Source: Spelaeicoccus albus (GTDB lineage Bacteria; Actinomycetota; Actinomycetes; Actinomycetales; Brevibacteriaceae). From it: DNA of 64,000 nt. The stretch spans positions 3,730,518 through 3,794,517 of the forward strand of contig NZ_JACBZP010000001.1 of the NCBI RefSeq assembly GCF_013409065.1. The letters are read 5' to 3'. Of this stretch, positions 1-64,000 are shown piece after piece. Below the pieces are notes generated by a model that worked only from the letters and a program-made list of their open reading frames with translations, was not told the origin of the DNA and made no database searches. The position numbers and the translations under genes are program-made. Every line of letters starts with the position of its first letter. The first letter of the stretch is position 1.

Positions 1-2
1 AT

Positions 3-206
3 CGTACCGCTGCTGCATTATCGTACGGCAAATTGGCATTTGGAAACGCTGCCCTGCGCCATCGCCGTGAAGCGCTCAGCTGGGCTCGTCGCGCGTTCAA
101 GGCTAATTGGCGCGAGCCGAGAACCTACCTGGCGACTGCGGTCGTTAGCGGCCTCAGCTGGCGCTGGGTAATGAAGCAGCTGAATGGCCGCGGTCGTGGA
201 ATCTAA
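3..206 (+). CDS. C-terminal end of a probable glycosyltransferase (5' truncated by window)
   Basis: An open frame enters from the left edge and ends with TAA at 204-206, giving 67 residues. It is rich in Ala, Arg and Trp (for example ALRHRREALSWARRAFKANW), which resembles the helical C-terminal tail of many actinobacterial family 2 glycosyltransferases. No catalytic motif lies inside the window, so the assignment rests on tail composition and on the polysaccharide-gene context. It overlaps the possible start of the acyltransferase gene at 184, which would fit translational coupling. Confidence 0.45.
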   Translation, partial: RTAAALSYGKLAFGNAALRHRREALSWARRAFKANWREPRTYLATAVVSGLSWRWVMKQLNGRGRGI

Positions 207-807
207 CGCCGGAACCGATCGTGACCGGACAACGACGGCACCCAGTGTGACTAACACACTAACCCGTCTCCCGAAGACTCTCATTACTCCCGCCCGCATG
301 TTTTTCAGAGTACGTCGGCGCTGGTACCTTTTCCGATACCCGAATCTAACTATGGCGCAGGACGTCATGGTCCAAGGCCGCTTGAAAATTCGTGGCAAAA
401 CACACGTCACGCTCGGCTCAGGAATTCGGATCCGACAAACTGTGCGCGTTACCGGTAACGGGGTACTAAATGTGGACAAGAACACAATGCTAAACGGGTG
501 CTGGATAATTGCAAGCTCACAAGTGCAAATTGGGGAAAATTGTCTGATTTCTGACTGCGGAATCACTGATAATGATTATCATAACCTTCATCCAGTTGAC
601 CGACACCGTAAACCGACGAAAAAGACGCGCTCCCCTATATCAATAGGCTCGAACGTGTGGATTGGACTTCGCTCGATTGTGCTAAAGGGCACGACGATCG
701 GCGACGACAGCGTGATCGGCGCGGGTTCGGTAGTACACGGAGCCATTCCATCCGGAGTGGTGGCCGCAGGAAATCCAGCACGTATTATCAAGCACTTCGA
801 CAACTGA
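184..807 (+). CDS. Hexapeptide-repeat (LbH) acyltransferase, WbbJ/WcaF type
   Basis: The C-terminal half (residues about 60-200) shows imperfect hexapeptide repeats of a left-handed beta helix (VQIGENCLISD, ISIGSNVWIGLRSIVLKG, TIGDDSVIGAGSVV) and the family ending VVAAGNPARIIK. These enzymes transfer acetyl or other acyl groups from CoA to sugars of surface polysaccharides, so a role in decorating the polysaccharide made here is likely. His in DNDYHNLH is a plausible catalytic residue. The ATG at 184 overlaps the preceding gene by 23 bases and has no clear ribosome binding site. The ATG at 298 (MFFRVRRRW) is an alternative that would remove a 38-residue N-terminus not typical of the family. 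Confidence 0.85.
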   Translation: MAAVVESNAGTDRDRTTTAPSVTNTLTRLPKTLITPARMFFRVRRRWYLFRYPNLTMAQDVMVQGRLKIRGKTHVTLGSGIRIRQTVRVTGNGVLNVDKNTMLNGCWIIASSQVQIGENCLISDCGITDNDYHNLHPVDRHRKPTKKTRSPISIGSNVWIGLRSIVLKGTTIGDDSVIGAGSVVHGAIPSGVVAAGNPARIIKHFDN

Positions 808-846
808 ACATTAGTCGGGACGATGGCCGTGCTGCCGACCAAAACC

Positions 847-2364
847 TCATTTTCGGAGGCGCCTGAGGCTAATAACCGAATCGAGTGCCAGTGTCGTTCT
901 CGCTCTCCACATCCATCCCGCATATGACAGACACGCGAGTGCCACTCCGACGATCAATGCGATGAGATTTTCGCCGAATATCAACCGAGGCATTCCGGCT
1001 CCGAGGCCAAAGCAGAATATGCTTGCCACGGCCACGATCGCGGGGGCGCTGCCAAATGGCCAAACTCGATAGAACCACCAGACTTGAACCAGCCCTAGTA
1101 AATTTTTGCAAGTGATCGCACTGGCCCACCCGATAGCAGCCCCCAGAAGTCCGACGCGAGGGATTAGCGCTACGTCAAGCCCAACCATAAGAATCAAGGC
1201 CACGCCATTGTTGATTAAGCTCTGCCGCGATCGGCCAGACATCACGAGCATGATGTCGACGTCCCCGCAGAACGTGGCGATGAGCATAGCGGCCGACAGC
1301 AGGACGAGCACCTCGGCGCCCACTTGATAATCGTGTCCAAACACTTTGAGGACCGACTGCGCTTCGATCAACAGCACTAGGAAGATTGGCCACGTACAGA
1401 CCATGAGCCACGCCGTTGACGTTCGGTAAAGCCCGCTGATTGCGGATCGGTCCGTTGTCGCCATCGCCGCTGCAACATGAGGTTGGACGGCCAACGACAC
1501 CGCATTTCTAGCAAACTGCCCAAGTACTATAAAGCGGGTTGCGGCTGTGTAAATTGCGGCAGCAGACGCACCTGCGAGAACGGCTACTAAGACAATATCG
1601 AGTCGCTGCATTGCGATCTGCGTCATGCTGGCCACAGAGCGAGGCGCCGTGAAGCGCCAAAATTCACGGCTTCGCCTCCCCTTTTCCTGAGGCGCGCGGA
1701 CGACGCGCCGTGAAGTTTTGTAAAGAAAATAGACGGCCAGACAAGCAGAGACTGCGTAAGGGATTGACCAAGACCAAGCCAAGTTAATCGAGACGCCCGT
1801 AATCACGATGGCGAACGCCACGAGCAACTGCAATCCTGGACGCATTAATTGCTCAGTAAAGACGTTTGGGCGCATGGTTCCGAGGCCACGGGTGGCGGCC
1901 AAGGCCACGTATGCAATTCCGGCGAACGGCACAAATGGCGCGAGTGCACGTAACGCTGCGACCGTCAATTTCGTATCGTCCGGGCTAGTCACAGCAGCAA
2001 TAGCCGGCGCAAACGCAAAAAGCACGACGCCCAAACAGCACCCAACCAACACCGCGGGTTCCGCGGCAGCCAGCACATAGGCTCTGACTCGGCTCAGCTG
2101 ACCGGTAGCCTTCGATTGCGATATGAAGTACACAAGACCCGTATCGGTACCGAGGCGTCCGATCGCAGTGATCAGCACGAAGATCGAAGTCGTCGCAAAG
2201 AACACGCCCGCATTGTCCTGTGATGCACCCCGCGTTACAACAATCGTGAGACCAAGGGTACTAAGAGCCGAAAAAACAGCACCGGCAAGATTCAGGGCTG
2301 AGCCGCGAGCCGCCGATCGCATAGCCGATGATGGTGCAGCGGACGGTCTAGTCTCGTCAGCCAT
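847..2364 (-). CDS. Polysaccharide flippase of the MOP superfamily (Wzx/MATE-like)
   Basis: The 505-residue protein is almost entirely hydrophobic helices, about 12-14 segments, with the N-terminal pattern of oligosaccharide flippases (RGSALNLAGAVFSALSTLG, then VVTRGASQDNAGVFFATTS). Such proteins move undecaprenyl-linked repeat units across the membrane before polymerisation. The ATG at 2364 is chosen because it overlaps the stop of the upstream phosphotransferase-like gene by 8 bases, as in several neighbouring junctions; an upstream in-frame ATG at 2415 lies deep inside that gene. It is the last gene of the minus-strand operon that starts near 10253. The substrate cannot be read from sequence. 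Confidence 0.88.
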   Translation of the reverse strand: MADETRPSAAPSSAMRSAARGSALNLAGAVFSALSTLGLTIVVTRGASQDNAGVFFATTSIFVLITAIGRLGTDTGLVYFISQSKATGQLSRVRAYVLAAAEPAVLVGCCLGVVLFAFAPAIAAVTSPDDTKLTVAALRALAPFVPFAGIAYVALAATRGLGTMRPNVFTEQLMRPGLQLLVAFAIVITGVSINLAWSWSIPYAVSACLAVYFLYKTSRRVVRAPQEKGRRSREFWRFTAPRSVASMTQIAMQRLDIVLVAVLAGASAAAIYTAATRFIVLGQFARNAVSLAVQPHVAAAMATTDRSAISGLYRTSTAWLMVCTWPIFLVLLIEAQSVLKVFGHDYQVGAEVLVLLSAAMLIATFCGDVDIMLVMSGRSRQSLINNGVALILMVGLDVALIPRVGLLGAAIGWASAITCKNLLGLVQVWWFYRVWPFGSAPAIVAVASIFCFGLGAGMPRLIFGENLIALIVGVALACLSYAGWMWRARTTLALDSVISLRRLRK

Positions 2365-3679
2365 CGGATATTTTTCCGCGCAACGCGGCAATCGCGCCAT
2401 CCACGGCCTTGGCAAACCACTCGCCGAGCCGGCTCATAGGCGAGTCCGCCTTTGAGACTTCATCCTGTTCAAGGTACCGAGTAGCGATTTCCAGCAAGTA
2501 GCTGCAGACGACCGCGACGAAATCGCTTTCGATCACACACGTTCTGGCAAGTGAATTGTCGCTTTGCCGAAGCAATCGAGCAATCGCATCAACAGGACTC
2601 AACTTTTCCACCACCACCGCATCCGAAATGTCAAAGTGTACGGCGTCAAACCCAGCCGGAACTCCCCGTTCGAAGTGTTCCCAATCCCACGCGACAATTC
2701 GATCGCCGCTAGCGCTCGTAGTCATGTTCCAACGTGCCCAATCACCGTGCCACGCCCCGAACGTCAAAATTCGTCCAATCATGACTTCGTCGAACTCATC
2801 AATCGCACTTTGAAGTTTATCGTGTAATCCGGAAGGTTCGAGGTTGGCGATCCGCGCACAGAGCGTCCGACGATACTCCGACAAATTCCACTCGGCTTTG
2901 ATCAATCCTGCGACACTCGTGAGTTCGCGGGTAGCGTCGGGTAATAGGGTTGAGAGCCGTTGCTCCGACTTGCCCGGTCGCACGGCAGCTTGAACAACAA
3001 CTGGGCGGTCGTTCCACTTTTCACAATTAATTATCCGCGGAGCGGATAAATGCGGCAAATCAGCGTTACGAACCGTGTCGATGGACCATATCTCATTGTT
3101 AATGAGACTGGCTGTTAACTCGTTAACGGCTACTTTGCTGAACGCAATGGTCTGCCCACGACTTGACAACACCTGCACAATCGGCTTTTGCACGGCGCGT
3201 TCCGGACCGATATACAACGATAGATTGACTGGTTCGCCTAGAACTTTCTCCAGAAATTCGTCGATTCCACCGTTTCCTGGCCGCACCGAAACCTTATCGG
3301 CGAACAAATGGGCAAGTCCAGCTCTTGCAGCGAAGGTCGCTATCCTGACTTTCAGCAGTCTCCGGCCTGTCGCCGACGCCTTATAGTTTCGGATTGCCGC
3401 AGACGTGGCACGGACCGACGAAAGCGGCAGTACCAATCGAGGGCGGGCAAGGGAAGGGACAACGCCAAAGCTGACGGCCCCCCGGTGGGCTACGCGTCCG
3501 AACGAACGCGACATCGATATATCGCCATTCGGCCATAAAACGCCAAACAGATCACGAATCCGCGTTGTGCCGGTTGGCTGAGTGCCTTCGTCGAGCGAAC
3601 TATTATTTGCCTGGGGCCACAACACCACGACTACGTCACATTCCTTTCCGCGATCATGCCCGCGACCTGACGAGGTCAT
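2357..3679 (-). CDS. Phosphotransferase-like protein with APH/choline-kinase motifs
   Basis: The C-terminal half has the kinase signatures of the aminoglycoside phosphotransferase fold: the catalytic loop HGDWARWNM (about residues 311-319) and the metal-binding segment VAWDWEHF (about 329-336). The N-terminal 150 residues show no family I recognise. Its place between a Wzz gene and a flippase gene suggests it phosphorylates a sugar, lipid-linked intermediate or small alcohol of the polysaccharide pathway; this is inference. The ATG at 3679 overlaps the upstream gene by 26 bases; the ATG at 3736 would extend the overlap to 83 bases. The length of 440 residues exceeds a minimal APH kinase of about 300. 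Confidence 0.7.
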   Translation of the reverse strand: MTSSGRGHDRGKECDVVVVLWPQANNSSLDEGTQPTGTTRIRDLFGVLWPNGDISMSRSFGRVAHRGAVSFGVVPSLARPRLVLPLSSVRATSAAIRNYKASATGRRLLKVRIATFAARAGLAHLFADKVSVRPGNGGIDEFLEKVLGEPVNLSLYIGPERAVQKPIVQVLSSRGQTIAFSKVAVNELTASLINNEIWSIDTVRNADLPHLSAPRIINCEKWNDRPVVVQAAVRPGKSEQRLSTLLPDATRELTSVAGLIKAEWNLSEYRRTLCARIANLEPSGLHDKLQSAIDEFDEVMIGRILTFGAWHGDWARWNMTTSASGDRIVAWDWEHFERGVPAGFDAVHFDISDAVVVEKLSPVDAIARLLRQSDNSLARTCVIESDFVAVVCSYLLEIATRYLEQDEVSKADSPMSRLGEWFAKAVDGAIAALRGKISDG

Positions 3680-5180
3680 CAAGAAGGATGCCCGAAGGTG
3701 ACGGCGATGTCGGCAGCACTTGTTTTGGGACGACAACAGCGCCTACGGCCTCAACACCGTGAACTTCTGCGCGTTCCAATAGCTCGGCCACCTGCCGATG
3801 AGTCGTCTCCCCATCGACAACGGCAAGAATGACGCCGTCTGTCGTTGCCGCTGACCCCAAGCCAACTGGTTCGCAGAGTGGTTCAGTCGATGTCAATACG
3901 AAATCGGACTGGCTGCGCAGCGTCTCCATCATATGGCGATAAGCCGCTCCTGAATACTGAGCAGCAGTTCTATTGGGGTCGTGACCGGCAGGAATGACGT
4001 GCACGCCTTGAACTGCTGTCCCCACCGCTGCCAACTCTGCTGCGCCATTCACGACTTCAGCAACTCCCGGAACATCATCGATGCCAAACGCGGAAGCGAT
4101 TTGTGGCGACCTGACCTCCGAGTCGACGACTGTCACAGCGTATCCCGAGTCTGCGAGCGCCAACGCGATCTGCGCGGTTAATATCGGCAGGTTGTCAGTC
4201 GCAACTAGCGCACTAACAGACAACACTGCCGGCCTCGGAATGTTCGCAATTATGGCCATACTGGCTCGCTGGTACGAAGAGTAGGCGAGATTCCGATCGT
4301 TGACTCTATCCGCGCCTCCGGAATTACCGTGACTGCTGGTAATTGTCGACCAGACCTTGACGCCGCTAACAGAAACATCTCGACGCCCATTGACCCGTTC
4401 GTCCACCCGTGTACGCCAGATTGCAAGCGCGAGCCCCAACGCTCCACCAACCAGTGCAAGGACAACAATGCTGATCGGCGCGATGAGAGCTTGCCCCCAC
4501 CCCGGAGTCGAAGCATTCGTCACAATGCTGCCGGGATTTACCGAAGCAGATTCGATATCTGAGAGTTTCTGTTGTAAATTTGCTTGGCGATTCGCGAGTT
4601 CCTGAACTTTTATGGAAGCGTTAGTCGACGATTTCCGACTATTAGCAGTCTTTGTCGCCGATTTCAGACTATTTCCGACATCAGCTATTCGCAGTTTTAT
4701 CTTTTGCGCCTCTGCCTGCTGAACGGATTTGGCCCCGCTCGCCCTCGAGCTTAGAAACGCATGAGCGTAAATATCTGCACCATCTCGCGCTTCGGCGCGC
4801 GTTGGTGCCGCAAAGTCGATCTGAAGGACCTGGCTATTGGAGATGATACTACCGCTAACGCGATTCGGCGAATAAACGACACTTGATTTATTGAGCGCCG
4901 CGACTTTGTGTTGCACCGCGGGTGCAGTTATCATCTTTGCTTCAGTTTCAAGTCCAACGGACGTATCTTGACCGGCAGCCTGAGCCTCGGGCGAGAAGGG
5001 GCTACCAGAAACCGGCAGAAGAAGAATCTCCGCGGTCGATGTGTACAACTGCGGCTTCATGATTGTGTAACCGTAGCCCAGACCGCCAAAAATTACTGCG
5101 CCGAGCGCGATCCATACCCAACGACGCCGCAGGGCTTGATACACTATCTGGCCAGTTTCCGCACTCGAGTTATCAGACAA
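3654..5180 (-). CDS. Wzz-type chain-length determinant with degenerate BY-kinase-like domain
   Basis: Residues 20-40 form the first membrane helix (RWVWIALGAVIFGGLGYGY), 42-230 the extracytoplasmic Wzz domain with a helical, Gln- and Lys-rich stretch, and 232-253 the second helix. Residues 315-490 resemble the P-loop fold of bacterial tyrosine kinases fused to Wzz: VVDSEVRSPQIASAFG matches the Walker A' region and VILAVVDGETT the following strand. The Walker A position (SALVATDNLPI) has no GK[ST], and the Walker B position reads DFVLTST, without the usual Asp. The kinase activity is therefore probably lost. No terminal Tyr cluster is present. It overlaps both neighbouring genes, consistent with an operon controlling polymer length. 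Confidence 0.82.
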   Translation of the reverse strand: MSDNSSAETGQIVYQALRRRWVWIALGAVIFGGLGYGYTIMKPQLYTSTAEILLLPVSGSPFSPEAQAAGQDTSVGLETEAKMITAPAVQHKVAALNKSSVVYSPNRVSGSIISNSQVLQIDFAAPTRAEARDGADIYAHAFLSSRASGAKSVQQAEAQKIKLRIADVGNSLKSATKTANSRKSSTNASIKVQELANRQANLQQKLSDIESASVNPGSIVTNASTPGWGQALIAPISIVVLALVGGALGLALAIWRTRVDERVNGRRDVSVSGVKVWSTITSSHGNSGGADRVNDRNLAYSSYQRASMAIIANIPRPAVLSVSALVATDNLPILTAQIALALADSGYAVTVVDSEVRSPQIASAFGIDDVPGVAEVVNGAAELAAVGTAVQGVHVIPAGHDPNRTAAQYSGAAYRHMMETLRSQSDFVLTSTEPLCEPVGLGSAATTDGVILAVVDGETTHRQVAELLERAEVHGVEAVGAVVVPKQVLPTSPSPSGILLDDLVRSRA

Positions 5181-7776
5181 TTGTCTTCGCCCTTCTTCCC
5201 GACGACTGAGACAGATGAATTCGTGCTCGTTTTCTGTTCGTCGCGCCTTTACCGTGCTTGCCTACTACTATTCCGCACACGAAAGCTCCCCCCGCTTCAA
5301 GCAGTGATTTATGTCGATTGATCTCACTAATTCGTGTCGCTCCGTCGGCAACCAACACGATCATTGGCTTTGTCAACGTGCTTTTCTTAACTTGGCCGAA
5401 ATTGCGTTCGGCGTTTAATCCGTCGACGAACTTTCTGAGGATCGCACTGGACTTTCCCGCCACCACGAACGATGCCGGCTCGAGCGGACGCCACCAATTA
5501 TGCACCTCGGAGATTGCTCGGGAGCCGTTTAATTGAATTTCATGTGACAATAGGCCAAACTCCAAAAACCGTGCGCGACTGCGATACTTGTCAATGCGTT
5601 CACCTTTGAACGCACTCAACCGGCTGAGCAAAAGCCCGAGTGAAAGTCCTATCGCTGCACCCGACGTAAGAGCCACATTCCAACGCGAGGGTAATAGAGT
5701 TGAGCTCGCCGCCGCGACGCTTTGTCCTCCGCGCAAAGATGCCATTCGGGACGTTTCTGCCGCCTTCGCAAGCTCCCCGTATCTGCGTTCGACCTTTGTC
5801 TCGGGATTCGGCAGCCGAATTCCGGCTTTCGAATTCTCCCGAATATATTGTCTTCCGTCAGTGACGTTCAACGCATTTTCAATCATCCGTGAAGTGCGTT
5901 CAATGTTGGCCAGCTTGTCTTGTTGGGCCCTAGTCTCAGCATCTCGTGCTGAGTGCAGCCGCTCGAGCCGCAATGTGCTGAGAGAAGTTGCAGCAGCACT
6001 TGCCCCCGCCTTTGCCTGTTCAGGATCTTCCGATGTGTAATGCACGTTCAGAATCCTCGAATTGGGACTTGCATCGACGTAGAGGAGTCCACGCCCGGAG
6101 CGTCCATCAATTCGCTGCGCGGGGTTGATTGCCCGCTGAACCTCCGGGCTCCGTATGAATCGTGCCTCCGTGTCAAGCGTCGAAAGTCGACCTGCCGCCA
6201 TTGGGGAGTCCTTGGGAGGCATCGGGAGCCAAACCGACGCTGTACCTACGAACGTGGGCCCACGCGAGGTTTGCCAGAGCGCACCAACTCCCACTCCGCC
6301 AGCGCAACATAAAAGTATGACAGAAGTTTGCATACGGTATCGCCAACCGCCTATTGCCCCACCAATTGGTGGGTGCTCGGAAGTGTCGACACCGTTTCCC
6401 AGCACAGCGACGGCCGCCATGATTGGAAACATTGCTGTGATCGAGAAGTCGTATATTGCCGTCGTAATTATGAATCCGATCAAAACCAGAATCGATGCTA
6501 TGCTCTGCGGCGACCTGACTCGGCGATTACGCCAAAGCACGCCAATAAAGAAGAAAAGAACGAACGCAGTTCCAAGTAGACCGTTCGCGAATACAAAGAG
6601 CCATAACGATCCTTGGGTACCGAACGGTGGTGACCCGCATGCTGGGCAACTGGAAATCATTCCATCAGCGATTGAATAGAAATTACCTTGTACATCGCGC
6701 GTCGTCCCAAGTCCTATGATCGGGGAAGCATGCAATACTGAACTGATTGAGGCTGACTGAAGGTTGAATCGTCCCTCATTGCTATTATGCCCTGTAAACC
6801 TTTGCGCAAGCGCATCCGCCAAGGGAGAAACGTAAACCACGACCACGCCGATAATCGCCACGAGCCCGGCTATAATAACTGTGCGAACATTATTTAATTT
6901 AACTAGCCGAAATAATGCGATTATCGTCATAATTATTAATACTGCCCAAAGTCCGCGATTTAGTGAATAAATTACCGGGACTATTGACGCCACCAAACAA
7001 ACGGGCGCAGCATATCGGCGCCAACCCGACGACTTGCCGCACCAAGCGTATACAAATATCGGTAGGTAACAGGCGTAGTTCAGCCCCCAAGAGTTCGCGT
7101 ATGGAAACGGACCGCTCGGTCGAGACGTAGCAGTTCCCAAATATTCTTGTTCTTGCGCAAGATATGAGTGGAGCAGCGACTTGACGAATCCATTCGAGGT
7201 GATGCCGTGTGGAAGTAAAGTCTCAAGAAGTGACGGAAACGATGCCACCGGCGAAACAGCTCCCAGCAGTCCTCCAATTGTGATCGTGACGAACATCACC
7301 GAGATAACCCGTGCCAGCCGCATCACCGTTATCTCCCGTAGGAAATTCACGATATATATGAGCACGACAGTAGCTTCCAAGTACCAAAGCATGCGTAACG
7401 CCCAGGTCAGGTAACGGGTGTTACTCGCCCCGGCCACAGCGCCAGGGGCATCAGCCTGTACGACGAACACGCCCAGCGCGGCGATCATGAGAAACAGCAG
7501 CCACCATCCGAAACCCTTGACGACGCGGAGTGGCTTCCGACCAATGAGCCGCCACGTCATTAACAGCGTCGCTACCAGTAGCACCGGCTGCGTCAACCCG
7601 AGAATCCACCACAGCGGATACCACACCAAAACCAGCGCCAAGGGAAAGGCCGGATCACGCATATAATCAGCGGCAACGTCCAAAAGACCGCGACGGATTA
7701 CAGGCACGCTGTTGGGTTTGACGATTAGCGGAGCTCGTCCCGCCGAGTGATTTTGGCTCTCCGTTATCTTGTCCAC
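5173..7776 (-). CDS. Fusion of O-antigen-polymerase-like (Wzy) and Wzz-like domains
   Basis: This 867-residue protein has two parts. Residues about 45-470 carry some 10-12 membrane helices and the large loop of the O-antigen ligase/polymerase superfamily (PFPYANSWGLNYACYLPIF near 223-241). A second unit follows: a helix at 484-502, a soluble helical region at 503-696 and a helix at 699-720, which is the Wzz layout. The cytosolic tail (725-867) contains MIVLVADGATRISEINRHKS, reminiscent of the last strands of BY-kinase domains but without ATP-binding motifs. Polymerase and chain-length control are usually separate proteins. It overlaps the upstream sulfotransferase gene by 13 bases and the downstream Wzz gene by 8. 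Confidence 0.8.
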   Translation of the reverse strand: MDKITESQNHSAGRAPLIVKPNSVPVIRRGLLDVAADYMRDPAFPLALVLVWYPLWWILGLTQPVLLVATLLMTWRLIGRKPLRVVKGFGWWLLFLMIAALGVFVVQADAPGAVAGASNTRYLTWALRMLWYLEATVVLIYIVNFLREITVMRLARVISVMFVTITIGGLLGAVSPVASFPSLLETLLPHGITSNGFVKSLLHSYLAQEQEYLGTATSRPSGPFPYANSWGLNYACYLPIFVYAWCGKSSGWRRYAAPVCLVASIVPVIYSLNRGLWAVLIIMTIIALFRLVKLNNVRTVIIAGLVAIIGVVVVYVSPLADALAQRFTGHNSNEGRFNLQSASISSVLHASPIIGLGTTRDVQGNFYSIADGMISSCPACGSPPFGTQGSLWLFVFANGLLGTAFVLFFFIGVLWRNRRVRSPQSIASILVLIGFIITTAIYDFSITAMFPIMAAVAVLGNGVDTSEHPPIGGAIGGWRYRMQTSVILLCCAGGVGVGALWQTSRGPTFVGTASVWLPMPPKDSPMAAGRLSTLDTEARFIRSPEVQRAINPAQRIDGRSGRGLLYVDASPNSRILNVHYTSEDPEQAKAGASAAATSLSTLRLERLHSARDAETRAQQDKLANIERTSRMIENALNVTDGRQYIRENSKAGIRLPNPETKVERRYGELAKAAETSRMASLRGGQSVAAASSTLLPSRWNVALTSGAAIGLSLGLLLSRLSAFKGERIDKYRSRARFLEFGLLSHEIQLNGSRAISEVHNWWRPLEPASFVVAGKSSAILRKFVDGLNAERNFGQVKKSTLTKPMIVLVADGATRISEINRHKSLLEAGGAFVCGIVVGKHGKGATNRKRARIHLSQSSGRRAKTIV

Positions 7777-8684
7777 GACGGCCTCCGGCCGATGACATCG
7801 CTCAGCCGTTCGTCGTATTGCTGATAATGGTGTGTGAGGTATTCATGCGCGGCACGTGGCATCTGATTCCCCGGCCTGGCATTGAATTGTTCGAACGTCT
7901 TAGGCAGATTGATTTCCAGTTGCAGAAACTCAAGTAAATTAGCGTATTCTCGAGCCGGATCAGCAAAGAAGGACTCACTTTCCATCACGTGAAGTTGCGT
8001 CCGCGGAAAGTGTTCAAGGACCCGTTCCAGCTGCTCGACGTATTGGCCCCTGCGCCGATAGGCCTGGTGCCGATGTGCGTGACTCTCGTAAGCAGGATCA
8101 GCCGCGATCCGTTCGATTTCACCGTCGAGCCGATCGTCTTCAAGCTCCAACGCCTTCATGAAGTTTGGCTCGGTCTCAAAACCCCGAGCAAGCTCGTGCT
8201 TGTATGCGGAATACGCGCGTTCAACTGGGTCCCGCAACATGGCGACGAGCTTGATGTTCGGGAAATCGTGGGCTATTCGTTCGATAGCGAATGGGTGGAA
8301 CATGTAATACGTACATGCTTCGAAGGCGACGGCTTTACCATTGCCCCGCCCTCTCATCTGGCTGGATGCCGTCAGCGGGAAGTGGCCCCGATACCAGTCG
8401 AATCCATGGTCGTAGTAAAGGGTGTAATAATCCGTTCCCTTTTCCGCCGGCGGCCGGATAACCTGCGGGTGCTCGGCAAGCTTTTTGAAGATTGTCGTCG
8501 TGCCGCAGCGTTGACCGCCTATGACCAAGAATGAAGGCTCCATACGCCACCGAGACGTTGCCGGACCAAGTTTAAGATATGCCGATTGCGCAAGCGGGCG
8601 GAAGCGCGCCGGCATGACACGGCGCAGCATCCGGCGCGCGGTTTGAGACCCGTTCAATTTTCCCCCTAGATTCTGTTTTGTCAC
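7764..8684 (-). CDS. PAPS-dependent sulfotransferase
   Basis: The protein has the 5'-phosphosulfate-binding loop GGQRCGTTT (residues 56-64) and the 3'-phosphate-binding motif LRDPVERAYSAY (about 150-161). These identify carbohydrate/protein sulfotransferases that use 3'-phosphoadenylyl sulfate. At 306 residues it has the usual size, with no signal peptide, so it acts in the cytosol. It lies between the initiating sugar transferase and the Wzy-Wzz fusion in one operon, so the likely acceptor is the lipid-linked repeat unit, giving a sulfated polysaccharide; the acceptor is inferred. The ATG at 8684 is followed by a basic N-terminus. Confidence 0.9.
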   Translation of the reverse strand: MTKQNLGGKLNGSQTARRMLRRVMPARFRPLAQSAYLKLGPATSRWRMEPSFLVIGGQRCGTTTIFKKLAEHPQVIRPPAEKGTDYYTLYYDHGFDWYRGHFPLTASSQMRGRGNGKAVAFEACTYYMFHPFAIERIAHDFPNIKLVAMLRDPVERAYSAYKHELARGFETEPNFMKALELEDDRLDGEIERIAADPAYESHAHRHQAYRRRGQYVEQLERVLEHFPRTQLHVMESESFFADPAREYANLLEFLQLEINLPKTFEQFNARPGNQMPRAAHEYLTHHYQQYDERLSDVIGRRPSWTR

Positions 8685-8711
8685 CGTGTGTTCAGGCTGG
8701 AGATCGAATAC

Positions 8712-10253
8712 CTAATACGCGCCAACCGGATGAATCATCACCCGAAAGGTGCGCCACATGATGATCAAGTCGCCAGTCAGCGACCAGTTTTCGACGTAAT
8801 AGAGATCGAGTCGTACGCTGTCGTCCCAACCAAGTTCCGAGCGGCCGTTCACTTGCCACATTCCGGTGATGCCGGGCTTGATATAGAGACGACGGTGGAC
8901 GGATTCCGCGTATTCAGCGACCTCTGATGCCAATGGCGGCCGCGGCCCGACAATGCTCATGTCACCTTTGAATACGTTCCAGAATTGGGGAAGTTCATCG
9001 AGCGAATACTTGCGCATCCACTTGCCAACCTTGGTCACCCGCGGGTCGTCGTGCAGCTTAAACAACGGTCCCGATCCCTCGTTACCGGGTTTCAATGCTT
9101 CCAACTCAGCTTCCGCATTGGGCCGCATCGAGCGGAACTTGCACATTTCGAATGTGCTTCCATCCCTGCCGACTCGCTTTTGGCGAAAGAAGACCGGCCC
9201 CGCCGAGTCGCGCTTTATGAGCAGCGCAAACGCGACAAATACTGGCATTAGTGCGGTCAGCGCAAAGGCTGAAAGTACGATGTCGCTTACGCGCTTGGCC
9301 ACATGCTTAGCACCCGAGTAGTGCGGCAGTTCCACATGCATGAGCGGCAGGCCTTCGACGGGTCGTGTGTGGATACGCGGGCCGGCGACGTTCGTCAGCC
9401 CAGTGGCCAGTACCAACTCGGTCTTCGACTCTTCGAGTTTCCACCCGAGTTGTTGCACGTATTTGCTGCCCCGATTGACCGGTCCAGCGATAATGACGGC
9501 ATCAACGTTGTAGTCGACCACTGCGTCGCCGATTGAATCCATGCCGGCCAGAATTGGGATTTTACGACCATCAACGTCGACAAAGTTCCGCTGCTTACGC
9601 TTCGTCAGCGCAGCGCCGACGACCTGGTAAGCGGCGCCCGACTTCTTGTCGATCTGAGAGACGACGTAGCGCACGTCTTTGGCCTTACCCAGAACGATCA
9701 CTCTAGAGAGAAAATGCCCGTATTTGCGCTGTGTTGTCAGCCAACGGCGCATCGTCCATCGTTCAGTGAGTAAGCCTGCGAGACCGATCGGAAATGCCAA
9801 TGCAAAGTATCCGCGAGACGCGTCGATCTTCAATGCCATGCACCCGATTGCGAGAAGCCCGAAGAGTGTGAATGTGGAAACGATGACGCGCTTATATTCG
9901 TCGGGACCGATCCCTAAGATGCGTCGTTCTCGGCTACCAAAGACGCACAGCAGCATCCACCAGGCAGCCGCTATCAGAGGTAAGAACGCGAGATACGTGA
10001 GCTCCACTTGATCGAACACGCGGCCTTGAAATTCAAGACCGAATCGCGCAGTCTGCGATATGCCTAAAGCGGCTACAACAACTGCTGCATCAATCACGGC
10101 CAAAGTTTTGCGGTAGCGGCTTGTCCATTCCGCAGCCGAGTCATTGGACAGAGTGTGGGTCGGAGCGAACGATTGAACCGGTCGGCGAGTCTCAGACTCG
10201 GTACCTATTGCAACGTCAATTTCGAAAGGCACGGCCTCATTGAGCGAACTCAT
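8712..10253 (-). CDS. Polyprenyl-phosphate sugar-1-phosphate transferase (exopolysaccharide initiation)
   Basis: The N-terminal part has four to five membrane helices (about residues 45-140) and a CoA-binding-like domain (VIVLGKAKDVRYVVSQI). The C-terminal 200 residues are the bacterial sugar transferase domain: KRVSDIVLSAFALTALMP, FFRQKRVGRDGSTFEMCKFRSM, DELPQFWNVFKGDMSIVGPRPP and KPGITGMWQVNGRSE. This family transfers a sugar 1-phosphate from a nucleotide sugar to undecaprenyl phosphate, the first membrane step of polymer assembly. It is the first clear gene of the minus-strand operon. The start at 10253 has an upstream GAGG about 9 bases away and also overlaps the stop of a 78-codon frame (ATGA). 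The sugar cannot be decided. Confidence 0.93.
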   Translation of the reverse strand: MSSLNEAVPFEIDVAIGTESETRRPVQSFAPTHTLSNDSAAEWTSRYRKTLAVIDAAVVVAALGISQTARFGLEFQGRVFDQVELTYLAFLPLIAAAWWMLLCVFGSRERRILGIGPDEYKRVIVSTFTLFGLLAIGCMALKIDASRGYFALAFPIGLAGLLTERWTMRRWLTTQRKYGHFLSRVIVLGKAKDVRYVVSQIDKKSGAAYQVVGAALTKRKQRNFVDVDGRKIPILAGMDSIGDAVVDYNVDAVIIAGPVNRGSKYVQQLGWKLEESKTELVLATGLTNVAGPRIHTRPVEGLPLMHVELPHYSGAKHVAKRVSDIVLSAFALTALMPVFVAFALLIKRDSAGPVFFRQKRVGRDGSTFEMCKFRSMRPNAEAELEALKPGNEGSGPLFKLHDDPRVTKVGKWMRKYSLDELPQFWNVFKGDMSIVGPRPPLASEVAEYAESVHRRLYIKPGITGMWQVNGRSELGWDDSVRLDLYYVENWSLTGDLIIMWRTFRVMIHPVGAY

Positions 10254-10486
10254 TGCACTGCCTCGCAGTACACGTCGTAAAGAAAAGGGGCCGACGACGG
10301 TCGACTGGAAGCCTTGGTCTCAGAAGGCTTCACCGCCGCCGGCCCCGCTTGGGGCGCCTGCTCAGCCACCGACCGGTTTCTCAGCGCCGTTGCTGGGAGA
10401 TCGGTCAGGCGGCGAGCTACGACAACGTCGCGGGCATCAACGTCACGAATGACATTGCCTGTCGAAGTGTTGTCGGTAGAGCGCAT
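10250..10486 (-). CDS. Possible small leader ORF coupled to the sugar transferase gene
   Basis: A 78-codon frame with ATG at 10486 ends in TGA overlapping the start codon of the sugar transferase gene (ATGA). The product is polar, rich in Ala, Arg, Ser and Pro, with no recognised domain, signal or membrane segment, and no strong ribosome binding site. The stop/start overlap is the only positive evidence. It may be a translational leader or chance. Confidence 0.25.
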   Translation of the reverse strand: MRSTDNTSTGNVIRDVDARDVVVARRLTDLPATALRNRSVAEQAPQAGPAAVKPSETKASSRPSSAPFLYDVYCEAVQ

Positions 10487-10533
10487 GTTAATCGAGACCC
10501 GCTTGAAGTTTTCTAGTCTAAGGAACGGTTAAT

Positions 10534-10556
10534 AATTGCGAGCCTAGGCCGCAATT
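10534..10556. promoter_or_regulatory. Palindromic candidate operator upstream of the polysaccharide operon
   Basis: The arms AATTGCG (10534-10540) and CGCAATT (10550-10556) flank GCCTAGGC, itself palindromic, with one extra base at 10541. It lies in an AT-rich stretch about 280 bases before the sugar transferase start. No matching regulator is encoded beside it. Confidence 0.35.
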
Positions 10557-10603
10557 TCGTGCTGATCACGAGTAGTTTCAACTCGACTTTTGATCCGTCA
10601 ACA

Positions 10604-10684
10604 CCTCATACGGTGGGCCGAAACACGCATCGTGCGCTGGGCACTACTTGCATGTTGTTGACGGCTACTCGGCCCACCGTGAGG
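10604..10684. repeat. Inverted repeat (stem-loop) after the GT2 gene
   Basis: CCTCA-TA-CGGTGGGCCGA (10604-10621) pairs with TCGGCCCACCGTGAGG (10669-10684), leaving a two-base bulge and a 47-base loop. It begins directly downstream of the minus-strand stop at 10685, so it could act as a transcript end or 3' stabiliser; no U-tract follows. The surrounding 10487-10743 region holds no convincing gene. Confidence 0.45.
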
Positions 10685-12043
10685 TCAATGAGGAGGCGAG
10701 CGCATGTTGGTGTGGTGCCGGCTCGCTTGCTCGCGTCGTTCGATCAGCGATGTGAGCGAGCCTTGCGCCGCCGCATGACCGGCATGATGCTGATGATCGC
10801 GATTCCGGCAATCAACAAGACCCAGGCGGCGAGGAACATATGCGCCGCCATGAATCCTGTCATCGCCAGGCTCGTGACTCCTGCGGTCGATGCTTGTGGT
10901 CCATACATGGTGAGTACCTTTCTCTTTATCGGTCGGGTGGTGCCATACGGCTTTCTTTTTCCGGACAGCTGCCGCAACGGCAGCAATAAGCGAAGATTGA
11001 AGAATCAGGTCGTAACAAAGCTCGGGAACCAGGCAGGCTGCCAGTAGCCGTCCTTTTCGTCCGTTCTTCCACGCGGTGACGACCCGTTCGACGACGAAGA
11101 TGCCGCAGATCGATGTCCATATTGGCGAAAACCGGAGAATTCCGGTGACTGCATCTACCGTCGTCAGGGTGAGGAACAAACCGATCATCATCATGCCGAG
11201 GATCAGCATCAGCTGCTGTCCCCAATACCGAACAGTCACCCGGGTTAATCCGTATCGGACCAGGTTTTCAAGCGCTCCCCGGTACCAGCGGATGCGCTGG
11301 GCGCGGAGGTCGGACACCGTCGGCATCAGTTCGGTGGTGCATGTGCACGTGATCGGGGACTCCAGCCGCCACCCGAGCGTCTTCAGTGCGAGGCCGATTT
11401 CCATGTCCTCGGTCAGGGCATCGCGATCGTAGAAGTCGCCGTGCTCCCCCGGCAGCCGGTCACCGCGCGCAGCAGCTACTTGGCGCAACGCGGTCACACG
11501 GATAATAGACGCCGTCCCGGACAACACCATTGTTCGGCCGGTGCGGTCGATCTGCCGTGCGTATCGCACATATTCATTGCTTTGCGCCAGTTCGAGCAAG
11601 TTCGTCGGCGGTTCTCCAACGAACACGCCGCCAACAGCACCGACTCCCGAGTCTCGGTGCATCAATTCGACGGCTTCGGCAACGAACGTGTCGACAATCG
11701 ATGTGTCCGCATCAATAGCAAGCACGAAGTCGTCATCGTTGAGGGCCGGCAGCAGACGGGCAATCGTTTGGTTGAGGGCGCCGGCCTTTTTGAACGTGTT
11801 GCCCGAAGTCGGCATAACTGCTGCGCCGTGGTGCCTCGCCACAGCCGCCGTATCGTCAGTGCAATTATCCGGAACGACCACGGGCGATACCGGATAAATT
11901 TGGGCAGCCAACGATCGCAACGTGCCCGGCAGTGATTCCTGCTCATTGTGAGCAGGAATCACTGCCATGACACGTGAACCTGATGACTCGAGACCAATCA
12001 CTGTGAGACCCTGCGTTGAACCGAATTGCGTTGACGCTTTCAA
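10685..12043 (-). CDS. Processive family 2 glycosyltransferase (hyaluronan/cellulose-synthase-like)
   Basis: The GT2 core is complete: VIPAHNEQESLPGTL, the DXD-type IDADTSIVD, the acid TEDMEIG and the QxxRW motif QRIRWYRGALE, followed by three to four membrane helices. These features mark inverting, membrane-bound polymerising glycosyltransferases using UDP- or GDP-sugars. The recognisable domain ends near KKKAVWHHPTDKEKG, but the frame stays open for about 80 further codons of polar sequence to 10685. That extension overlaps the 54-codon gene at 10744-10908 in another frame and looks non-functional or shadow-like. The start used is TTG at 12043, without a clear ribosome binding site; a start closer to the VIPAHNE strand is possible. 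Confidence 0.83.
   Translation of the reverse strand: MKASTQFGSTQGLTVIGLESSGSRVMAVIPAHNEQESLPGTLRSLAAQIYPVSPVVVPDNCTDDTAAVARHHGAAVMPTSGNTFKKAGALNQTIARLLPALNDDDFVLAIDADTSIVDTFVAEAVELMHRDSGVGAVGGVFVGEPPTNLLELAQSNEYVRYARQIDRTGRTMVLSGTASIIRVTALRQVAAARGDRLPGEHGDFYDRDALTEDMEIGLALKTLGWRLESPITCTCTTELMPTVSDLRAQRIRWYRGALENLVRYGLTRVTVRYWGQQLMLILGMMMIGLFLTLTTVDAVTGILRFSPIWTSICGIFVVERVVTAWKNGRKGRLLAACLVPELCYDLILQSSLIAAVAAAVRKKKAVWHHPTDKEKGTHHVWTTSIDRRSHEPGDDRIHGGAYVPRRLGLVDCRNRDHQHHAGHAAAQGSLTSLIERREQASRHHTNMRSPPH
10744..10908 (-). CDS. 54-residue membrane protein with LAXTG-like sorting signal
   Basis: The ATG at 10908 has a good ribosome binding site (AGAAAGG, about 7 bases upstream). The product consists of an 18-residue head (MYGPQASTAGVTSLAMTG), one hydrophobic helix and the tail RRRKARSHR. 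LAMTG, then a helix, then an Arg-rich tail is the layout of a sortase cell-wall sorting signal, and LAXTG is the form recognised by class E sortases. There is no N-terminal signal peptide and almost no protein ahead of the motif. The gene lies inside the 3' end of the GT2 frame. No sortase gene is in the window, so anchoring is inferred; a plain small membrane protein is the alternative. Confidence 0.65.
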   Translation of the reverse strand: MYGPQASTAGVTSLAMTGFMAAHMFLAAWVLLIAGIAIISIMPVMRRRKARSHR

Positions 12044-12147
12044 CGTTATGGATCGGCAGAATTCGAATCACGAGTAATCGAGACTCGTCTTTTAGCCCGC
12101 TGATTGCCCACAATGACGCGGGGCATACCCAGTTCGGTGCGTTCGAA

Positions 12148-12172
12148 TACTCACTCGGCACGTGAGTACTAC
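12148..12172. promoter_or_regulatory. Candidate regulator site (TACTCAC/GTGAGTA and AGTACTAC)
   Basis: TACTCAC (12148-12154) and GTGAGTA (12162-12168) are inverted repeats 7 bases apart. The second runs into AGTACTAC (12165-12172), which also occurs twice upstream of the sensor kinase gene. The site is about 110 bases upstream of the GT2 start, a normal place for a response-regulator site. Confidence 0.4.
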
Positions 12173-12213
12173 GCACTACATCGCACGCGCACTCTATGGC
12201 CGTGCACAAAGAA

Positions 12214-12241
12214 GGCGGGACCGGCAAATGCCGGTCCCGCC
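12214..12241. terminator. Rho-independent terminator
   Basis: GGCGGGACCGGCA (12214-12226) and TGCCGGTCCCGCC (12229-12241) form a perfect 13-bp stem with an AA loop. The plus strand continues TACTTTTCT and the minus strand TTCTTTG, so it could work both ways. It lies directly after the minus-strand antitoxin-family gene at 12271. Confidence 0.85.
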
Positions 12242-12270
12242 TACTTTTCTAGAAAGAGAACTAGTGGCGC

Positions 12271-12453
12271 TTACTCATTTCCGACGTGATCGTCGGCAGC
12301 GTCCTTACCCTTGTCGATCTGGTCTTCGAACTTGCCGCCCGTGGCGTCGTTGAGCTTATCGGAACCCTTGTCAAATGCGTTGTCCGATACCTCTTCGCCC
12401 TTGTCGGAGTTCACTGCGTCCTTGGCCTTATCGGCGAAATCTCCGAGACCCAT
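12271..12453 (-). CDS. MT0933 (Rv0909)-like antitoxin-family protein
   Basis: The 60-residue product MGLGDFADKAKDAVNSDKGE... is made of charged amphipathic repeats (DKAKDAV, DKGSDKLNDATGGKFEDQID) matching the small Rv0909/MT0933 antitoxin family. In mycobacteria this protein is paired with a neighbouring SRPBCC-fold toxin, but no partner is adjacent here. The ATG at 12453 has GGAG 8 bases upstream; longer in-frame starts lack this. A general stress-protein role, as proposed for the CsbD-like proteins it resembles, is the other possibility. Confidence 0.75.
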   Translation of the reverse strand: MGLGDFADKAKDAVNSDKGEEVSDNAFDKGSDKLNDATGGKFEDQIDKGKDAADDHVGNE

Positions 12454-12605
12454 ACCGTTACTCCTTCTTCTAGACTCACCCCGTGAAGGGGCGCCGGCGG
12501 GTGGCCGACTTGGTATGAGCTTTACGCACATCCCCGGGGCTTGTAAAGCCCCAACCGGCAATAATTCGGCGTTGATCAGCCGTCGTTCAGCGAGCGTTCA
12601 GCAGC

Positions 12606-12872
12606 TCACGCCGGCAGCGTGACCGCGAAAAACGCCACTCCGACGGCCAGCACGAGTAAGGCGATCACGTCGAACCACCGGGCCCGCACCGCGAACGCGG
12701 CAGACGCCGTCGTCGGCACGCCACGCACCACGGCGGCACCGAACAACACGACTGCCAACGCGATGCCGCCGGCGCGAAAACCGGCCAGGAACGCAATAGC
12801 GGTCGTGATGGCCAGGCCGAGCACGAATGCGATCAGCGCGACGTCCACGCTTCGGTGCGGTGACGGATTCAT
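12606..12872 (-). CDS. DUF3017 small membrane protein
   Basis: This 88-residue protein has three hydrophobic helices (VALIAFVLGLAITTAIAFLAG, GIALAVVLFGAAVVRG, FDVIALLVLAVGVAFFAV) and fits DUF3017, an actinobacterial family commonly encoded beside purH or folD. Its start codon shares one base with the purH stop, so it is co-translated with purH. The function is unknown. Confidence 0.8.
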   Translation of the reverse strand: MNPSPHRSVDVALIAFVLGLAITTAIAFLAGFRAGGIALAVVLFGAAVVRGVPTTASAAFAVRARWFDVIALLVLAVGVAFFAVTLPA

Positions 12873-14452
12873 CAGTGGAAGAAGTGCCTCGTCCCGGTGA
12901 AGTAGAGCGCCACTCCGGCCTTGCGGGCGGCTTCAACCACCTCATCGTCGCGGATCGACCCGCCCGGTTCCACTACTGCCTTCACGCCGGCTTCCAGCAG
13001 GATCTCCAGTCCGTCGGCGAACGGGAAGAACGCATCGGACGCCGCCACCGACCCTTGCACGCGGCCGTCGCCGGCCCGGTTGACCGCGAGACGGGCCGAA
13101 TCGACTCTGTTCACCTGTCCCATTCCGACGCCCACCGTGGCGCCGTCCGAGGCCAACAAGATCGCATTCGACTTCACGGCGCGGCACGCCCGCCAGGCGA
13201 ATTCCAGATCCGCCAACGTCGCGGCGTCCACGGCCTCACCGGCGGCCAACGTCCAGGACGACGCGTCGTCGCCGTCGGCGTCAATTTTGTCGACGGCCTG
13301 CATGAGCAACCCGCCGGAGATCTTCTTCGTCTCAACCTCGTGACTTGGCCCGCCCGGCAGCACCAGCAGCCGCACGTTCTTCTTTTTCTGCAGTACCTCG
13401 GCCGCGCCGTCCTCGAACCCTGGAGCCGCAACGACTTCGGTGAAAATGCCCTTCAGCTGTTCGGCCATGGCCACGCTGACGGGCCGGTTGGCGGCGACCA
13501 CTCCCCCGTACGCCGACACCGGGTCACAAGCGTGCGCCTTGCGGTGTGCCTCGGCGACGTCCGCGCCGACTGCCAGCCCGCACGGGTTGGCGTGCTTGAC
13601 GACCGCGACGGCTGTTTCGCTGAAGTCATAGGCGGCGCGCACGGCGGCGTCCGTGTCCGTGTAGTTGTTGTATGACATCTCCTTGCCGTGCAACTGGGTG
13701 GCCTGTGCCAGGCCGGCCGGGCCGTCGACGTCCGTGTAGAGGGCGGCACGCTGGTGCGGATTTTCTCCGTAGCGGAGCACCTGCTTGCGTTCCCAGGTTG
13801 CGCCGGTCCAGGCCGGGAAGCCCGTCGACTCGCCGTCTACTTCGTCGCTGGGGGCCAGCACCGTACTCATCCAGGAAGCGACGGCGACGTCGTAATTCGC
13901 GGTGTGCACGAACGCGTCCGCTGCCAGGCTGCGGCGCCCAGCGGCCGTGAACCCGCCGGACTTCACGGCGTCGAGCACCTCGCCGTACCGGGCCGGGTCG
14001 ACCACTATCGCAACGGTCGGATGGTTCTTGGCGGCCGCGCGCACCATCGACGGACCGCCGATGTCGATCTTTTCGATGCATTCGTCGATGCCGGCGCCGC
14101 TGGCGACGGTATCGGCAAACGGGTACAGGTTCGACACGACAAGGTCGAACGGCTCGATGTCCAGCTCGTTCAGCTGCGCCAGGTGCTCCGGACGCCGCGA
14201 GTCGGCCAGGATGCCGGCGTGCACTCGCGGATGCAGGGTCTTGACGCGGCCGTCCAGCACCTCGGGGAACTGGGTGACTTCTTCGACCTTGGTCACCGGT
14301 ACTCCGGCCGCCGCGATCGTCGCCGCCGTGGACCCGGTGGACACGATCGTCACCGACGCCTCATGCAGCCCTCGGGCAAGGTCTTCGAGGCCGGTCTTGT
14401 CGTAGACCGACACCAGGGCGCGCTTGATTGGACGGTCGGGCTGATCAGTCAC
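12872..14452 (-). CDS. purH: Bifunctional AICAR formyltransferase / IMP cyclohydrolase
   Basis: This enzyme catalyses the last two steps of de novo IMP synthesis. The N-terminal cyclohydrolase domain shows [58 protein letters not shown] and [10 protein letters not shown]. The C-terminal formyltransferase domain has [25 protein letters not shown] and [11 protein letters not shown], with the catalytic KHxNPCG. The length of 526 is normal. purN lies 42 bases upstream in the same direction, placing consecutive folate-dependent steps in one operon, and the DUF3017 gene overlaps its stop. Confidence 0.98.
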
Positions 14453-14494
14453 CTGTTACTCCCTTATGTGCTTACGTACTTTTGTGCGGATGGC

Positions 14495-15130
14495 TCACTG
14501 GCGGGTGGAACGTGTGCTGGGCGTCGTCGTTTCCGGTCCGAGCCGCACGCGCCGGCCGGACAGCGTCCACCCGCGCTCGGCGAGCGACCGGACGACCTCG
14601 ATGAGCAACGCGTGCTCGACGGCTTTGATACGTGCGTGCAACGATTCTTCCGTATCATCGGGGTCGACGTCGATCGCGCGTTGGGCGATGATCGGCCCGG
14701 TGTCGACGCCGGCATCGACGAAATGGACCGTCGAACCCGTGACCGAGGCGCCGTATGCCAGCGCGTCGGGGACGGCGTGGGCGCCCGGAAAGCTCGGCAG
14801 CAGGGCCGGATGCGTGTTGATGATGCGGCCTTCGAACCGGGTCAAGAACGCGTCGCCCAAAATCTTCATGAACCCGGCCGAGACGATCAGGTCGGGCCGA
14901 TGTTCGGCAACGGCGGCAGCGAGCGCGGCGTCCCAGTCGGCACGACTTGCGTAGTCGGGCAATCGGCAGCAAAACGTGTCGATTCCGGACGCCGTCGCCC
15001 GGGCCAGCACCGCGGCGTCCGGCTTGTCGGTGCCGATGGCGACGATGGTGAAAGGGGCGCCGGCGTTGGCGGCGTCGATCAAGGCCTGCGTGAGGGTTCC
15101 TTGACCGGACGCGAGAACAACGAGACGCAC
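14495..15130 (-). CDS. purN: Phosphoribosylglycinamide formyltransferase
   Basis: The product (211 residues from a GTG start) carries LVVLASGQGTLTQALIDA, the active-site region IINTHPALLPSFPGAHAVPDAL and GSTVHFVDAGVDTGPIIAQ, all characteristic of the N10-formyl-THF-dependent GAR transformylase. The catalytic Asn-His-Asp triad is visible as N and H in INTHPALLPSF and D in HFVDAGVDTG. The GTG at 15130 gives the standard N-terminus; the longer in-frame starts run antisense through the neighbouring plus-strand gene and are rejected. It is the first gene of the purN-purH-DUF3017 unit. Confidence 0.96.
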   Translation of the reverse strand: MRLVVLASGQGTLTQALIDAANAGAPFTIVAIGTDKPDAAVLARATASGIDTFCCRLPDYASRADWDAALAAAVAEHRPDLIVSAGFMKILGDAFLTRFEGRIINTHPALLPSFPGAHAVPDALAYGASVTGSTVHFVDAGVDTGPIIAQRAIDVDPDDTEESLHARIKAVEHALLIEVVRSLAERGWTLSGRRVRLGPETTTPSTRSTRQ

Positions 15131-15184
15131 GGCAGTAACGATACCGGAGCGATTCGCACACCGGCGACATGGCAGCATGGAAGG

Positions 15185-15643
15185 GTGAGCACCCCGAACA
15201 ATCAGTCGCCCCAGCAAAAGCCGGACGGCCGGAAGAACGGCAACGACCTGCCGCCGCCCGCGGTGCTGGCTGCGGGCAGATTTTCCATGTACTTCGCCGT
15301 GCTCATTATCGGCGCCATCCTCACGGCGGAACTGCAGCTGCCGTGGAAGATCGCGGCCCTGGCCTTCGGGCTGGCCGCGATGGTCGTGGGCATCATGGCC
15401 ATGGTGCGAGCCGTCAAGGCCAAGATGAAGGGCAGTATTTACGGCTTTCTGTCGATCGGACTTGTGCTCACGCTGGTGGTCACCCTTACGCAGGTGTGGG
15501 CGATTGCCATTTGGCCGTGGCAGGCCAGCTACGAGGAATGCCTGGACAACGCGATCACGCAGCAGGCTCACGAGCAGTGCGTGAAGTCGTACGAGAAGAA
15601 CCTGGATTCGCTGATCCCGGCCTCGCTGATGGGGTCGAAGTAG
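15185..15643 (+). CDS. Small membrane protein of unknown function (DUF4190-like layout)
   Basis: The GTG at 15185 opens a 152-residue protein divergent from purN. An N-terminal Pro/Gln/Asn-rich segment (residues 1-27) is followed by three hydrophobic helices (about 33-52, 56-76, 86-108) and a charged tail with two Cys (EECLDNAITQQAHEQC). Proline-rich head plus multiple helices is typical of actinobacterial DUF4190-type proteins, but I cannot name a family with certainty. Its stop directly abuts the stop of the convergent response regulator gene. Confidence 0.75.
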   Translation: MSTPNNQSPQQKPDGRKNGNDLPPPAVLAAGRFSMYFAVLIIGAILTAELQLPWKIAALAFGLAAMVVGIMAMVRAVKAKMKGSIYGFLSIGLVLTLVVTLTQVWAIAIWPWQASYEECLDNAITQQAHEQCVKSYEKNLDSLIPASLMGSK

Positions 15644-16360
15644 CTATTTGAAGGCTCGGCGCATCTGCCGCCAGGCCCGCACGGAAATCGAGTTGCGCGG
15701 CGGCGGATGACGGCGTGAAATGGCGGTTGCCGCGCCCTGCGAGCTGACGTCAAGCTTGGTCAGGATGCTGCGGATGTGGGCTCGTACGGTGTGAATCGAG
15801 GTGAAAGTCTCCTCCGCGATCTGCGCCGCAGACGATCCGTCTGCGAGTTGGGCGAGCACGCTGTTTTCGGTCAACGAAAGTTTGCTTAAGCGCGCAGTGT
15901 CCTTCCCGTCGATGCGCACAACTTCGCGGTGATGGTCGAACATTGCTCGACGCTCCGGCTCGGTGAGCCGGCCGCGCCCTTCGCTGAGCTCGGCGGTGAG
16001 GGTGAGGAGCTCGGCAAGATCCGCTCCCTTGACCATCCAGTTCGCCGCACCGGCCGCGATCGCGGCCGCGACCTTGTCGATTTCGTCGGTGCCGGTGACC
16101 ACGAGAACCGACCACCCCTGGGCGCAGAGCGGAGTCACCAGTTGCACGCCGTCCAAGGACCTGCCCTCGACGTCGACGCCCAGGTTGAGATCGAGAAGTG
16201 CCACACCCGGGGTGTACGGCAAAGCTGTTTCACACACGGTTTCCAAATCGGTCACCGGTATCCGCTGCGCGTCGAACCCGTTCTCGGCAAGCGCGAAGGT
16301 CAGACTCGCAGCGACTAACTCGTGGTCATCGATCACGAGGACGGTCTCGGCGGTACTCAC
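15644..16360 (-). CDS. NarL/LuxR-family response regulator
   Basis: Residues 4-120 form a receiver domain (VLVIDDHELVAASL, phospho-acceptor Asp in GVALLDLNLG, VLVVTGT, and Lys in NWMVKGA). The C-terminus is a LuxR-type helix-turn-helix (KLSLTENSVLAQLADGSSAAQIAEETFTSIHTVRAHIRSILTKLDV). The GTG at 16360 overlaps the TGA of the sensor kinase gene (GTGA), so both are translated from one transcript and form a two-component pair. The regulator probably binds the AGTACTAC sites seen upstream of the kinase gene; this is inference. Length is 238 residues. Confidence 0.92.
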   Translation of the reverse strand: MSTAETVLVIDDHELVAASLTFALAENGFDAQRIPVTDLETVCETALPYTPGVALLDLNLGVDVEGRSLDGVQLVTPLCAQGWSVLVVTGTDEIDKVAAAIAAGAANWMVKGADLAELLTLTAELSEGRGRLTEPERRAMFDHHREVVRIDGKDTARLSKLSLTENSVLAQLADGSSAAQIAEETFTSIHTVRAHIRSILTKLDVSSQGAATAISRRHPPPRNSISVRAWRQMRRAFK

Positions 16361-17826
16361 AGCGAGCGCCCTCCCCCACTCGCCACGGCCGCGGGCTCTT
16401 GAGGCGGGGCGGCGGCCAACGGCACATGCAGCAATGCCGTCGTGCCGGTCGTGAACCGGGTTCCGGCGCCCAGCTGAAGCGTACCCCCGGCGGCCTCGAT
16501 GATCCGGGTCGAGAGCGAGAGCCCCAGCCCGTCGCCCGAGGTCGGCGCGGTCGGGTTGATCCCGGGGCCCGCATCCGTGACCTCGACAACGCAACCGCCC
16601 GGTTCGGAGTAGGCGGCGACGTATATCGCCGCGCCCGGAGCGTGGCGAGCACAGTTTTCCAGCAGGTTCGTCACTACCTGCGTGAGGACGGCCTCGGGTA
16701 CGGCAACTTCCAATCCGGACGGGCCGTCGAGCGTGATGGGAGCGCCCGAATAGCGCCGCAGCGTCACCAAGCGAGAGAGGACGGCGTCCACCCGGGCAGT
16801 GCTCTTGTCCCGGCTGGGCGCCATCCCTTCGAGCAGGTTGCGAAGCCGTGCCAACTCGTCATCGATCATGGCATTGATCGATCCGTCATTCGCCAACGCG
16901 GCAGCGTCGGGGCGCGGCGTCATCATTGTGGTCACGCACGCCAGAGTGGCAAGCACGTTGCGCATTTCGTGCCGGTGTTCGCTCGCCGCTCGTTCCTTGG
17001 CCGCAGCAACCATGACGGCTTCTGCTCGGGCGGCTCGCCGCTCGGTCACCACCTCGCGGGCGTGCAGGCTCAACGCACCGACCAAGACGAGAAAACCGAC
17101 GAACCGCAGCACCGCGAACTCGATCGTGACCCCGGTTTGCAGCACCAGATGAGCCGCAGCGATGAGCGCAATCCCGTAGCCCATCCGATGCCACACCGGC
17201 TCCCGGCGCCGAAATCCGCGAGCGATGTATGCACAGGCCAATACGCCCCAGACAACCAACAACGATTCTTGAGTGAAGCCCGAGTCAAAGTTGGCGGCAA
17301 CGCCCGCGGACAAACCCACGAAAGTCACCAGCGCGACAGCTGCGATGGCTCGGTTGACGATTGGGCGGTCCGCTGAGCATTGTCGCTGGGGCTCGACGAG
17401 GCCCAGTGCAAGTAGTGCGATGAACACGCTGATCCCCGCCGCTGCACCGCCGGGAACAATCGGACTTGTGCCCGGCGCCTCGAGAATGACGCTGACTGGC
17501 ATGACCACGAGCGCGTAGTATCCCCAGGCATATGTCACTACGCGCAACCCCGGTTCAGCTCTCAAACGGGAACTGACCGCGCACAACAGTGCCACTACTG
17601 CCGCCAATCCCGCGGTCGCCGCCGCCAAAAGCGGATCCGCACGGTACTGCAGCGGATGCATCCCGTGGGCCGCGGTCGCGCGCAACAACAAGATCGCCGT
17701 CCCAGCCGCAACCAGGATTACGACTCCTTCGGCGGCGATTTTCGTCATGACGTCGGCTGCAAGCCTGACGCGTGCGGACGCCGCACTTGCAGCACTGTTG
17801 GTGCGAACTCCGCTAACGACGCTCAT
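16357..17826 (-). CDS. Membrane sensor histidine kinase
   Basis: The N-terminal half (about residues 25-245) has seven to eight hydrophobic helices and little extracytoplasmic sequence, suggesting sensing within or near the membrane. The phospho-acceptor segment SEHRHEMRNVLATLA follows, then the ATPase boxes NLLENCARHAPGA, EVTDAGPGI and GDGLGLSLSTRIIEAAGG. The ATG at 17826 has GAAGG 6 bases upstream; a further ATG at 17856 lacks one. The 3' end overlaps the regulator gene by 4 bases. The signal is unknown. Confidence 0.92.
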   Translation of the reverse strand: MSVVSGVRTNSAASAASARVRLAADVMTKIAAEGVVILVAAGTAILLLRATAAHGMHPLQYRADPLLAAATAGLAAVVALLCAVSSRLRAEPGLRVVTYAWGYYALVVMPVSVILEAPGTSPIVPGGAAAGISVFIALLALGLVEPQRQCSADRPIVNRAIAAVALVTFVGLSAGVAANFDSGFTQESLLVVWGVLACAYIARGFRRREPVWHRMGYGIALIAAAHLVLQTGVTIEFAVLRFVGFLVLVGALSLHAREVVTERRAARAEAVMVAAAKERAASEHRHEMRNVLATLACVTTMMTPRPDAAALANDGSINAMIDDELARLRNLLEGMAPSRDKSTARVDAVLSRLVTLRRYSGAPITLDGPSGLEVAVPEAVLTQVVTNLLENCARHAPGAAIYVAAYSEPGGCVVEVTDAGPGINPTAPTSGDGLGLSLSTRIIEAAGGTLQLGAGTRFTTGTTALLHVPLAAAPPQEPAAVASGGGRSL

Positions 17827-17910
17827 ATGCCTTCGCCCCCGATTCGCTGCCGGCACCTGTGTTTCGATACTTCCTCAAAACAACCTATGAGCTAGCCGAA
17901 CGGCGGTCAC

Positions 17911-17948
17911 GAGTACGTAGTACTCCAACCGAGAGCGCAGTACTACTC
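17911..17948. promoter_or_regulatory. Paired AGTACTAC sites upstream of the sensor kinase
   Basis: GAGTACGTAGTACTC (17911-17925) is palindromic, and GTAGTACT (17917-17924) forms an inverted pair with AGTACTAC (17939-17946), 14 bases apart. The sites lie 85-125 bases before the kinase start. The same octamer occurs upstream of the GT2 gene at 12165, which suggests shared control, most simply by the adjacent response regulator. Confidence 0.5.
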
Positions 17949-18013
17949 ATTTGTTCAAACCGGCCGTTTGTCCCTTTACTTGTCCATTTGGCTGTCGGCG
18001 CCGTCCGGGAATG

Positions 18014-18053
18014 AGCCTGTCCGCATGAGGGGACGGCCCCATGCGGACAGGCT
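18014..18053. terminator. Terminator-like stem-loop after the TasA-like gene
   Basis: AGCCTGTCCGCATG (18014-18027) and CATGCGGACAGGCT (18040-18053) form a perfect 14-bp stem with a 12-base loop. It lies 56 bases beyond the minus-strand TasA-like gene. No strong U-run follows on either strand. Confidence 0.6.
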
Positions 18054-18108
18054 GGTTGGTGCAGCGAACGGCGACTGCTCGCTGACGCTGTCGCTACGTA
18101 AGGCAGCG

Positions 18109-18618
18109 TTACGACGTCTGGAGAGTTGCTACCACCTTGGCTGACGCCGTCAAGTCTTCGAGCGCGTTCTGATTCGTATTTGTTTCGGGCAACGTCACCT
18201 TAATGGTGAACGTTCTTGAACCACCCGGAGCAAGCGTGCCAGCGTCGTATGCACCGTAACCTTCTACCTGTGCCAGCGTCCCCGGAGCATTCGTTCCGAC
18301 CTTTACTTGAAGTGCGTTTATCAGCTCCGGGTCACCGCCGGCATTATCCAACTCGACAGTGAGGTCGCCACTGACAGAACCAGTGTTCGTCAACGTATAA
18401 GTCTCCGTGTACGTGGTGCCGGGCTTCCACTTCACGTTCGGGAATACGTCGCTGAAGCTATGTTCCACAGCGATATTTCCCGTAGCGATTGTTTGCGTCG
18501 GGCCCGTGTCGGTATCGGTGAAGTAGGAGAAGGTGCCCGCCGTCAGACAGACGGCGGCACCGACCGCCGCCACACTGCCGGCCGCTGTGCCGAGCTTCTT
18601 CTTCGTCGTGGATTCCAT
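18109..18618 (-). CDS. TasA/camelysin-like secreted protein, probable SipW substrate
   Basis: The 169-residue product has a basic start (MESTTKKKLG), a hydrophobic helix and then AGTFSYFTDTDTG, the motif found around the cleavage site of TasA-type proteins processed by SipW peptidases. The rest predicts beta strands (YTETYTLTNTGSVSGDLTVEL, GGSRTFTIKVTLPE), as in TasA-like matrix fibre proteins. The ATG at 18618 has AGAGGA about 6 bases upstream. It is divergent from the SipW-type peptidase gene at 18851, supporting an enzyme-substrate pair. A surface fibre or matrix role is known for Bacillus TasA and is inferred here. Confidence 0.8.
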   Translation of the reverse strand: MESTTKKKLGTAAGSVAAVGAAVCLTAGTFSYFTDTDTGPTQTIATGNIAVEHSFSDVFPNVKWKPGTTYTETYTLTNTGSVSGDLTVELDNAGGDPELINALQVKVGTNAPGTLAQVEGYGAYDAGTLAPGGSRTFTIKVTLPETNTNQNALEDLTASAKVVATLQTS

Positions 18619-18850
18619 GGTGTCCTCTTTCGGATCGGGCCGCCGGGAGCGATGAGGAGGTGGCTTGGCGGCAAGACCATCGCCTGATACACCACCGTGG
18701 CCGACGGTGGCGTTCGCCGGCATCGGCAATCGTGACTATCTGCCAATAGCCACAATTGACGATGCGTCGTCCGCTGCGATTCGGCGAAGCTGGCCATGGC
18801 GCCGGAATTGCACGGCGCGCCAACGAGATCGCGAGAAGGGACGGCTTGCG

Positions 18851-19489
18851 ATGGGAACGTCAACGAACGAATCTGTCGACAGCGCAGAATCCGAGGTCGA
18901 GAGCTGCACCAAAGCCTCACCGCCGACTGAGCCCCGAGCACAATCCGGGCTGCGACGCGCGCTGGGGCGAATAATCGCCCTTGTCTCAACCATCGCAGTA
19001 GCGGCAATCCTCGCTTTAGCGGTGTTCTTGACTCTCGTACCGGCGGTGTCGGGCGGTCACACTCTGACGGTGCTTTCCGGAAGTATGGTGCCGCGCCTAC
19101 CGGTGGGATCGGTCGTCGTCGATCGTCCGGTAGCTCCTGGTTCGCTGGACGTCGGCGATATCGTCACATATCAAAAAACCGATCAGTCGACGCATGCCCA
19201 GGTACTCATTACCCACCGCATCGTTGCGAAACACAACGGTAAACACGGTCTCGTGTTCACCACGAAAGGCGACGCCAACCGAACAGCCGATCCAGAGCCC
19301 GTGCGCGCATCCCAAATTCGCGGCGAGCTCTGGTACGACGTGCCCTATATCGGCATCGTGCGAGGCTTTCTCCTTGCCCCAGCCGGCTTGCTCATGATCG
19401 GCAGCGCGGTTTTGCTGATCGCGGCAATCTGGTTCCTTGCTCGAGTCAGCCGCTCGACTCGGACGGCCGGTGGAGGCAGCAAACCGTGA
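18851..19489 (+). CDS. sipW: Signal peptidase I, SipW (ER-type)
   Basis: The protein (212 residues) has an N-terminal helix (about 40-65), the catalytic Ser motif VLSGSMVPRLPVGSVVV, then GDIVTYQ, the ER-type catalytic His in LITHRIVA (instead of the Lys of standard bacterial signal peptidases), FTTKGDANRTADPEPV and a second helix near the C-terminus. This identifies the SipW class, which releases TasA-like proteins. The ATG at 18851 has GAAGGGA about 9 bases upstream. Two candidate substrates flank it, one divergent and one overlapping its stop. Confidence 0.9.
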   Translation: MGTSTNESVDSAESEVESCTKASPPTEPRAQSGLRRALGRIIALVSTIAVAAILALAVFLTLVPAVSGGHTLTVLSGSMVPRLPVGSVVVDRPVAPGSLDVGDIVTYQKTDQSTHAQVLITHRIVAKHNGKHGLVFTTKGDANRTADPEPVRASQIRGELWYDVPYIGIVRGFLLAPAGLLMIGSAVLLIAAIWFLARVSRSTRTAGGGSKP

Positions 19490-20022
19490 GACATTTACGT
19501 GGTGCTTTCGTCGTGGTATGTGCCGCTGCTCTGGGAATACTTGGCACGAGCGCCGGGTATCTGGTCGATGAGGGCGGCACATACGCGTACTTCACGGCGT
19601 CTACGTCGAATGCCATCACGATCACCACGGCCACGCATTTCCCATCCTCAGATCATGAAGACGCAGAGACTTCGGACAGTGACAGCTCGAGAAGCGGCGA
19701 CGCATCGAGTGACGAAACCCCATCGCCGGAAGGCAAAAAGCAGCGTCCGCCCGCTGTGGCCTCGCACCCTTCAGAGCCAGCGCCCGATAGTGTCAAGCCC
19801 GCGCCGAAACGTCCCAAACCCTCAACTCCAGACGGGACCACGCCGACAATGACTCCGACGCGTGAGAGCGAGCCAAGCCCGCCGAAACAGCCAGAGCATT
19901 CCGAAAACACGACAAAGCACACGTCGCCACCAACTACCGGCAGCGCAAACGCCGAGGGGCCTTCAGCAGAAAAGAGCCAAGATCACGGCCCGAGCCCTGC
20001 CCCGACTGCGCCAACTAACTGA
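19486..20022 (+). CDS. Second SipW-type secreted protein with Pro/Ser/Thr-rich tail
   Basis: A GTG overlapping the peptidase stop (GTGA) opens 178 residues. The first 45 hold a signal helix (FVVVCAAALGILGTSAGYLV) and the segment GGTYAYFTASTSNA, which matches the SipW cleavage-site motif. The rest is low complexity, rich in Pro, Ser, Thr, Glu and Lys, typical of an extended cell-wall-spanning stalk; no sorting signal or C-terminal helix is seen. It is probably exported and processed by the adjacent peptidase. The function is unknown. Confidence 0.75.
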   Translation: MRHLRGAFVVVCAAALGILGTSAGYLVDEGGTYAYFTASTSNAITITTATHFPSSDHEDAETSDSDSSRSGDASSDETPSPEGKKQRPPAVASHPSEPAPDSVKPAPKRPKPSTPDGTTPTMTPTRESEPSPPKQPEHSENTTKHTSPPTTGSANAEGPSAEKSQDHGPSPAPTAPTN

Positions 20023-20149
20023 TCGTCCCGGCGTGTACGGCGCGTGGATCAACTGCGTCGAAAAGCGCGTGCAGCGTCGACGACCGGGTCAATTGTCATC
20101 GTTGCTCGGATACGGTAGTCGAACCGCGGACGGGTGAGGGAGGATATCG

Positions 20150-21376
20150 ATGGCAGGGGCTCTTCGTTCAGCTGCGCGCTCATCGTTTGCCCGTTTTTGG
20201 ACGGCAGCCGCACTAAGCTCGTTCGGCTCGGCAGTCACGACCGTGGCGATGCCCGTGCTGGTGGTTCAGGTGCTCGCAGCGACACCAGTCCAGGTCGGTG
20301 TGGTCAACGCCGCACAATTCGTCCCCTATGCGCTGCTAGGGCTGCTAGCCGGGGCATACACTGATCGGTGGCGCCGCCGACCAATCCTGGTGTGGGCGAG
20401 CATCGGGCGTGCCGCGACACTTGGGGTAATCCCGGTCCTGTGGCTGAGCGGTGTGCTACAGATCTGGATGCTGGTCACCACCTTGTTGTTGTTCGGCGGT
20501 TGTTCCGTGTTCGGGTTCGCCGCCACACAGTCGCTGCTTCCACGGTTAGTGCCCCGGAAGGGGCTGGTCGTCGCGAACGCCAGGCTGGATCAGACCGACG
20601 CGGCCGCGCAGACGCTCGGGCCGGCCATTGGTGGCGGACTCGTCGGATTGTTGGGCGCACCGGTCGCAATCCTTGTCGACGCGGTCAGCTATCTCGCCGA
20701 TGCCGTGTTGAACGCAAGCATCCGAATTCGTGAACCTCAGCCCGACTCGCCGGCTCGGAGCCTTCGCACGGAGATCCGTGACGGCCTACGCTGGACCTAC
20801 CGTCACCGCACGTTGGGCCCGTTGGCTGCCTCGACGCACGTGTGGTTCCTGGCCAACGGGGCGGCAATGACCACCTTGTCGCTGCTGATACTGCGCTCTC
20901 TGGGGTGGTCCGGCTTCGCCTTCGGGGCGCTGCTGGCAGTCTTCGGCCTCGCCACCTTGGCCGGTGCGTCGGTCGCGCCCCGGATCGGTGAATGGCTTGG
21001 GCCTGGACCGGTTATTATTCTGACTCGGTGCGCCTATCCGGTGGCGTGGCTTATCGTCGCCATCGCCCAGCATGGCGCTCTCGGCACGGCCCTAATGTTC
21101 ATAGCGCTGGCCATTCAAGGACTGACAGCCGGCGTGGAGAACTCTAACGAGGTGGGCTATTGGCAGACGCAGACGCCGGACGGACTGCTTGGCCGAGTCA
21201 ACGCCACCCGACGCTCGGTCAACAGGACGATAGGCGCACTTGGAGCTCTGCTGGCCGGACTGGCCGTCGGACTCATCGGCGTTCGGCTCACGCTCATCGG
21301 CGTTGTCATCGTCTTCGCGGTCGCGGCATTGACCGCAGCACTATCCCCACTTCGACAAGCCCGCCACCTCAGCTGA
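20150..21376 (+). CDS. MFS transporter (EntS/MFS_3-like exporter)
   Basis: The 408-residue protein has about 12 membrane helices and the MFS loop 2-3 signature AGAYTDRWRRRPILVWA. The overall pattern (SLLPRLVPRKGLVVANARLDQTD..., GLRWTYRHRTLGPLAAST) fits the MFS_3/EntS-like group of drug or siderophore exporters. The ATG at 20150 has GGGAGG 6 bases upstream. It stands alone, so the substrate cannot be inferred. Confidence 0.88.
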   Translation: MAGALRSAARSSFARFWTAAALSSFGSAVTTVAMPVLVVQVLAATPVQVGVVNAAQFVPYALLGLLAGAYTDRWRRRPILVWASIGRAATLGVIPVLWLSGVLQIWMLVTTLLLFGGCSVFGFAATQSLLPRLVPRKGLVVANARLDQTDAAAQTLGPAIGGGLVGLLGAPVAILVDAVSYLADAVLNASIRIREPQPDSPARSLRTEIRDGLRWTYRHRTLGPLAASTHVWFLANGAAMTTLSLLILRSLGWSGFAFGALLAVFGLATLAGASVAPRIGEWLGPGPVIILTRCAYPVAWLIVAIAQHGALGTALMFIALAIQGLTAGVENSNEVGYWQTQTPDGLLGRVNATRRSVNRTIGALGALLAGLAVGLIGVRLTLIGVVIVFAVAALTAALSPLRQARHLS

Positions 21377-21479
21377 ATTCGAGGATCCATATACGCAATT
21401 TCGTGACCACCGGGCTGCAACAATTGCTGTGCCCGCTTGACGAACGGTTTACGGTGCCAGCTCGATGCGCTCGTGAGCG

Positions 21480-21631
21480 TCGCGATGTGCGAGTCTCGAC
21501 CTCGTCGCCTGCAATGACGCCGGCAGCAGCGCGGTTCTCGGCGCTAAGGGGGACGAAGTATCGACCGCCCATCCGACCGGAATTCCGGTCGCCGTCTCGC
21601 CACCCAGTTCTACCGTGCTCTGGAACCGCAT
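21480..21631 (-). pseudogene. Frameshifted remnant of a DUF1905 gene
   Basis: One minus-strand frame starts MRFQSTVELGGETATGIPV, which matches the N-terminus of DUF1905 proteins. The next frame continues MGGRYFVPLSAENRAAAGV and then IAGDEVE, which matches a later part. The middle segment expected between them is missing and the reading frame shifts at the junction, followed by stops. The rest of 21377-21701 holds no gene. Confidence 0.6.
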
Positions 21632-21701
21632 GAACGCACACGATACCGATCGGCGGCACTGCCCACCAGTCCAAAGAGCGATCGGCTTGCGGGACGGTCG
21701 G

Positions 21702-22133
21702 TCAGCGATCGAAGCGGACGAACGCCCTCAGAGACCCGCTGGCAGTCTTGCTGATCTCTTGGTAACCGAGGTGTTCGTAGAAGGCCTGCTGGGCCGGTTG
21801 GTCGTCGGTGAGTAGGACCTTCTGGCGCACCTCGGCATACGGCTCCAACGCGGAACGGACCAGCGCGGCACCGAGCCCACGGCGTTGATGTCGTGGATGG
21901 ACAAGTACGTCTTGGAGGTAGGCGATGCTGGCGCCGTCTGAAATGACCCGTGCCAGCCCGATGAGGGCCCCTCCCTCTCGGGCGACGACAATGCGTGACG
22001 ATCCAGCCAAGGCGGCCTGCAAGACATCGGGCTGCTCGGTGTAGGCGATCCATCCGACCGCACGGTACAGCCCAAGAACCTGCACTTGGTCGAGATCGGA
22101 CGCGATCTCAACGGTCACACCATCGCGGAGCAT
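21702..22133 (-). CDS. GNAT-family N-acetyltransferase
   Basis: The 143-residue protein has the acetyl-CoA-binding segment DVLVHPRHQRRGLGAALVRSAL (Q/RxxGxG/A motif) followed by QQAFYEHLGYQEIS, the usual GNAT C-terminal strand. It is compact like the YhbS/PhnO-type single-domain enzymes. The ATG at 22133 (MLRDGVTVE) gives the standard N-terminus; upstream in-frame starts add non-conserved sequence. The substrate is unknown. The interval 22134-22434 upstream contains no gene I can support. Confidence 0.85.
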   Translation of the reverse strand: MLRDGVTVEIASDLDQVQVLGLYRAVGWIAYTEQPDVLQAALAGSSRIVVAREGGALIGLARVISDGASIAYLQDVLVHPRHQRRGLGAALVRSALEPYAEVRQKVLLTDDQPAQQAFYEHLGYQEISKTASGSLRAFVRFDR

Positions 22134-22434
22134 GCGTGCAAGTATACGGGCATGAGCGTTGCCGCGAGAGAAGCAACAATACGGACCCGCGTCGTCCAGG
22201 CCATTCCGCAGGAGGATCACCCAATGGTCCGGTCAAGACAGAAACGCTCGAAGTTTAGTGATCCAGGCCTCGGATGCCTCCAGGTGAGCGTCGCGCTACT
22301 GCGGTACGACCGCGTTGGGTTACCGGGGAACTTCTTGTCGATTACGTTCGGGTCGATGTCGAACGTCCCGGTTGATTCCACCTGCAATACTTCTGCGCTA
22401 TGCGCGTGATCAGGACTATCAGCGCCGACGCCGA

Positions 22435-23082
22435 TCAGACGGTCGACTTGGGCGTCGGCACCTTCAACTTCGCCGCCGGACCATGCCCGGTCCAACCCAC
22501 CTGCAGCATTGTTGGCGCGTACTGCGCGCCGGGAGCCGTAACCACGACTTGGCAGGTGGTCGAGACGCTGTTCTTCGGGTCCCAGCTTGCCCCGTCGTCG
22601 GTCGGCGGGCGGCAGCGATCGCCGAATTGCGACGCGTATTGCAGGATGCCAATTTTGTTGTCGTGGCCCTTGTCGATCGCGACGTTCCCGCCAGGCCCGT
22701 CCGCGTTGTCCGGATTGCCCTTGACCATTGCCGACTGGAAGGCGACGTAATAGGGCACAGCGGTCTTCATCGACAGGGGTTGATCAGGGCCCATCAATTT
22801 GACCTTCTTCAGATCACCGGACGCACCCTTCACCACGCTGACAATGCGCACCAAATACGTGTGCGCGGGTATCGGGCGGTCCTTCGGCCGATGCACCAGC
22901 GCCCAGTGCCCGGCCGGAACCAGCGACTTCGGTGAATTGCTGGCCGACTTGATCTGCGCGTGCGTCACGCGCATAGCTTTATGGGACGGCGTCGGGTCGG
23001 GCTGGCTTTCGGCCGACGAGCAGCCCGCTGCCAGCAACGCCACCGCTGCAACCGCGGAGGTCAACCGGAGGCACTCACGCAT
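22435..23082 (-). CDS. Hypothetical lipoprotein
   Basis: The signal MRECLRLTSAVAAVALLAAGC ends in a lipobox (LAAGC), so the mature 195-residue protein should be lipid-anchored outside the membrane. The body has two later Cys (RC, TTC) that could form a disulfide, and a motif-poor beta-rich composition (YLVRIVSVVKGAS, AVPYYVAFQSAMVKG). I recognise no family. The ATG at 23082 has AGGA about 8 bases upstream; the ATG at 23118 would add 12 residues ahead of the signal and has no ribosome binding site. Confidence 0.75.
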   Translation of the reverse strand: MRECLRLTSAVAAVALLAAGCSSAESQPDPTPSHKAMRVTHAQIKSASNSPKSLVPAGHWALVHRPKDRPIPAHTYLVRIVSVVKGASGDLKKVKLMGPDQPLSMKTAVPYYVAFQSAMVKGNPDNADGPGGNVAIDKGHDNKIGILQYASQFGDRCRPPTDDGASWDPKNSVSTTCQVVVTAPGAQYAPTMLQVGWTGHGPAAKLKVPTPKSTV

Positions 23083-23221
23083 GCGCAATCCTATCCGCCG
23101 GTCAATTGTTTTCGACATGCGATCTATTATCTACATTTCCCCGAAGTTGGCGCGGTCGCGCCGGCGACCAAAATGTACTAAATGTAGCGAGCAGTCACCC
23201 CGCGCCGACTGCTCCGGCAAA

Positions 23222-23713
23222 TTAGAGGGGCGCCGCGGCCGACGCGGTGGCGAGTGCGTCCAGATGGGCTAGCGAATTCGTCAGATGCTCGCGCGGGAAA
23301 GGCGGGAAGGTGATGTGCTCGCGCAAGAATGGCGGCACTGCCGACCAGTCATACGTCAGCGTGACCGTCGTGCCGTCCTGCCCATCCGGGACGAGGTCGT
23401 ATCGCCATTGCCATCCGCCGTACCCGATGGTGCCCGATCCATCGTCTTGTCCCGGCTGCCACGAAATCGCACGCGGCCGATCAAATGCTTCGACCCGGTT
23501 ACACATCTCGTAGTGTCCGTCCGGATGGTTGGAGTGATACATCGCGATGCGGAACGTCTGCCCGGATTCGGCCAACCTCTCGCCGTCGAGCGCCTCGCGC
23601 ACCCAACCGGTTCCGTCGATCGCAGCATGCTGAGCCGGATCGGCGAGTACGGCGAACACGGTTTCCGGTTCCGCGGCAATAGTTCGGGTTGCAGTCATTG
23701 TGTCGTCTGCCAT
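23222..23713 (-). CDS. SRPBCC-family protein
   Basis: The N-terminus MTATRTIAAEPETVFAVLADPAQHAAID is the typical start of the START/SRPBCC polyketide-cyclase-like fold, and the C-terminus (TTVTLTYDWSAVPPFLREHITFPPF, then a long helix) fits it too. The length is 163 residues from the ATG at 23713. Such proteins bind small hydrophobic molecules; the ligand is unknown. SRPBCC proteins include the Rv0910 toxin partner of the antitoxin family seen at 12271, but the genes are 11 kb apart and I do not link them. Confidence 0.82.
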   Translation of the reverse strand: MADDTMTATRTIAAEPETVFAVLADPAQHAAIDGTGWVREALDGERLAESGQTFRIAMYHSNHPDGHYEMCNRVEAFDRPRAISWQPGQDDGSGTIGYGGWQWRYDLVPDGQDGTTVTLTYDWSAVPPFLREHITFPPFPREHLTNSLAHLDALATASAAAPL

Positions 23714-23827
23714 GGGAGCGTTCCTTCGGTCGATGTTCGGCGGCCCGAGCCGCACCTGTACCGGTACCGACGGTGAGCGGCGCTCGAACTCATCGGTCGG
23801 CGTCCGAAATCGATCTGGGCCGCCGGC

Positions 23828-24253
23828 TTAAGTGACGGGTGCGACCTGAAATCCGGCTGCCTCGGCGCCGGCGCGCAACCTCGTGTCCCACACGGCAAAC
23901 AGAGCGTCGCCGATCCCGATGGCCAGCGCGCTTGCCAGATGCACGGCGTCCGCGCCGCGCAATCCGTGAAGGCCCGCTAGTTCGCCGGCGTGCAGACTGA
24001 TCGTCTCGGTCATCTCGACTACCCGAGCCGCGGCCCAGAATTCTTCCCACAGCACCTCGGCCCGGCGTTGATCTTCGGCGTCCAACCGATGACTACGACC
24101 GGCGGCTGCCAAAGCGGCGCACACTTCCGGATAGGCCAACCGTGACGACACGGGCACATCGCACCCGTCCCAGAGTGCAGCCGACAGTTCGCTGCCGTTT
24201 TCCTCAACGACCAATTTGATGAACGCGCTGCTATCGAAATAGACGATCGGCAT
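23828..24253 (-). CDS. vapC: PIN-domain toxin (VapC type)
   Basis: The PIN ribonuclease fold is shown by YFDSSAFIKL (first Asp), Glu in YPEVCAAL, GLRGADAVHLASAL (third acidic cluster) and AVWDTRLRAGAEAAGF (last Asp). VapC toxins cut tRNA or rRNA when released from their antitoxin. The 141-residue length is normal. The antitoxin gene lies 2 bases upstream in the same direction, so the two form one module. Confidence 0.92.
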   Translation of the reverse strand: MPIVYFDSSAFIKLVVEENGSELSAALWDGCDVPVSSRLAYPEVCAALAAAGRSHRLDAEDQRRAEVLWEEFWAAARVVEMTETISLHAGELAGLHGLRGADAVHLASALAIGIGDALFAVWDTRLRAGAEAAGFQVAPVT

Positions 24254-24255
24254 AC

Positions 24256-24519
24256 TTAGCGGCGCGGCTCACCGATCAAGTCGGCCACGGGTCCCGACGC
24301 GCGAACCCGCGATGTGCTTCGCGCTTCGGGACGACTCGAATGGCGCGGCCTGGTCAATACACCGCTCGAAGTCAGTTGCTCGATCAGCGGCGCGGTCTCG
24401 ACCGACGACAGACGTGCGACAGGCGTTCCTCGATCAGTTATGACGATTTCCTCACCGTCCTGTGCCCGCTCGATCCAGGTCGCCAATTCCGCGCGGAGCC
24501 TGCTGATTGTGACGTCCAT
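24256..24519 (-). CDS. Phd/YefM-type antitoxin
   Basis: The 87-residue product begins MDVTISRLRAELATWIERAQ and continues DGEEIVITDRGTPVARLSSV, the DNA-binding fold of Phd/YefM antitoxins (PF02604). The C-terminus (RSTSRVRASGPVADLIGE) is the extended toxin-wrapping part. The start at 24519 rather than 24540 is chosen because it gives the family N-terminus. It is the first gene of the toxin-antitoxin operon and should repress it. Confidence 0.9.
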   Translation of the reverse strand: MDVTISRLRAELATWIERAQDGEEIVITDRGTPVARLSSVETAPLIEQLTSSGVLTRPRHSSRPEARSTSRVRASGPVADLIGEPRR

Positions 24520-24527
24520 ACCTACTA

Positions 24528-24535
24528 TTGTACAA
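24528..24535. promoter_or_regulatory. TTGTACAA palindrome at the antitoxin promoter
   Basis: TTGTACAA lies 9 bases before the antitoxin start, and a related GTACAA occurs at 24553-24558. Toxin-antitoxin complexes usually repress through short palindromes in this position; the assignment is by position only. Confidence 0.35.
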
Positions 24536-24571
24536 CTCACTAGAATTCAAACGTACAAATTATCCGACGGA

Positions 24572-24721
24572 CTACCGTCCGCCCAGTGTCGAGATCGTGA
24601 CGGCCACGGCAACGACCACCACAACCAGGGCCAGGCTCACGAGCCAGCCTTCCCACGTGCGGGGACGAACATTCGGCCCCAGCCCCTTCGCGAACCATTC
24701 GCTCGGTCGATGCCGTTTCAT
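24572..24721 (-). CDS. 49-residue single-helix membrane protein
   Basis: The ATG at 24721 gives MKRHRPSEWFAKGLGPNVRP, then one hydrophobic helix (WLVSLALVVVVVAVAVTIS) and a short tail. The basic N-terminus suggests a cytoplasmic head. Small proteins of this layout are common in Actinobacteria and poorly annotated. A longer in-frame reading to 24988 runs antisense through the TRIC gene and is rejected. The function is unknown. Confidence 0.6.
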   Translation of the reverse strand: MKRHRPSEWFAKGLGPNVRPRTWEGWLVSLALVVVVVAVAVTISTLGGR

Positions 24722-24818
24722 AGTCACCGTTCTACCAGGTACTTGGCTAGCGGCTCGGCGGTGACGCATCGCCGGAAGGCCATATTGCCACGCCGCGGCC
24801 TCGTGGTAAGCCTGTGGG

Positions 24819-25469
24819 GTGACTACCGAATCGCCGCTCATGCTTGCGCTGGATTTGACCGGCACTTTCGCGTTCGGACTAAATGGAGCACTCACCGCGG
24901 TGCGCGCCGCCCGCCTGGACGTTGTCGGGGTCATTGCACTCGGCATGATCACGGCACTGGGCGGCGGCGTGATCCGCGACGTCATCATTGGCTCGGTGCC
25001 GCCGGCGACGTTTCAGGATTGGCGGTACTTCACGCTCGCCCTCCTCGGCGGGCTGATTGCCTTCACTCTGAGTCGACTGCTGAAGCGCTTGACGTACTTG
25101 ATCACGCTTCTGGACGCCGTCGGACTGAGTATTTTCGCGGTGATTGGGGCCAGTAAGGCGCTCGACTTTGGACTTGGGGTCGGCCCAGCGCTGCTATTGG
25201 GGGTCGTCACCGCGGTCGGCGGAGGAACTATTCGGGATCTCCTCGTCTTGCGAATCCCCACCGTTCTCCGGAGCGAGTTGTACGCAATTCCAGCGCTGGT
25301 TGCCGCCGCAATCACGATTATCGCCGTGAAGACCGACGTCTACGGCCTGCCGCTCGCGCTCGTCGCCGCCGCGGTCTGCTTCGTCATTCGAATGCTCGGA
25401 GTGCGCTTCCGCATCGACGCCCCCGGTCCACCACGGCACGGGCGCGACCCCGACCTCCCCCATTCTTAA
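24819..25469 (+). CDS. TRIC-family cation channel (UPF0126 protein)
   Basis: The 216-residue protein shows the internal duplication of the family: MITALGGGVIRDVIIGSVPPATF in the first half and VVTAVGGGTIRDLLVLRIPTVL in the second, each with the conserved GGG.IRD kink, and seven hydrophobic helices. Prokaryotic TRIC proteins form homotrimeric K+/Na+ channels. A GTG start at 24819 fits the helix layout. The C-terminal tail (PGPPRHGRDPDLPHS) is not conserved. Confidence 0.9.
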   Translation: MTTESPLMLALDLTGTFAFGLNGALTAVRAARLDVVGVIALGMITALGGGVIRDVIIGSVPPATFQDWRYFTLALLGGLIAFTLSRLLKRLTYLITLLDAVGLSIFAVIGASKALDFGLGVGPALLLGVVTAVGGGTIRDLLVLRIPTVLRSELYAIPALVAAAITIIAVKTDVYGLPLALVAAAVCFVIRMLGVRFRIDAPGPPRHGRDPDLPHS

Positions 25470-25533
25470 TCGGACCCCGCTCGACGAGTGGACGGCGGAC
25501 GACACGGTGGGGCGGTCGCGTGCCGTTGGCACA

Positions 25534-26028
25534 ATGCTGCCTGCCTCGACACCCCGACTGCGCTTTCGCGAAATGACGGCCGACGATCTCGACCAGATGA
25601 CCGCTCTCCTTTCCGATCCCGAGGTCATGCGCTACTACCCCGCGCCGAAGACCCGCCAGGATGCGGCGAACTGGATCGCCTGGAATGAGCGCAATTACGC
25701 CGAGCACGGCTTCGGCCCCTGGATAATCGAACTCCACGACGGCACGTTCGTGGGTGATTGCGGTCTGACGGTGCAGACCGTCGAGGGTGAAAGGCTTGTC
25801 GAAGTTGGCTACCACTTGATGCCCGCCTGGCACGGCCGGGGCTTGGCGACCGAGGCCGCCTGCGCCGTCCGCGACGAGGCTCGAGACGGCGGCATATCGC
25901 ACCTCATCGCGATCATCCGGCCAGCGAACCTGCCGTCCCAACGCGTGGCCGAGAAGATCGGATTGCACCTGGAGCGCCGGACCTCCGTGCATGATCTCGA
26001 CTGTCTCGTGTACGGCGCGGACCTTTAG
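25534..26028 (+). CDS. GNAT-family N-acetyltransferase (RimJ/RimL-like)
   Basis: The N-terminus TPRLRFREMTADDLDQMTALLSDPEVMRYY is that of Acetyltransf_3 proteins. EVGYHLMPAWHGRGLATEAAC holds the acetyl-CoA loop and NLPSQRVAEKIGLHLERR the C-terminal motif. The 164-residue length is normal. A GTG at 25507 would add nine residues; no good ribosome binding site distinguishes the starts. The substrate is unknown. Confidence 0.88.
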   Translation: MLPASTPRLRFREMTADDLDQMTALLSDPEVMRYYPAPKTRQDAANWIAWNERNYAEHGFGPWIIELHDGTFVGDCGLTVQTVEGERLVEVGYHLMPAWHGRGLATEAACAVRDEARDGGISHLIAIIRPANLPSQRVAEKIGLHLERRTSVHDLDCLVYGADL

Positions 26029-26054
26029 ACGGCCGGTTTTGCGGCGTCATCGGT

Positions 26055-26594
26055 CTAGGTATCGCCCTTTGCCGGCGCGAGCCAGCCACCTGCAGCCTCC
26101 AGTAGCGACTCCGACGAGACGTCATCGAAAGCACGCAACTTCAGAAAATGCTGCGTAATCGTCAGGCCGAGAATGCCGCTCACGGCAAGCAGCGCCTGAA
26201 GCTTCGCATCATCACCGTCGAACGACCCGGCCAGATTCTCGACGCGTTCGTCGAGGAACTGTCTCATGGACGCTTCGGCTTCGGGAACCGTCAACATCGA
26301 GCGAACGAGCGCGCGCGTTTCAGGCGGCAGCTCACCCAACCGCACGGCGAGGACCTCGAGAAGATGGTCCGCCGCGACGTCCGCGTTATTACTCGGAAGC
26401 TGCACGGCGACGGCGAACAGCGCAGCTTTCGAACCATAGTGCTGAATCACGAGCGACGGGTCGACCGCCGCCGCGGCCGCAATGCCCCGGATCGTCGCGC
26501 CGTCGAATCCCCGGGTCGCGAACTCCTCGCGGGCCGCTTCGAGGATGAGTTGGGCGGTACGGGCTCGTTTCGCGTCGCGTGATGTCTCGGCCAT
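26055..26594 (-). CDS. TetR-family transcriptional regulator
   Basis: The N-terminal helix-turn-helix reads RTAQLILEAAREEFATRGFDGATIRGIAAAAAVDPSLVIQHYGSKAALF, typical of TetR. The C-terminal half (GELPPETRALVRSMLTVPEAEASMRQF) matches the TetR_C_17-like ligand domain. It is divergent from the amidohydrolase gene, and a near-ideal operator (CTCAAC-GAAT-GTTGAG) lies between them, so it probably represses that gene and itself. The inducer is unknown. Confidence 0.93.
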   Translation of the reverse strand: MAETSRDAKRARTAQLILEAAREEFATRGFDGATIRGIAAAAAVDPSLVIQHYGSKAALFAVAVQLPSNNADVAADHLLEVLAVRLGELPPETRALVRSMLTVPEAEASMRQFLDERVENLAGSFDGDDAKLQALLAVSGILGLTITQHFLKLRAFDDVSSESLLEAAGGWLAPAKGDT

Positions 26595-26637
26595 ATCCTC
26601 ACTCTACAAGCGTTGAGCAACGGTGGTAACGTATTGA

Positions 26638-26653
26638 CTCAACGAATGTTGAG
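26638..26653. promoter_or_regulatory. Probable TetR operator between divergent genes
   Basis: CTCAAC (26638-26643) and GTTGAG (26648-26653) are perfect inverted repeats around GAAT, with a further half-site CGTTGAG at 26611-26617. The site lies 44 bases from the TetR start and 32 from the amidohydrolase start, where binding would block both promoters. Confidence 0.7.
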
Positions 26654-26685
26654 CGAATTGTTGCCGAGACTCGAGGAGACAGCTA

Positions 26686-27681
26686 GTGGCCCTGATCGCG
26701 ATAGAAGAACACTGGAATCTGGCCGAGATGACTTCGGCGGTCAAGGCGCTTCCCGCCGAGCGAAGTGACGACAGCGTTGCGCTCGACGAGCTGGGCGACA
26801 ACCTGGAGCGTCTCAATGAGATCGGCGACGGGCGAATCGCGGCCATGGACGCTCAAGGAATCGACATGCAGATCCTTTCCCTCGCACCGCCAGGGACGCA
26901 GCCACTCGACGCCGCGGACGCCGTCGGACTCAGCCGCCGCGCGAACGATATCGCGGCCGCAGCCGTCGGACGTCATCCATCGCGGCTGCGAGCGCTTGCC
27001 ACATTGCCGATGTCGTCCCCGGACGCAGCCGCCTCCGAACTCGAGCGCGCCGTGGGGCTCGGATGCGTCGGCGCGATGGTCTATGGACGCAGCGGAGACA
27101 AACCGCTCGACGACCCGCGCTACGACGACGTGTTCGCCTCCGCAGCAGCGCTCGGCCGGCCGATCTTCATCCATCCCCAGATTCCGCCGCGCTCCATCCG
27201 GCGGGCGGCGTACAGCGGATTCGACCCGATGACGGAGCTTGGTCTGGCGACGTTCGGATGGGGGTGGCACATCGAGGCCGCTACCGCCGCCTTGCGGCTG
27301 ATTGTGCGGGGCACCTTCGACAGGCATCCGAACCTTCAAATAGTTCTCGGACACTGGGGCGAGCTCTTGTTGTTCTGGCTCGATCGGGTCGACAGCCTGT
27401 CTCGAGTCGCCGGGTTGGAGCGGACCGTGACCGAGTATGTCCGGTCGAACTGTCACATCACGAGTTCGGGGATGCTCAATCCGGCGCTGCTTCGACACGC
27501 TTTGGAGGTGACGACGTCCGACCGGCTCCTGTTCTCGACGGATTACCCTTTTCAGCGGCCCTCACGGTCTGACATCGACGCGTTCCTCACGCACTTCCCC
27601 ACCGACGACGACCGCGATCGGTTCATCGCCGGGAACGCGCGTGCCCTGTTCGGCATCGGCGACGAGCACGCGGCACGCTGA
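26686..27681 (+). CDS. Amidohydrolase family 2 protein (ACMSD/gamma-resorcylate decarboxylase-like)
   Basis: The product starts with IAIEEHWN, the metal-site variant found in gamma-resorcylate-decarboxylase-like enzymes, and continues MDAQGIDMQILSLAPPG, FIHPQIPPRSIRR (metal His), LGHWGELLLFWLDR (HxGE motif) and LLFSTDYPFQRPSR (catalytic Asp). These mark the ACMSD-type branch of the amidohydrolase superfamily, mostly non-oxidative aromatic decarboxylases and hydrolases. The GTG at 26686 is preceded by GAGGAGA 6 bases upstream. Control by the divergent TetR suggests response to an aromatic or xenobiotic compound; this is inference. Confidence 0.88.
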   Translation: MALIAIEEHWNLAEMTSAVKALPAERSDDSVALDELGDNLERLNEIGDGRIAAMDAQGIDMQILSLAPPGTQPLDAADAVGLSRRANDIAAAAVGRHPSRLRALATLPMSSPDAAASELERAVGLGCVGAMVYGRSGDKPLDDPRYDDVFASAAALGRPIFIHPQIPPRSIRRAAYSGFDPMTELGLATFGWGWHIEAATAALRLIVRGTFDRHPNLQIVLGHWGELLLFWLDRVDSLSRVAGLERTVTEYVRSNCHITSSGMLNPALLRHALEVTTSDRLLFSTDYPFQRPSRSDIDAFLTHFPTDDDRDRFIAGNARALFGIGDEHAAR

Positions 27682-27687
27682 TGCCGA

Positions 27688-28203
27688 TCAGGCGTTCTCC
27701 AACTCGGCGATCACGATCTTCTTCTGGTTCATCATTACTTGAATCTGTTCCGGCCGCCGGGTGAGTTCGGCCATGTGCGCCGGGGTGATCTGCCAGCTGA
27801 CGCCGAATCGGTCTTTACACCATCCGCACTGCTCCGATTCGGGAACGTGCGAAAGCGCCTTCCAGTAGTAGTCGATCTCTTGTTGATCCTTGCACGACAC
27901 GATAAAAGATACTGCTTCGTTGATGGTGAAGTAGGATCCGCCGTCAAGGCAGACGTAGTCGACTCCGTTCAAGGTGAACGATCCGTTGAGCACCTTGCCG
28001 CTCATGCCGCTGAAATGCTCGTTGAGGGATTCGTCCGGATATTCGACGATGCTCGTGATTCGCGAGTTCGGAAAGACGCTCACGTAGTATTCCATGGCCT
28101 CGCGCGCCTGGGTGTCGAACCACAGGCAGGGCTGGATCGCCGCGGGTGTCGTAGCGGAGATAGTGTCCACGGGGCTGCCGGCCGGGGTGGCGGTGTCATT
28201 CAT
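27688..28203 (-). CDS. VOC-family protein (PhnB/3-demethylubiquinone-methyltransferase-like)
   Basis: The 171-residue protein shows QPCLWFDTQAREAMEYYVSVFPNSRI, GKVLNGSFTLNGVDYVCLDGG and VPESEQCGWCKDRFGVSWQITP, the fold signature of PhnB-like glyoxalase/VOC proteins (PF06983). The ATG at 28203 has AAAGGA about 6 bases upstream. Members are metal-independent or of unknown activity, and some act in antibiotic or toxin resistance. It converges on the amidohydrolase gene with only 6 bases between the stops. Confidence 0.87.
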   Translation of the reverse strand: MNDTATPAGSPVDTISATTPAAIQPCLWFDTQAREAMEYYVSVFPNSRITSIVEYPDESLNEHFSGMSGKVLNGSFTLNGVDYVCLDGGSYFTINEAVSFIVSCKDQQEIDYYWKALSHVPESEQCGWCKDRFGVSWQITPAHMAELTRRPEQIQVMMNQKKIVIAELENA

Positions 28204-28295
28204 GATGATTCCTTTCTCGGTTGTCTGCCGTGATCCGGTAGACGACTGCGGCAGTGGGAAATCATCGGTCAAAACCGCCGTGAGCCGTAAATTCT

Positions 28296-28970
28296 TTACA
28301 TGGCGTGCTTGACGCCTGTTCTCACGAGCACCCAGTTCGCCGGGTAGCTCGTGAGGAATCCGAGCATCATGGCGATTTGCATCATGAACCAGAACACCGG
28401 CGAGACCGGTTCCGGAGCCGAGGCGAAAAACACCAGTGACACGAGCGCCATCCAACCGAACATGCCGACTTCAAAGCTGATCAGCGAAAGAGTGTCGGCT
28501 TTAATCGCGTCCTTGAGCGCTTGCCCGGGATGGTCGTGTTTTTTCAGGCCCATTCCGTAATACTGAAATGCGATGCCGAAGATATAAGCCAGCACGAACT
28601 CCACGACGTAGTCCGTGAACAACGCCGATCCCGCGATGAGCAGGCCGGTGGAAAACACCAGTGGTGCGCCGACCATGTCGCCAAGCGAACATCCGCTGCT
28701 GCAATGCGTGGTGGAAACGAAGACGCTTTGCCAAAAAGGTTTGTCACCGTGGGCGTGATTGCTCGTTGTCGTAGCGTGCCGGCTTGCTCGTCCCAAGCCG
28801 TAATAGGCCCAAATCCCGACGATCGGAAAGAACAGTCCGACAAGCGGCCACACCAAGTTCATGATCGGCATCATCTTTTGCGGGCGCCGGATGATGTCGA
28901 CGGTGATCACTATTGCCTGGACAATACTGAGGACAATCGAAATCCAGGAAACCACTTGCAACCAGTTCAC
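28296..28970 (-). CDS. DUF4396 membrane protein
   Basis: The 224-residue protein has six or so helices and the DUF4396 hallmarks: HCSSGCSLGDMVGAPLVF, a Cys/His/Asp cluster within the membrane region, and GIAFQYYGMGLKKHDHPGQALKDAIKADTLSLISFEVGMFG. Conserved His, Cys and Asp in a polytopic protein suggest metal binding or transport, but no function is established. The ATG at 28970 gives an N-terminal helix directly. Confidence 0.82.
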   Translation of the reverse strand: MNWLQVVSWISIVLSIVQAIVITVDIIRRPQKMMPIMNLVWPLVGLFFPIVGIWAYYGLGRASRHATTTSNHAHGDKPFWQSVFVSTTHCSSGCSLGDMVGAPLVFSTGLLIAGSALFTDYVVEFVLAYIFGIAFQYYGMGLKKHDHPGQALKDAIKADTLSLISFEVGMFGWMALVSLVFFASAPEPVSPVFWFMMQIAMMLGFLTSYPANWVLVRTGVKHAM

Positions 28971-29034
28971 TGCCGACCAACCTTACGCTCGGGTCTGCTT
29001 CTGCGCCCATGCTCGTGCCGTCCGGAAATCATCG

Positions 29035-29328
29035 TCAAGCGCGTTCATCTCTTACGTCGGCAAACGAATTAACCTCAGCTATAAGCATCCGAACCATACG
29101 ATCTCCCTCGATGCGCGAGAGTGTTCTACTTTCCCGGGAGTCCCAGCCATCATGTGGGTCACAGTGATTCTCCCAAAACGCGTACCACCGTGCCATCAGC
29201 TCAGTCAGATCATCGGACAGTCCGTAGTCCGTCGGTTCCATCGCGTACTTATCGGTGAAGTTTTCCCACAGCGGCCAGTCATGCCCCCAGTCAGGAAATA
29301 TTCTGATCGTCCGACGCTTTGCTGACAT
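29035..29328 (-). CDS. Hypothetical acidic protein
   Basis: This 97-residue protein is rich in Asp, Glu and Trp (IRIFPDWGHDWPLWENFTD, LMARWYAFWENHCDPHDGW) and has no signal or membrane segment. The coding-like composition and its own spacing between neighbours support a real gene. I recognise no family; the Trp-rich pattern is seen in some immunity-like or bacteriocin-associated proteins, which is only a resemblance. Confidence 0.65.
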   Translation of the reverse strand: MSAKRRTIRIFPDWGHDWPLWENFTDKYAMEPTDYGLSDDLTELMARWYAFWENHCDPHDGWDSRESRTLSRIEGDRMVRMLIAEVNSFADVRDERA

Positions 29329-29358
29329 GCCATGAATATAGCAACGACCGGAGCCGTT

Positions 29359-29724
29359 TCACCTGGTCGAGCCGGCGGCGTCGATGACGCAAAACCTATT
29401 ACCTTCCGGATCCTCCATGATGACGAAATCGGCGTCGTCGGGTTGGCGATCCCAGTGGATTTCCTGCGCGCCCAACTCAATTAACCGTTCGACCTCAGCT
29501 TGCTGATCCTGAGCATAGAGATCGAGATGAATACGCGGCGGCAGCAGCCGGTCCGAATAGTGTGCGTCGAGGGAAACATTGGGGGCGGCCCCCTGGCGAG
29601 GATGCAATAACGCGAAGTCGTCGTCTCGGGGTTCTCGAACCAGGTAATCGAGTGCCTTCGTCCAGAAATTGATCTGCGCTTTCAGATCCGCGACACGGAT
29701 GACTATCGACCCCACGACCAACAT
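29359..29724 (-). CDS. VOC-family glyoxalase/dioxygenase-like protein
   Basis: The 121-residue protein contains the paired beta-alpha-beta units of the VOC fold: GSIVIRVADLKAQINFWTKALDYLV, PPRIHLDLYAQDQQAEVERLIELGA and FVIMEDPEGNRFCVIDA, with the conserved DPEGN. It matches the Glyoxalase_6 type. No substrate can be assigned; many are resistance or detoxification proteins. Confidence 0.87.
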   Translation of the reverse strand: MLVVGSIVIRVADLKAQINFWTKALDYLVREPRDDDFALLHPRQGAAPNVSLDAHYSDRLLPPRIHLDLYAQDQQAEVERLIELGAQEIHWDRQPDDADFVIMEDPEGNRFCVIDAAGSTR

Positions 29725-29810
29725 GCCCCGAAGCTACAGCAATTCTGCTGCGCCATAAAGGGCCACTCAGCGGCGAAGAAACGTCGGGACTCGCGACACC
29801 CGACAAACGA

Positions 29811-30194
29811 TCAACGAGGCACCACGGTGATTGGGCAACGAATTCCCGGCGCACGGCTGATCCGAGCGTCGGCGGTAACGAGAGCGCAGTTGAGAGATTC
29901 AGCCAAGGCGACATAGCCGGCGTCGTAGGCGGAGAGATTGTCGCGAAGCGCCCAGATGCGTTCAAGGAGACCGTACGTGGGATAGCGCGTAAGGCCCAGC
30001 CGACGCCAAGTATTCAACGCCGTCCACGCATCGCCGACGGCAACTGCGCCTGAAGCGACATGTCGGCGGAGGCCGCTGGCGACCTCGGAATCGACAAGGT
30101 GAGGCGCGTGCAGTTGTTCACTGACCACCGACTCGCGTGCCGGTCCAGCGTTCAGCAGCGCCGACAAAGCCGCGGAGGCGTCGAGAACTATCAC
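29811..30194 (-). CDS. vapC: PIN-domain toxin (VapC type), second module
   Basis: The PIN motifs are IVLDASAALSALL (first Asp), LVDSEVASGLRRH (Glu), LSAYDAGYVALAESLNCALVTADARISRA (acidic pair). The 127-residue length is standard. It overlaps the upstream antitoxin gene by 4 bases (ATGA). It differs clearly from the toxin at 23828 in sequence and in antitoxin partner type, so the two modules are not a recent duplication. Confidence 0.92.
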   Translation of the reverse strand: MIVLDASAALSALLNAGPARESVVSEQLHAPHLVDSEVASGLRRHVASGAVAVGDAWTALNTWRRLGLTRYPTYGLLERIWALRDNLSAYDAGYVALAESLNCALVTADARISRAPGIRCPITVVPR

Positions 30195-30412
30195 CTGGCG
30201 GCGCGCTCCTGGTCCACGCCATCGACAATCGAGACCACGTCGACGTCCAAATCAGGAAGCTCAGCCATCATTTCCGGGTTGTCTGCACGCCTCGAGACGT
30301 CGGACAGCTCTCGGACCGCCAGCGCACTAACGGAGGTACCGTCGCGGTCCGCCAGCTTCCGAAGCCTTCGCAACACGGCATCAGGGACGTTTCGCAAATA
30401 CAACGTCTTCAT
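30191..30412 (-). CDS. vapB: FitA/VapB-like ribbon-helix-helix antitoxin
   Basis: The product MKTLYLRNVPDAVLRRLRKL then ADRDGTSVSALAVRELSDVSR is a ribbon-helix-helix (Arc/FitA-type) DNA-binding unit of 73 residues with an acidic C-terminus (LPDLDVDVVSIVDGVDQE) for toxin binding. The ATG at 30412 gives the family start; 30430 would add six residues. Its stop overlaps the toxin start. Confidence 0.9.
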   Translation of the reverse strand: MKTLYLRNVPDAVLRRLRKLADRDGTSVSALAVRELSDVSRRADNPEMMAELPDLDVDVVSIVDGVDQERAAR

Positions 30413-30446
30413 GTTGCATAATGCTAGCACTGGAGCTGCGATATTA

Positions 30447-30626
30447 CTAGTAGTGCGACAGAGTTGGGCCGATAAGGATAGCTTGGATGCCCGGGGCGAC
30501 CATCTGGACGAGTTTTTCCGTGTCTGCCGTGGCGAGCATGGGTACGGCGATGACTTGCCGACTCATGATCATTCCGACAAGCATCGACGAAACGAGCCCC
30601 GCTCGTAGCGCGGCATCGGGGCTGTC
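30447..30626 (-). pseudogene. C-terminal remnant of a TetR-family regulator
   Basis: The frame reads DSPDAALRAGLVSSMLVGMI and MSRQVIAVPMLATADTEKLV then QMVAPGIQAILIG, which closely resembles the end of TetR_C_17-type regulators. No helix-turn-helix precedes it; upstream sequence in this direction is unrelated. It is a decayed gene end. Confidence 0.65.
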
Positions 30627-30668
30627 GTCGGTACTTATGCCGTCCCTATGATTGCTGATTCCGTGTAG

Positions 30669-30899
30669 CAACCGAAACTCGCATCGGGCCAAATTGTCGA
30701 CATCGACGTCGAACTACTTCCGATCGGGCTGGCTTTCCATCCCGGCGAACAACTCCGGTTCATCGTCAGCGGTCGCAACCTCCTCGGCACGATGATGCCC
30801 GGCAACCGCGAATACCAGCCTGCCAACACCGGACTGCATATTCTGCACACCGGCGGCAAGCACGCCGCCTACCTCCAGCTCCCCGTCCAAGCCGCCTAG
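30669..30899 (+). pseudogene. C-terminal remnant of a CocE/NonD-type hydrolase
   Basis: Without a usable start, the plus strand encodes QPKLASGQIVDIDVELLPIG, LAFHPGEQLRFIVSGRNLLG and GLHILHTGGKHAAYLQLPVQ up to TAG at 30897-30899. This is the beta-sandwich end of X-Pro-dipeptidyl-peptidase/CocE-like serine hydrolases. An in-frame stop lies immediately before it and the catalytic domain is absent. It faces the TetR remnant, so both may derive from one lost locus. Confidence 0.7.
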
Positions 30900-31492
30900 A
30901 CCAAGTCGGCCGGGGCGTGCGCCGGCCGGTAGGTGGCGACCAACACGCCCTTGGTGGTGGCCACGCTATCGGTGAGTTCAAGCGCGGCGTCCACGTCGTC
31001 CGGAAATAGTCGCCGCCCCGTGCCGAGGACCATCGGGTGAATCATGAGCAGATACACGTCGATGAGCCCCGCGACCATCAGCGCACCAATCAACGATTGG
31101 CTGCCCATGATGACGAGGTTCTCCTCGAGGCTCTGCTTCAATTCGGCGACGGACGCCGGGACATCGCCGTGTAGCAAGGTCGAATTCGGCCACTTCAGCG
31201 TCGTCCCGGCATTTCTCGACGCGACGAATTTGGGAGTCTTGTTGAGGGAGTCCCGGAATGGACCGCCCATCCGGTTCCACACTTGGAGCAGATCGTCGTA
31301 GCTTCGGCGGCCAAGCAAAAGCGCGTGCTCGCCGTTCATCCATTCGCCGATCTTCGCCGCCAAGACGTCATCGTGGTGCGACGCTGCCCAACCGCCGAAT
31401 TCGAATTGCCCCCGCGTGTCTTCGTCCGCGCGAGCCGGCGCCTGCATCACCCCGTCCAGCGTGACGTGATTGATTACTACGACTTTGCCCAT
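30896..31492 (-). CDS. Dihydrofolate-reductase-fold protein (RibD C-terminal domain)
   Basis: The 198-residue protein matches the RibD_C family: VVVINHVTLDGVMQAPARADED at the N-terminus, ALLLGRRSYDDLLQVW, KFVASRNAG, NLVIMGSQSLIGALMVAGLIDVYLLMIHPMVLGTGRRLF. Members bind NADPH and reduce pteridine- or pyrimidine-like compounds, but most stand-alone copies are uncharacterised. The ATG at 31492 has AAAGAG 6-7 bases upstream. Its 3' end overlaps the CocE remnant by 4 bases. Confidence 0.9.
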   Translation of the reverse strand: MGKVVVINHVTLDGVMQAPARADEDTRGQFEFGGWAASHHDDVLAAKIGEWMNGEHALLLGRRSYDDLLQVWNRMGGPFRDSLNKTPKFVASRNAGTTLKWPNSTLLHGDVPASVAELKQSLEENLVIMGSQSLIGALMVAGLIDVYLLMIHPMVLGTGRRLFPDDVDAALELTDSVATTKGVLVATYRPAHAPADLV

Positions 31493-31524
31493 GGCTCTTT
31501 CCTTCCATCGAGACTTCGGGCGAT

Positions 31525-32301
31525 TTACGGCTCTGCGACCACCAACACGAGTGAACCGTCGAAGTGCGCTTGCCGGCGCAGGCCGTTATGCCGCTCGTCC
31601 CAGACCCCGGCTTCGAGATCTCGTTGCAATTCAGCGGCAAAACGCTCGTGCACATCCGGTCCGACGAAACTCCAGGCAGAGCAGGACAACCGTGCCCGCG
31701 CATCAAGCAAGCCTTCCGGCCGTCCGTAATACGCTTCGTTGAACCCATCGGTGCACGCAAGCGGAATTGGCACGATGGTGCTGGTCGTCCGGCCCCCAAG
31801 ACCATCCGCCAAACGCGAGAGCGACGGGTACCGGCGCGCCTCCGTGTCGATGACTTCAGGGGCATAATCGGCCAGCCAGAACTGGTCGAGCCGGGTCGGA
31901 TCGCACGTCAAAATCACCACTGGCCCACGGGTGACGCGGCGGAGTTCAGCCAGGCCGGCGCCAAGATCCTGCCACTGATGGACGCTGAACGTTGACATGG
32001 CCGCGTCGAACGAGTCGTCCGCAAATGGCAAATTCTCTGCGGTGGCATCCACGGCCTTTGGAAGCTCCGCAGGGCGGTGCGCGCGCATGGCGGCCGACGG
32101 TTCGACGGCCGTCACCGTTCGATCCGGCGGTTCATACGACCCCGTACCGGCGCCAACGTTGAGCACCGCACGCGCGTCGCCAAGCGCCGTCTCAATAGCG
32201 ACTGCGATCTCGGGATCCGGACGCCGATACCCCGCGTAGGCCTGTCCGATCGGGCCGTAGTCCGCATCGCCGGCGCTCCCATCCGCCGTCCGTTCAACCA
32301 T
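31525..32301 (-). CDS. Class I SAM-dependent methyltransferase
   Basis: SAM-binding motifs are visible: AVLNVGAGTGSYEP (motif I), VTAVEPSAAMRAH (motif II), ATAENLPFADDSFDAAMSTFSVHQW (motifs around the adenine site) and LRRVTRGPVVILTCDP. This is a Methyltransf_11-type protein of 258 residues. No pathway context is present and the substrate is unknown. Confidence 0.9.
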   Translation of the reverse strand: MVERTADGSAGDADYGPIGQAYAGYRRPDPEIAVAIETALGDARAVLNVGAGTGSYEPPDRTVTAVEPSAAMRAHRPAELPKAVDATAENLPFADDSFDAAMSTFSVHQWQDLGAGLAELRRVTRGPVVILTCDPTRLDQFWLADYAPEVIDTEARRYPSLSRLADGLGGRTTSTIVPIPLACTDGFNEAYYGRPEGLLDARARLSCSAWSFVGPDVHERFAAELQRDLEAGVWDERHNGLRRQAHFDGSLVLVVAEP

Positions 32302-32331
32302 GAACCGGAGCGTAGCAAAGCGGACGCGAAT

Positions 32332-33543
32332 TCAGCGTCCGACGAGCTGGTTGAGCCGCTCGGACATGAGCAACCCCAAGCCGACAAGTACAACAAGGAA
32401 CAGCGGAAAGATCCACATTCCGGTCCAGGACGAGATCGCGCCGAACATCGGCGGCGCGAGAGTGGAACCGGTGTAGGCGGCGGCCATCTGGATGCCAATG
32501 ATGGCTTGTGAATTGCGGCGACCGAAGTTGACCGGGGTGGAGTGAATGATGGCGGGGTAGATCGGCGCGGATCCAAGTCCTGCGATGACGAGCCCGCACA
32601 GTGCGAGCACGTCGGTCTCGAGCGGGAGAAACAACATGACGGCGCCGAGGCCGACGGTGATGAACCCGCCACGGATCAGCTGCCGGTCCCCCACCCGGTC
32701 GGCGAAGAAGCCGGCCAGGAATCGTCCGGCGGTGATGCCCAATAGGAAGAGCGATGCAAAGGCGGCCGCTGTGGCCGGGGCGATACCGCGATCGTTCACG
32801 AGATACGTCGATGCCCAGAGGATCGAGGTGCTCTCGAGCGCGCAGTACGCCAAGAAAGCGGCAAGGATCGAGACGACACCGGGGATCCGCAGAGCCCGCG
32901 CGAGCGAAACATGAGAGCTCCCTCGTTGTGACGACTCGGGCCCGGCCGCCCTTGCTTCGTGGGGCTCGGTGGCATGGTCGTCGGGGACGACGCGGTTGAC
33001 CTTTCCCCACAGCGGCAGGCTGATGAGCAGTACGACTGTGAGGACGGCTTGGATGAGGCCGACGACGCGGTACGCGCTGGACCAGCCAAGGCCGGCGGTG
33101 AGGGCGTGGCTCATGATGAACGGGCTGATCGATGCGCCCAGCCCCCAGCAGCTGTGCAGCCAGTTCATATGTCGTGCGGCGTAATGCAGGGCCACGTAGT
33201 TGTTGAGGGCTGCATCGACCGCGCCGGCACCGAGCCCGTACGGGATTGCCCACAGGCACAGCATCCAGAATGAGCCGGAGACGGAAAATCCGACGAGCGC
33301 GGCCGCGGTCATTCCGACGCTGATCGCCGTGACCACGCCGGCGCCAAAACGGCGGGTGACCCGCTCGGACGCGAGGCTCGACAGGATTGTGCCGCCCGCA
33401 ATGATCATGGTGATGATGCCGGCGAACGCCACGGGGACGTCGAGATCCTTCTGCATAGCCGGCCAGCCGGCCCCGACGAGGGAGTCGGGCAGCCCGAGGC
33501 TGACGAACGCGATGTAGATGATCGCGAGGAGGAGCGAATACAC
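32332..33543 (-). CDS. MFS transporter (FucP/YbjJ-like)
   Basis: The 403-residue protein has 12 helices and begins LLAIIYIAFVSLGLPDSLVGAGWPAM, typical of the FHS-like MFS group that includes fucose permease-related proteins; DAALNNYVALHYAARHMNWLHSCWGLGA is a further family hallmark. The central loop (about 195-225) is hydrophilic and rich in charged residues. A GTG start at 33543 is used; the best purine-rich stretch (GAAAGG) lies about 15 bases upstream, so the start is not firm. The substrate is probably a sugar or related compound. Confidence 0.87.
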   Translation of the reverse strand: MYSLLLAIIYIAFVSLGLPDSLVGAGWPAMQKDLDVPVAFAGIITMIIAGGTILSSLASERVTRRFGAGVVTAISVGMTAAALVGFSVSGSFWMLCLWAIPYGLGAGAVDAALNNYVALHYAARHMNWLHSCWGLGASISPFIMSHALTAGLGWSSAYRVVGLIQAVLTVVLLISLPLWGKVNRVVPDDHATEPHEARAAGPESSQRGSSHVSLARALRIPGVVSILAAFLAYCALESTSILWASTYLVNDRGIAPATAAAFASLFLLGITAGRFLAGFFADRVGDRQLIRGGFITVGLGAVMLFLPLETDVLALCGLVIAGLGSAPIYPAIIHSTPVNFGRRNSQAIIGIQMAAAYTGSTLAPPMFGAISSWTGMWIFPLFLVVLVGLGLLMSERLNQLVGR

Positions 33544-33654
33544 GGCTTGGGGAACTGCCTTTCATGGGGGCAGGTGAGACTTCTGCCGGAAATGAGAGCA
33601 AGGCAGTACGCCTCGCTCTCACCTAGGAAGTTTAGCCCTCACTACACTGACCTT

Positions 33655-34083
33655 ATGACCGCGACCTCGGGTACGCCGGACGGGTGGAAGACTCGCCCAA
33701 TGCGTACGGCGGCTGCGTACGCTCTCGTGCTGCTCAGCCCGGCGCTGGCATGGTCGGCGTGGGTTTCGTGGGACGGCGGTTACGCGAGTAACGCCATGTC
33801 CGTGCTCTGGTTCGTTACAGTCGCCTTAGGGTGTTTGATATCCGGCATCCTCGCCCCACGTTCAAAGCGGCACTATTTCACGTTAGTGGCGATCGCGACC
33901 GTCTCGACGATCGTCACCTTATATCTGTGGTGGTCGTCGGAAGACGAAACCGGTCTTTTCATGGTCGGAATCATCATCGTAGCGCCGCTCGTCCTTGTGG
34001 CTTCCGGCGTCGTCCTGCTGATTGGGCGATTGCTTGCCCGCTTCACCCGCGGCCCGACATCGGGCGGCGGAGATGGTCAGTAG
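33655..34083 (+). CDS. Hypothetical membrane protein
   Basis: From ATG 33655 the protein is 142 residues with four hydrophobic helices (AAAYALVLLSPALAWSAWV, MSVLWFVTVALGCLISGIL, YFTLVAIATVSTIVTLYLWW, MVGIIIVAPLVLVASGVVLLIG) and a Gly-rich C-terminus. Neighbouring genes run the same way (HAD hydrolase 9 bases downstream), so they may be co-transcribed. No family is recognised. Confidence 0.7.
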   Translation: MTATSGTPDGWKTRPMRTAAAYALVLLSPALAWSAWVSWDGGYASNAMSVLWFVTVALGCLISGILAPRSKRHYFTLVAIATVSTIVTLYLWWSSEDETGLFMVGIIIVAPLVLVASGVVLLIGRLLARFTRGPTSGGGDGQ

Positions 34084-34092
34084 GCTGCTCCC

Positions 34093-34824
34093 ATGACCGA
34101 CCTTGATCTCACGCGATTCGAGGCGCTCAGCTTCGATTGTTACGGCACGCTGATCGACTGGGAAGCCGGCATCGCCGACGTACTTGCACCGTGGGCAAGT
34201 GAGCAGGGCCTGGATCTCACGACGGAGGAACTTCTCCTCGCGTATGCCGATAACGAGGCGGCCGTCGCTCGCGAAAAGCCGACCCTGCTCTATCCGGACG
34301 TGCTAGCTACCGCGTTTCGGCGCACGGGCGACAAGCTCGGTCACGTCGTCAATGATGAATGGGCCGGTCGTCTGGGACATTCGGTGCCGAATTGGCCGGC
34401 ATTCCCTGATTCGGCTGAAGCATTGGCGCGGTTGGCCGCTCACTACAAGCTCATCGTCCTGTCCAATGTCCACCGGACCGGATTCGCCGCCAGCAACACG
34501 TTATTGCGTGGCGATTTCGCCGCCGTCATCACTGCCGAAGATGTTGGTGCGTATAAACCTGCCGAGAACCACTTTCGCGCACTGGAAACTCTCCGTGCCG
34601 AGCTCGGCGTACACCACGCCGCTCTGCTGCACGTAGCCCAAAGCCTGTTCCACGACCACGCCCCCGCAAAGCGGGAAGGTTTAGCCTCCGTCTGGATCAA
34701 TCGGCGTCACGATCGCCCGGGATGGGGCGCCACTCCCGAGCCGTCCGACGAATGGTCGTACCAAATGGAGTTCATCTCGATGAGCGAATTCGCCGACGCC
34801 GTCGACAAGGCATTCGCCGGGTGA
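34093..34824 (+). CDS. HAD-superfamily hydrolase, 2-haloacid dehalogenase type II
   Basis: The catalytic loop SFDCYGTLIDWEAGI (nucleophile Asp), LIVLSNVHRTGF (motif II Ser) and DVGAYKPAENHFRAL (motif III Lys) fit the haloacid-dehalogenase branch. LLHVAQSLFHDHAPAKREGLASVWINR is a conserved C-terminal motif of type II dehalogenase-like proteins. Whether it dehalogenates or acts on phosphorylated compounds cannot be told. The length is 243 residues. Confidence 0.9.
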   Translation: MTDLDLTRFEALSFDCYGTLIDWEAGIADVLAPWASEQGLDLTTEELLLAYADNEAAVAREKPTLLYPDVLATAFRRTGDKLGHVVNDEWAGRLGHSVPNWPAFPDSAEALARLAAHYKLIVLSNVHRTGFAASNTLLRGDFAAVITAEDVGAYKPAENHFRALETLRAELGVHHAALLHVAQSLFHDHAPAKREGLASVWINRRHDRPGWGATPEPSDEWSYQMEFISMSEFADAVDKAFAG

Positions 34825-34930
34825 CCGTCTGACTCAGCGAAAGCCGCCTTTCTGTTTGTCCATCGCAGAGCGACGACGCGTATGGCATTCTGGACGAACT
34901 ACTTACTGCCGGGTGCCCTAGCCAGAGCGG

Positions 34931-36100
34931 CTACAGTTGCGGTTCGCTTTCAAGAACTTCGACGGACAGGACACAAGGCAGGTGCCGGGCGATCTCGTCC
35001 CACGTCTCGCCCTCGTTGCGGCTGGCGAACACCGACCCGGAGTTCGTGCCGAAGTACACCCCTGCGGGGTCTTGCTGATCGCCGCTCATCCCTTGCCGGA
35101 GCACCGTGAAGTAGCACGCCTTCTGCGGCAGGCCCGTGCGCTGGTCCGCCCACGACGTACCGCCGTCCCGTGAGCGCCACACCGCGGCGGCCGCGGACGG
35201 CGGGTACCGGCCTTCGGTGTCGCCGTTGAGCGGCACTGTCCAAATCGTTCGTCCGTCGCGAGGGTGCACCCAGAGCGGAAAGCCGAACCTGGACGGCAGG
35301 CCCGCCGTGACGTCGCGCCAGCTGTGACCACCGTCGCCCGAGCACCACACGCCGTCATGATTTTGCTGGTAGAGCGGATGGCCTTCGGCATTGGACCGTT
35401 CGACGTGATGCACGCAAAACCCCGTGTGACCGTCGGATGCCGCTGCCGGATGAGCATTGCCTTCTCCGGCGTCGGAATCGGCAAGATCGTTGCGGCGGTG
35501 CCAGGTCGCCCCGCCGTCCTCGGTGGCGAAGACCCCGGCAGCGGAAATCGCCACCCACATCTTCTCCGGATCTTCGGGGTCGGCAACGATCGTGTGAAGA
35601 ACCAATCCTGCAGCGCCGGGTCCCCACTCGGGCGCCGATGGGTGATTCGTCAACCCTTTGACGGTCTCCCACGTCGCTCCATCGTCGTCGCTCATGAGCA
35701 ATGTCGCGGGCTTCGTCCCCGCATAGAGCTTTCCACCCGCGCGGCCGAGCGACCACACCTGGGAAAAGTCATTGCCGAACGGAGTCGGCTCGTCCACCCA
35801 GCCGATGGACTCGGCGAAGCCGGGGTCCCCGGCGGCCCACTCGTCCATCTGGCCGCTCGTCAATTTGGTCAGTTCCCATGTCCGGCCGTCATCGTCCGAC
35901 CGCCAAACTCCGGCTCCCGACCAGTCGCCGCCACCAGCGGCCCACATCGTACCGGCAGCGCGGTCGCCGATGACGTGATTGATAGGCCACCCGTCGCAGT
36001 ACGGCCCGCGAACATTCCATTGAGCGCGATCGGCGTCACCGTCGATGACGAAAGCGCCTTTCGTTGTTCCCACCAACAGACGGATCGTCTGATCCGACAT
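34931..36100 (-). CDS. BNR/Asp-box repeat protein (sialidase- or VPS10-like beta propeller)
   Basis: Six Asp-box motifs are present: RSDDDGRTWE, MSDDDGATWE, TEDGGATWH, SGDGGHSWR, RSRDGGTSWA and SRNEGETWD. They mark a multi-bladed beta propeller as in exo-sialidases and WD40/YVTN-like proteins. The start RLLVGTTKGAFVIDGD and segment GWPINHVIGD fit a conserved bacterial family of about 380 residues annotated as exo-alpha-sialidase. There is no signal peptide and no full sialidase catalytic set was found, so the enzymatic role is doubtful. Confidence 0.83.
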   Translation of the reverse strand: MSDQTIRLLVGTTKGAFVIDGDADRAQWNVRGPYCDGWPINHVIGDRAAGTMWAAGGGDWSGAGVWRSDDDGRTWELTKLTSGQMDEWAAGDPGFAESIGWVDEPTPFGNDFSQVWSLGRAGGKLYAGTKPATLLMSDDDGATWETVKGLTNHPSAPEWGPGAAGLVLHTIVADPEDPEKMWVAISAAGVFATEDGGATWHRRNDLADSDAGEGNAHPAAASDGHTGFCVHHVERSNAEGHPLYQQNHDGVWCSGDGGHSWRDVTAGLPSRFGFPLWVHPRDGRTIWTVPLNGDTEGRYPPSAAAAVWRSRDGGTSWADQRTGLPQKACYFTVLRQGMSGDQQDPAGVYFGTNSGSVFASRNEGETWDEIARHLPCVLSVEVLESEPQL

Positions 36101-36217
36101 GACATGCCCTTCGTCGAAGTCGCTCCGTCCGGTGCGGGCAGCGACCAGGCTGACAGAATGCGTCCGATATTACCCGGTTCTTGACCGTGAGTGTGACCTG
36201 TGACACTTTTAATCTCA

Positions 36218-36233
36218 ATGATTACGTAGTCAT
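36218..36233. promoter_or_regulatory. Near-palindromic candidate operator before the solute-binding gene
   Basis: ATGATTACGTAGTCAT (36218-36233) is palindromic at all but one pair of positions and lies about 85 bases before the start at 36317. Since a LacI-type regulator is encoded in the same transcript, it is a possible autoregulatory site. Confidence 0.4.
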
Positions 36234-36316
36234 TTTGTTGTCCGCACATTTCTATCCCCATCCGGCGCCGACTGGAAATCTTCCGCGTTCCGGCAGTGCC
36301 ACCAGGAGTCAGTCGT

Positions 36317-38020
36317 ATGAATTTCCGCAAAACTCTCGCCACCGCATGTGCCGTCTCCCTCGTCTTCTTGGCCGGGTGCGGCGGAGGCTCGGATCAGCAA
36401 AGCGCGTCGACGAAAGCCCAGCCGGCGTCCGGCGTCCCGGCCGGCACCTCTCCCCTGCCGATGCCCAAGGTGGGGCACCGATACGACAACCCGCAGAAGC
36501 GTTCCGACGTCAAGAACGGCGGCACTCTCACCTTGCCGACCGGAGACATGCCCGCCAACTTCAACGGTTTCAGCGTTGACGGCGCCTATGCATCGGTCGG
36601 CGACATCGACAAATGGACGATGCCGCACCTCTGGAGTTTCACGGTCGGCGGGAAGCCATCGCCGAACACGGACTTTCTCCAATCCGCCAAGCTGGTCGAC
36701 ACGAGCCCCGAGACCGTCAAATACACCCTCAACCCGCGGGCACACTGGAACAACGGCGATCCGATCACGTGGAAAGCGTTCAAGACCACCTGGCTGACGC
36801 AAAGCGGCAAAACCAAAAAGTACAACCCGCAATCGACCGATGGCTACAAAAACATCAAAAGCGTCACGAAGGGCAAGACGCCGAACATCGCCGTCGTCAC
36901 GTTCGACAAGCCCTTCTACCCCTACCAGGCGATCTTTCAAACGCTCGAAAACCCGAAGAATCTCGACCCGACGTTTTACAAGAAGGGCTGGGTCGACGAT
37001 CCGCGCAGCGCGCTGCGTGCCGGCCCGTTCACGGTGCAAAGCCACAGCAAGTCGCAGATCACCCTGGTGCGCAACAAGTCGTGGTGGGGCGACAAGCCCA
37101 AGCTCGACAAGGTCGTGTACCGGCAAATGGAAGACCAGGCGGCAATCAACGCCTTCCAAAACGGCGAAATCGACGCGACCGAGATAAGCGACGCCGACAA
37201 CCTGGGGCAAATCGCCGACATCGACAATGTGATGATCCGTCGGGGCTTCGGCACGGCTGTCACGCTCTACACCATCGGCCAGGACAGCGAGTTGTTCAAG
37301 CTCAAATATGCCCGCCGGGCATTCGCCTTTTCCACCGACCGCACAAAGTTGGCGAAGATCAGCTTCCAGGGAATGGATTGGAAGGCAAAGCCCGCCGGCT
37401 CGCTTGTCATGTACCCGTGGATGCCGACCTATGAGAACAACATGAAGTGGCTCAGGCACGACACAGCGAAAGCCAAGAAGCTGATGAAGTCCCACGGCTG
37501 GCAGATCGGCGACGACGGCTACTTCCACAAAGGCGGCCAGGTCGCCGAATTCACCTACGTCACGTTCGGCGACTCCCCGAAGAGCAGTGCGCTGGCCCGC
37601 GCCCAACAAGCCATGTCGAAGAAGGCCGGACTGAAAATGATCATCGACAACCGGCCGTCGTCCGACTTCTCCAAAACTGCCAACTCGGGATCGTTCGACA
37701 TTCTCACCATGGGCTGGTCGGTCAGCGATCCGTACGGCTACGCGACGTCCTGCCAACTGTATTGCAGCACGTCGGCCGGCAACGACAGCAAGATCGGCAA
37801 TGCCACCATCGACGCCATGATGCACAAGTCGACGACTATCCCGAACGCGAAGAAGTCCATCCGCTTGGCCAACAAGGCCGAAGCCAGGGCCTTGCGCGAA
37901 GTCGGCCGGCTGCCGCTGTACGCCTCCCCCAAGACAGTGGCTGTGGAAAAGGGGCTTGCCAACTACGGGCCCGCCGGCTGGAAGACCGCCAAACCACAAG
38001 ACATCGGGTGGGCCAAGTAA
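36317..38020 (+). CDS. ABC transporter solute-binding lipoprotein, DppA/OppA family
   Basis: The signal MNFRKTLATACAVSLVFLAG-C has a lipobox, so the mature protein is membrane-anchored. The body fits SBP family 5: GGTLTLPTGDMPANFNGF, YTLNPRAHWNNGDPITWKAFKTTW, the pseudo-repeat AGPFTVQSHSKSQITLVRNKSWWGD and INAFQNGEIDATEISDADN, with a C-terminal LPLYASPKTVAVEKG. These bind peptides, nickel or oligosaccharides; a WW-rich actinobacterial subtype is seen here. No permease or ATPase genes adjoin it, unusual for the family. The LacI gene starts at the last base of its stop codon. Confidence 0.9.
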   Translation: MNFRKTLATACAVSLVFLAGCGGGSDQQSASTKAQPASGVPAGTSPLPMPKVGHRYDNPQKRSDVKNGGTLTLPTGDMPANFNGFSVDGAYASVGDIDKWTMPHLWSFTVGGKPSPNTDFLQSAKLVDTSPETVKYTLNPRAHWNNGDPITWKAFKTTWLTQSGKTKKYNPQSTDGYKNIKSVTKGKTPNIAVVTFDKPFYPYQAIFQTLENPKNLDPTFYKKGWVDDPRSALRAGPFTVQSHSKSQITLVRNKSWWGDKPKLDKVVYRQMEDQAAINAFQNGEIDATEISDADNLGQIADIDNVMIRRGFGTAVTLYTIGQDSELFKLKYARRAFAFSTDRTKLAKISFQGMDWKAKPAGSLVMYPWMPTYENNMKWLRHDTAKAKKLMKSHGWQIGDDGYFHKGGQVAEFTYVTFGDSPKSSALARAQQAMSKKAGLKMIIDNRPSSDFSKTANSGSFDILTMGWSVSDPYGYATSCQLYCSTSAGNDSKIGNATIDAMMHKSTTIPNAKKSIRLANKAEARALREVGRLPLYASPKTVAVEKGLANYGPAGWKTAKPQDIGWAK

Positions 38021-39024
38021 TGACGGACAAGCGTTGGGCGACGATGCACGACGTCGCGCGACGTGCCGGGGTCTCGCAAAAGACAGTCTCGCGCGTGATC
38101 AACGGCGAGCAGACGGTGCGCGACGACACTGTCGCTCTTGTGCTGGATGCCGCCGAGCAGCTCGGGTATCGCAGGAATGACGGGGCACGGCTGTTGCGCC
38201 AAGGCACGTCGAGCGCGAGCCTCGGCATCGTCACCGAGGATCTGGCCGGACCGTTTTACGGCGAGCTGCTCACCTCGGTGCAACGGACAGTGCAGCATCA
38301 TGACTACTTGCTGTTGACCGGATCGGCGGCCGGCGAATCGCACAGGTTCTATTCGCTGCTCCGCGCCTTCGTGCTACGCCGGGTCGACGGCCTCCTCGTG
38401 GCCCCGACTGCCGCGGACGACGTGTCGATCACCAATGAGCTCGTCGGGGGTCTGCCGTGCGTCTTCGTCGACCGGCCGCCGAGCAATGGCGCCATCGACT
38501 CCGTGGTTTCGGACAACGGCGGTGGAACCAGGGACGCCGTCCGGCATCTTTTCGACCATGGTCACCGCCGCATCGGTTTTATTGGCGACGATCCGGGGTT
38601 TTGGACGGCGCGGCAGCGCTTGGACGGTTTCCTCAGTGCCTTGAACGCCCTTGGCCTGTCCACCGAATACGTGCACATGGCCCCGGCGGATTCCCGGGTC
38701 ACGCCCGGCTGGGCGACCGACGAACGCGGGCCGACCGCCATAGTGACGGGGAACGCGACGATTACGCTTCGGCAGCTGCTGCGCCGACGCGACCATCCGG
38801 ACGAACGCGGCGCTCTCATCGGCTTCGACGATGTTGAATACGCGGACTTGCCGGACCCCGCTTTGACGGTGATCGCGCAACAGGCCAGGCGGATCGGCGA
38901 GACGGCGTCCGGCCTTCTTTTCGACAGGATCAACCGGGCCGACGCGCCGGCCCGAGCCCTCACGATTCCCACCCGGCTCATTGCGCGCGGCTCGGGCGAG
39001 GTCGGCCCGCCGTCCGGCGCGTAA
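38020..39024 (+). CDS. LacI-family transcriptional regulator
   Basis: The N-terminus WATMHDVARRAGVSQKTVSRVINGEQTVRDDT is a LacI helix-turn-helix, and the rest is a periplasmic-binding-like sensor domain (SLGIVTEDLAGPFYGELLTSV, HLFDHGHRRIGFIGDD, ALIGFDDVEYADLPDPALTVI). Length is 334 residues. The start ATG shares one base with the TAA of the solute-binding gene (TAATG), so translation is coupled. It likely senses the ligand of that transporter and controls this operon. Confidence 0.94.
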   Translation: MTDKRWATMHDVARRAGVSQKTVSRVINGEQTVRDDTVALVLDAAEQLGYRRNDGARLLRQGTSSASLGIVTEDLAGPFYGELLTSVQRTVQHHDYLLLTGSAAGESHRFYSLLRAFVLRRVDGLLVAPTAADDVSITNELVGGLPCVFVDRPPSNGAIDSVVSDNGGGTRDAVRHLFDHGHRRIGFIGDDPGFWTARQRLDGFLSALNALGLSTEYVHMAPADSRVTPGWATDERGPTAIVTGNATITLRQLLRRRDHPDERGALIGFDDVEYADLPDPALTVIAQQARRIGETASGLLFDRINRADAPARALTIPTRLIARGSGEVGPPSGA

Positions 39025-39045
39025 GTGCGGGTCGAAGCCGCTCCC

Positions 39046-40566
39046 TCAGTGACAGTGCCAGCCGGCATATCGATAGCAATGACACCGCCAGTGGCCGTAT
39101 CGATGTGCGGCACGGTGCGCCCGGCAGAACCACGGCGGCCCCGGGTCGGCTGTCGGGGCCGGCTCTTGGGTCGGCGGCGACTTTTGGGTCGGCGCATCCT
39201 CTCGGGTCGGCGCAGGGGTTGATTGCGTCTCGCGCGGCGCGGGCGTCGATGGAGGCGTGCTCGCGGGCGGGGTTGGGGATGCCGGGCTCGTGGTCGGTGT
39301 CGACGGCGGCGGAGTAATCGGGGTTACCGTCGGCGCCGGACTCGCCGACCGGGTCTGATCGGGAGCTCGGTTCGTCGGAGTCGCTGTCGCACCCGGGACG
39401 GTCGGGATCGGTGCCGCCGATGCGCTCACGCCCGGACGTGCGCTCTCCGGGGCGTCGTCACGTCCGTCTCCTCCGGGCCGCCCATTACCCGACGTCCGGT
39501 CGCGCTCGAATCCTCGTGTCTCCGCGTCCGGGCGGGTGGGGTACGGCCAGGTCGAAGGCGAGGTCTCCATCGAGCCGGCCATCGACTGCTGCCGAACTCC
39601 TGGCCGGGCAGCCTCGTCACCCCCGGGAAAGACAAGGCCGGCGCCGCCCGCAACGATCGACAGCCCGGCGCCGGTCGCCACGACCGCCGAGGTGTGTACG
39701 GCGACCCAGGCGCGAACCACCTTCCAGGAGGAGGCCAGCGATTCGCCCACCGCAAGGGCCGCAGCCTTCCCGATACCTCCGATCTTCGCTAGTGAAACTT
39801 CCCAGCCAACGAAGAACGGGACGAACAGCAGTACGAGCAAACCGCGATTCACGCCGAGCTCGCGTAGTTCCGCAACGACTGCCGCGCACCGCGAGCAGCT
39901 GGACAGATCACATTCCACCCGCCGGCGCGAACGCAGCGACCCACTGCCCAACACGTATTGGCTGATGTCTGCCGTCAACGATCGGCAGTCGTCTGTCGGG
40001 GCCACCGGCATGTACGCCTGCAAGTATTCCTTTTTCAGACCGATCCGTGCTCGCCTGACCAACGCGGACACGGCATTGGGAGCGATATCCAGAATCAATC
40101 CGGCTTGCGCCGGCGACAAGCCGTCCACGTCAACCAGCCACAGCACCCGCTGCCAGCGGTCGGGAAGCGCGGACAGTGCCTTTTCCGCCAAGGCCAGGTC
40201 AGAAGCTGCGATAACTGGATCGAAGAACTCAACGGGACGTGCGTGCAATTCCAGATCGCTCACGGGTATCGACCACTGCCCGGTCTTAGCGAAATCGATG
40301 TGCACGCGACGAATTGTGATTGAAAGGTAGCCGGCCAAATTTTCCGTCGGTCCCTTGCCATTTCGCAAGGCAGCAATAATTCGAACGAATGCCTCGCTGA
40401 CGATGTCGTCGACATCGCCGGAATCGTCGGCTACGCGCGATGCGATTCGACGAGCAACCGCACGGTAACGGAGAAAGATTTCGCCGATGGCCTCGACATT
40501 GCCGCCTCGCACTGATTCCAACAAACTCGAGTCGGACCATGATGCATAATATTCATGGGACAACAT
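39046..40566 (-). CDS. ECF sigma factor with membrane segments and His/Cys-rich C-terminus
   Basis: Residues 1-90 are sigma-70 region 2 (DVDDIVSEAFVRIIAAL, NLAGYLSITIRRVHIDFAK) and 125-180 region 4 (ALSALPDRWQRVLWLVDVDG, then SPAQAGLILDIAPNAVSALV). A zinc-finger-like segment follows, CDLSSCSRC (219-227), resembling the anti-sigma ZAS motif with its His replaced. Two hydrophobic segments (about 241-256 and 290-314) precede a 160-residue Pro/Thr/Ser-rich region, and the last 28 residues (479-506) contain six His and four Cys. ECF factors fused to membrane and extracellular parts are known in Actinobacteria, but I do not recognise this tail. With two helices the tail would be cytoplasmic, with one it would be outside. 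The start at 40566 is weakly supported. Confidence 0.85.
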   Translation of the reverse strand: MLSHEYYASWSDSSLLESVRGGNVEAIGEIFLRYRAVARRIASRVADDSGDVDDIVSEAFVRIIAALRNGKGPTENLAGYLSITIRRVHIDFAKTGQWSIPVSDLELHARPVEFFDPVIAASDLALAEKALSALPDRWQRVLWLVDVDGLSPAQAGLILDIAPNAVSALVRRARIGLKKEYLQAYMPVAPTDDCRSLTADISQYVLGSGSLRSRRRVECDLSSCSRCAAVVAELRELGVNRGLLVLLFVPFFVGWEVSLAKIGGIGKAAALAVGESLASSWKVVRAWVAVHTSAVVATGAGLSIVAGGAGLVFPGGDEAARPGVRQQSMAGSMETSPSTWPYPTRPDAETRGFERDRTSGNGRPGGDGRDDAPESARPGVSASAAPIPTVPGATATPTNRAPDQTRSASPAPTVTPITPPPSTPTTSPASPTPPASTPPSTPAPRETQSTPAPTREDAPTQKSPPTQEPAPTADPGPPWFCRAHRAAHRYGHWRCHCYRYAGWHCH

Positions 40567-40940
40567 ACACCTAACAATCTTGAGTGCTTGCTACCGGGCG
40601 ATTGTCGAACCGATGCTAGCACCGCCATCTCGCGGCAAGACGCGTTTCCACGCATGAGTTTCAGGTACAGTTCAATACCTTTTCGCTACCCCCGACGGTG
40701 TGCAAAATTTCGGTCACATTTTTTCAACAATTCACATTTTTTGCGTCACGATTGGCGATTAGAGCTGTCTAGGCACTGGCACATTTAGGCTGTTTGACTA
40801 TTTATGCAATCGCTGACTTCATTCCTATATCCTGTAACGTATTCGAAGTTTATGTCGGCTGTACGAAATCGGAGCCAATAATTCAGGCTCGCCGATTAAA
40901 TCGCGTCACGATTGCATCGTGCGCGGCTCTATACTGATGA

Positions 40941-41064
40941 ACGCGATAAATATTCGTTGCTCGCCACTCCCCCCATAATCGTGGGGAGCAATGGAATCGA
41001 GTTCGTGCCCCGCTGCGCGCGGAGCTAGAAGGAGCGTCGCCGGAGACCGGCGACGCTCCTTTTC
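40941..41064 (+). ncRNA. 6C-like small RNA, copy A
   Basis: The segment starts AACGCGATAAA, about 6 bases after a TATACT -10 box (40930-40935). It contains CCCCCC (40969-40974) inside a TTGCTC/GAGCAA stem, then CCCCGCTGCGCGCGG, and ends in a strong terminator (AGGAGCGTCGCCGG / CCGGCGACGCTCCT plus TTTT, 41030-41063). The order and several blocks recur in copy B at 44122. This is the layout of the actinobacterial 6C RNA class (C-rich loops then terminator). The interval 40567-40905 upstream is AT-rich and holds no gene. Confidence 0.62.
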
Positions 41065-41229
41065 GCAATGACCCTGCTAGCGTTCGATATAGCGGCCGGC
41101 AACTAGACGAGACGATCAGCGCCGCGGCGGGCGCCCATCTCACAGTGGCGATCGCAAGTTTGTGCCGGAAGTCGAGCCGGCGCTCCGTCTCGCGCACTCT
41201 GCGTCGACCGGACAGCAAGGGAGACGACT

Positions 41230-42438
41230 ATGACTTCATTGGTGACCTCCAAGGGCCTCGACCACGTCGGAGCCTCGGCCATCTCGCGCATGATGACACG
41301 AGTGAACGCGCTCAAGCGCGGCGGCGTCGACGTCGTCGGCCTGCACGTGGGCGAGCCGGATTTCGACACACCGAGCAACATCGGGGACGCCGCGATCGCG
41401 GCAATCCACGACGGCGACACCCACTATCCCCCGATGGACGGGACCCCGGCGCTCAAGGACGCGATCATCGCGAAGTACCTCCGAGCGACCGGCCTACACT
41501 TCGACAGACCCGAAGTTGCCGTGACCAACGGGGCCAAGATGATGATCTTTTGCGCCTTCTTTGCCACGCTGCGGCCCGGCGACGAGGTGATCGTGCCTGC
41601 GCCGTACTGGACGAACTACGTCGACATCGTCCGCATGATGCAGGCAGTGCCAGTAGTGGTCGATTGCCCGGCCGCGAACGGTTTCATTCTCGATCCGGCC
41701 GATCTCGACGATGCCATCAGCGACAAGACGCGTTGGCTCATGCTCAATTCTCCGGGCAATCCCTCGGGCGCCGTTTACGGGCGAGACGAGCTGAGCGCGA
41801 TTGCGGCGGTACTCGCAAAGCACCCGCACGTGTGGCTGCTCGCCGACGATATCTACGAGCACCTCGTGTACGACGATGCCGCGTACACGCCCATGCTCGG
41901 CGTCGCCCCCGAACTGCGTGAGCGTACTTTGACGATCAGCGGCGTCTCCAAGGGGTATGCCATGACGGGCTGGCGGATCGGCTGGGGCGTGGGGCCGGCC
42001 GAGCTGGTGACTGCCGCGGCCGCCGTCATCAGCCAATCGACGTCCGCGGCGAGCGGTATTTCCCAAGCCGCGGCGGTGGAAGCGCTCGAGGGACCGCAAG
42101 ACAGCGTCGCCGCGTTCGTGAGTGAATACCGGCGGCGTCGCGACCTTCTGATCGACGGGCTCGCCCGCATCCCGGGTCTGGAGTGCTCGCGGCCGGACGG
42201 CGCGTTTTATGCTTTCGTCGATGTCAGCGGTTATTTCGGCACGACGACGCCGGATGGGAACGCGATTACGTCCGACGTCGATTTCGCCGACTTCCTGCTG
42301 GACGCCGGACGGGTGGCGGTGATCCCCGGCTCCGCCTTCGGGTCCGGCACCCATGTGCGTTTGTCGTTTGCCAGCGACGAATCCGTCTTGCGTGACGCCG
42401 TCCGGCGCATTGACGAGGCGTGCGGGCAATTGCGGTGA
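41230..42438 (+). CDS. PLP-dependent aminotransferase, class I/II (aspartate/aromatic type)
   Basis: The 402-residue fold-type I enzyme has GLHVGEPDFDTP, HYPPMDGTPALKDAI, LNSPGNPSGAVYG, ADDIYEHLVYD and the PLP-lysine segment ISGVSKGYAMTGWRIGW with Lys241. The C-terminal Arg binding the substrate carboxylate lies in GTHVRLSFAS. It resembles bacterial aspartate transaminases of the PLP-aspartate family. AGGGAG lies 7 bases before the ATG. It is followed 52 bases later by an acetolactate-synthase-like gene, suggesting a joint pathway on a 2-oxo acid. Confidence 0.93.
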   Translation: MTSLVTSKGLDHVGASAISRMMTRVNALKRGGVDVVGLHVGEPDFDTPSNIGDAAIAAIHDGDTHYPPMDGTPALKDAIIAKYLRATGLHFDRPEVAVTNGAKMMIFCAFFATLRPGDEVIVPAPYWTNYVDIVRMMQAVPVVVDCPAANGFILDPADLDDAISDKTRWLMLNSPGNPSGAVYGRDELSAIAAVLAKHPHVWLLADDIYEHLVYDDAAYTPMLGVAPELRERTLTISGVSKGYAMTGWRIGWGVGPAELVTAAAAVISQSTSAASGISQAAAVEALEGPQDSVAAFVSEYRRRRDLLIDGLARIPGLECSRPDGAFYAFVDVSGYFGTTTPDGNAITSDVDFADFLLDAGRVAVIPGSAFGSGTHVRLSFASDESVLRDAVRRIDEACGQLR

Positions 42439-42490
42439 CGCCGACGCCGTCAATTCACGAACAGGTGGCTCAAATGAGAGAAGGTATCGA

Positions 42491-44044
42491 ATGAACGGGG
42501 CTGACCGGCTGATCTCGACCCTGACCAAGAACGGCGTGCAGGTGTGCTTTGCCAATCCGGGAACGTCGGAAATGCATTTTGTGGCCGCACTGGATCGTTC
42601 CCCCGACTTGAAATGCGTGCTGGGCCTCTTCGAGGGCGTGGTCACGGGCGCGGCCGATGGATATGCACGGATGACCGGGGTGCCGGCGGCAACCTTGCTA
42701 CACCTGGGGCCCGGTCTGGCGAACGGTATGTCGAACCTGCACAATGCACTTCGAGCGCGCTCCCCGATCGTCAACATCATCGGCGACCATGCGACCTATC
42801 ACCGGCAATACGACGCGCCGTTGACCAGCGATATCGAGGGAGCTGCCCGCCCGTTCAGTTCGTGGGTACGGGCATCGCCGACGGCGGATGCCATTGCCAC
42901 GGACGCCGCTGCGGCCATCACTGCGGCACGAACGGCGCCGGGCGGCGTCGCGTCATTGATCCTTCCCGCGGACACCTCGTGGTCCGAGCCGATCGCGGAC
43001 GCGCCGTTGCCCGACGCGGTGTTGACCCGCCCGCAGCCGGTCGACGACGCGAAAGTGCGCGCAGTTGCCGAAATTCTCCGCACCGGCGAACCGACAGGGC
43101 TGATTGTGTCGACGGACGCGACTCGGGACACCGACACGCTCGATACCGCCGGACGGATCGCCGCCGCCACGGGCGCGCGCGTGCTCATGCTGAACAACAC
43201 GGCCGTGACCAAACGCGGAGCCGGTAGGGTGCCGGTGGAGCGGATTCCCTACCCCGTTCCGGCCGCGGTCGAGTTCCTCAAGGACTTCAAGAACCTGATC
43301 CTCGTCGGCACGAAGCCGCCGGTTTCCTTCTTCGCCTATCCGGATAAGCCGAGTGAAGAATTTGCTCCGGGCACTCGCATCCAGGAACTCGCCACCGACC
43401 GGACGGATGCCCGCGCAGCACTCGAGGCGCTGGCCGGTGAACTCGGCGCGTCGTCCTACTTGCCGATCCGAGCCGAGCTCGACGTGCCGGAGATGCCGAC
43501 AGGGTCCATCGACGGCGACAAGCTCGCTGATTTCCTCGCCGTGCGAATTCCGGACAACGGCATAGTCGTCGACGAGTCGATCACGACGGGCAGAAGCTTT
43601 TACGCAAGGACGGCGACGGCGCGGCCGCACGACTATCTCGTCGGCACCGGCGGATCGATCGGCTATGCCATGGCGAATTCCATCGGCGCAGCCACCGCCT
43701 GCCCGGACCGAGAAGTGATCACGTTGGAAAGTGACGGCTCCGGACTGTATATGCCGCAAGCCCTGTGGACACAGGCTCGGGAGAACCTCAACATCACGAC
43801 GCTCGTATTTTCCAATCGCAAGTATCAAATCCTGCGAAACGAGATGCAGGGCGTTCAAGCGGACTTCGGGGGGCCGCGGGCGGAAAGTCTGATGGACTTG
43901 TCCAATCCTCAGATCGACTGGGTTCAGCTCGCCGGCGCAATGGGGGTGCCGGGCCACAGGGCCACCACGATGGAGGAGCTCAATGCCGCTTTCGACGGTG
44001 CCGGGCAGGTTACCGGCCCCACACTCATCGAGGTCTCGCTTTAG
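42491..44044 (+). CDS. Acetolactate-synthase-like thiamine diphosphate enzyme
   Basis: The 517-residue protein has the TPP-enzyme layout: GVQVCFANPGTSEMHFV, the catalytic Glu48 in GLFEGVVTGAADGYARM, LHLGPGLANGMSNLHNA and the cofactor-binding ESDGSGLYMPQALWTQARE-N. It is annotated in relatives as acetolactate synthase large subunit but lacks the FAD-dependent signature I would expect for a true biosynthetic IlvB, and no small subunit is adjacent. A decarboxylase or lyase acting on a 2-oxo acid is more likely. The ATG at 42491 has GAGAAGG 7 bases upstream. Confidence 0.88.
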   Translation: MNGADRLISTLTKNGVQVCFANPGTSEMHFVAALDRSPDLKCVLGLFEGVVTGAADGYARMTGVPAATLLHLGPGLANGMSNLHNALRARSPIVNIIGDHATYHRQYDAPLTSDIEGAARPFSSWVRASPTADAIATDAAAAITAARTAPGGVASLILPADTSWSEPIADAPLPDAVLTRPQPVDDAKVRAVAEILRTGEPTGLIVSTDATRDTDTLDTAGRIAAATGARVLMLNNTAVTKRGAGRVPVERIPYPVPAAVEFLKDFKNLILVGTKPPVSFFAYPDKPSEEFAPGTRIQELATDRTDARAALEALAGELGASSYLPIRAELDVPEMPTGSIDGDKLADFLAVRIPDNGIVVDESITTGRSFYARTATARPHDYLVGTGGSIGYAMANSIGAATACPDREVITLESDGSGLYMPQALWTQARENLNITTLVFSNRKYQILRNEMQGVQADFGGPRAESLMDLSNPQIDWVQLAGAMGVPGHRATTMEELNAAFDGAGQVTGPTLIEVSL

Positions 44045-44121
44045 CCGGACAACATCTGCCGCGGCCAATGAGCATGTCGGACTTGCATAATGCAGACCTA
44101 AAAGGTAAAGCTATGCATGAG

Positions 44122-44250
44122 AACGCGATAAGGTATCGACAACCTTAATCCCCCCGATATTGGGTCCGATACTGCGTTTATGCCCTCGCTGCGCGCGGTG
44201 GTTCAGGAGCGTCGCCCGTAAACGGGCGACGCTCTTCACCGTTTTGGCGT
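44122..44250 (+). ncRNA. 6C-like small RNA, copy B
   Basis: It starts AACGCGATAAGG after a TATGCA box (44112-44117). A GTATCG/CGATAC stem encloses CCCCCC (44150-44155), followed by CCCTCGCTGCGCGCGG and a terminator stem (GAGCGTCGCCCGT / ACGGGCGACGCTC). It shares the start block, the C6 loop, the CGCTGCGCGCGG block and the GGAGCGTCGCC terminator with copy A, while the stems differ with compensating changes. This supports a structured RNA of the 6C class. The remainder of 44045-44370 holds no gene. Confidence 0.62.
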
Positions 44251-44370
44251 AGTTCGCGTAGGTCGCACAGTGTCGATACTCGTGCATTTCGTTGTCGGGA
44301 AGGCGTCGTCGGTGGTGACAAGTCGAAACCCGCTCTCGCCCAAGCCGTGGATCTTCCATACGCTTAAGGG

Positions 44371-46185
44371 ATGGAATCGCCGCTCGACAGCTATCTGCGC
44401 GCGCTGCACGCCGACATCGCCTCACTCACCGGCGGCACGCCGTATTCGGCCGGGCCCGGAACGCCCGACCCCGATCCCAGTCAATTCGGCATCTGCCTGG
44501 CCACGGCGGACGGCTACGTGTATCAGGTTGGCGACACGGCGAGCGAGTTTTCCATCCAATCGATATCGAAGCCATTCACGTACGGCCTCGCGCTGGCGGA
44601 TCTCGGGATGGACGCCGTCGACGAGAAGGTCGATGTGGAGCCCTCCGGAGACCCGTTCAACGAAGTGTCGTTGACGAAGTCCAGCGGCCGTCCGCCCAAC
44701 GCCATGGTGAACGCCGGCGCACTAGCCGCCACCGGGCTGATCAAGGGGTCGGGCGGCAAGTCCGCGATCAAGCGAATCGTCCGAACGTATTCGGAATTCG
44801 CGGGACGCCATCTGACCATCGACAAGCATGCCGTCGATGCCGAGATCAAAATCAGCGACCGTAATCACGCATTTGCCTATTTGCTCAGTTCATACGGCAT
44901 CATCGAGGGCGACCCGACCGCTGTGTTGAAGAACTATCTGCGGCAATGCTCGGTGCAGGTGACCTGCCGAGACCTGTCCATCATGGCGGCAACACTGGCC
45001 AATGGCGGCACCAACCCGGTGACGGGTGTGCAGGCCATGGACATCGGCCCGGTCGAACGGGTCCTGTCGGTCATGATGACGTCCGGAATGTACGACGATG
45101 CGGGTTCCTGGGTGGCCAGTGTCGGTATGCCGGCGAAATCCGGCGTCGGCGGAGGCATCATTGCCGTCCTGCCCGGCGAGGTCGGTCTCGCCGTGTACTC
45201 GCCGCCGCTCGACCATCACGGCAATAGCGTGCGCGGCGTTGCCGTCAGCGAACGGCTCTCCCATGACATGGAAATGCATTTCGTGCGTTCGGCTCGTCCC
45301 GGACGCAGCGCAATTCGTGCCTCCTACGACATTACCCACGCGCCGTCCGGCATCAGACGCACCGATGAAGGTGCCGCGCTGCTGCTCGAATTCGGCAATC
45401 GGGCGCAAGTGATCGAGCTGACCGGCGACCTCATCTTCGCCGGCACCGAATCGATGGTGCGTGAGGTCAGCGGTCTCGACTCATCGGTTGAATTCGTCGT
45501 GCTGGACGTTCGCCGCGTCGACGACGTCGGCGCGGTTGCCCTGACGATGTTCCAACGTTTGGCTGCTTCTCTGGCCGACGAACACCGCGAGCTCCTCCTC
45601 ATCGACGGCGAAGGAAGCTTAGCGGACGCGCTGAACAACTCGGGGCACGCAGTTCCCACGTTCCGCACGCGCACGGCGGCCGTCGAACACTGCGAAGACC
45701 GCCTGCTCGCCATCCACGGTGCGGGACTGAACCTTCCGGCCACTGTCTCGGTCGCCGCCTCCCCCGCCCTGAGCCCGATGGATCCGGCCGACATCGCCGA
45801 ACTTGCCAAGTTGATGGAACGCCGGCGGTACGACGACGGTGAAATCGTCCGACGGGTCGGGCAACGATTCGGCGGCATCTTCTTCATCGTTTCCGGTCAG
45901 ATTCTCACGCTGACGACGGGTCCGGACGGCAAACGGATCCGGCTGAGCACGTTGAGCGCCGGCATGACGTTCGGCGAGTTGGCACTCGGCAGCGAAGACA
46001 GACAAGAAACGACGGAAAAGGCCGACGGCCCGGTCGAACTCATGGTGCTGGAGGCGGACAACCTGGCCAAGCTCGAAGACGAAAATCCCCGCCTCGCCAC
46101 CGAGTTGTGGAAGGCCCTGACCCGCGACGCGTACACCCGAGTCGACCAGTACCTGCGCGAGACCGCCGTCCGGATTCGCGACTGA
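44371..46185 (+). CDS. glsA: Glutaminase A fused to STAS and cyclic-nucleotide-binding domains
   Basis: Residues 1-310 are a serine-dependent beta-lactamase-related glutaminase: FSIQSISKPFTYGLAL with catalytic S64-x-x-K67, GRPPNAMVNAGALA, NHAFAYLLSSYGIIEG, TCRDLSIMAATLANGG and KSGVGGGIIAVLPGEVGLAVYSPPLD. It hydrolyses glutamine to glutamate and ammonia. A STAS domain (about 345-440, VEFVVLDVRRVDDVGAVALTMF) and a cNMP-binding fold (about 475-590, EIVRRVGQRFGGIFFIVSGQ and AGMTFGELALGS) follow. E. coli GlsA has only the first domain; the extra parts imply regulation by protein contacts and a nucleotide. Confidence 0.93.
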   Translation: MESPLDSYLRALHADIASLTGGTPYSAGPGTPDPDPSQFGICLATADGYVYQVGDTASEFSIQSISKPFTYGLALADLGMDAVDEKVDVEPSGDPFNEVSLTKSSGRPPNAMVNAGALAATGLIKGSGGKSAIKRIVRTYSEFAGRHLTIDKHAVDAEIKISDRNHAFAYLLSSYGIIEGDPTAVLKNYLRQCSVQVTCRDLSIMAATLANGGTNPVTGVQAMDIGPVERVLSVMMTSGMYDDAGSWVASVGMPAKSGVGGGIIAVLPGEVGLAVYSPPLDHHGNSVRGVAVSERLSHDMEMHFVRSARPGRSAIRASYDITHAPSGIRRTDEGAALLLEFGNRAQVIELTGDLIFAGTESMVREVSGLDSSVEFVVLDVRRVDDVGAVALTMFQRLAASLADEHRELLLIDGEGSLADALNNSGHAVPTFRTRTAAVEHCEDRLLAIHGAGLNLPATVSVAASPALSPMDPADIAELAKLMERRRYDDGEIVRRVGQRFGGIFFIVSGQILTLTTGPDGKRIRLSTLSAGMTFGELALGSEDRQETTEKADGPVELMVLEADNLAKLEDENPRLATELWKALTRDAYTRVDQYLRETAVRIRD

Positions 46186-46257
46186 CGCCGCAAGCCGGTA
46201 CCGCCCGGCGCGGCCCGGCACGGGAATACGCCATCTCGGGCCTGGGTTCCCTCAGGC

Positions 46258-47178
46258 ATGAAAGCTGTGAAATTCGACAAGTACGGCGGCGTGGACGTTC
46301 TCGAGGTTCGCGAGGTCGACGATCCCGAGGCCGGGCATCATCAAGTGATCGTGCGTGTGAAGGCCGCCGGCATCAACCCCGGTGAGACGACGATTCGTTC
46401 CGGCGCCCTCGACGCCCAATTCCCGGCGAAGTTTCCCGAAGGCGAGGGCAGCGATCTTGCGGGCGTCATCACGGCCGTCGGAACGGACGTCACGGACTTT
46501 GCCGTCGGGGACGAAGTGATTGGCTTCACCAACGAACGCGCCAGCCACGCGGAATTCGTCGCCGTGGAGGACTCGCAGCTCATTCGCAAGCCGGCAGCAG
46601 TGGCGTGGGAAGTCGCCGGCGCACTGTTCGTCGCCGGCACGTCCGCTCGCGCGCTGGTCGACGCGACCGACATTCGAAGCGGCGACACGGTAGTCATCTC
46701 GTCGGCTGCCGGCGGCACGGGGTCGTTGACGAGCCAGCTGGCTCTCAACGCGGGCGCCCGGGTGATCGGTCTGGCAAGCCCGGACAACCACGAGTGGTTG
46801 CAAGGGCTTGGCGTGATCCCTGTTGACTATCACGGCGAAGGACTTGCCGACCGGGTCCGGGATGCCGCTGCCGGTGCGTCGATCGATGCGCTGCTCGACA
46901 CGCACGGCGGCGGATACGTCGAGCTCGGATTCGAACTCGGCATCACGCCGTCCCGCATTGCCAGCATCGCGGATTTCGCGGCCGGGGATAAGGGCGCCCG
47001 GGTGGTGGGCCACAGTGCTGCCGCGACTGCCGACGTGCTCCGGGATCTTGCGGACGCCGTCGCCGCCGGACGACTCGAGGTACCGATAGCGGCGACCTAT
47101 CCGCTCGACGGGGTACGCGACGCGTACACCGAAGTCGAGCGCCGGCGGACGCGCGGCAAAATCGTCCTCATCCCCTAG
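46258..47178 (+). CDS. NADP-dependent medium-chain oxidoreductase (quinone-reductase-like)
   Basis: The 306-residue zinc-independent MDR protein starts MKAVKFDKYGGVDVLEVREV, typical of the QOR group, with AAGINPGETTIRSG, PEGEGSDLAGVITAVGTDV, the nucleotide-binding SSAAGGTGSLTSQLALNAGARVIG and the C-terminal VERRRTRGKIVLIP. No catalytic zinc Cys residues are seen. The substrate is probably a quinone or enone. The gene ends just before a large bidirectional palindrome. Confidence 0.92.
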   Translation: MKAVKFDKYGGVDVLEVREVDDPEAGHHQVIVRVKAAGINPGETTIRSGALDAQFPAKFPEGEGSDLAGVITAVGTDVTDFAVGDEVIGFTNERASHAEFVAVEDSQLIRKPAAVAWEVAGALFVAGTSARALVDATDIRSGDTVVISSAAGGTGSLTSQLALNAGARVIGLASPDNHEWLQGLGVIPVDYHGEGLADRVRDAAAGASIDALLDTHGGGYVELGFELGITPSRIASIADFAAGDKGARVVGHSAAATADVLRDLADAVAAGRLEVPIAATYPLDGVRDAYTEVERRRTRGKIVLIP

Positions 47179-47196
47179 CCGGTTCTCGTCCCGTCT

Positions 47197-47268
47197 CGTA
47201 AAGCGCCCCGCCGCGTATAGCCCGCGCCGTCATGACGGCGCGGGCTATACGCGGCGGGGCGCTTTACG
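47197..47268. terminator. Perfect 72-bp palindrome, bidirectional terminator
   Basis: The arms 47197-47232 and 47233-47268 are exact reverse complements of 36 bases with no spacer, ending in GTAAAGC / GCTTTAC. It lies between the convergent oxidoreductase and solute-binding protein genes (18 and 13 bases from their stops), the normal place for a two-way terminator. In RNA a few central bases would form the loop. Confidence 0.85.
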
Positions 47269-47281
47269 GTCGGCTAGCAGG

Positions 47282-48265
47282 TTACTTCAGTTGGAAGTCC
47301 TTGTACTTGCCGATGTTCTTCTTCGTGATCAACGAGCAATCGAACGACTGCTTTTCTTGAGGCGCTCCGGTCTTACCGGTCTTGAGATACTTATCGGCTT
47401 CGTCGACCGCCTTCTTGGAGAATTCGACGACGGGCTGGAGCACCGTGTAATCCTGGCTGCCGGCCTTGATCGCGTCGGCAGCGTCCGGAATCCCGTCGAA
47501 ACCGCCGACTACCACCTTGTCGAGCTTTCCGGCTTCCTTCAACGCCGCAATCGCGCCGAGCGCCATCGTGTCGTTTCCGGAAAGGACGCCGTCGATGTCC
47601 GGATGTGCCTGCAAGATCGACTGCATCTTGTCATGGCCGAGTTTCTGATCCCATCCGGCGACCTGGGTTTCGACGAGTTTCATCTTCGGGTACTGCGACA
47701 GCACGGTCTTATACCCGTTCGACCTGGTCGCCGAGTTGTTGTCGGACGACGGTCCTTTCAACTCGACGTACTTACCCTTGCCGCCCATCGCCTTGACGAA
47801 CTGCTTGGCGCCGAGCGCGGCACCCTGAGCGTTGTTGGACACGAGCTGGGCCTTGGCCAGGCCCTGCTTGTTGATCTCGGCATTGACCAAGAACACCGGA
47901 ATGTCGGCCTTCACGATCTTCTTGACGGCGCCGATCGAGCCGTTGGCGTTGGCCGGGTCGAGCAAGATCGCCTTCGACCCCTTGGTGATGGCCGAGTCGA
48001 CGAGGTCGCTTTCCTTCTTGGTATCGCCCTTGTGAGCCGTCACGCTGACCTTGTAACCAAGCTTCTTGCCCTCGGCTTTGACGGCGTCGGCCTCGGCCGA
48101 CCAGAACGGGTTGGCCGGGTCGTTCGTGATCAGCGAGATGAGGCCGCCCTTCGAGTCCTTGCTCGCCGAGTCCTTACTGCTCGAATCCGATGACGAGCCG
48201 CCGCATCCTGACATTCCGATGACCACGGCAGCGGCCGTGAGCATCACTCCAATTTTTCGATACAT
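47282..48265 (-). CDS. Sugar ABC transporter solute-binding lipoprotein (RbsB type)
   Basis: A lipobox signal (MYRKIGVMLTAAAVVIGMSG-C) is followed by a Ser/Asp/Lys linker and a type I periplasmic-binding fold: GLISLITNDPANPFWSAEADAVKAEGKKLGY, ILLDPANANGSIGAVKKI, PVFLVNAEINKQG, GVLSGNDTMALGAIAALKEAG and VVGGFDGIPDA. It captures a pentose, hexose or sugar alcohol outside the cell. AAAGGA precedes the ATG at 48265. It is the last gene of the minus-strand operon that starts with the DUF2291 gene. Confidence 0.93.
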   Translation of the reverse strand: MYRKIGVMLTAAAVVIGMSGCGGSSSDSSSKDSASKDSKGGLISLITNDPANPFWSAEADAVKAEGKKLGYKVSVTAHKGDTKKESDLVDSAITKGSKAILLDPANANGSIGAVKKIVKADIPVFLVNAEINKQGLAKAQLVSNNAQGAALGAKQFVKAMGGKGKYVELKGPSSDNNSATRSNGYKTVLSQYPKMKLVETQVAGWDQKLGHDKMQSILQAHPDIDGVLSGNDTMALGAIAALKEAGKLDKVVVGGFDGIPDAADAIKAGSQDYTVLQPVVEFSKKAVDEADKYLKTGKTGAPQEKQSFDCSLITKKNIGKYKDFQLK

Positions 48266-48323
48266 CGTTAGTCCTTTCACGTGGTACGTAGCCGAATGGT
48301 GTTGGGAGCCGTGCTGAGTTCGA

Positions 48324-49466
48324 TCACCCGGCAGACGGTGATGAGCCGACCTCCTTCCTCTCCAGGTCGACTTCTCCGCCGGCCGGGTCCGCCCCGAGAT
48401 CTCCGGCGGTCGGAGTCTGCCGGGACTTGGCCTTCTTGGACCGGTATTGGACGCGGTTGAGCATGACGGCGAACACGATCACGGCACCGGTGAAGACCAT
48501 CTGCCAGTACTCCGAGACCCCGATGATGACCAGCCCGTCGGACAGGAAGCCGATCACGAATGCTCCGACCAGGGTGCCGCGGATGTTGCCGCGGCCGCCC
48601 ATCAAACTGGCTCCGCCGATGACGACCGTCGCGATGGCCGTCAACTCGAAGGTGTCGCCGGTGGTCGGATTGGCCGACGTGAGCTCGGAGGCGATCACGA
48701 CGCCGGCGAACGCCGCGCAGATCCCGGAGATCACGTATACGCTGATCTTCACGTTTTTGATCGGTATGCCGGAAAGCTCGGCAGCGCGTTCGTTGCCTCC
48801 CGAGGCGTACAGCCACCGGCCGAACGAGGTCTTGTTCAGCAGAATGCTGCCGATGATCGCCAGCACCACCATGATCAGCACGCCGATCGGAATGCCGAGG
48901 TACGAATCGAATCCCACGTGGTTGAACCCCGTGTTGCCGAGCGATTCCTTGCCTTGCAGGTTGGGATAGGTCTTGCCGTCGGTGATCAGCAGCGCCGCGC
49001 CGCGCACCACGTACAGCATGCCCAGGGTGGCAACGAACGGCGCGACGCCGAACTTCGACACCAGTACGCCGTTGATGACGCCGACCAGTGCGCCCACCGC
49101 GACGGCGCACAGTACGACGACCCACACGGCCGGGTACAACGTGACGCCGAATGCCGGCAGGTGCACGCCCTGTAGCAGGTACCCGGCCACCACGCCGGAC
49201 AAGCCGACCGTCGACCCCACCGACAGGTCGATGCCGCCGTTGAGGATGACCAGCAGCATCCCGATCCCCAGGAAGGCGAACGTCGCGACATGCTGGGACA
49301 TCACCAGCAAGTTGTTGACGGTGAAGTAGTTTGGCGACAGCAACGAAAAGATGATGATGATGACGAGCAGCGCAAAGAACGCTCGCCCCTCCAGCAAGAT
49401 CTTTCCGATGTCGAAGCCGGACGACGTCCGTCCGGAGTTCTTGGCCGTCCGTTCCGCTGTGCTCAT
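48324..49466 (-). CDS. Sugar ABC transporter permease (RbsC type)
   Basis: The 380-residue protein has about eight to ten membrane helices and the RbsC family motifs LVILNGGIDLSVGSTVGLSG, GVLVSKFGVAPFVATLGMLYVVRG, GNERAAELSGIPIKNVKI and GGASLMGGRGNIRGTLVGA. It forms the membrane channel of the ribose-type importer. Its start overlaps the ATPase stop by 4 bases (ATGA). The long hydrophilic tail (about 345-380) is not conserved. Confidence 0.94.
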   Translation of the reverse strand: MSTAERTAKNSGRTSSGFDIGKILLEGRAFFALLVIIIIFSLLSPNYFTVNNLLVMSQHVATFAFLGIGMLLVILNGGIDLSVGSTVGLSGVVAGYLLQGVHLPAFGVTLYPAVWVVVLCAVAVGALVGVINGVLVSKFGVAPFVATLGMLYVVRGAALLITDGKTYPNLQGKESLGNTGFNHVGFDSYLGIPIGVLIMVVLAIIGSILLNKTSFGRWLYASGGNERAAELSGIPIKNVKISVYVISGICAAFAGVVIASELTSANPTTGDTFELTAIATVVIGGASLMGGRGNIRGTLVGAFVIGFLSDGLVIIGVSEYWQMVFTGAVIVFAVMLNRVQYRSKKAKSRQTPTAGDLGADPAGGEVDLERKEVGSSPSAG

Positions 49467-51028
49467 GGCTCGATTCCGTTCGTCGTGCCGGCGACCGCCT
49501 CGCCCGAGGCGGCCATGACTTGTTCTTTGGTTGCCGTCGCGGCGTCGAATTCGGCGGAGATCCTGCCCCGCCGCATCACTATCACCCGGTGCGCAATACT
49601 CAATGCTTCTCCGACTTCCGAGGTGGAGTACAAAACGGCAAGGCCCTTACCGGCCAATTCGGCAAGCAGGCCGAAGACTTCGGCTTTCGCGCCGACGTCG
49701 ATTCCGCGGCTCGGTTCGTCGAGCAGGAATACTTTCGGGTCGGTGACAAGCACCTTGCCGATCACGACCTTTTGCTGGTTTCCGCCGCTCAACGCGCCGA
49801 TCGCGGCCCCTTCGCCGGACGTCTTGACGCCGACGCTTGAGATACCGCGGCTGACCAGCCGATGTTCGGCCGACTTCGACAACAGCGAATTCTTCACCAG
49901 CGCGCCCAGGCTCGCCAGCGAGAGGTTTCGCCCGACCGACATGGTCTGTACCAGGCCGTCGCGCTGGCGATCTTCGGGCACGAGGCCCAGACCGAGCCGG
50001 ATACGTTCGGCGATGGACCGCCCGGCCAAGGACTTGCCTTCGAGAAAAACGTCACCGCCGACTAGCGGCGAGCGGCCCGCGAGCGCTTCGAGCATCTCGG
50101 TGCGTCCTGCGCCCATCAGCCCGTAAATGCAGACGATCTCGCCGCCGTGCACGTCGATCGACACGCCGTCCACCGCCAGCCGCTCCGGATTCGTCGGATC
50201 GGCGACCTGCACGTCGGCGATCCGCAAGGCCACCCGGTCGGACTCGACGGCGTCGGGCGGCGACCCGAGGTCGAAATTCCGCCCGACCATGCGCGTGACT
50301 ATCCAATCGAGATCGACGTTGGACACGTCGTCCTGCGCCACTATCGCGCCGTCGCGCAGGACGACCGCCACGTCGGTCACCTGCAGAGCCTCTTCGAGAT
50401 GGTGCGAGATGTACACGATCGAGACGCCGGACTCCGTGAGGTCGTGGATCACCTTGAACAGCACCTCGACCTCGGCAGCGCTGAGGGCGGACGTCGGCTC
50501 GTCCATGATCAAAATGCGTGCGTTGACGGACAGCGCCCGCGCGATCTCGACGATCTGCTGCTGGCCGAGCCGTAAATCGGCGACCGGGGTGAGCGGATCG
50601 ATGTCCTCGCCCAGACGGTCGAGGAGCTCGCGCGACTGGCGATGTTCGGCTTTGAAGTCGACGGCGCCGGAGCGCGTTCGGATTTCGCGTCCCATGAAGA
50701 TGTTGTCGCGCACGTTCATGTTGGGCGCCAGGCTCAGCTCTTGGTGGATGATCGACACGCCGTGATCCCGGGCGGCGACGGTGGACGCGAACTCGACGAT
50801 CTCGCCGTCGAGTTCAAGCGATCCGGACGTCGGCTGTTCCACTCCGGAAAGGATCTTCATCAACGTCGACTTGCCGGCCCCGTTCTCGCCGAACAACGTG
50901 GTGACCTCGCCCTGGGAAATCTCGAAGGTGACGCCTTTGAGCGCATGCACGCCGCCGTAGCGCTTCTCGACGTCGATGGCCCGGAACAGCGTAGTCCGCT
51001 CGGCGGGGGCAGCCGGCTCGGCGCTCAT
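49463..51028 (-). CDS. Sugar ABC transporter ATP-binding protein, double domain (RbsA/MglA type)
   Basis: Two ATPase domains are present. The first has Walker A GENGAGKSTLMK, signature LRLGQQQIVEIARAL and Walker B ILIMDEPTSAL. The second has a degenerate Walker A (GLMGAGRTEML), signature LSGGNQQKVVIGKVL and VFLLDEPSRGID. One consensus and one degenerate site is normal for this family. The length of 521 is typical. It overlaps the DUF2291 gene upstream and the permease gene downstream by 4 bases each. Confidence 0.96.
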   Translation of the reverse strand: MSAEPAAPAERTTLFRAIDVEKRYGGVHALKGVTFEISQGEVTTLFGENGAGKSTLMKILSGVEQPTSGSLELDGEIVEFASTVAARDHGVSIIHQELSLAPNMNVRDNIFMGREIRTRSGAVDFKAEHRQSRELLDRLGEDIDPLTPVADLRLGQQQIVEIARALSVNARILIMDEPTSALSAAEVEVLFKVIHDLTESGVSIVYISHHLEEALQVTDVAVVLRDGAIVAQDDVSNVDLDWIVTRMVGRNFDLGSPPDAVESDRVALRIADVQVADPTNPERLAVDGVSIDVHGGEIVCIYGLMGAGRTEMLEALAGRSPLVGGDVFLEGKSLAGRSIAERIRLGLGLVPEDRQRDGLVQTMSVGRNLSLASLGALVKNSLLSKSAEHRLVSRGISSVGVKTSGEGAAIGALSGGNQQKVVIGKVLVTDPKVFLLDEPSRGIDVGAKAEVFGLLAELAGKGLAVLYSTSEVGEALSIAHRVIVMRRGRISAEFDAATATKEQVMAASGEAVAGTTNGIEP

Positions 51029-51669
51029 TTGCCGACCTTGATCTTGACCGGCACGATCATGAATGCGGCAGGATTCACGAACTGGAATGCGCCGGTCACC
51101 GTGACCGTCTTACCGGCCAGTTTTTTGGCGTCGACCTTGGCCAGCACCTTCTTCTTGACCTGGTTGTTCAGCTGTGCACCCACGTTTTGATACGCGATCT
51201 GATTCTTGAACTGCGGAAAATGCACGGTGCCGGACGCATCACGGATCGCCGTGCCGTTGAGGGCCGGGCCCATTTGCACGTACGCGGTGGCGCCCTTGGC
51301 CAGTCCCGCGACGGTGACCTTCATCCGGCCGGTGCCGTCGACCTTGCCGGCCTTGCCCGTGAGAGTCACGGAGTACACCGGAGCGGAGGTGCCCTCGATG
51401 ACGCCGTATTTCTTGGCTGCCGCCTTTTGATCCTTGGCAATGGCCTTGGACACCTTCGGCAGCGGCACTGCCCGCTTTTCAATTGCCGGCACGATGTCGG
51501 CCGAGTAGTGCTTCTTGGCGAAATTCGCCGGGGTTGCCGCATGTTGTTTGGCCTTGTTCGCTTCGGCGGTCGTTTGAACCTTCGTGCCGAAGCCCATGGC
51601 CACGAGAAGGACGATCACGGCACCACTGATGATCAGTGTCCGCATCCGCCGGGACGCCGCGTGTGACAA
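51025..51669 (-). CDS. DUF2291 family protein linked to sugar ABC transporter
   Basis: The 214-residue protein has one N-terminal membrane anchor (TLIISGAVIVLLVAMGFGTKV) and an extracytoplasmic domain with the DUF2291 pattern (VYSVTLTGKAGKVDGTGRMKVTV, GPALNGTAIRDASGTVHFPQFKNQIAYQNVG). Genes of this family are found beside ribose-type ABC transporters, and a role as accessory binding or assembly factor is suggested but not proven. It is first in the operon, divergent from the SorC regulator. Confidence 0.9.
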   Translation of the reverse strand: MSHAASRRMRTLIISGAVIVLLVAMGFGTKVQTTAEANKAKQHAATPANFAKKHYSADIVPAIEKRAVPLPKVSKAIAKDQKAAAKKYGVIEGTSAPVYSVTLTGKAGKVDGTGRMKVTVAGLAKGATAYVQMGPALNGTAIRDASGTVHFPQFKNQIAYQNVGAQLNNQVKKKVLAKVDAKKLAGKTVTVTGAFQFVNPAAFMIVPVKIKVGK

Positions 51670-51754
51670 GAGAGCTCCTTAATCGCCATCATTCCGCCGT
51701 TGGACGTGATTGCTCTCACTATAGAAGTGATCTGCACGCATGTACAGTATTTTT

Positions 51755-51790
51755 GTTCACGAATTTGATGCCCAGAACAACAGTTCATGA
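51755..51790. promoter_or_regulatory. Repeated GTTCAyGA elements in the divergent promoter region
   Basis: GTTCACGA (51755-51762) and GTTCATGA (51783-51790) are near-identical direct repeats with starts 28 bases apart, in the 145-base gap between the DUF2291 and SorC genes. SorC-type regulators bind repeated sites in such intervals, so these are candidate operator halves. Confidence 0.4.
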
Positions 51791-51814
51791 GAAACTAAGG
51801 GGGTGCACGACTCC

Positions 51815-52777
51815 ATGGAGACCGCAAACGGCGGCGGACAAGCGGGACGCTATTCTTCGGCGGCCCTCTATACCGCGGCCATGATGTACTACCGCGAAGG
51901 CGCAAACCAGGCCGAAATCGCCGACCGACTGAAAATCTCCCGGGCCAGCGTGAGCCGGCTCCTGACCGAGGCCCGGCGATCGGGGATCGTGCAAATCGAA
52001 GTCCACGAGCCCCGCGACACCGACCGTGCGGAACTGGAACAGCGGTTGGCCGATTTCCTGAAGATCGACAAGGCGTACTTGTCGGCGCCGCTGAACGGCA
52101 ATGAGCACCAATCCGTCATCGGCGTGACCTTGGCCCCCGCCGCGTCACGGGCCTTGCGCGAGGTCGGCCTGTTGGCCGGCGACGTCCTGCTGGTCTCGTC
52201 CGGGCGCACCGTCTACGAGATCGCGCAACAAAATCTCCCGCAGTTTCCCGGCGTGGTGGTGGCGCCAACCGTCGGCGGACAAGAATCGCCGGATCCGTGG
52301 TTCCAAACGAACGAGACCACGCGGGCGCTTGCCGCGAAGATCGGCGGCCATCCGCGGTTCCTCTACGCGCCCGCTCTCCCGGGCCCGGATCTGGAGCGTA
52401 TGCTCCGCGCCGAACCGGTGATCCGGCGAGTGCTGGCCCTGTGGGAAAAGGCCGAATGCGCACTTGTCGGCGTCGGCGCGCCACCGTTGAAACGCGAATC
52501 GGTCCCGGAGTTCGTGCCCATGGACGCCGCTTCGCTCAAGGACGCCGTCGGCGACATGTGCACGCGGTTCTTCGACAGGAGCGGTTCCCCGGTCGACTAC
52601 CCCGGCAGCGATCGGCTGATCGCACTCGGCCTGGAGGCACTGGCCCGGGTTCCGGTCACCATTGCGGCAGCCGTCGGCCGGGACAAGTCCGAGGGAATTA
52701 CTGCGGCGGCGCGCGCCGGATACTTCAACCGGCTGGTGACGGACCAGCACACTGCCGAATCGATCTTGGCCGACTAA
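51815..52777 (+). CDS. SorC/DeoR-type sugar-binding transcriptional regulator
   Basis: The helix-turn-helix (YYREGANQAEIADRLKISRASVSRLLTEARRSGIVQIEV) is followed by the SorC sugar-binding domain (GDVLLVSSGRTVYEIAQQNL, VVVAPTVGGQESPDPWFQTNE, ALVGVGAPPL, RVPVTIAAAVGRDKSEGITAAARAGYFNRLVTDQHTA). These respond to phosphorylated sugars. The ATG at 51815 has AAGGGGG about 9 bases upstream; a GTG at 51803 is an alternative. It is divergent from the ABC transporter operon and is its likely regulator. Confidence 0.93.
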   Translation: METANGGGQAGRYSSAALYTAAMMYYREGANQAEIADRLKISRASVSRLLTEARRSGIVQIEVHEPRDTDRAELEQRLADFLKIDKAYLSAPLNGNEHQSVIGVTLAPAASRALREVGLLAGDVLLVSSGRTVYEIAQQNLPQFPGVVVAPTVGGQESPDPWFQTNETTRALAAKIGGHPRFLYAPALPGPDLERMLRAEPVIRRVLALWEKAECALVGVGAPPLKRESVPEFVPMDAASLKDAVGDMCTRFFDRSGSPVDYPGSDRLIALGLEALARVPVTIAAAVGRDKSEGITAAARAGYFNRLVTDQHTAESILAD

Positions 52778-52809
52778 GTGCCGATTCGAGGCGCCGCGGG
52801 CTATGCGGG

Positions 52810-54324
52810 TTACGCCTCGACGAAGCGGCCGACCGTCGTCTGCGCGTTCACGCCCGGCAGCGATTCGGTGAACAGGCGATAGTAGGCGAGTTCTTCGCGG
52901 GTGCGGATCGGCGGTTCGAGCTCGCGCGCGTCCCGGGCGAGCTCGTCGTCGCTCACGGTGGCGCCGAAATGCCGTCGCAGCACGTCGTTCATGCCGGTGC
53001 CCTGCCCGAACTGTTCCTTCGGACGCCACAGCACTTCGCCGGGGACCCAGCCGTCGAACGCACGCCGCAACAGCCATTTCGCCTCGCGCTCCGGCGTGGT
53101 GAGCTTCCAACCGGGCGGAAGTGCCAGTGCCAACTCCACGACGTCCAGATCCAAGAACGGCAATCGGGTTTCCATGCCGTTGGCCGCAGCGACGCGGTCG
53201 ACGCGCTGCAGCCCGCCGATATGCATGCCGGCGATGGTGGCCAGGAGCTCCTCGTGCAGGGCGACCCCGGATTCGTACCGGCCGTAATGACTGTAGCCCG
53301 CGAACAGCTCGTCCGCGCCCTCGCCGACCAGCACGATCGAAACGTGGCGGGATGCCAGTTGCGAGACGAGATGGTTCGGCACGGCGCTGTGCACGAGCGT
53401 CGGGTCAAAGGATTCCAGGCTGGCGATGACGTCGGGGACCAGTGCAATGGCGTCGTCGGCCGTATAGATCTCCTCGTAGTGGTCGGTGCCGGCGAACTCC
53501 GACATGGCGCGAGCCGCCGCGAGATCGGCGCTTCCCTCCATACCGACCGCGAATGTTTTCAACCGGGTACCGTTCTCGCGTGCCCGCCGGGCGGCGATCG
53601 CCGTCACTATCGACGAATCCACGCCACCGGAGAGCAGGACGCCGACCTCGGGCTCGGCGTCCAGACGCCGTTCGACCGCGCGGACCAGCGTCTCGCGGAC
53701 GGCGTCGAACACCCAGGCCGGCGGTTCCTCTTCGGGGGCGCGGCTTTGCAGCAGCACCGGAACCTCGGCCGGCTCGGCGCCCGAATCGACAAGGCCGTCG
53801 TCCGGCGTCCAGACGTGCCCGGGCGGGAACGGCGCAACCAGCGGTCGCCAATCGGCGTCGAACGCCTTCATCTCGGAAGCAAAGAGTGTCGTGTCGCCGC
53901 GACGCGCCCAATAGAGCGGCGCAATGCCGAGCACGTCGCGTCCGACCGCGAACCGGCCGTCATCTGCGGCCATGACGAGCGCGTACGTCCCCCACAACTG
54001 GTCGAACGCGGCCGGGCCGATCGCGTCGAAGAGCGCCAAGGCGGCCTCGAAGTCGGAATCGGAGTCGTAGTGCACGTCGGCCAGGCGGGCGCGGATGCGA
54101 TTGTGATTGTAGATCTCGCCGTCGCCGACCATGTGGGCGGAGCCGCTGGCGATCGGTTGGCCGCCGTGCCGCGGATCGGTGATCGAAAGGTACCGGCTTC
54201 CCAACCACGCGTCGCCGACCTGGGTCGAGCCCACGCCGTGCGGACCGCGGTGAGCCAGCCGACTGAGCATCCGGTCACCGAGAGCCGGATCGAAGGGGCC
54301 GTGGGCTGCGACTATGCCTGACAT
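52810..54324 (-). CDS. asnB: Asparagine synthetase-like protein with Ser in place of the glutaminase Cys
   Basis: The C-terminal ATP-pyrophosphatase domain is complete (VGVLLSGGVDSSIVTAIAARRA with the PP-loop, LVGEGADELFAGYSHY, METRLPFLDLDVVELALALP), so aspartate adenylation should work. The N-terminal glutaminase domain starts MSGIVAAHGP, where active enzymes read MCGIVA. The residue equivalent to the conserved Arg before LSI is Tyr45, and VGDGEIYNH has Asp where NGEIYN is usual. Glutamine hydrolysis is therefore probably lost, leaving use of free ammonia. AAAGG precedes two tandem ATGs (54327, 54324), the second giving the standard N-terminus. The protein is 504 residues. Confidence 0.88.
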   Translation of the reverse strand: MSGIVAAHGPFDPALGDRMLSRLAHRGPHGVGSTQVGDAWLGSRYLSITDPRHGGQPIASGSAHMVGDGEIYNHNRIRARLADVHYDSDSDFEAALALFDAIGPAAFDQLWGTYALVMAADDGRFAVGRDVLGIAPLYWARRGDTTLFASEMKAFDADWRPLVAPFPPGHVWTPDDGLVDSGAEPAEVPVLLQSRAPEEEPPAWVFDAVRETLVRAVERRLDAEPEVGVLLSGGVDSSIVTAIAARRARENGTRLKTFAVGMEGSADLAAARAMSEFAGTDHYEEIYTADDAIALVPDVIASLESFDPTLVHSAVPNHLVSQLASRHVSIVLVGEGADELFAGYSHYGRYESGVALHEELLATIAGMHIGGLQRVDRVAAANGMETRLPFLDLDVVELALALPPGWKLTTPEREAKWLLRRAFDGWVPGEVLWRPKEQFGQGTGMNDVLRRHFGATVSDDELARDARELEPPIRTREELAYYRLFTESLPGVNAQTTVGRFVEA

Positions 54325-54394
54325 CATTTCCTTTGTCTGCCGGTAATGCTTTCGTAGTTCCGACATTACGCGCCCGGCCGACCCCTCCTCCATC

Positions 54395-54413
54395 GAGTGG
54401 CGGCGAATGGCTG
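54395..54413 (+). repeat. Partial REP-like unit
   Basis: GAGTGGCGGCGAATGGCTG is one arm of the palindrome that follows at 54458, without its partner. The same arrangement of a single arm followed by a full hairpin occurs at 63618-63704. Confidence 0.6.
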
Positions 54414-54457
54414 CCTCCCTCCGCCACGTTCCACCCAGCCGCGCGTTGCTCCGCGCC

Positions 54458-54512
54458 GAGTGGTGGCGAATGGCTGCGAAATCGGCGATTTCGCAGCCAT
54501 TCGCCACCACTC
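54458..54512. repeat. REP-like palindrome, copy 1
   Basis: Perfect 27-base arms (54458-54484 and 54486-54512) flank a single G. The outer 19 bases GAGTGGTGGCGAATGGCTG match the palindrome at 63649-63704 except one base; the inner parts differ. Equal 27-base arms at both sites show a defined family rather than chance. It borders the left side of the IS110 element. Confidence 0.85.
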
Positions 54513-54785
54513 CTTTACTGGTGTGTGGCTGGCCTGGTTGTTAGCTGGCAGGCTGGTAACTGGTCTCTTGTGGCGTGTCTCTCCACCACTCGGCCCCTCT
54601 GTTGAGGTGTCTTTGCGTCGACTTGACCACGATAAGAGGCCGGTGCCGGCCTGACCGTGTCGAAGGCTTGATAGAAGTATGCCCACCCCGTATGTGGGGG
54701 TGTGGCCCTTAAAGGAGATGCCTCCACACACTATTTCCAGACCGGCACCGTGACAGTCACGAACCGTGAAGGAGACGTAACCATC
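54513..54785 (+). ncRNA. IS110 left-end noncoding region, candidate bridge RNA
   Basis: The 273 bases before the transposase contain several hairpins: AGGCCGGTGCCGGCCT (54637-54652), CACCCC/GGGGTG (54684-54702) and a GTGTGG/CCACAC pair around 54700-54730. IS110 elements are known to encode a structured bridge RNA in a noncoding end that guides target and donor DNA. The position and hairpins fit, but I cannot assign the two internal loops or the RNA ends. Confidence 0.35.
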
Positions 54786-55829
54786 ATGACTATCGTCGCA
54801 GACACCTACGATCATGTCATCGGCGTGGACACCCACGCCCGCACGCACACCTATGCCCTCGTCAACGCCCGCACCGGCGGCATTGAGAAAACGAAAACGT
54901 TCCCGACCCACCCGGCCGGACTAGCCCGAGCCCTGACCTGGATCAGCCAAGTCACCGGCACCGTGTTGATCGCCTGCGAGGGAACCGGCTCCTACGGGCG
55001 CCAACTGGCCCTCCTGCTGGCCGACGCCGGCCTGCAAGTGACCGAAGTGCGCCCACCAGCCAAAACCAGCCGAGTCGGTACCGGTAAGACCGACAACATC
55101 GACGCCCGCACCGCTGCCCGCGGGATTCTGGGCACCGACACCGACCAGCTCATCACACCCCGCGCGCCAGGCGCCCGCCACGCCCTGGCAGTGCTCCTCG
55201 CCGCCCGCCTACGCCTCGACGCCCACCGCACCCGGCTGAAAAACTCACTCACCGCGCTATGCCGCGACACCAACCTCGGCATCGACGCCCGCACCGGCAT
55301 CACCAACGCTCAAATCACCACCATCGCCGCCTGGCGAACCCGAACCACCGACGACCTCGACACCACCACCTGCCGCGACGAAGCCCGCCGCATAGCCAAA
55401 GAAATCCACCACCTCACCGCCGAACTCGCCGCCAACCGAGAACGCCTGGCCACCATCATCACCGACACCACGCCAGCCCTCCTCGACATCAACGGCGTCG
55501 GCCCCATCAACGGCGCGAAAATCCTCAACGCCTACTCCCACCACGGCCGCATCCGCACCGAAGCCGCATTCGCCAAACTCGCCGGCACCGCCCCATTACC
55601 AGCATCCTCCGGCAACACCACCCGACACCGGCTATCACGCTACGGCGACCGGCAACTCAACTCAGCACTCCACCGCATCGCCATGACCCGACTCGCCCAC
55701 GACCCCGCCACCCAGGCATACCGCGACAAACGCACCACCCACGACGCCAGCAACCGCGACATCCACCGAAGCCTCAAACGCTACATAGCCCGAGAAATCT
55801 ACCGAAACCTCGAACACATCACCGCTTGA
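54786..55829 (+). CDS. IS110-family transposase (DEDD, Transposase_20)
   Basis: The 347-residue protein has the RuvC-like DEDD residues D15 (IGVDTH), E65 (ACEGTGSYG), D103 and D106 (KTDNIDAR), and a C-terminal Transposase_20 domain with ALLDINGVGPINGAKILNAY, FAKLAGTAPLPASSGNTT and RHRLSRYGDRQLNSAL, containing the catalytic Ser (274 or 275). No stop or frameshift interrupts it, so it looks intact. The ATG at 54786 has GGAGA about 10 bases upstream. Codon use is strongly C-ended, unlike the AT-richer flank. Confidence 0.94.
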   Translation: MTIVADTYDHVIGVDTHARTHTYALVNARTGGIEKTKTFPTHPAGLARALTWISQVTGTVLIACEGTGSYGRQLALLLADAGLQVTEVRPPAKTSRVGTGKTDNIDARTAARGILGTDTDQLITPRAPGARHALAVLLAARLRLDAHRTRLKNSLTALCRDTNLGIDARTGITNAQITTIAAWRTRTTDDLDTTTCRDEARRIAKEIHHLTAELAANRERLATIITDTTPALLDINGVGPINGAKILNAYSHHGRIRTEAAFAKLAGTAPLPASSGNTTRHRLSRYGDRQLNSALHRIAMTRLAHDPATQAYRDKRTTHDASNRDIHRSLKRYIAREIYRNLEHITA

Positions 55830-55975
55830 CACAACCATAGAAGTGTCGGCGCGCAGGTGGGCACCGTGGACGAGGACGAATTACGCAATCGCCATTGCGA
55901 CGGTGTCATTTGCCCACCCGGTGGTATGTTCGCGGCTAAAGTTATCCCAACAATTAGATAAACAAGGATGATGGC

Positions 55976-57205
55976 ATGAGGCGCGGATCGAATCTGGGGC
56001 AGCTCGGCGGCTTCAATCAGGCGGTGATTCTCGACAGCATCCGCCGCGCCGCGGACGGCGTGAGCCGCACGGAGCTCGCACAATCGACCGGATTGACGAC
56101 TCAGACCGTGTCAAACATCGCGCGGCGACTGCTCGACCAGCGGCTGATTCGCGAGGACCGGACGACCTCGAGCGGACCCGGAAAACCCCGGATCGTGCTC
56201 GAACTGGAAGGCGGCACGCTCTACGCGGCCGGCATCCACATCGACCCGGCGGTGATCACGTTCGTCTTGCTGGACCTGCGCGGAACCGTGGTGGCCCGCG
56301 CCCGCCGCAATATGCCGGCCTCGCCCGCGCCGAACAAGATCGTGCGTCTGATGGCGAGGGCCATCGACAAGATGATCGCCGACGCCGGCATCGCCCGATC
56401 GAAACTCCTGGGTATCGGCATCGCCTCACCGGGCCCGATCGACGAAGAACACGGGATCGTCGTGGGCCCTCCTCTGCTGCAGGGTTGGACTACCGTGCCG
56501 CTGCGATCGGCCCTGTACGAAGCAACGCATTTGCCGATCCTCCTCAACAAGGACTCCACCGCCGCGGCCGTTGCCGAGTTGTGGTTCGGCGGCTCGCGCG
56601 ACCCGGGCAGTTTTGCGTTCATCTACCTCGGCACGGGCATCGGCGCCGGGCTGGTGCTCGACAATGCCGTCGTCCAAGGCTCACACAACAATCTCGGCGA
56701 GATCGGCCATCTCTGCTCCGGCGAGGACGGCCCCCTCTGCGACTGCGGCCGGGCGGACTGCGTCGGCGCTGCCACGAGCCCTCGCTATCTTGTCGGACAA
56801 GCCGTCGACGCGGGGCTGATCGACGCACGACCGGAAACCGCACACCCGCGCGAGATCAACGTCGCCTACCGAAAGCTTTGCAAGCTCGCGGACGCGGACG
56901 ACCCGCACGCACGACGCATCGTCGACGATGCCGCGCGAAAACTCGGCAGAGCAGTCGAAGACATCGCCAATATGCTCGATCTCGACAAGGTCATTTTCGG
57001 GGGCCCGATGTGGTCGCCGATAGCCGATCACGTCCTGCGCCGATTGGGCCCCGTGCTGAAGCGCCGCTTTGTGGCAACCGCGATCCACGAGGTCGAATTG
57101 TCCGGATCGCGTCTTGGCGACAACGTCGGCGCGATCGGCGCCGCCTCATTGGTCCTCGACCACAAGCTGTCGCCGGACCCGGCCGGGCTGATATTGAATT
57201 CGTAG
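55976..57205 (+). CDS. ROK-family transcriptional regulator
   Basis: The N-terminal MarR-like helix-turn-helix (GVSRTELAQSTGLTTQTVSNIARRLLDQRLI) precedes a ROK sugar-kinase-like domain (LLGIGIASPGPID, LLNKDSTAAAVAELWFGG, FIYLGTGIGAGLVLDN, the Cys-rich zinc site CSGEDGPLCDCGRADCVG). Repressors of this class sense sugars through the kinase-like fold. It precedes the binding protein, permease and mannosidase genes in the same direction and probably controls them. The ATG at 55976 is preceded by AAGGA. Confidence 0.94.
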   Translation: MRRGSNLGQLGGFNQAVILDSIRRAADGVSRTELAQSTGLTTQTVSNIARRLLDQRLIREDRTTSSGPGKPRIVLELEGGTLYAAGIHIDPAVITFVLLDLRGTVVARARRNMPASPAPNKIVRLMARAIDKMIADAGIARSKLLGIGIASPGPIDEEHGIVVGPPLLQGWTTVPLRSALYEATHLPILLNKDSTAAAVAELWFGGSRDPGSFAFIYLGTGIGAGLVLDNAVVQGSHNNLGEIGHLCSGEDGPLCDCGRADCVGAATSPRYLVGQAVDAGLIDARPETAHPREINVAYRKLCKLADADDPHARRIVDDAARKLGRAVEDIANMLDLDKVIFGGPMWSPIADHVLRRLGPVLKRRFVATAIHEVELSGSRLGDNVGAIGAASLVLDHKLSPDPAGLILNS

Positions 57206-57260
57206 CCTCCTCCCCCTTGCGATGTATGTCACATTCGGCTAGCGTGCATCAGGATTAGTA

Positions 57261-57273
57261 AATCAACTTGATT
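57261..57273. promoter_or_regulatory. Candidate ROK operator before the solute-binding gene
   Basis: AATCAA-C-TTGATT (57261-57273) is a perfect 6-bp inverted repeat with one central base, inside a locally AT-rich stretch 35 bases before the start at 57308. AT-rich palindromes of this kind are typical ROK repressor sites. Confidence 0.5.
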
Positions 57274-57307
57274 GCTATATCCATTCGTTCGGATGCACGG
57301 AGGCATC

Positions 57308-58651
57308 ATGAAGTCACTGAAGATAGCCGCAGCGCTCGTCTCGGCAGTTGCTCTCATCGCATCGTCCGGTTGCTCGGGGTCCGGGTCGGACGACAACACG
57401 GTGAAGGTCGCTTACGAGAAGTTCGGAAACTTCCAGGCTGCGGACACGCTGATGAAGCGCGTGAAGAAAGAGATGAAGAAGACGCATCCGGACGCCACCA
57501 TCAAGCTGGTGCCCATTCAAGCCAAAGAGAACGACTACTACACGAAGCTCGCGCTCATGGAGCGTTCGCCGTCGACCGCACCCGACGTCATTTACGAGGA
57601 CACATTCCAGATCAAGTCGGACGTCGCCGCCGGTCACCTCCTCGCCCTCGACAAGTACCTCAAGGGGTGGAAAGGCTGGAACCAGTTCGTCACGAAGTCC
57701 AAGCAAGCAGGACTCGGCGTCGACGGGAAGACGTACGGCGTCCCAATGGGGACCGATACGCGCGTGCTCTGGTACAACAAGAAGCTGCTGAAGAAGGCAG
57801 GGGTCTCCGTGCCCTGGCAGCCGAAGAATTGGCACGACATCCTCGCCACTGCGAAAAAGGTGCAGACTGCGGAGCCGAAGGTGATGGGGCTGAACGTCTT
57901 TTCCGGCAAATCCGCCGGGGAAGCCTCCACGATGCAGGGCTTTGAAATGCTGCTCTACGGCACCGGCGACACGCTCTACAAGGACAAGAAATGGGTCCTC
58001 GGCTCACAGGGCTTCAAAGACTCGCTGAAGTTCATCCAGACGCTGTACAAGAAGCACCTCGGCCCGAGCGCGAAGCAGTCCCTCGACACGCAAATCCAGA
58101 ACACCGTGCCCGGCAGCTGGATGCCGAAGGGGAAGATCGCGATAAGTCTCGACGGCTCCTGGCTGCCCAGCACGTGGATCAAGGGAGGCGCCGCGGAGTG
58201 GCCGGCATGGGACAAGACGCTCGGTACCGCACTAATGCCGACGCAGAACGGCCAAGGCCCCGGGTTCACGAGCATGTCCGGCGGATGGACGCTGTCCGTC
58301 GGCAAGGACACGAAAGCACCCAAGCTCGCGTTCGATGTCATCAAGACGGCGCTGAACGAAAAGAATTCGACCAAGTTCGACATCGGAAATTCGCAGATCG
58401 CCGTCCGGAAGGACGTCGCAAGCGACCCGAAGTACACGAAATCCGATTCCTCGTTCGGCAAGACGTCGAAGGCGGTTCAGTACACGCATTACCGTCCGGC
58501 AACCGAAGACTACCCCAAGATCTCGAACAAGATTCAGGTGGCCATGGAAGCCGTCATGACCGGGCAGCAAACGCCGGCTCAGGCCGCCGCGGCATATGAC
58601 AAAGCGGTAATCGAGATCGTCGGCAAAAAGCACACGACAACCGGGAAATAG
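57308..58651 (+). CDS. Extracellular sugar-binding lipoprotein (SBP family 1)
   Basis: The signal MKSLKIAAALVSAVALIASSG-C carries a lipobox. The 447-residue protein fits SBP_bac_1: NTVKVAYEKFGNFQAADTLMKRV, APDVIYEDTFQIKSDVAAGHLLAL, GVPMGTDTRVLWYNKKLLKKAGV and PGSWMPKGKIAISLDGSWLPS. GGAGG lies 5 bases before the ATG. It feeds the two permeases that follow 3 and 1 bases apart. With a mannosidase at the end of the operon, the ligand is probably a mannose-containing oligosaccharide; this is inference. Confidence 0.93.
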   Translation: MKSLKIAAALVSAVALIASSGCSGSGSDDNTVKVAYEKFGNFQAADTLMKRVKKEMKKTHPDATIKLVPIQAKENDYYTKLALMERSPSTAPDVIYEDTFQIKSDVAAGHLLALDKYLKGWKGWNQFVTKSKQAGLGVDGKTYGVPMGTDTRVLWYNKKLLKKAGVSVPWQPKNWHDILATAKKVQTAEPKVMGLNVFSGKSAGEASTMQGFEMLLYGTGDTLYKDKKWVLGSQGFKDSLKFIQTLYKKHLGPSAKQSLDTQIQNTVPGSWMPKGKIAISLDGSWLPSTWIKGGAAEWPAWDKTLGTALMPTQNGQGPGFTSMSGGWTLSVGKDTKAPKLAFDVIKTALNEKNSTKFDIGNSQIAVRKDVASDPKYTKSDSSFGKTSKAVQYTHYRPATEDYPKISNKIQVAMEAVMTGQQTPAQAAAAYDKAVIEIVGKKHTTTGK

Positions 58652-58654
58652 ATC

Positions 58655-59581
58655 GTGGCGTCGACAACTACCGAGCAGGTACGGAGCACTCCGGCACCGG
58701 CGGCGCCGAACCGACGCAAGCGGCATCCGACCCGATTCACCCCGCTCGTCCCGGCGATCATCCTGCTCGCGCTGTTCATGCTCGGGCCGATCGTCTGGTC
58801 GTTTTACGGCTCGTTCACGAACTCGGCGCTCACCGGGTCGGCAGCGCTGCATCCGGAATTCATCGGGCTGGACAACTACGTCAAGCTGTTCAGTTCGAGC
58901 GTGTTCCCTAAATCGCTGCTGCTCACGCTCGTCTTCGTGATCGGTTCGGCCGTGGTGGGTCAGACGGTGCTGGGGCTATTGCTCGCGATTCTGATGCGCG
59001 GCGCAAACTCCATAGTTCGCGGAGTTGTCGGCACCATCGTCGTCGCCGCCTGGGTGCTGCCCGAGATCGTTTCAGCATTCGTCGGCTACGCGTATTTTTC
59101 CGGTCATGGAACGTTGAACGCGATTTTGTCGTGGCTGCACGTGCCGACCGTCGATTGGCTCTTCTCCGCACCGATGCTGGCCGTGATCTTGGCAAACACA
59201 TGGCGCGGCACTGCGTTTTCCATGATGCTGTACTCGGCCGCACTAACAAACGTGCCGACCGACGTGCTGGAGGCGGCGACGGTCGACGGCGCCGGTGAAT
59301 GGCGCAAGCTCTTCTCCGTGACGTTGCCGATGATTCGCCGCACGATCACTACCACGCTGATGTTGATCACGCTGCAGACTCTGTCTATCTTCACGCTCAT
59401 TTACGTGATGACGGCAGGCGGGCCCGGTTTTGACAGCTCAACGCTGCCGATCCTCGCCTACCAGCAGGCGTTCAAGTTTTCCAATCTCGGGTACGGCACC
59501 GCGATCGCGACGATCTTGCTCATCGTCGGCGCCGCGTTCTCCGTCATCTACCTCCGAGTCCTGAAACCGAAGGTTAACTGA
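58655..59581 (+). CDS. Sugar ABC transporter permease (MalF/UgpA type)
   Basis: The 308-residue protein has six helices and the EAA loop DVLEAATVDGAGEWRKLFSVTLPMIRRTI, which docks the ATPase. The N-terminal 30 residues are basic and low complexity. A GTG start at 58655 lies 3 bases after the binding-protein stop. It pairs with the permease that follows. Confidence 0.94.
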   Translation: MASTTTEQVRSTPAPAAPNRRKRHPTRFTPLVPAIILLALFMLGPIVWSFYGSFTNSALTGSAALHPEFIGLDNYVKLFSSSVFPKSLLLTLVFVIGSAVVGQTVLGLLLAILMRGANSIVRGVVGTIVVAAWVLPEIVSAFVGYAYFSGHGTLNAILSWLHVPTVDWLFSAPMLAVILANTWRGTAFSMMLYSAALTNVPTDVLEAATVDGAGEWRKLFSVTLPMIRRTITTTLMLITLQTLSIFTLIYVMTAGGPGFDSSTLPILAYQQAFKFSNLGYGTAIATILLIVGAAFSVIYLRVLKPKVN

Positions 59582-59582
59582 G

Positions 59583-60440
59583 ATGAGCGCCACGACTCCG
59601 CGCCTGTCCTTGTCCTCGCCGCGCCGGCTCGGCGTCGCCGGGCTGACCAACGGCATCCTGCTGTTCATCGCGCTGTGTTTCATCTTGCCGATGGCGTGGT
59701 TGATCCTCGCCTCGTTCGACACGAAGGCGACGCTGGCAGCCGGATGGCCCGGCCGATTCTCGTTCGAGAACTTCCGGGTCGTGCTCACTCCGGACGTGTC
59801 ACTGGTGCCGCTGCTGAACAGCCTCGTACTCGCGGGCGCGTCGGCAATCGTCACGGTAATCGTCGCGGTGCTCGCCGCATACCCGCTCTCGCGGTACAAC
59901 CTGCGCATCGGCAAACCGTTCATGTACGCGATACTTTTCGGCACCGGACTGCCCATCACTGCCATGATGGTTCCCGTTTACCAGCTCTTCGTCCGGCTCA
60001 ATCTGCTCGATTCCGTCGGCGGCACTATCTTCTTCATGGCTGCCACGCAGCTGCCCATGGCGGTATGGATGACCAAGAACTTCATGGACGACGTGCCGGT
60101 CAACCTCGAAGAGGCCGCATGGATCGACGGCGCCTCGTCCATGAAGACGCTCACGCGCGTCGTCGTGCCGCTCATGCGCCCGGGCATCGCCGTCGTTTTC
60201 GTGTTCGTCTTCGTCGAGGCCTGGGGCAACTTCTTCATCCCATTCGTCCTACTGCTCAGTCCGGACCGGCTGCCCGCCGCCGTGAGCATCTTCAACTTCT
60301 TCGGCCAGCACGGCGCCGTCGCCTATGGCCAGCTTGCCGCATTCTCGCTCATTTACTCGGTACCAGTCGTCACCCTGTACGTGTTGGTGCAACGGTTCAT
60401 CGGCGGCGGCTTCTCGCTGGGCGGAGCGCTCAAAGGGTGA
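59583..60440 (+). CDS. Sugar ABC transporter permease (MalG/UgpE type)
   Basis: The 285-residue protein has six helices and the EAA loop VNLEEAAWIDGASSMKTLTRVVVPLMRPGI. It starts one base after the preceding permease stop. No ATPase gene is in the operon, so the system probably uses a shared MsiK/MsmK-type ATPase encoded elsewhere, as is common in Actinobacteria. Confidence 0.94.
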   Translation: MSATTPRLSLSSPRRLGVAGLTNGILLFIALCFILPMAWLILASFDTKATLAAGWPGRFSFENFRVVLTPDVSLVPLLNSLVLAGASAIVTVIVAVLAAYPLSRYNLRIGKPFMYAILFGTGLPITAMMVPVYQLFVRLNLLDSVGGTIFFMAATQLPMAVWMTKNFMDDVPVNLEEAAWIDGASSMKTLTRVVVPLMRPGIAVVFVFVFVEAWGNFFIPFVLLLSPDRLPAAVSIFNFFGQHGAVAYGQLAAFSLIYSVPVVTLYVLVQRFIGGGFSLGGALKG

Positions 60441-60488
60441 CCGCTCGCCGAGCGACAAACCGAGCGACAACCGGAAAGGGAACTATTC

Positions 60489-63400
60489 ATGCATGACCGG
60501 ACATCGATCACCGAGGGCCGCTTGGACCGGTTCGTCGACGAGTTTCTGCGGCCGGCGATCTACGGACGCTCCACGCCACTCACCTGCGAAGCGTGGCCGG
60601 TGCCCGGCGAGCCCATTCCCTTCGAGGACGCCCGAGCCGGGCACTACGAACCGCTGCCGACCGGTGTGCAGTGGGGCCGTCCCTGGTCGACCTTGTGGCT
60701 GCATCTGACCGGTACCGTACCGTCCGGTTGGGGCGCCGGCCGCGACGCCGTTGTCGAACTCGTCATTGATCTGGGGTTCGACGCCGATCATCCCGGTTTT
60801 CAATGCGAGGGCACCGCATACCGGCCCGACGGCACGATCATCAAGGGAATCTCGCCGCGTAACCAGCACGTGCCGGTCGACGCCGGCGACGGCTCCGACG
60901 GTATCGACATCTATGTCGAAGCCGCCGCCAACCCGAACGTCGCCGGGCAATTCGCGTTCGACAAGACGCCGCTGGGCGACAAGGCCACGGCCGGCGACGA
61001 ACCGCTTTACCGGCTCAATAGGCTCGATATCGCCGAGCGCAACGTGACGGTGTGGGAATTGTGTCAGGACGTCGTCGCATTGCGCGGACTGCTGGCCGTG
61101 CTGCCGGCCGACCTACCGCGACGCGCACACATTCTTGCCGCACTCGAGCAAATGGTGGACGTGATGGATCCGGACGACGTGCCGGGCACCGCCGCGACCG
61201 GCCGTGAGGCCCTGGCCGGCGTCCTTGCAAGCCCCGCGTACGCGAGCGCGCACACGCTTTATGCCGCCGGTCACGCCCACATCGACAGCGCGTGGCTGTG
61301 GCCGGTGCGAGAAACCATCCGCAAATGCGCGCGCACGTTTTCCAACGTCGTCGATCTCATGGACGCCGATCCCGATTTCGTCTTCGCGTGCTCGTCGGCG
61401 CAACAGCTGGCATGGATCAAGGACGGTTATCCGGAGTTGTTCGAACGCATTCGCGCGAAAGTCGACGCCGGTCAGTTCGTGCCGGTCGGAAGCATGTGGG
61501 TCGAGTCGGACACCAATATGCCGGGTTCGGAGGCGATGGCCAGGCAGTTCATCGAGGGCAAGAACTTCTTCTCCCGTGAATTCGGCGTCAATACGGAAGA
61601 GGTCTGGCTGCCCGATTCTTTCGGGTATTCCGCGGCCCTCCCCCAGATCGCCGCGGCTGCCGGTGCCCGCTGGTTCCTCACCCAAAAGATCTCGTGGAAT
61701 CAAACGAACAAGATGCCGCACCACACGTTCACCTGGGAGGGCATCGACGGCACGCGGATCTTCACGCACTTCCCACCGGTCGACACGTACAACTCCGACT
61801 TGTCCGCACGGGAGCTGGCCCACGCCGAGAGGACGTACCTGGAAAAGGGGAACGGGACGTCGTCCCTCGTTCCGTTCGGCTGGGGCGACGGAGGCGGCGG
61901 GCCGACCCGCGAAATGCTCGCATCGGCCAACCGTTTTCACGATCTCGAAGGCTCGCCGCGGGTCAAGGTGGCGTCCCCGCGCGACTTCTTCACCCATGCC
62001 GAAGCCGAGTACGCGAACCCGCCGGTCTGGGTCGGTGAAATGTACCTTGAGCTGCACCGCGGAACTTATACGTCGCAACTTCGCACAAAACAGGGAAATC
62101 GCCGCAGCGAACACCTCTTGCGCGAAGCCGAACTATGGGCGGCGACGGCTGCCGTTCGAGCCGGGGCCGACTACCCCTACGACGAGTTGTCCACGGTCTG
62201 GCACCAAGTGCTGCTGCAGCAGTTTCACGACATCTTGCCGGGCAGCTCGATTGCGTGGGTGGCGCAGGATGCCGAACGCCACTATGCGGATATCGCTGCA
62301 CGGCTCGACCAGCTCATTGCCGATTCGGCGCGCCGACTCGTCGGGGACGGCGACCGAACACTCGTGTTGAACGCGGCGCCGCATGATCGCCACGGCGTAC
62401 CGGCCATGGGAATCGCCGAACCGGTCGGAGCCGACGCCGGCGTCGAGGTAACCCGGGCTGGCGATGAGTACATGCTCGACAACGGCCGTATCCGAGCAGT
62501 CGTGGATTCTTCCGGGCGGTTGACATCATTGCTCGACTACGCGACAGGCCGGGAAGCCGTCCCGGCGGGCGAATTCGGCAACTCGCTCGAGATCTATCGG
62601 GATACGCCCAACCAATGGGATGCGTGGGATATCGATGCGCACTATCGACGGAATCGGCGGGTGCTGGACGCCGCCGACTCGGTGAGTCTCGTCCAGGAGG
62701 ACGGCGATGTGCACGTCGTCGTCGAGAAGCATTTCGGCCGCTCGCAGATCAGGCAGACAATTTCGCTGGCCGCCGGCTCGGACTCGCTCGAGATCGCCAC
62801 TGTCGTCGACTGGCACGAGGAAAAGAAGCTGCTCAAGGTCGCGTTTCCGCTCGATGTCCGGGCCGACCGGTCGGCGTCCGAAACTCAGTTCGGCCATGTC
62901 TTCCGTCCGACGCACGAGAACACGTCGTGGGAAGCCGCGAAATTCGAGATCTGCGCCCACCGTTGGATTCACGTCGGCGAGCCCGGGTACGGCGTCGCGG
63001 TTGCGAACGATTCCACCTACGGCCACGACATCACGCGCGACGTGCGACCCGACGGCGGCACGACCACCTGGGTGCGGCCATCGCTGCTGCGCGCGCCGAC
63101 GTATCCCGATCCGCACAGCGACCAAGGCGAGCACACCATGCGTCTGACTGTTCGCCCCGGCGCGACGATCGCGGACGCCGTCGAAGAAGGCTACCGAGTG
63201 AATCTCACCGAGCGAACTCTCTCGGGCGGCCGGAGCGTCGACCCGTTGGTGACCGTCTCGAATCCGGCCGTCGTGGTCGAGGCCGTGAAACTTGCGGATG
63301 ATCGGAGCGGCGACGTCGTCGTGCGATTGTATGAATCCCGCGGCGAGCGCTCCGGCGCCACCGTCGCCGCAACGTTCGCCGCCGCGGGGACTACGGTGAC

Positions 63401-63512
63401 CGATCTCTTGGAACGGGACATCGAAGCTCCCGCCGGCGTTCACCTGGAGCAGCAATCGGCGACCGTGACGCTGCGTCCGTTCCAAATACTGACGCTGCGG
63501 TTCGCGCGGTAG
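60489..63512 (+). CDS. Alpha-mannosidase, glycoside hydrolase family 38
   Basis: The 1007-residue protein has a short N-terminal beta domain, then the GH38 catalytic domain with the zinc motif HAHIDSAWLWP (262-272) and the nucleophile Asp376 in EVWLPDSFGYSAALPQI, followed by DTNMPGSEAMARQF and the C-terminal beta-sandwich domains (GEHTMRLTVRPGA). It removes alpha-mannose residues by a retaining mechanism. There is no signal peptide, so it acts inside the cell on imported oligosaccharides, matching the transporter genes upstream. The ATG at 60489 follows GGAAAGGG by 10 bases. Confidence 0.96.
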   Translation: MHDRTSITEGRLDRFVDEFLRPAIYGRSTPLTCEAWPVPGEPIPFEDARAGHYEPLPTGVQWGRPWSTLWLHLTGTVPSGWGAGRDAVVELVIDLGFDADHPGFQCEGTAYRPDGTIIKGISPRNQHVPVDAGDGSDGIDIYVEAAANPNVAGQFAFDKTPLGDKATAGDEPLYRLNRLDIAERNVTVWELCQDVVALRGLLAVLPADLPRRAHILAALEQMVDVMDPDDVPGTAATGREALAGVLASPAYASAHTLYAAGHAHIDSAWLWPVRETIRKCARTFSNVVDLMDADPDFVFACSSAQQLAWIKDGYPELFERIRAKVDAGQFVPVGSMWVESDTNMPGSEAMARQFIEGKNFFSREFGVNTEEVWLPDSFGYSAALPQIAAAAGARWFLTQKISWNQTNKMPHHTFTWEGIDGTRIFTHFPPVDTYNSDLSARELAHAERTYLEKGNGTSSLVPFGWGDGGGGPTREMLASANRFHDLEGSPRVKVASPRDFFTHAEAEYANPPVWVGEMYLELHRGTYTSQLRTKQGNRRSEHLLREAELWAATAAVRAGADYPYDELSTVWHQVLLQQFHDILPGSSIAWVAQDAERHYADIAARLDQLIADSARRLVGDGDRTLVLNAAPHDRHGVPAMGIAEPVGADAGVEVTRAGDEYMLDNGRIRAVVDSSGRLTSLLDYATGREAVPAGEFGNSLEIYRDTPNQWDAWDIDAHYRRNRRVLDAADSVSLVQEDGDVHVVVEKHFGRSQIRQTISLAAGSDSLEIATVVDWHEEKKLLKVAFPLDVRADRSASETQFGHVFRPTHENTSWEAAKFEICAHRWIHVGEPGYGVAVANDSTYGHDITRDVRPDGGTTTWVRPSLLRAPTYPDPHSDQGEHTMRLTVRPGATIADAVEEGYRVNLTERTLSGGRSVDPLVTVSNPAVVVEAVKLADDRSGDVVVRLYESRGERSGATVAATFAAAGTTVTDLLERDIEAPAGVHLEQQSATVTLRPFQILTLRFAR

Positions 63513-63536
63513 GCCGCGGCTTCAACCGTCGGGCAC

Positions 63537-63594
63537 GGTTCGCAGGGTGGAGCGCGGCGGTTCACACGGTGGCGGCCAGGTACGCACCGTGGAG
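63537..63594. repeat. Three imperfect short repeats after the mannosidase gene
   Basis: GGTTCGCAGGGTGGAG (63537-63552), GGTTCACACGGTGGCG (63559-63574) and GGTACGCACCGTGGAG (63579-63594) recur at 20-22-base spacing. A similar 17-mer, CAGGTGGGCACCGTGGA, lies at 55854-55870, just right of the IS110 element. The interval 63513-63804 contains no gene. Confidence 0.45.
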
Positions 63595-63617
63595 GCCGGC
63601 GCTGATTCCGGTCCGCC

Positions 63618-63704
63618 GAGTGGTGGCGAATGGTGGTGCCCTTCCATCGAGTGGTGGTGAATGGCTGAATTTCGTGCCGAAATTCAGCCATTCACCACCA
63701 CTCG
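63618..63704. repeat. REP-like unit plus palindrome, copy 2
   Basis: A single arm GAGTGGTGGCGAATGG (63618-63633) is followed by perfect 27-base arms at 63648-63674 and 63678-63704 around TGC. The outer part GAGTGGTGGTGAATGGCTG is shared with the palindrome at 54458. The single-arm-then-hairpin order is the same at both loci. Confidence 0.85.
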
Positions 63705-63739
63705 GCGCGGGAGGAAGGGCGCGGGAAGGCAGAAAGGGC

Positions 63740-63790
63740 GGGAAAGGCGGAAGCACCGGTGGGAAAGGCGGAAGCACCGGTGGGAAGGCG
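63740..63790. repeat. Tandem 21-base repeat
   Basis: The unit GGGAAAGGCGGAAGCACCGGT occurs twice (63740-63760, 63761-63781) and begins a third time before diverging. The surrounding sequence is purine-rich and noncoding. Confidence 0.7.
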
Positions 63791-63804
63791 GAGGCGCAGG
63801 CGGG

Positions 63805-63996
63805 TCAGTCTTGGCGGCGAGTGCCGGACGACGCGAATTTGCGTTCCGCGCTACGCGCGCCGGAGGCGATCTGTTCGGCTGCCTTGCGGGATGTCGGCAC
63901 AATGCGCGGTCCGGCCAAAAGGGCCAGTGCCGCTCCGACGAAGGCGCCGGCCGCGCCGATCAGCGCGAATTGCACGGCGTGCGGCCCGGTCGTCAT
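63805..63996 (-). CDS. Small membrane protein, possibly truncated at window edge
   Basis: The frame gives one hydrophobic helix (FALIGAAGAFVGAALALLAG) and an Arg/Ala/Ser-rich tail (SRKAAEQIASGARSAERK). An ATG at 63996 would make a 63-residue protein, but the frame is open to the window end and the true start may lie beyond it. No family is recognised. Confidence 0.5.
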   Translation of the reverse strand: MTTGPHAVQFALIGAAGAFVGAALALLAGPRIVPTSRKAAEQIASGARSAERKFASSGTRRQD

Positions 63997-64000
63997 CAAC

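Follow-up and report, generated by a model that had tools for sequence, protein, structure and literature searches.

Fusions of an ECF sigma factor to a ZAS segment and a membrane segment are a known kind of protein, represented by the groups ECF48, ECF52, and ECF53 (PMC8999054, PMC5826349). Proteolytic release of the sigma factor is the published expectation for these fused groups and has been demonstrated for IutY (PMC8999054, PMC5826349); for SCO4117 it is a proposed model (PMC5826349). A gene of this type is present in the window, the whole 64,000-nucleotide stretch of Spelaeicoccus albus DNA analysed here. By its described architecture the encoded protein appears to be ECF48/52/53-like, possessing both a ZAS segment and a membrane helix, with a ZAS that deviates in having Asp in place of His220. 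A sequence-only reading of the window had suggested that the protein could be a one-protein transmembrane sensor, an idea supported by the existence of the published fusions (PMC8999054, PMC5826349) and by selection on the Cys/His ending in this branch of the family. This conserved terminal ending, as the probable sensor, is new here, as is the pairing of a similar ending with an adhesin gene and its promoter; the architecture itself was already known. The papers searched on the fused groups make no mention of a CH..CH ending, and none of the titles listed in literature searches concerned a sigma factor that ends in this way.

Architecture of the fused sigma factor

The gene and its parts are as follows (window coordinates).

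39046..40566, minus strand: whole ORF of the fused ECF sigma factor; ATG start, TGA stop, 506 aa
40273..40476, minus strand: sigma region 2, residues 31-98; PF04542 (Sigma70_r2), E 4.7e-8, above cut-off
40045..40185, minus strand: sigma region 4, residues 128-174; PF08281 (Sigma70_r4_2), E 4.3e-7, above cut-off
39847..39990, minus strand: built-in ZAS anti-sigma segment, residues 193-240, with C194, C219, C224, and C227
39787..39843, minus strand: first hydrophobic segment, residues 242-260; contains the conserved Pro250; the weaker of the two segments in relatives
39628..39684, minus strand: predicted membrane helix, residues 295-313; hydrophobic peak matching the stronger peak of relatives
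39130..39624, minus strand: Pro/Thr/Ala/Ser stalk by composition, residues 315-479; predicted to lie outside the membrane
39049..39129, minus strand: terminal Cys/His tail by direct reading, residues 480-506, FCRAHRAAHRYGHWRCHCYRYAGWHCH
40567..41229, no strand: intergenic region upstream of the sigma gene; the divergent aminotransferase gene begins at 41230

The description as an ECF sigma factor with regions 2 and 4 holds, both Pfam domains scoring above cut-off. TIGR02937 is likewise above cut-off, and the protein has these two regions only, without region 3. Nothing else in it matches Pfam at E up to 10. AlphaFold models residues 1-287 with a mean pLDDT of 83.5 as sigma2, sigma4, and a helical anti-sigma segment, the ZAS having confident predicted helices at 195-206, 211-223, and 225-240. 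Region 2 matches region 2 of Escherichia coli sigmaE (Z 13.6, rmsd 2.3, 90 aligned) and region 4 matches that of Mycobacterium tuberculosis SigL (Z 11.8, rmsd 3.0, 77 aligned); these comparisons aligned mainly the sigma domains, and the absence of an anti-sigma match among them carries no weight.

The CxxC segment had been called ZAS-like, and the alignment bears this out, with C224 and C227 and the upstream C194 matching the ligand positions of 74 relatives. Across the 75 aligned sequences C194 and C224 are invariant and C227 is present in 74; zf-HC2 is above cut-off in the relatives L027, L032, and L062. The zinc-ligand His found in 74 of the 75 sequences is Asp220 in the window protein, adjoined by Cys219 (~39907-39912). 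Cys194 is the first cysteine of the protein, and the four Cys of the segment may together hold zinc.

Membrane helices after the ZAS were judged by hydrophobicity alone. The reading's "one or two" helices correspond to two hydrophobic segments, 242-260 and 295-313, which are about equally hydrophobic in the window protein taken alone; in the relatives listed the second is stronger. Given the weaker first segment of the relatives, its proline (conserved in 74 of 75 sequences), and the net positive charge of the loop between the two segments, it is most likely that a single helix spans the membrane, with the sigma domain inside and the tail outside. Segment 242-260 is then probably a fourth anti-sigma helix rather than a membrane helix. 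The stalk, earlier put at about 160 residues, comprises 165, of which 38 are Pro and 25 are Thr. Its pLDDT is low throughout the full-length AlphaFold model, as in a disordered stretch; that model (mean pLDDT 53.8) is uninformative on the tail.

The terminal Cys/His ending and its distribution

The potential ligands of the tail are C481, H484, H488, H492, C495, H496, C497, H504, C505, and H506, so that the six His and four Cys counted by the earlier reading are exactly those present in the last 26 residues. The tail ends CH-x8-CH and carries an additional upstream copy of the unit (HRYGHWRCH and YRYAGWHCH), which accounts for the number of ligands. It is apparently an enlarged, duplicated version of a shorter ending found in Brevibacterium. 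All 11 Brevibacterium sequences of alignment A2 end CH-x7-CH or CH-x8-CH with the last His terminal, and overall about a dozen Brevibacterium species have this ending exactly at the C-terminus. The Trp/Gly between the Cys-His pairs are also conserved. The proposed ten-ligand cluster thus survives in part: the four-residue ending (Cys-His, Cys-His) appears to be the conserved property, and the set of ten is not conserved. In the Brevibacterium tails the codons for Cys and His vary (TGC/TGT, CAC/CAT) and the residues stay constant, which argues that the tail is both translated and under selection.

A search of 396 genomes of the order with the 11-residue tail motif followed by a stop codon returned four matches that end these sigma ORFs. 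Other stop-coupled matches were judged coincidental, namely L057, which is amine-oxidase-like and ends CHSEGGSGACH, and L058 and L059, which are likely antisense frames; the remaining matches to the 11-residue motif have TGG where the stop is expected. Across the 396 genomes, then, the motif with its stop seems essentially confined to these sigma factors. The S. albus genome has three copies of a looser form of the motif, one of them in the window gene, versus six of a reversed control. It is not rare by itself, and the case for the tail therefore rests on conservation.

An alignment was needed to recover the family, as a scan of genome contigs with the single full-length protein found no relative. 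The alignment-based search with a sigma-ZAS profile covered 297 genomes of the order and had matches in 109 of them, most falling in long open frames; Brevibacterium is, by named records, the main genus among the nearest relatives. C-terminal parts are highly variable among the roughly 90 members read, ranging over Ig-like domains (in at least one), long multi-Cys ectodomains, and bare stalks. Two members, L118 6313-7932 (G282) and L175 8689-10521 (G301), end after a Pro/Thr stalk in C-x9-C plus one residue (CIIDLLGIKVCL and CLIDLLGVRVCI, respectively). The fused sigma factor genes of L062 4905-9251 (Sanguibacter inulinus), L113, L136, L150, and L171 adjoin genes for LPXTG or SpaA/DUF11 surface proteins.

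The comparison of homologues that the earlier reading had called for gives a divided answer. The Brevibacterium paralogues L009, L032, and L047 retain the sigma regions, ZAS, membrane segment, and stalk and lack the cluster; the tail-bearing clade keeps it. Another paralogue set is without both the ZAS cysteines and the tail. The window protein lies on a long branch and its placement in the family tree is not settled. AU tests do not reject a clade that unites it with the Brevibacterium tail proteins (p-AU 0.377) and weakly reject the same clade once the tail-less Brevibacterium paralogues are added (p-AU 0.028). A single origin of the tail is allowed by these trees. In B. renqingii (L065 4866-6672; also L030 and G044) a frameshift within the stalk interrupts the sigma gene, and the CH tail lies in another frame; either phase variation of the repetitive stalk or a sequencing error may be responsible.

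Neighbouring genes in Brevibacterium and S. albus

In all nine non-casei Brevibacterium genomes with a tail-bearing sigma factor, the sigma gene adjoins a divergent adhesin gene.

~2.3-4.9 kb of L061, L064, and L067-L070 (1.3-4.5 kb in L066), minus strand: VWA/SpaA/LPXTG adhesin gene, divergent from the tail-bearing sigma gene

The adhesin contains a SpaA prealbumin-like domain and an LPXTG-type end. Its VWA domain is above cut-off in two of the four proteins scored, and the others whose N-terminus was read show a MIDAS-like start, DLSNS. Between the two genes, oriented toward the adhesin, is the sequence CTCGCGAAC-N17-GGTCT, which we take to be an ECF promoter layout. When 60 genomes of the family were scanned for CGCGAAC-N17-GGTCTSA, it was found at the sigma/adhesin locus in 9/9 non-casei tail-bearing genomes; the other matches are scattered and chance-like. 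These nine genomes all have an adhesin orthologue of at least 76% identity, as does G027, in which the contig breaks off immediately upstream of the adhesin gene. In L065 the promoter is present and the adhesin frame is cut short. The B. casei-type members keep the tail and have neither the adjacent adhesin nor the promoter motif.

A related arrangement is found in G037 (L181 8482-14389), where a distant fused sigma factor has a Cys-pair tail ending CSWAPQLQCQVGEN. Its gene diverges from a pair resembling a small pilus operon, a related VWA gene and then one for an LPLTG protein. On the basis of adjacency, the shared promoter motif, the presence of adhesin orthologues in the same genomes, and the pairing in G037, the tail-bearing sigma factor of non-casei Brevibacterium very probably controls the adjacent adhesin. 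The neighbouring adhesin and promoter point to control of surface proteins over metal homeostasis. None of the titles listed in literature searches dealt with sigma control of Brevibacterium adhesins.

The surroundings of the window gene are of another kind. On one side is a convergent gene of LacI type and on the other a divergent aminotransferase gene, both named from sequence, and the intergenic region 40567..41229 contains neither an adhesin gene nor a copy of the Brevibacterium promoter motif. In the S. albus genome neither a SpaA domain nor a match to the Brevibacterium adhesin was found, and the only clear LPXTG protein, at ~674.8 kb, is without the promoter motif. The sole copy of the motif in this genome falls within a coding frame and was put down to chance. 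With no adhesin neighbour, SpaA domain, or adhesin match, and the only motif copy in a coding frame, the adhesin link is not transferable to the window.

Function of the tail and comparison with described systems

Among 76 non-redundant members of the family, 49 have Cys beyond the membrane helix, in even number in 46 and in odd number in three; the Cys number of the cytoplasmic parts is mostly odd. Because the rows are related, the binomial p of 7e-11 overstates the excess of even numbers; its direction is nonetheless clear. A short two-Cys loop without His closes three other members (CIIDLLGIKVCL, CLIDLLGVRVCI, and CSWAPQLQC). Judging from these sequences, the terminal Cys pair is the common feature and the His are confined to the Brevibacteriaceae branch. 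The even ectodomain numbers and the terminal Cys pair of relatives without His make a disulfide-closed loop more likely than a metal site at the tail, though a plain disulfide loop gives no account of the His that follows each Cys. A metal-binding patch, as the sequence-only reading had it, is accordingly possible and not favoured. Such an extracytoplasmic site for Cu, Zn, or Ni would be built of the paired Cys-His, with binding or loss of the metal triggering sigma release. It would suit the conservation of both pairs at the extreme end of tail-bearing relatives and the packing of ten potential ligands into 26 residues of the window protein. Metal-sensing Cys-rich sigma tails are known from CorE and CorE2 (PMC8999054) and from OrbS (PMC9023288). 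We nevertheless consider a metal site, the strongest competing reading, unlikely, given that the 46:3 ratio of even to odd suits disulfides, that the tails of G037, L118, and L175 have Cys without His, and that the gene linked to the tail in Brevibacterium encodes an adhesin and not a metal-handling protein.

Intact tail-bearing relatives have no residue beyond the last His, as would fit a C-terminal tag for a PDZ-type or tail-specific extracytoplasmic protease whose first cleavage is set by exposure or shielding of the tag; the carboxyl-terminal protease Prc processes the fused sigma/anti-sigma protein IutY (PMC8999054). A tag of this kind leaves the paired Cys unexplained, and we regard it as quite improbable. 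The conserved Cys pair and the Cys numbers of the family ectodomains, which fit disulfide formation, would also be expected of a thiol/disulfide switch responding to extracellular oxidants or reductants. For a plain switch, however, the conserved Trp/Gly and His would be superfluous, the exterior of these cells is already oxidising, and the linked gene is an adhesin rather than a redox gene; this makes a redox role very improbable. Slighter still is the chance that both hydrophobic segments span the membrane and return the stalk and tail to the cytoplasm, the tail acting like the Cys-rich domain of CorE. The near-equal hydrophobicity of the segments in the window protein alone would allow it, but the stronger second segment of the relatives, the proline conserved in the first, and the even ectodomain Cys numbers oppose it, and the net positive intervening loop argues against an outside location.

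We propose that the window protein is a self-inhibited, membrane-anchored ECF sigma factor acting as a wall-spanning one-protein surface sensor whose sigma domain would be freed by proteolysis, a reading to which we give about an even chance. The fused zinc anti-sigma segment would hold the sigma domain in the cytoplasm, and beyond a single membrane helix a disordered stalk would have the length needed to span the cell wall. At the cell surface the tip of the stalk would display a small Cys/His loop closed by a disulfide, or probably by two in the window protein, from its four Cys. Stepwise proteolysis would be set off when this surface knob is bound, cleaved, or capped, and the freed sigma domain would transcribe genes for surface proteins. 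More tentatively, and at somewhat short of even chances, these proteins may form an undescribed branch of fused ECF sigma factors in which a Cys-His/Cys-His mini-loop on a wall-spanning stalk is the whole sensor and each Brevibacterium copy drives one neighbouring wall-anchored adhesin, a one-protein, one-target switch. The system would be a minimal case of surface sensing by fused transmembrane sigma factors, with a sensor of about a dozen residues that is therefore testable by point mutation. The named probable target and promoter in Brevibacterium would make the release expected of ECF48/52/53-type proteins directly testable, and would tie fused sigma factors to the control of sortase-anchored surface proteins.

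Among described systems, CorE and CorE2 (ECF238, formerly ECF44) and OrbS likewise have a Cys-containing C-terminal part, which is metal-sensing there. The CXC in the sigma2-sigma4 linker of CorE-like proteins is absent from the window protein, and whereas their Cys-rich domain is a direct cytoplasmic extension, in the window protein a predicted membrane helix and the 165-residue stalk precede the tail. IutY of Pseudomonas putida (ECF243) also combines a sigma factor and a membrane anti-sigma factor in one proteolytically released protein, but belongs to an iron-siderophore cell-surface signalling system, and no such partner is seen for the window protein. ECF48 and ECF53 have in Actinobacteria a C-terminal ZAS-like fusion and one or two membrane helices, as does the window protein (PMC8999054). 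SCO4117 of Streptomyces coelicolor (ECF52) likewise unites a sigma domain with a zinc finger, a membrane segment, and a proline-rich stretch; its end is a carbohydrate-binding module (PMC5826349), in contrast to the short Cys/His tail of the window protein, in which no domain is recognised.
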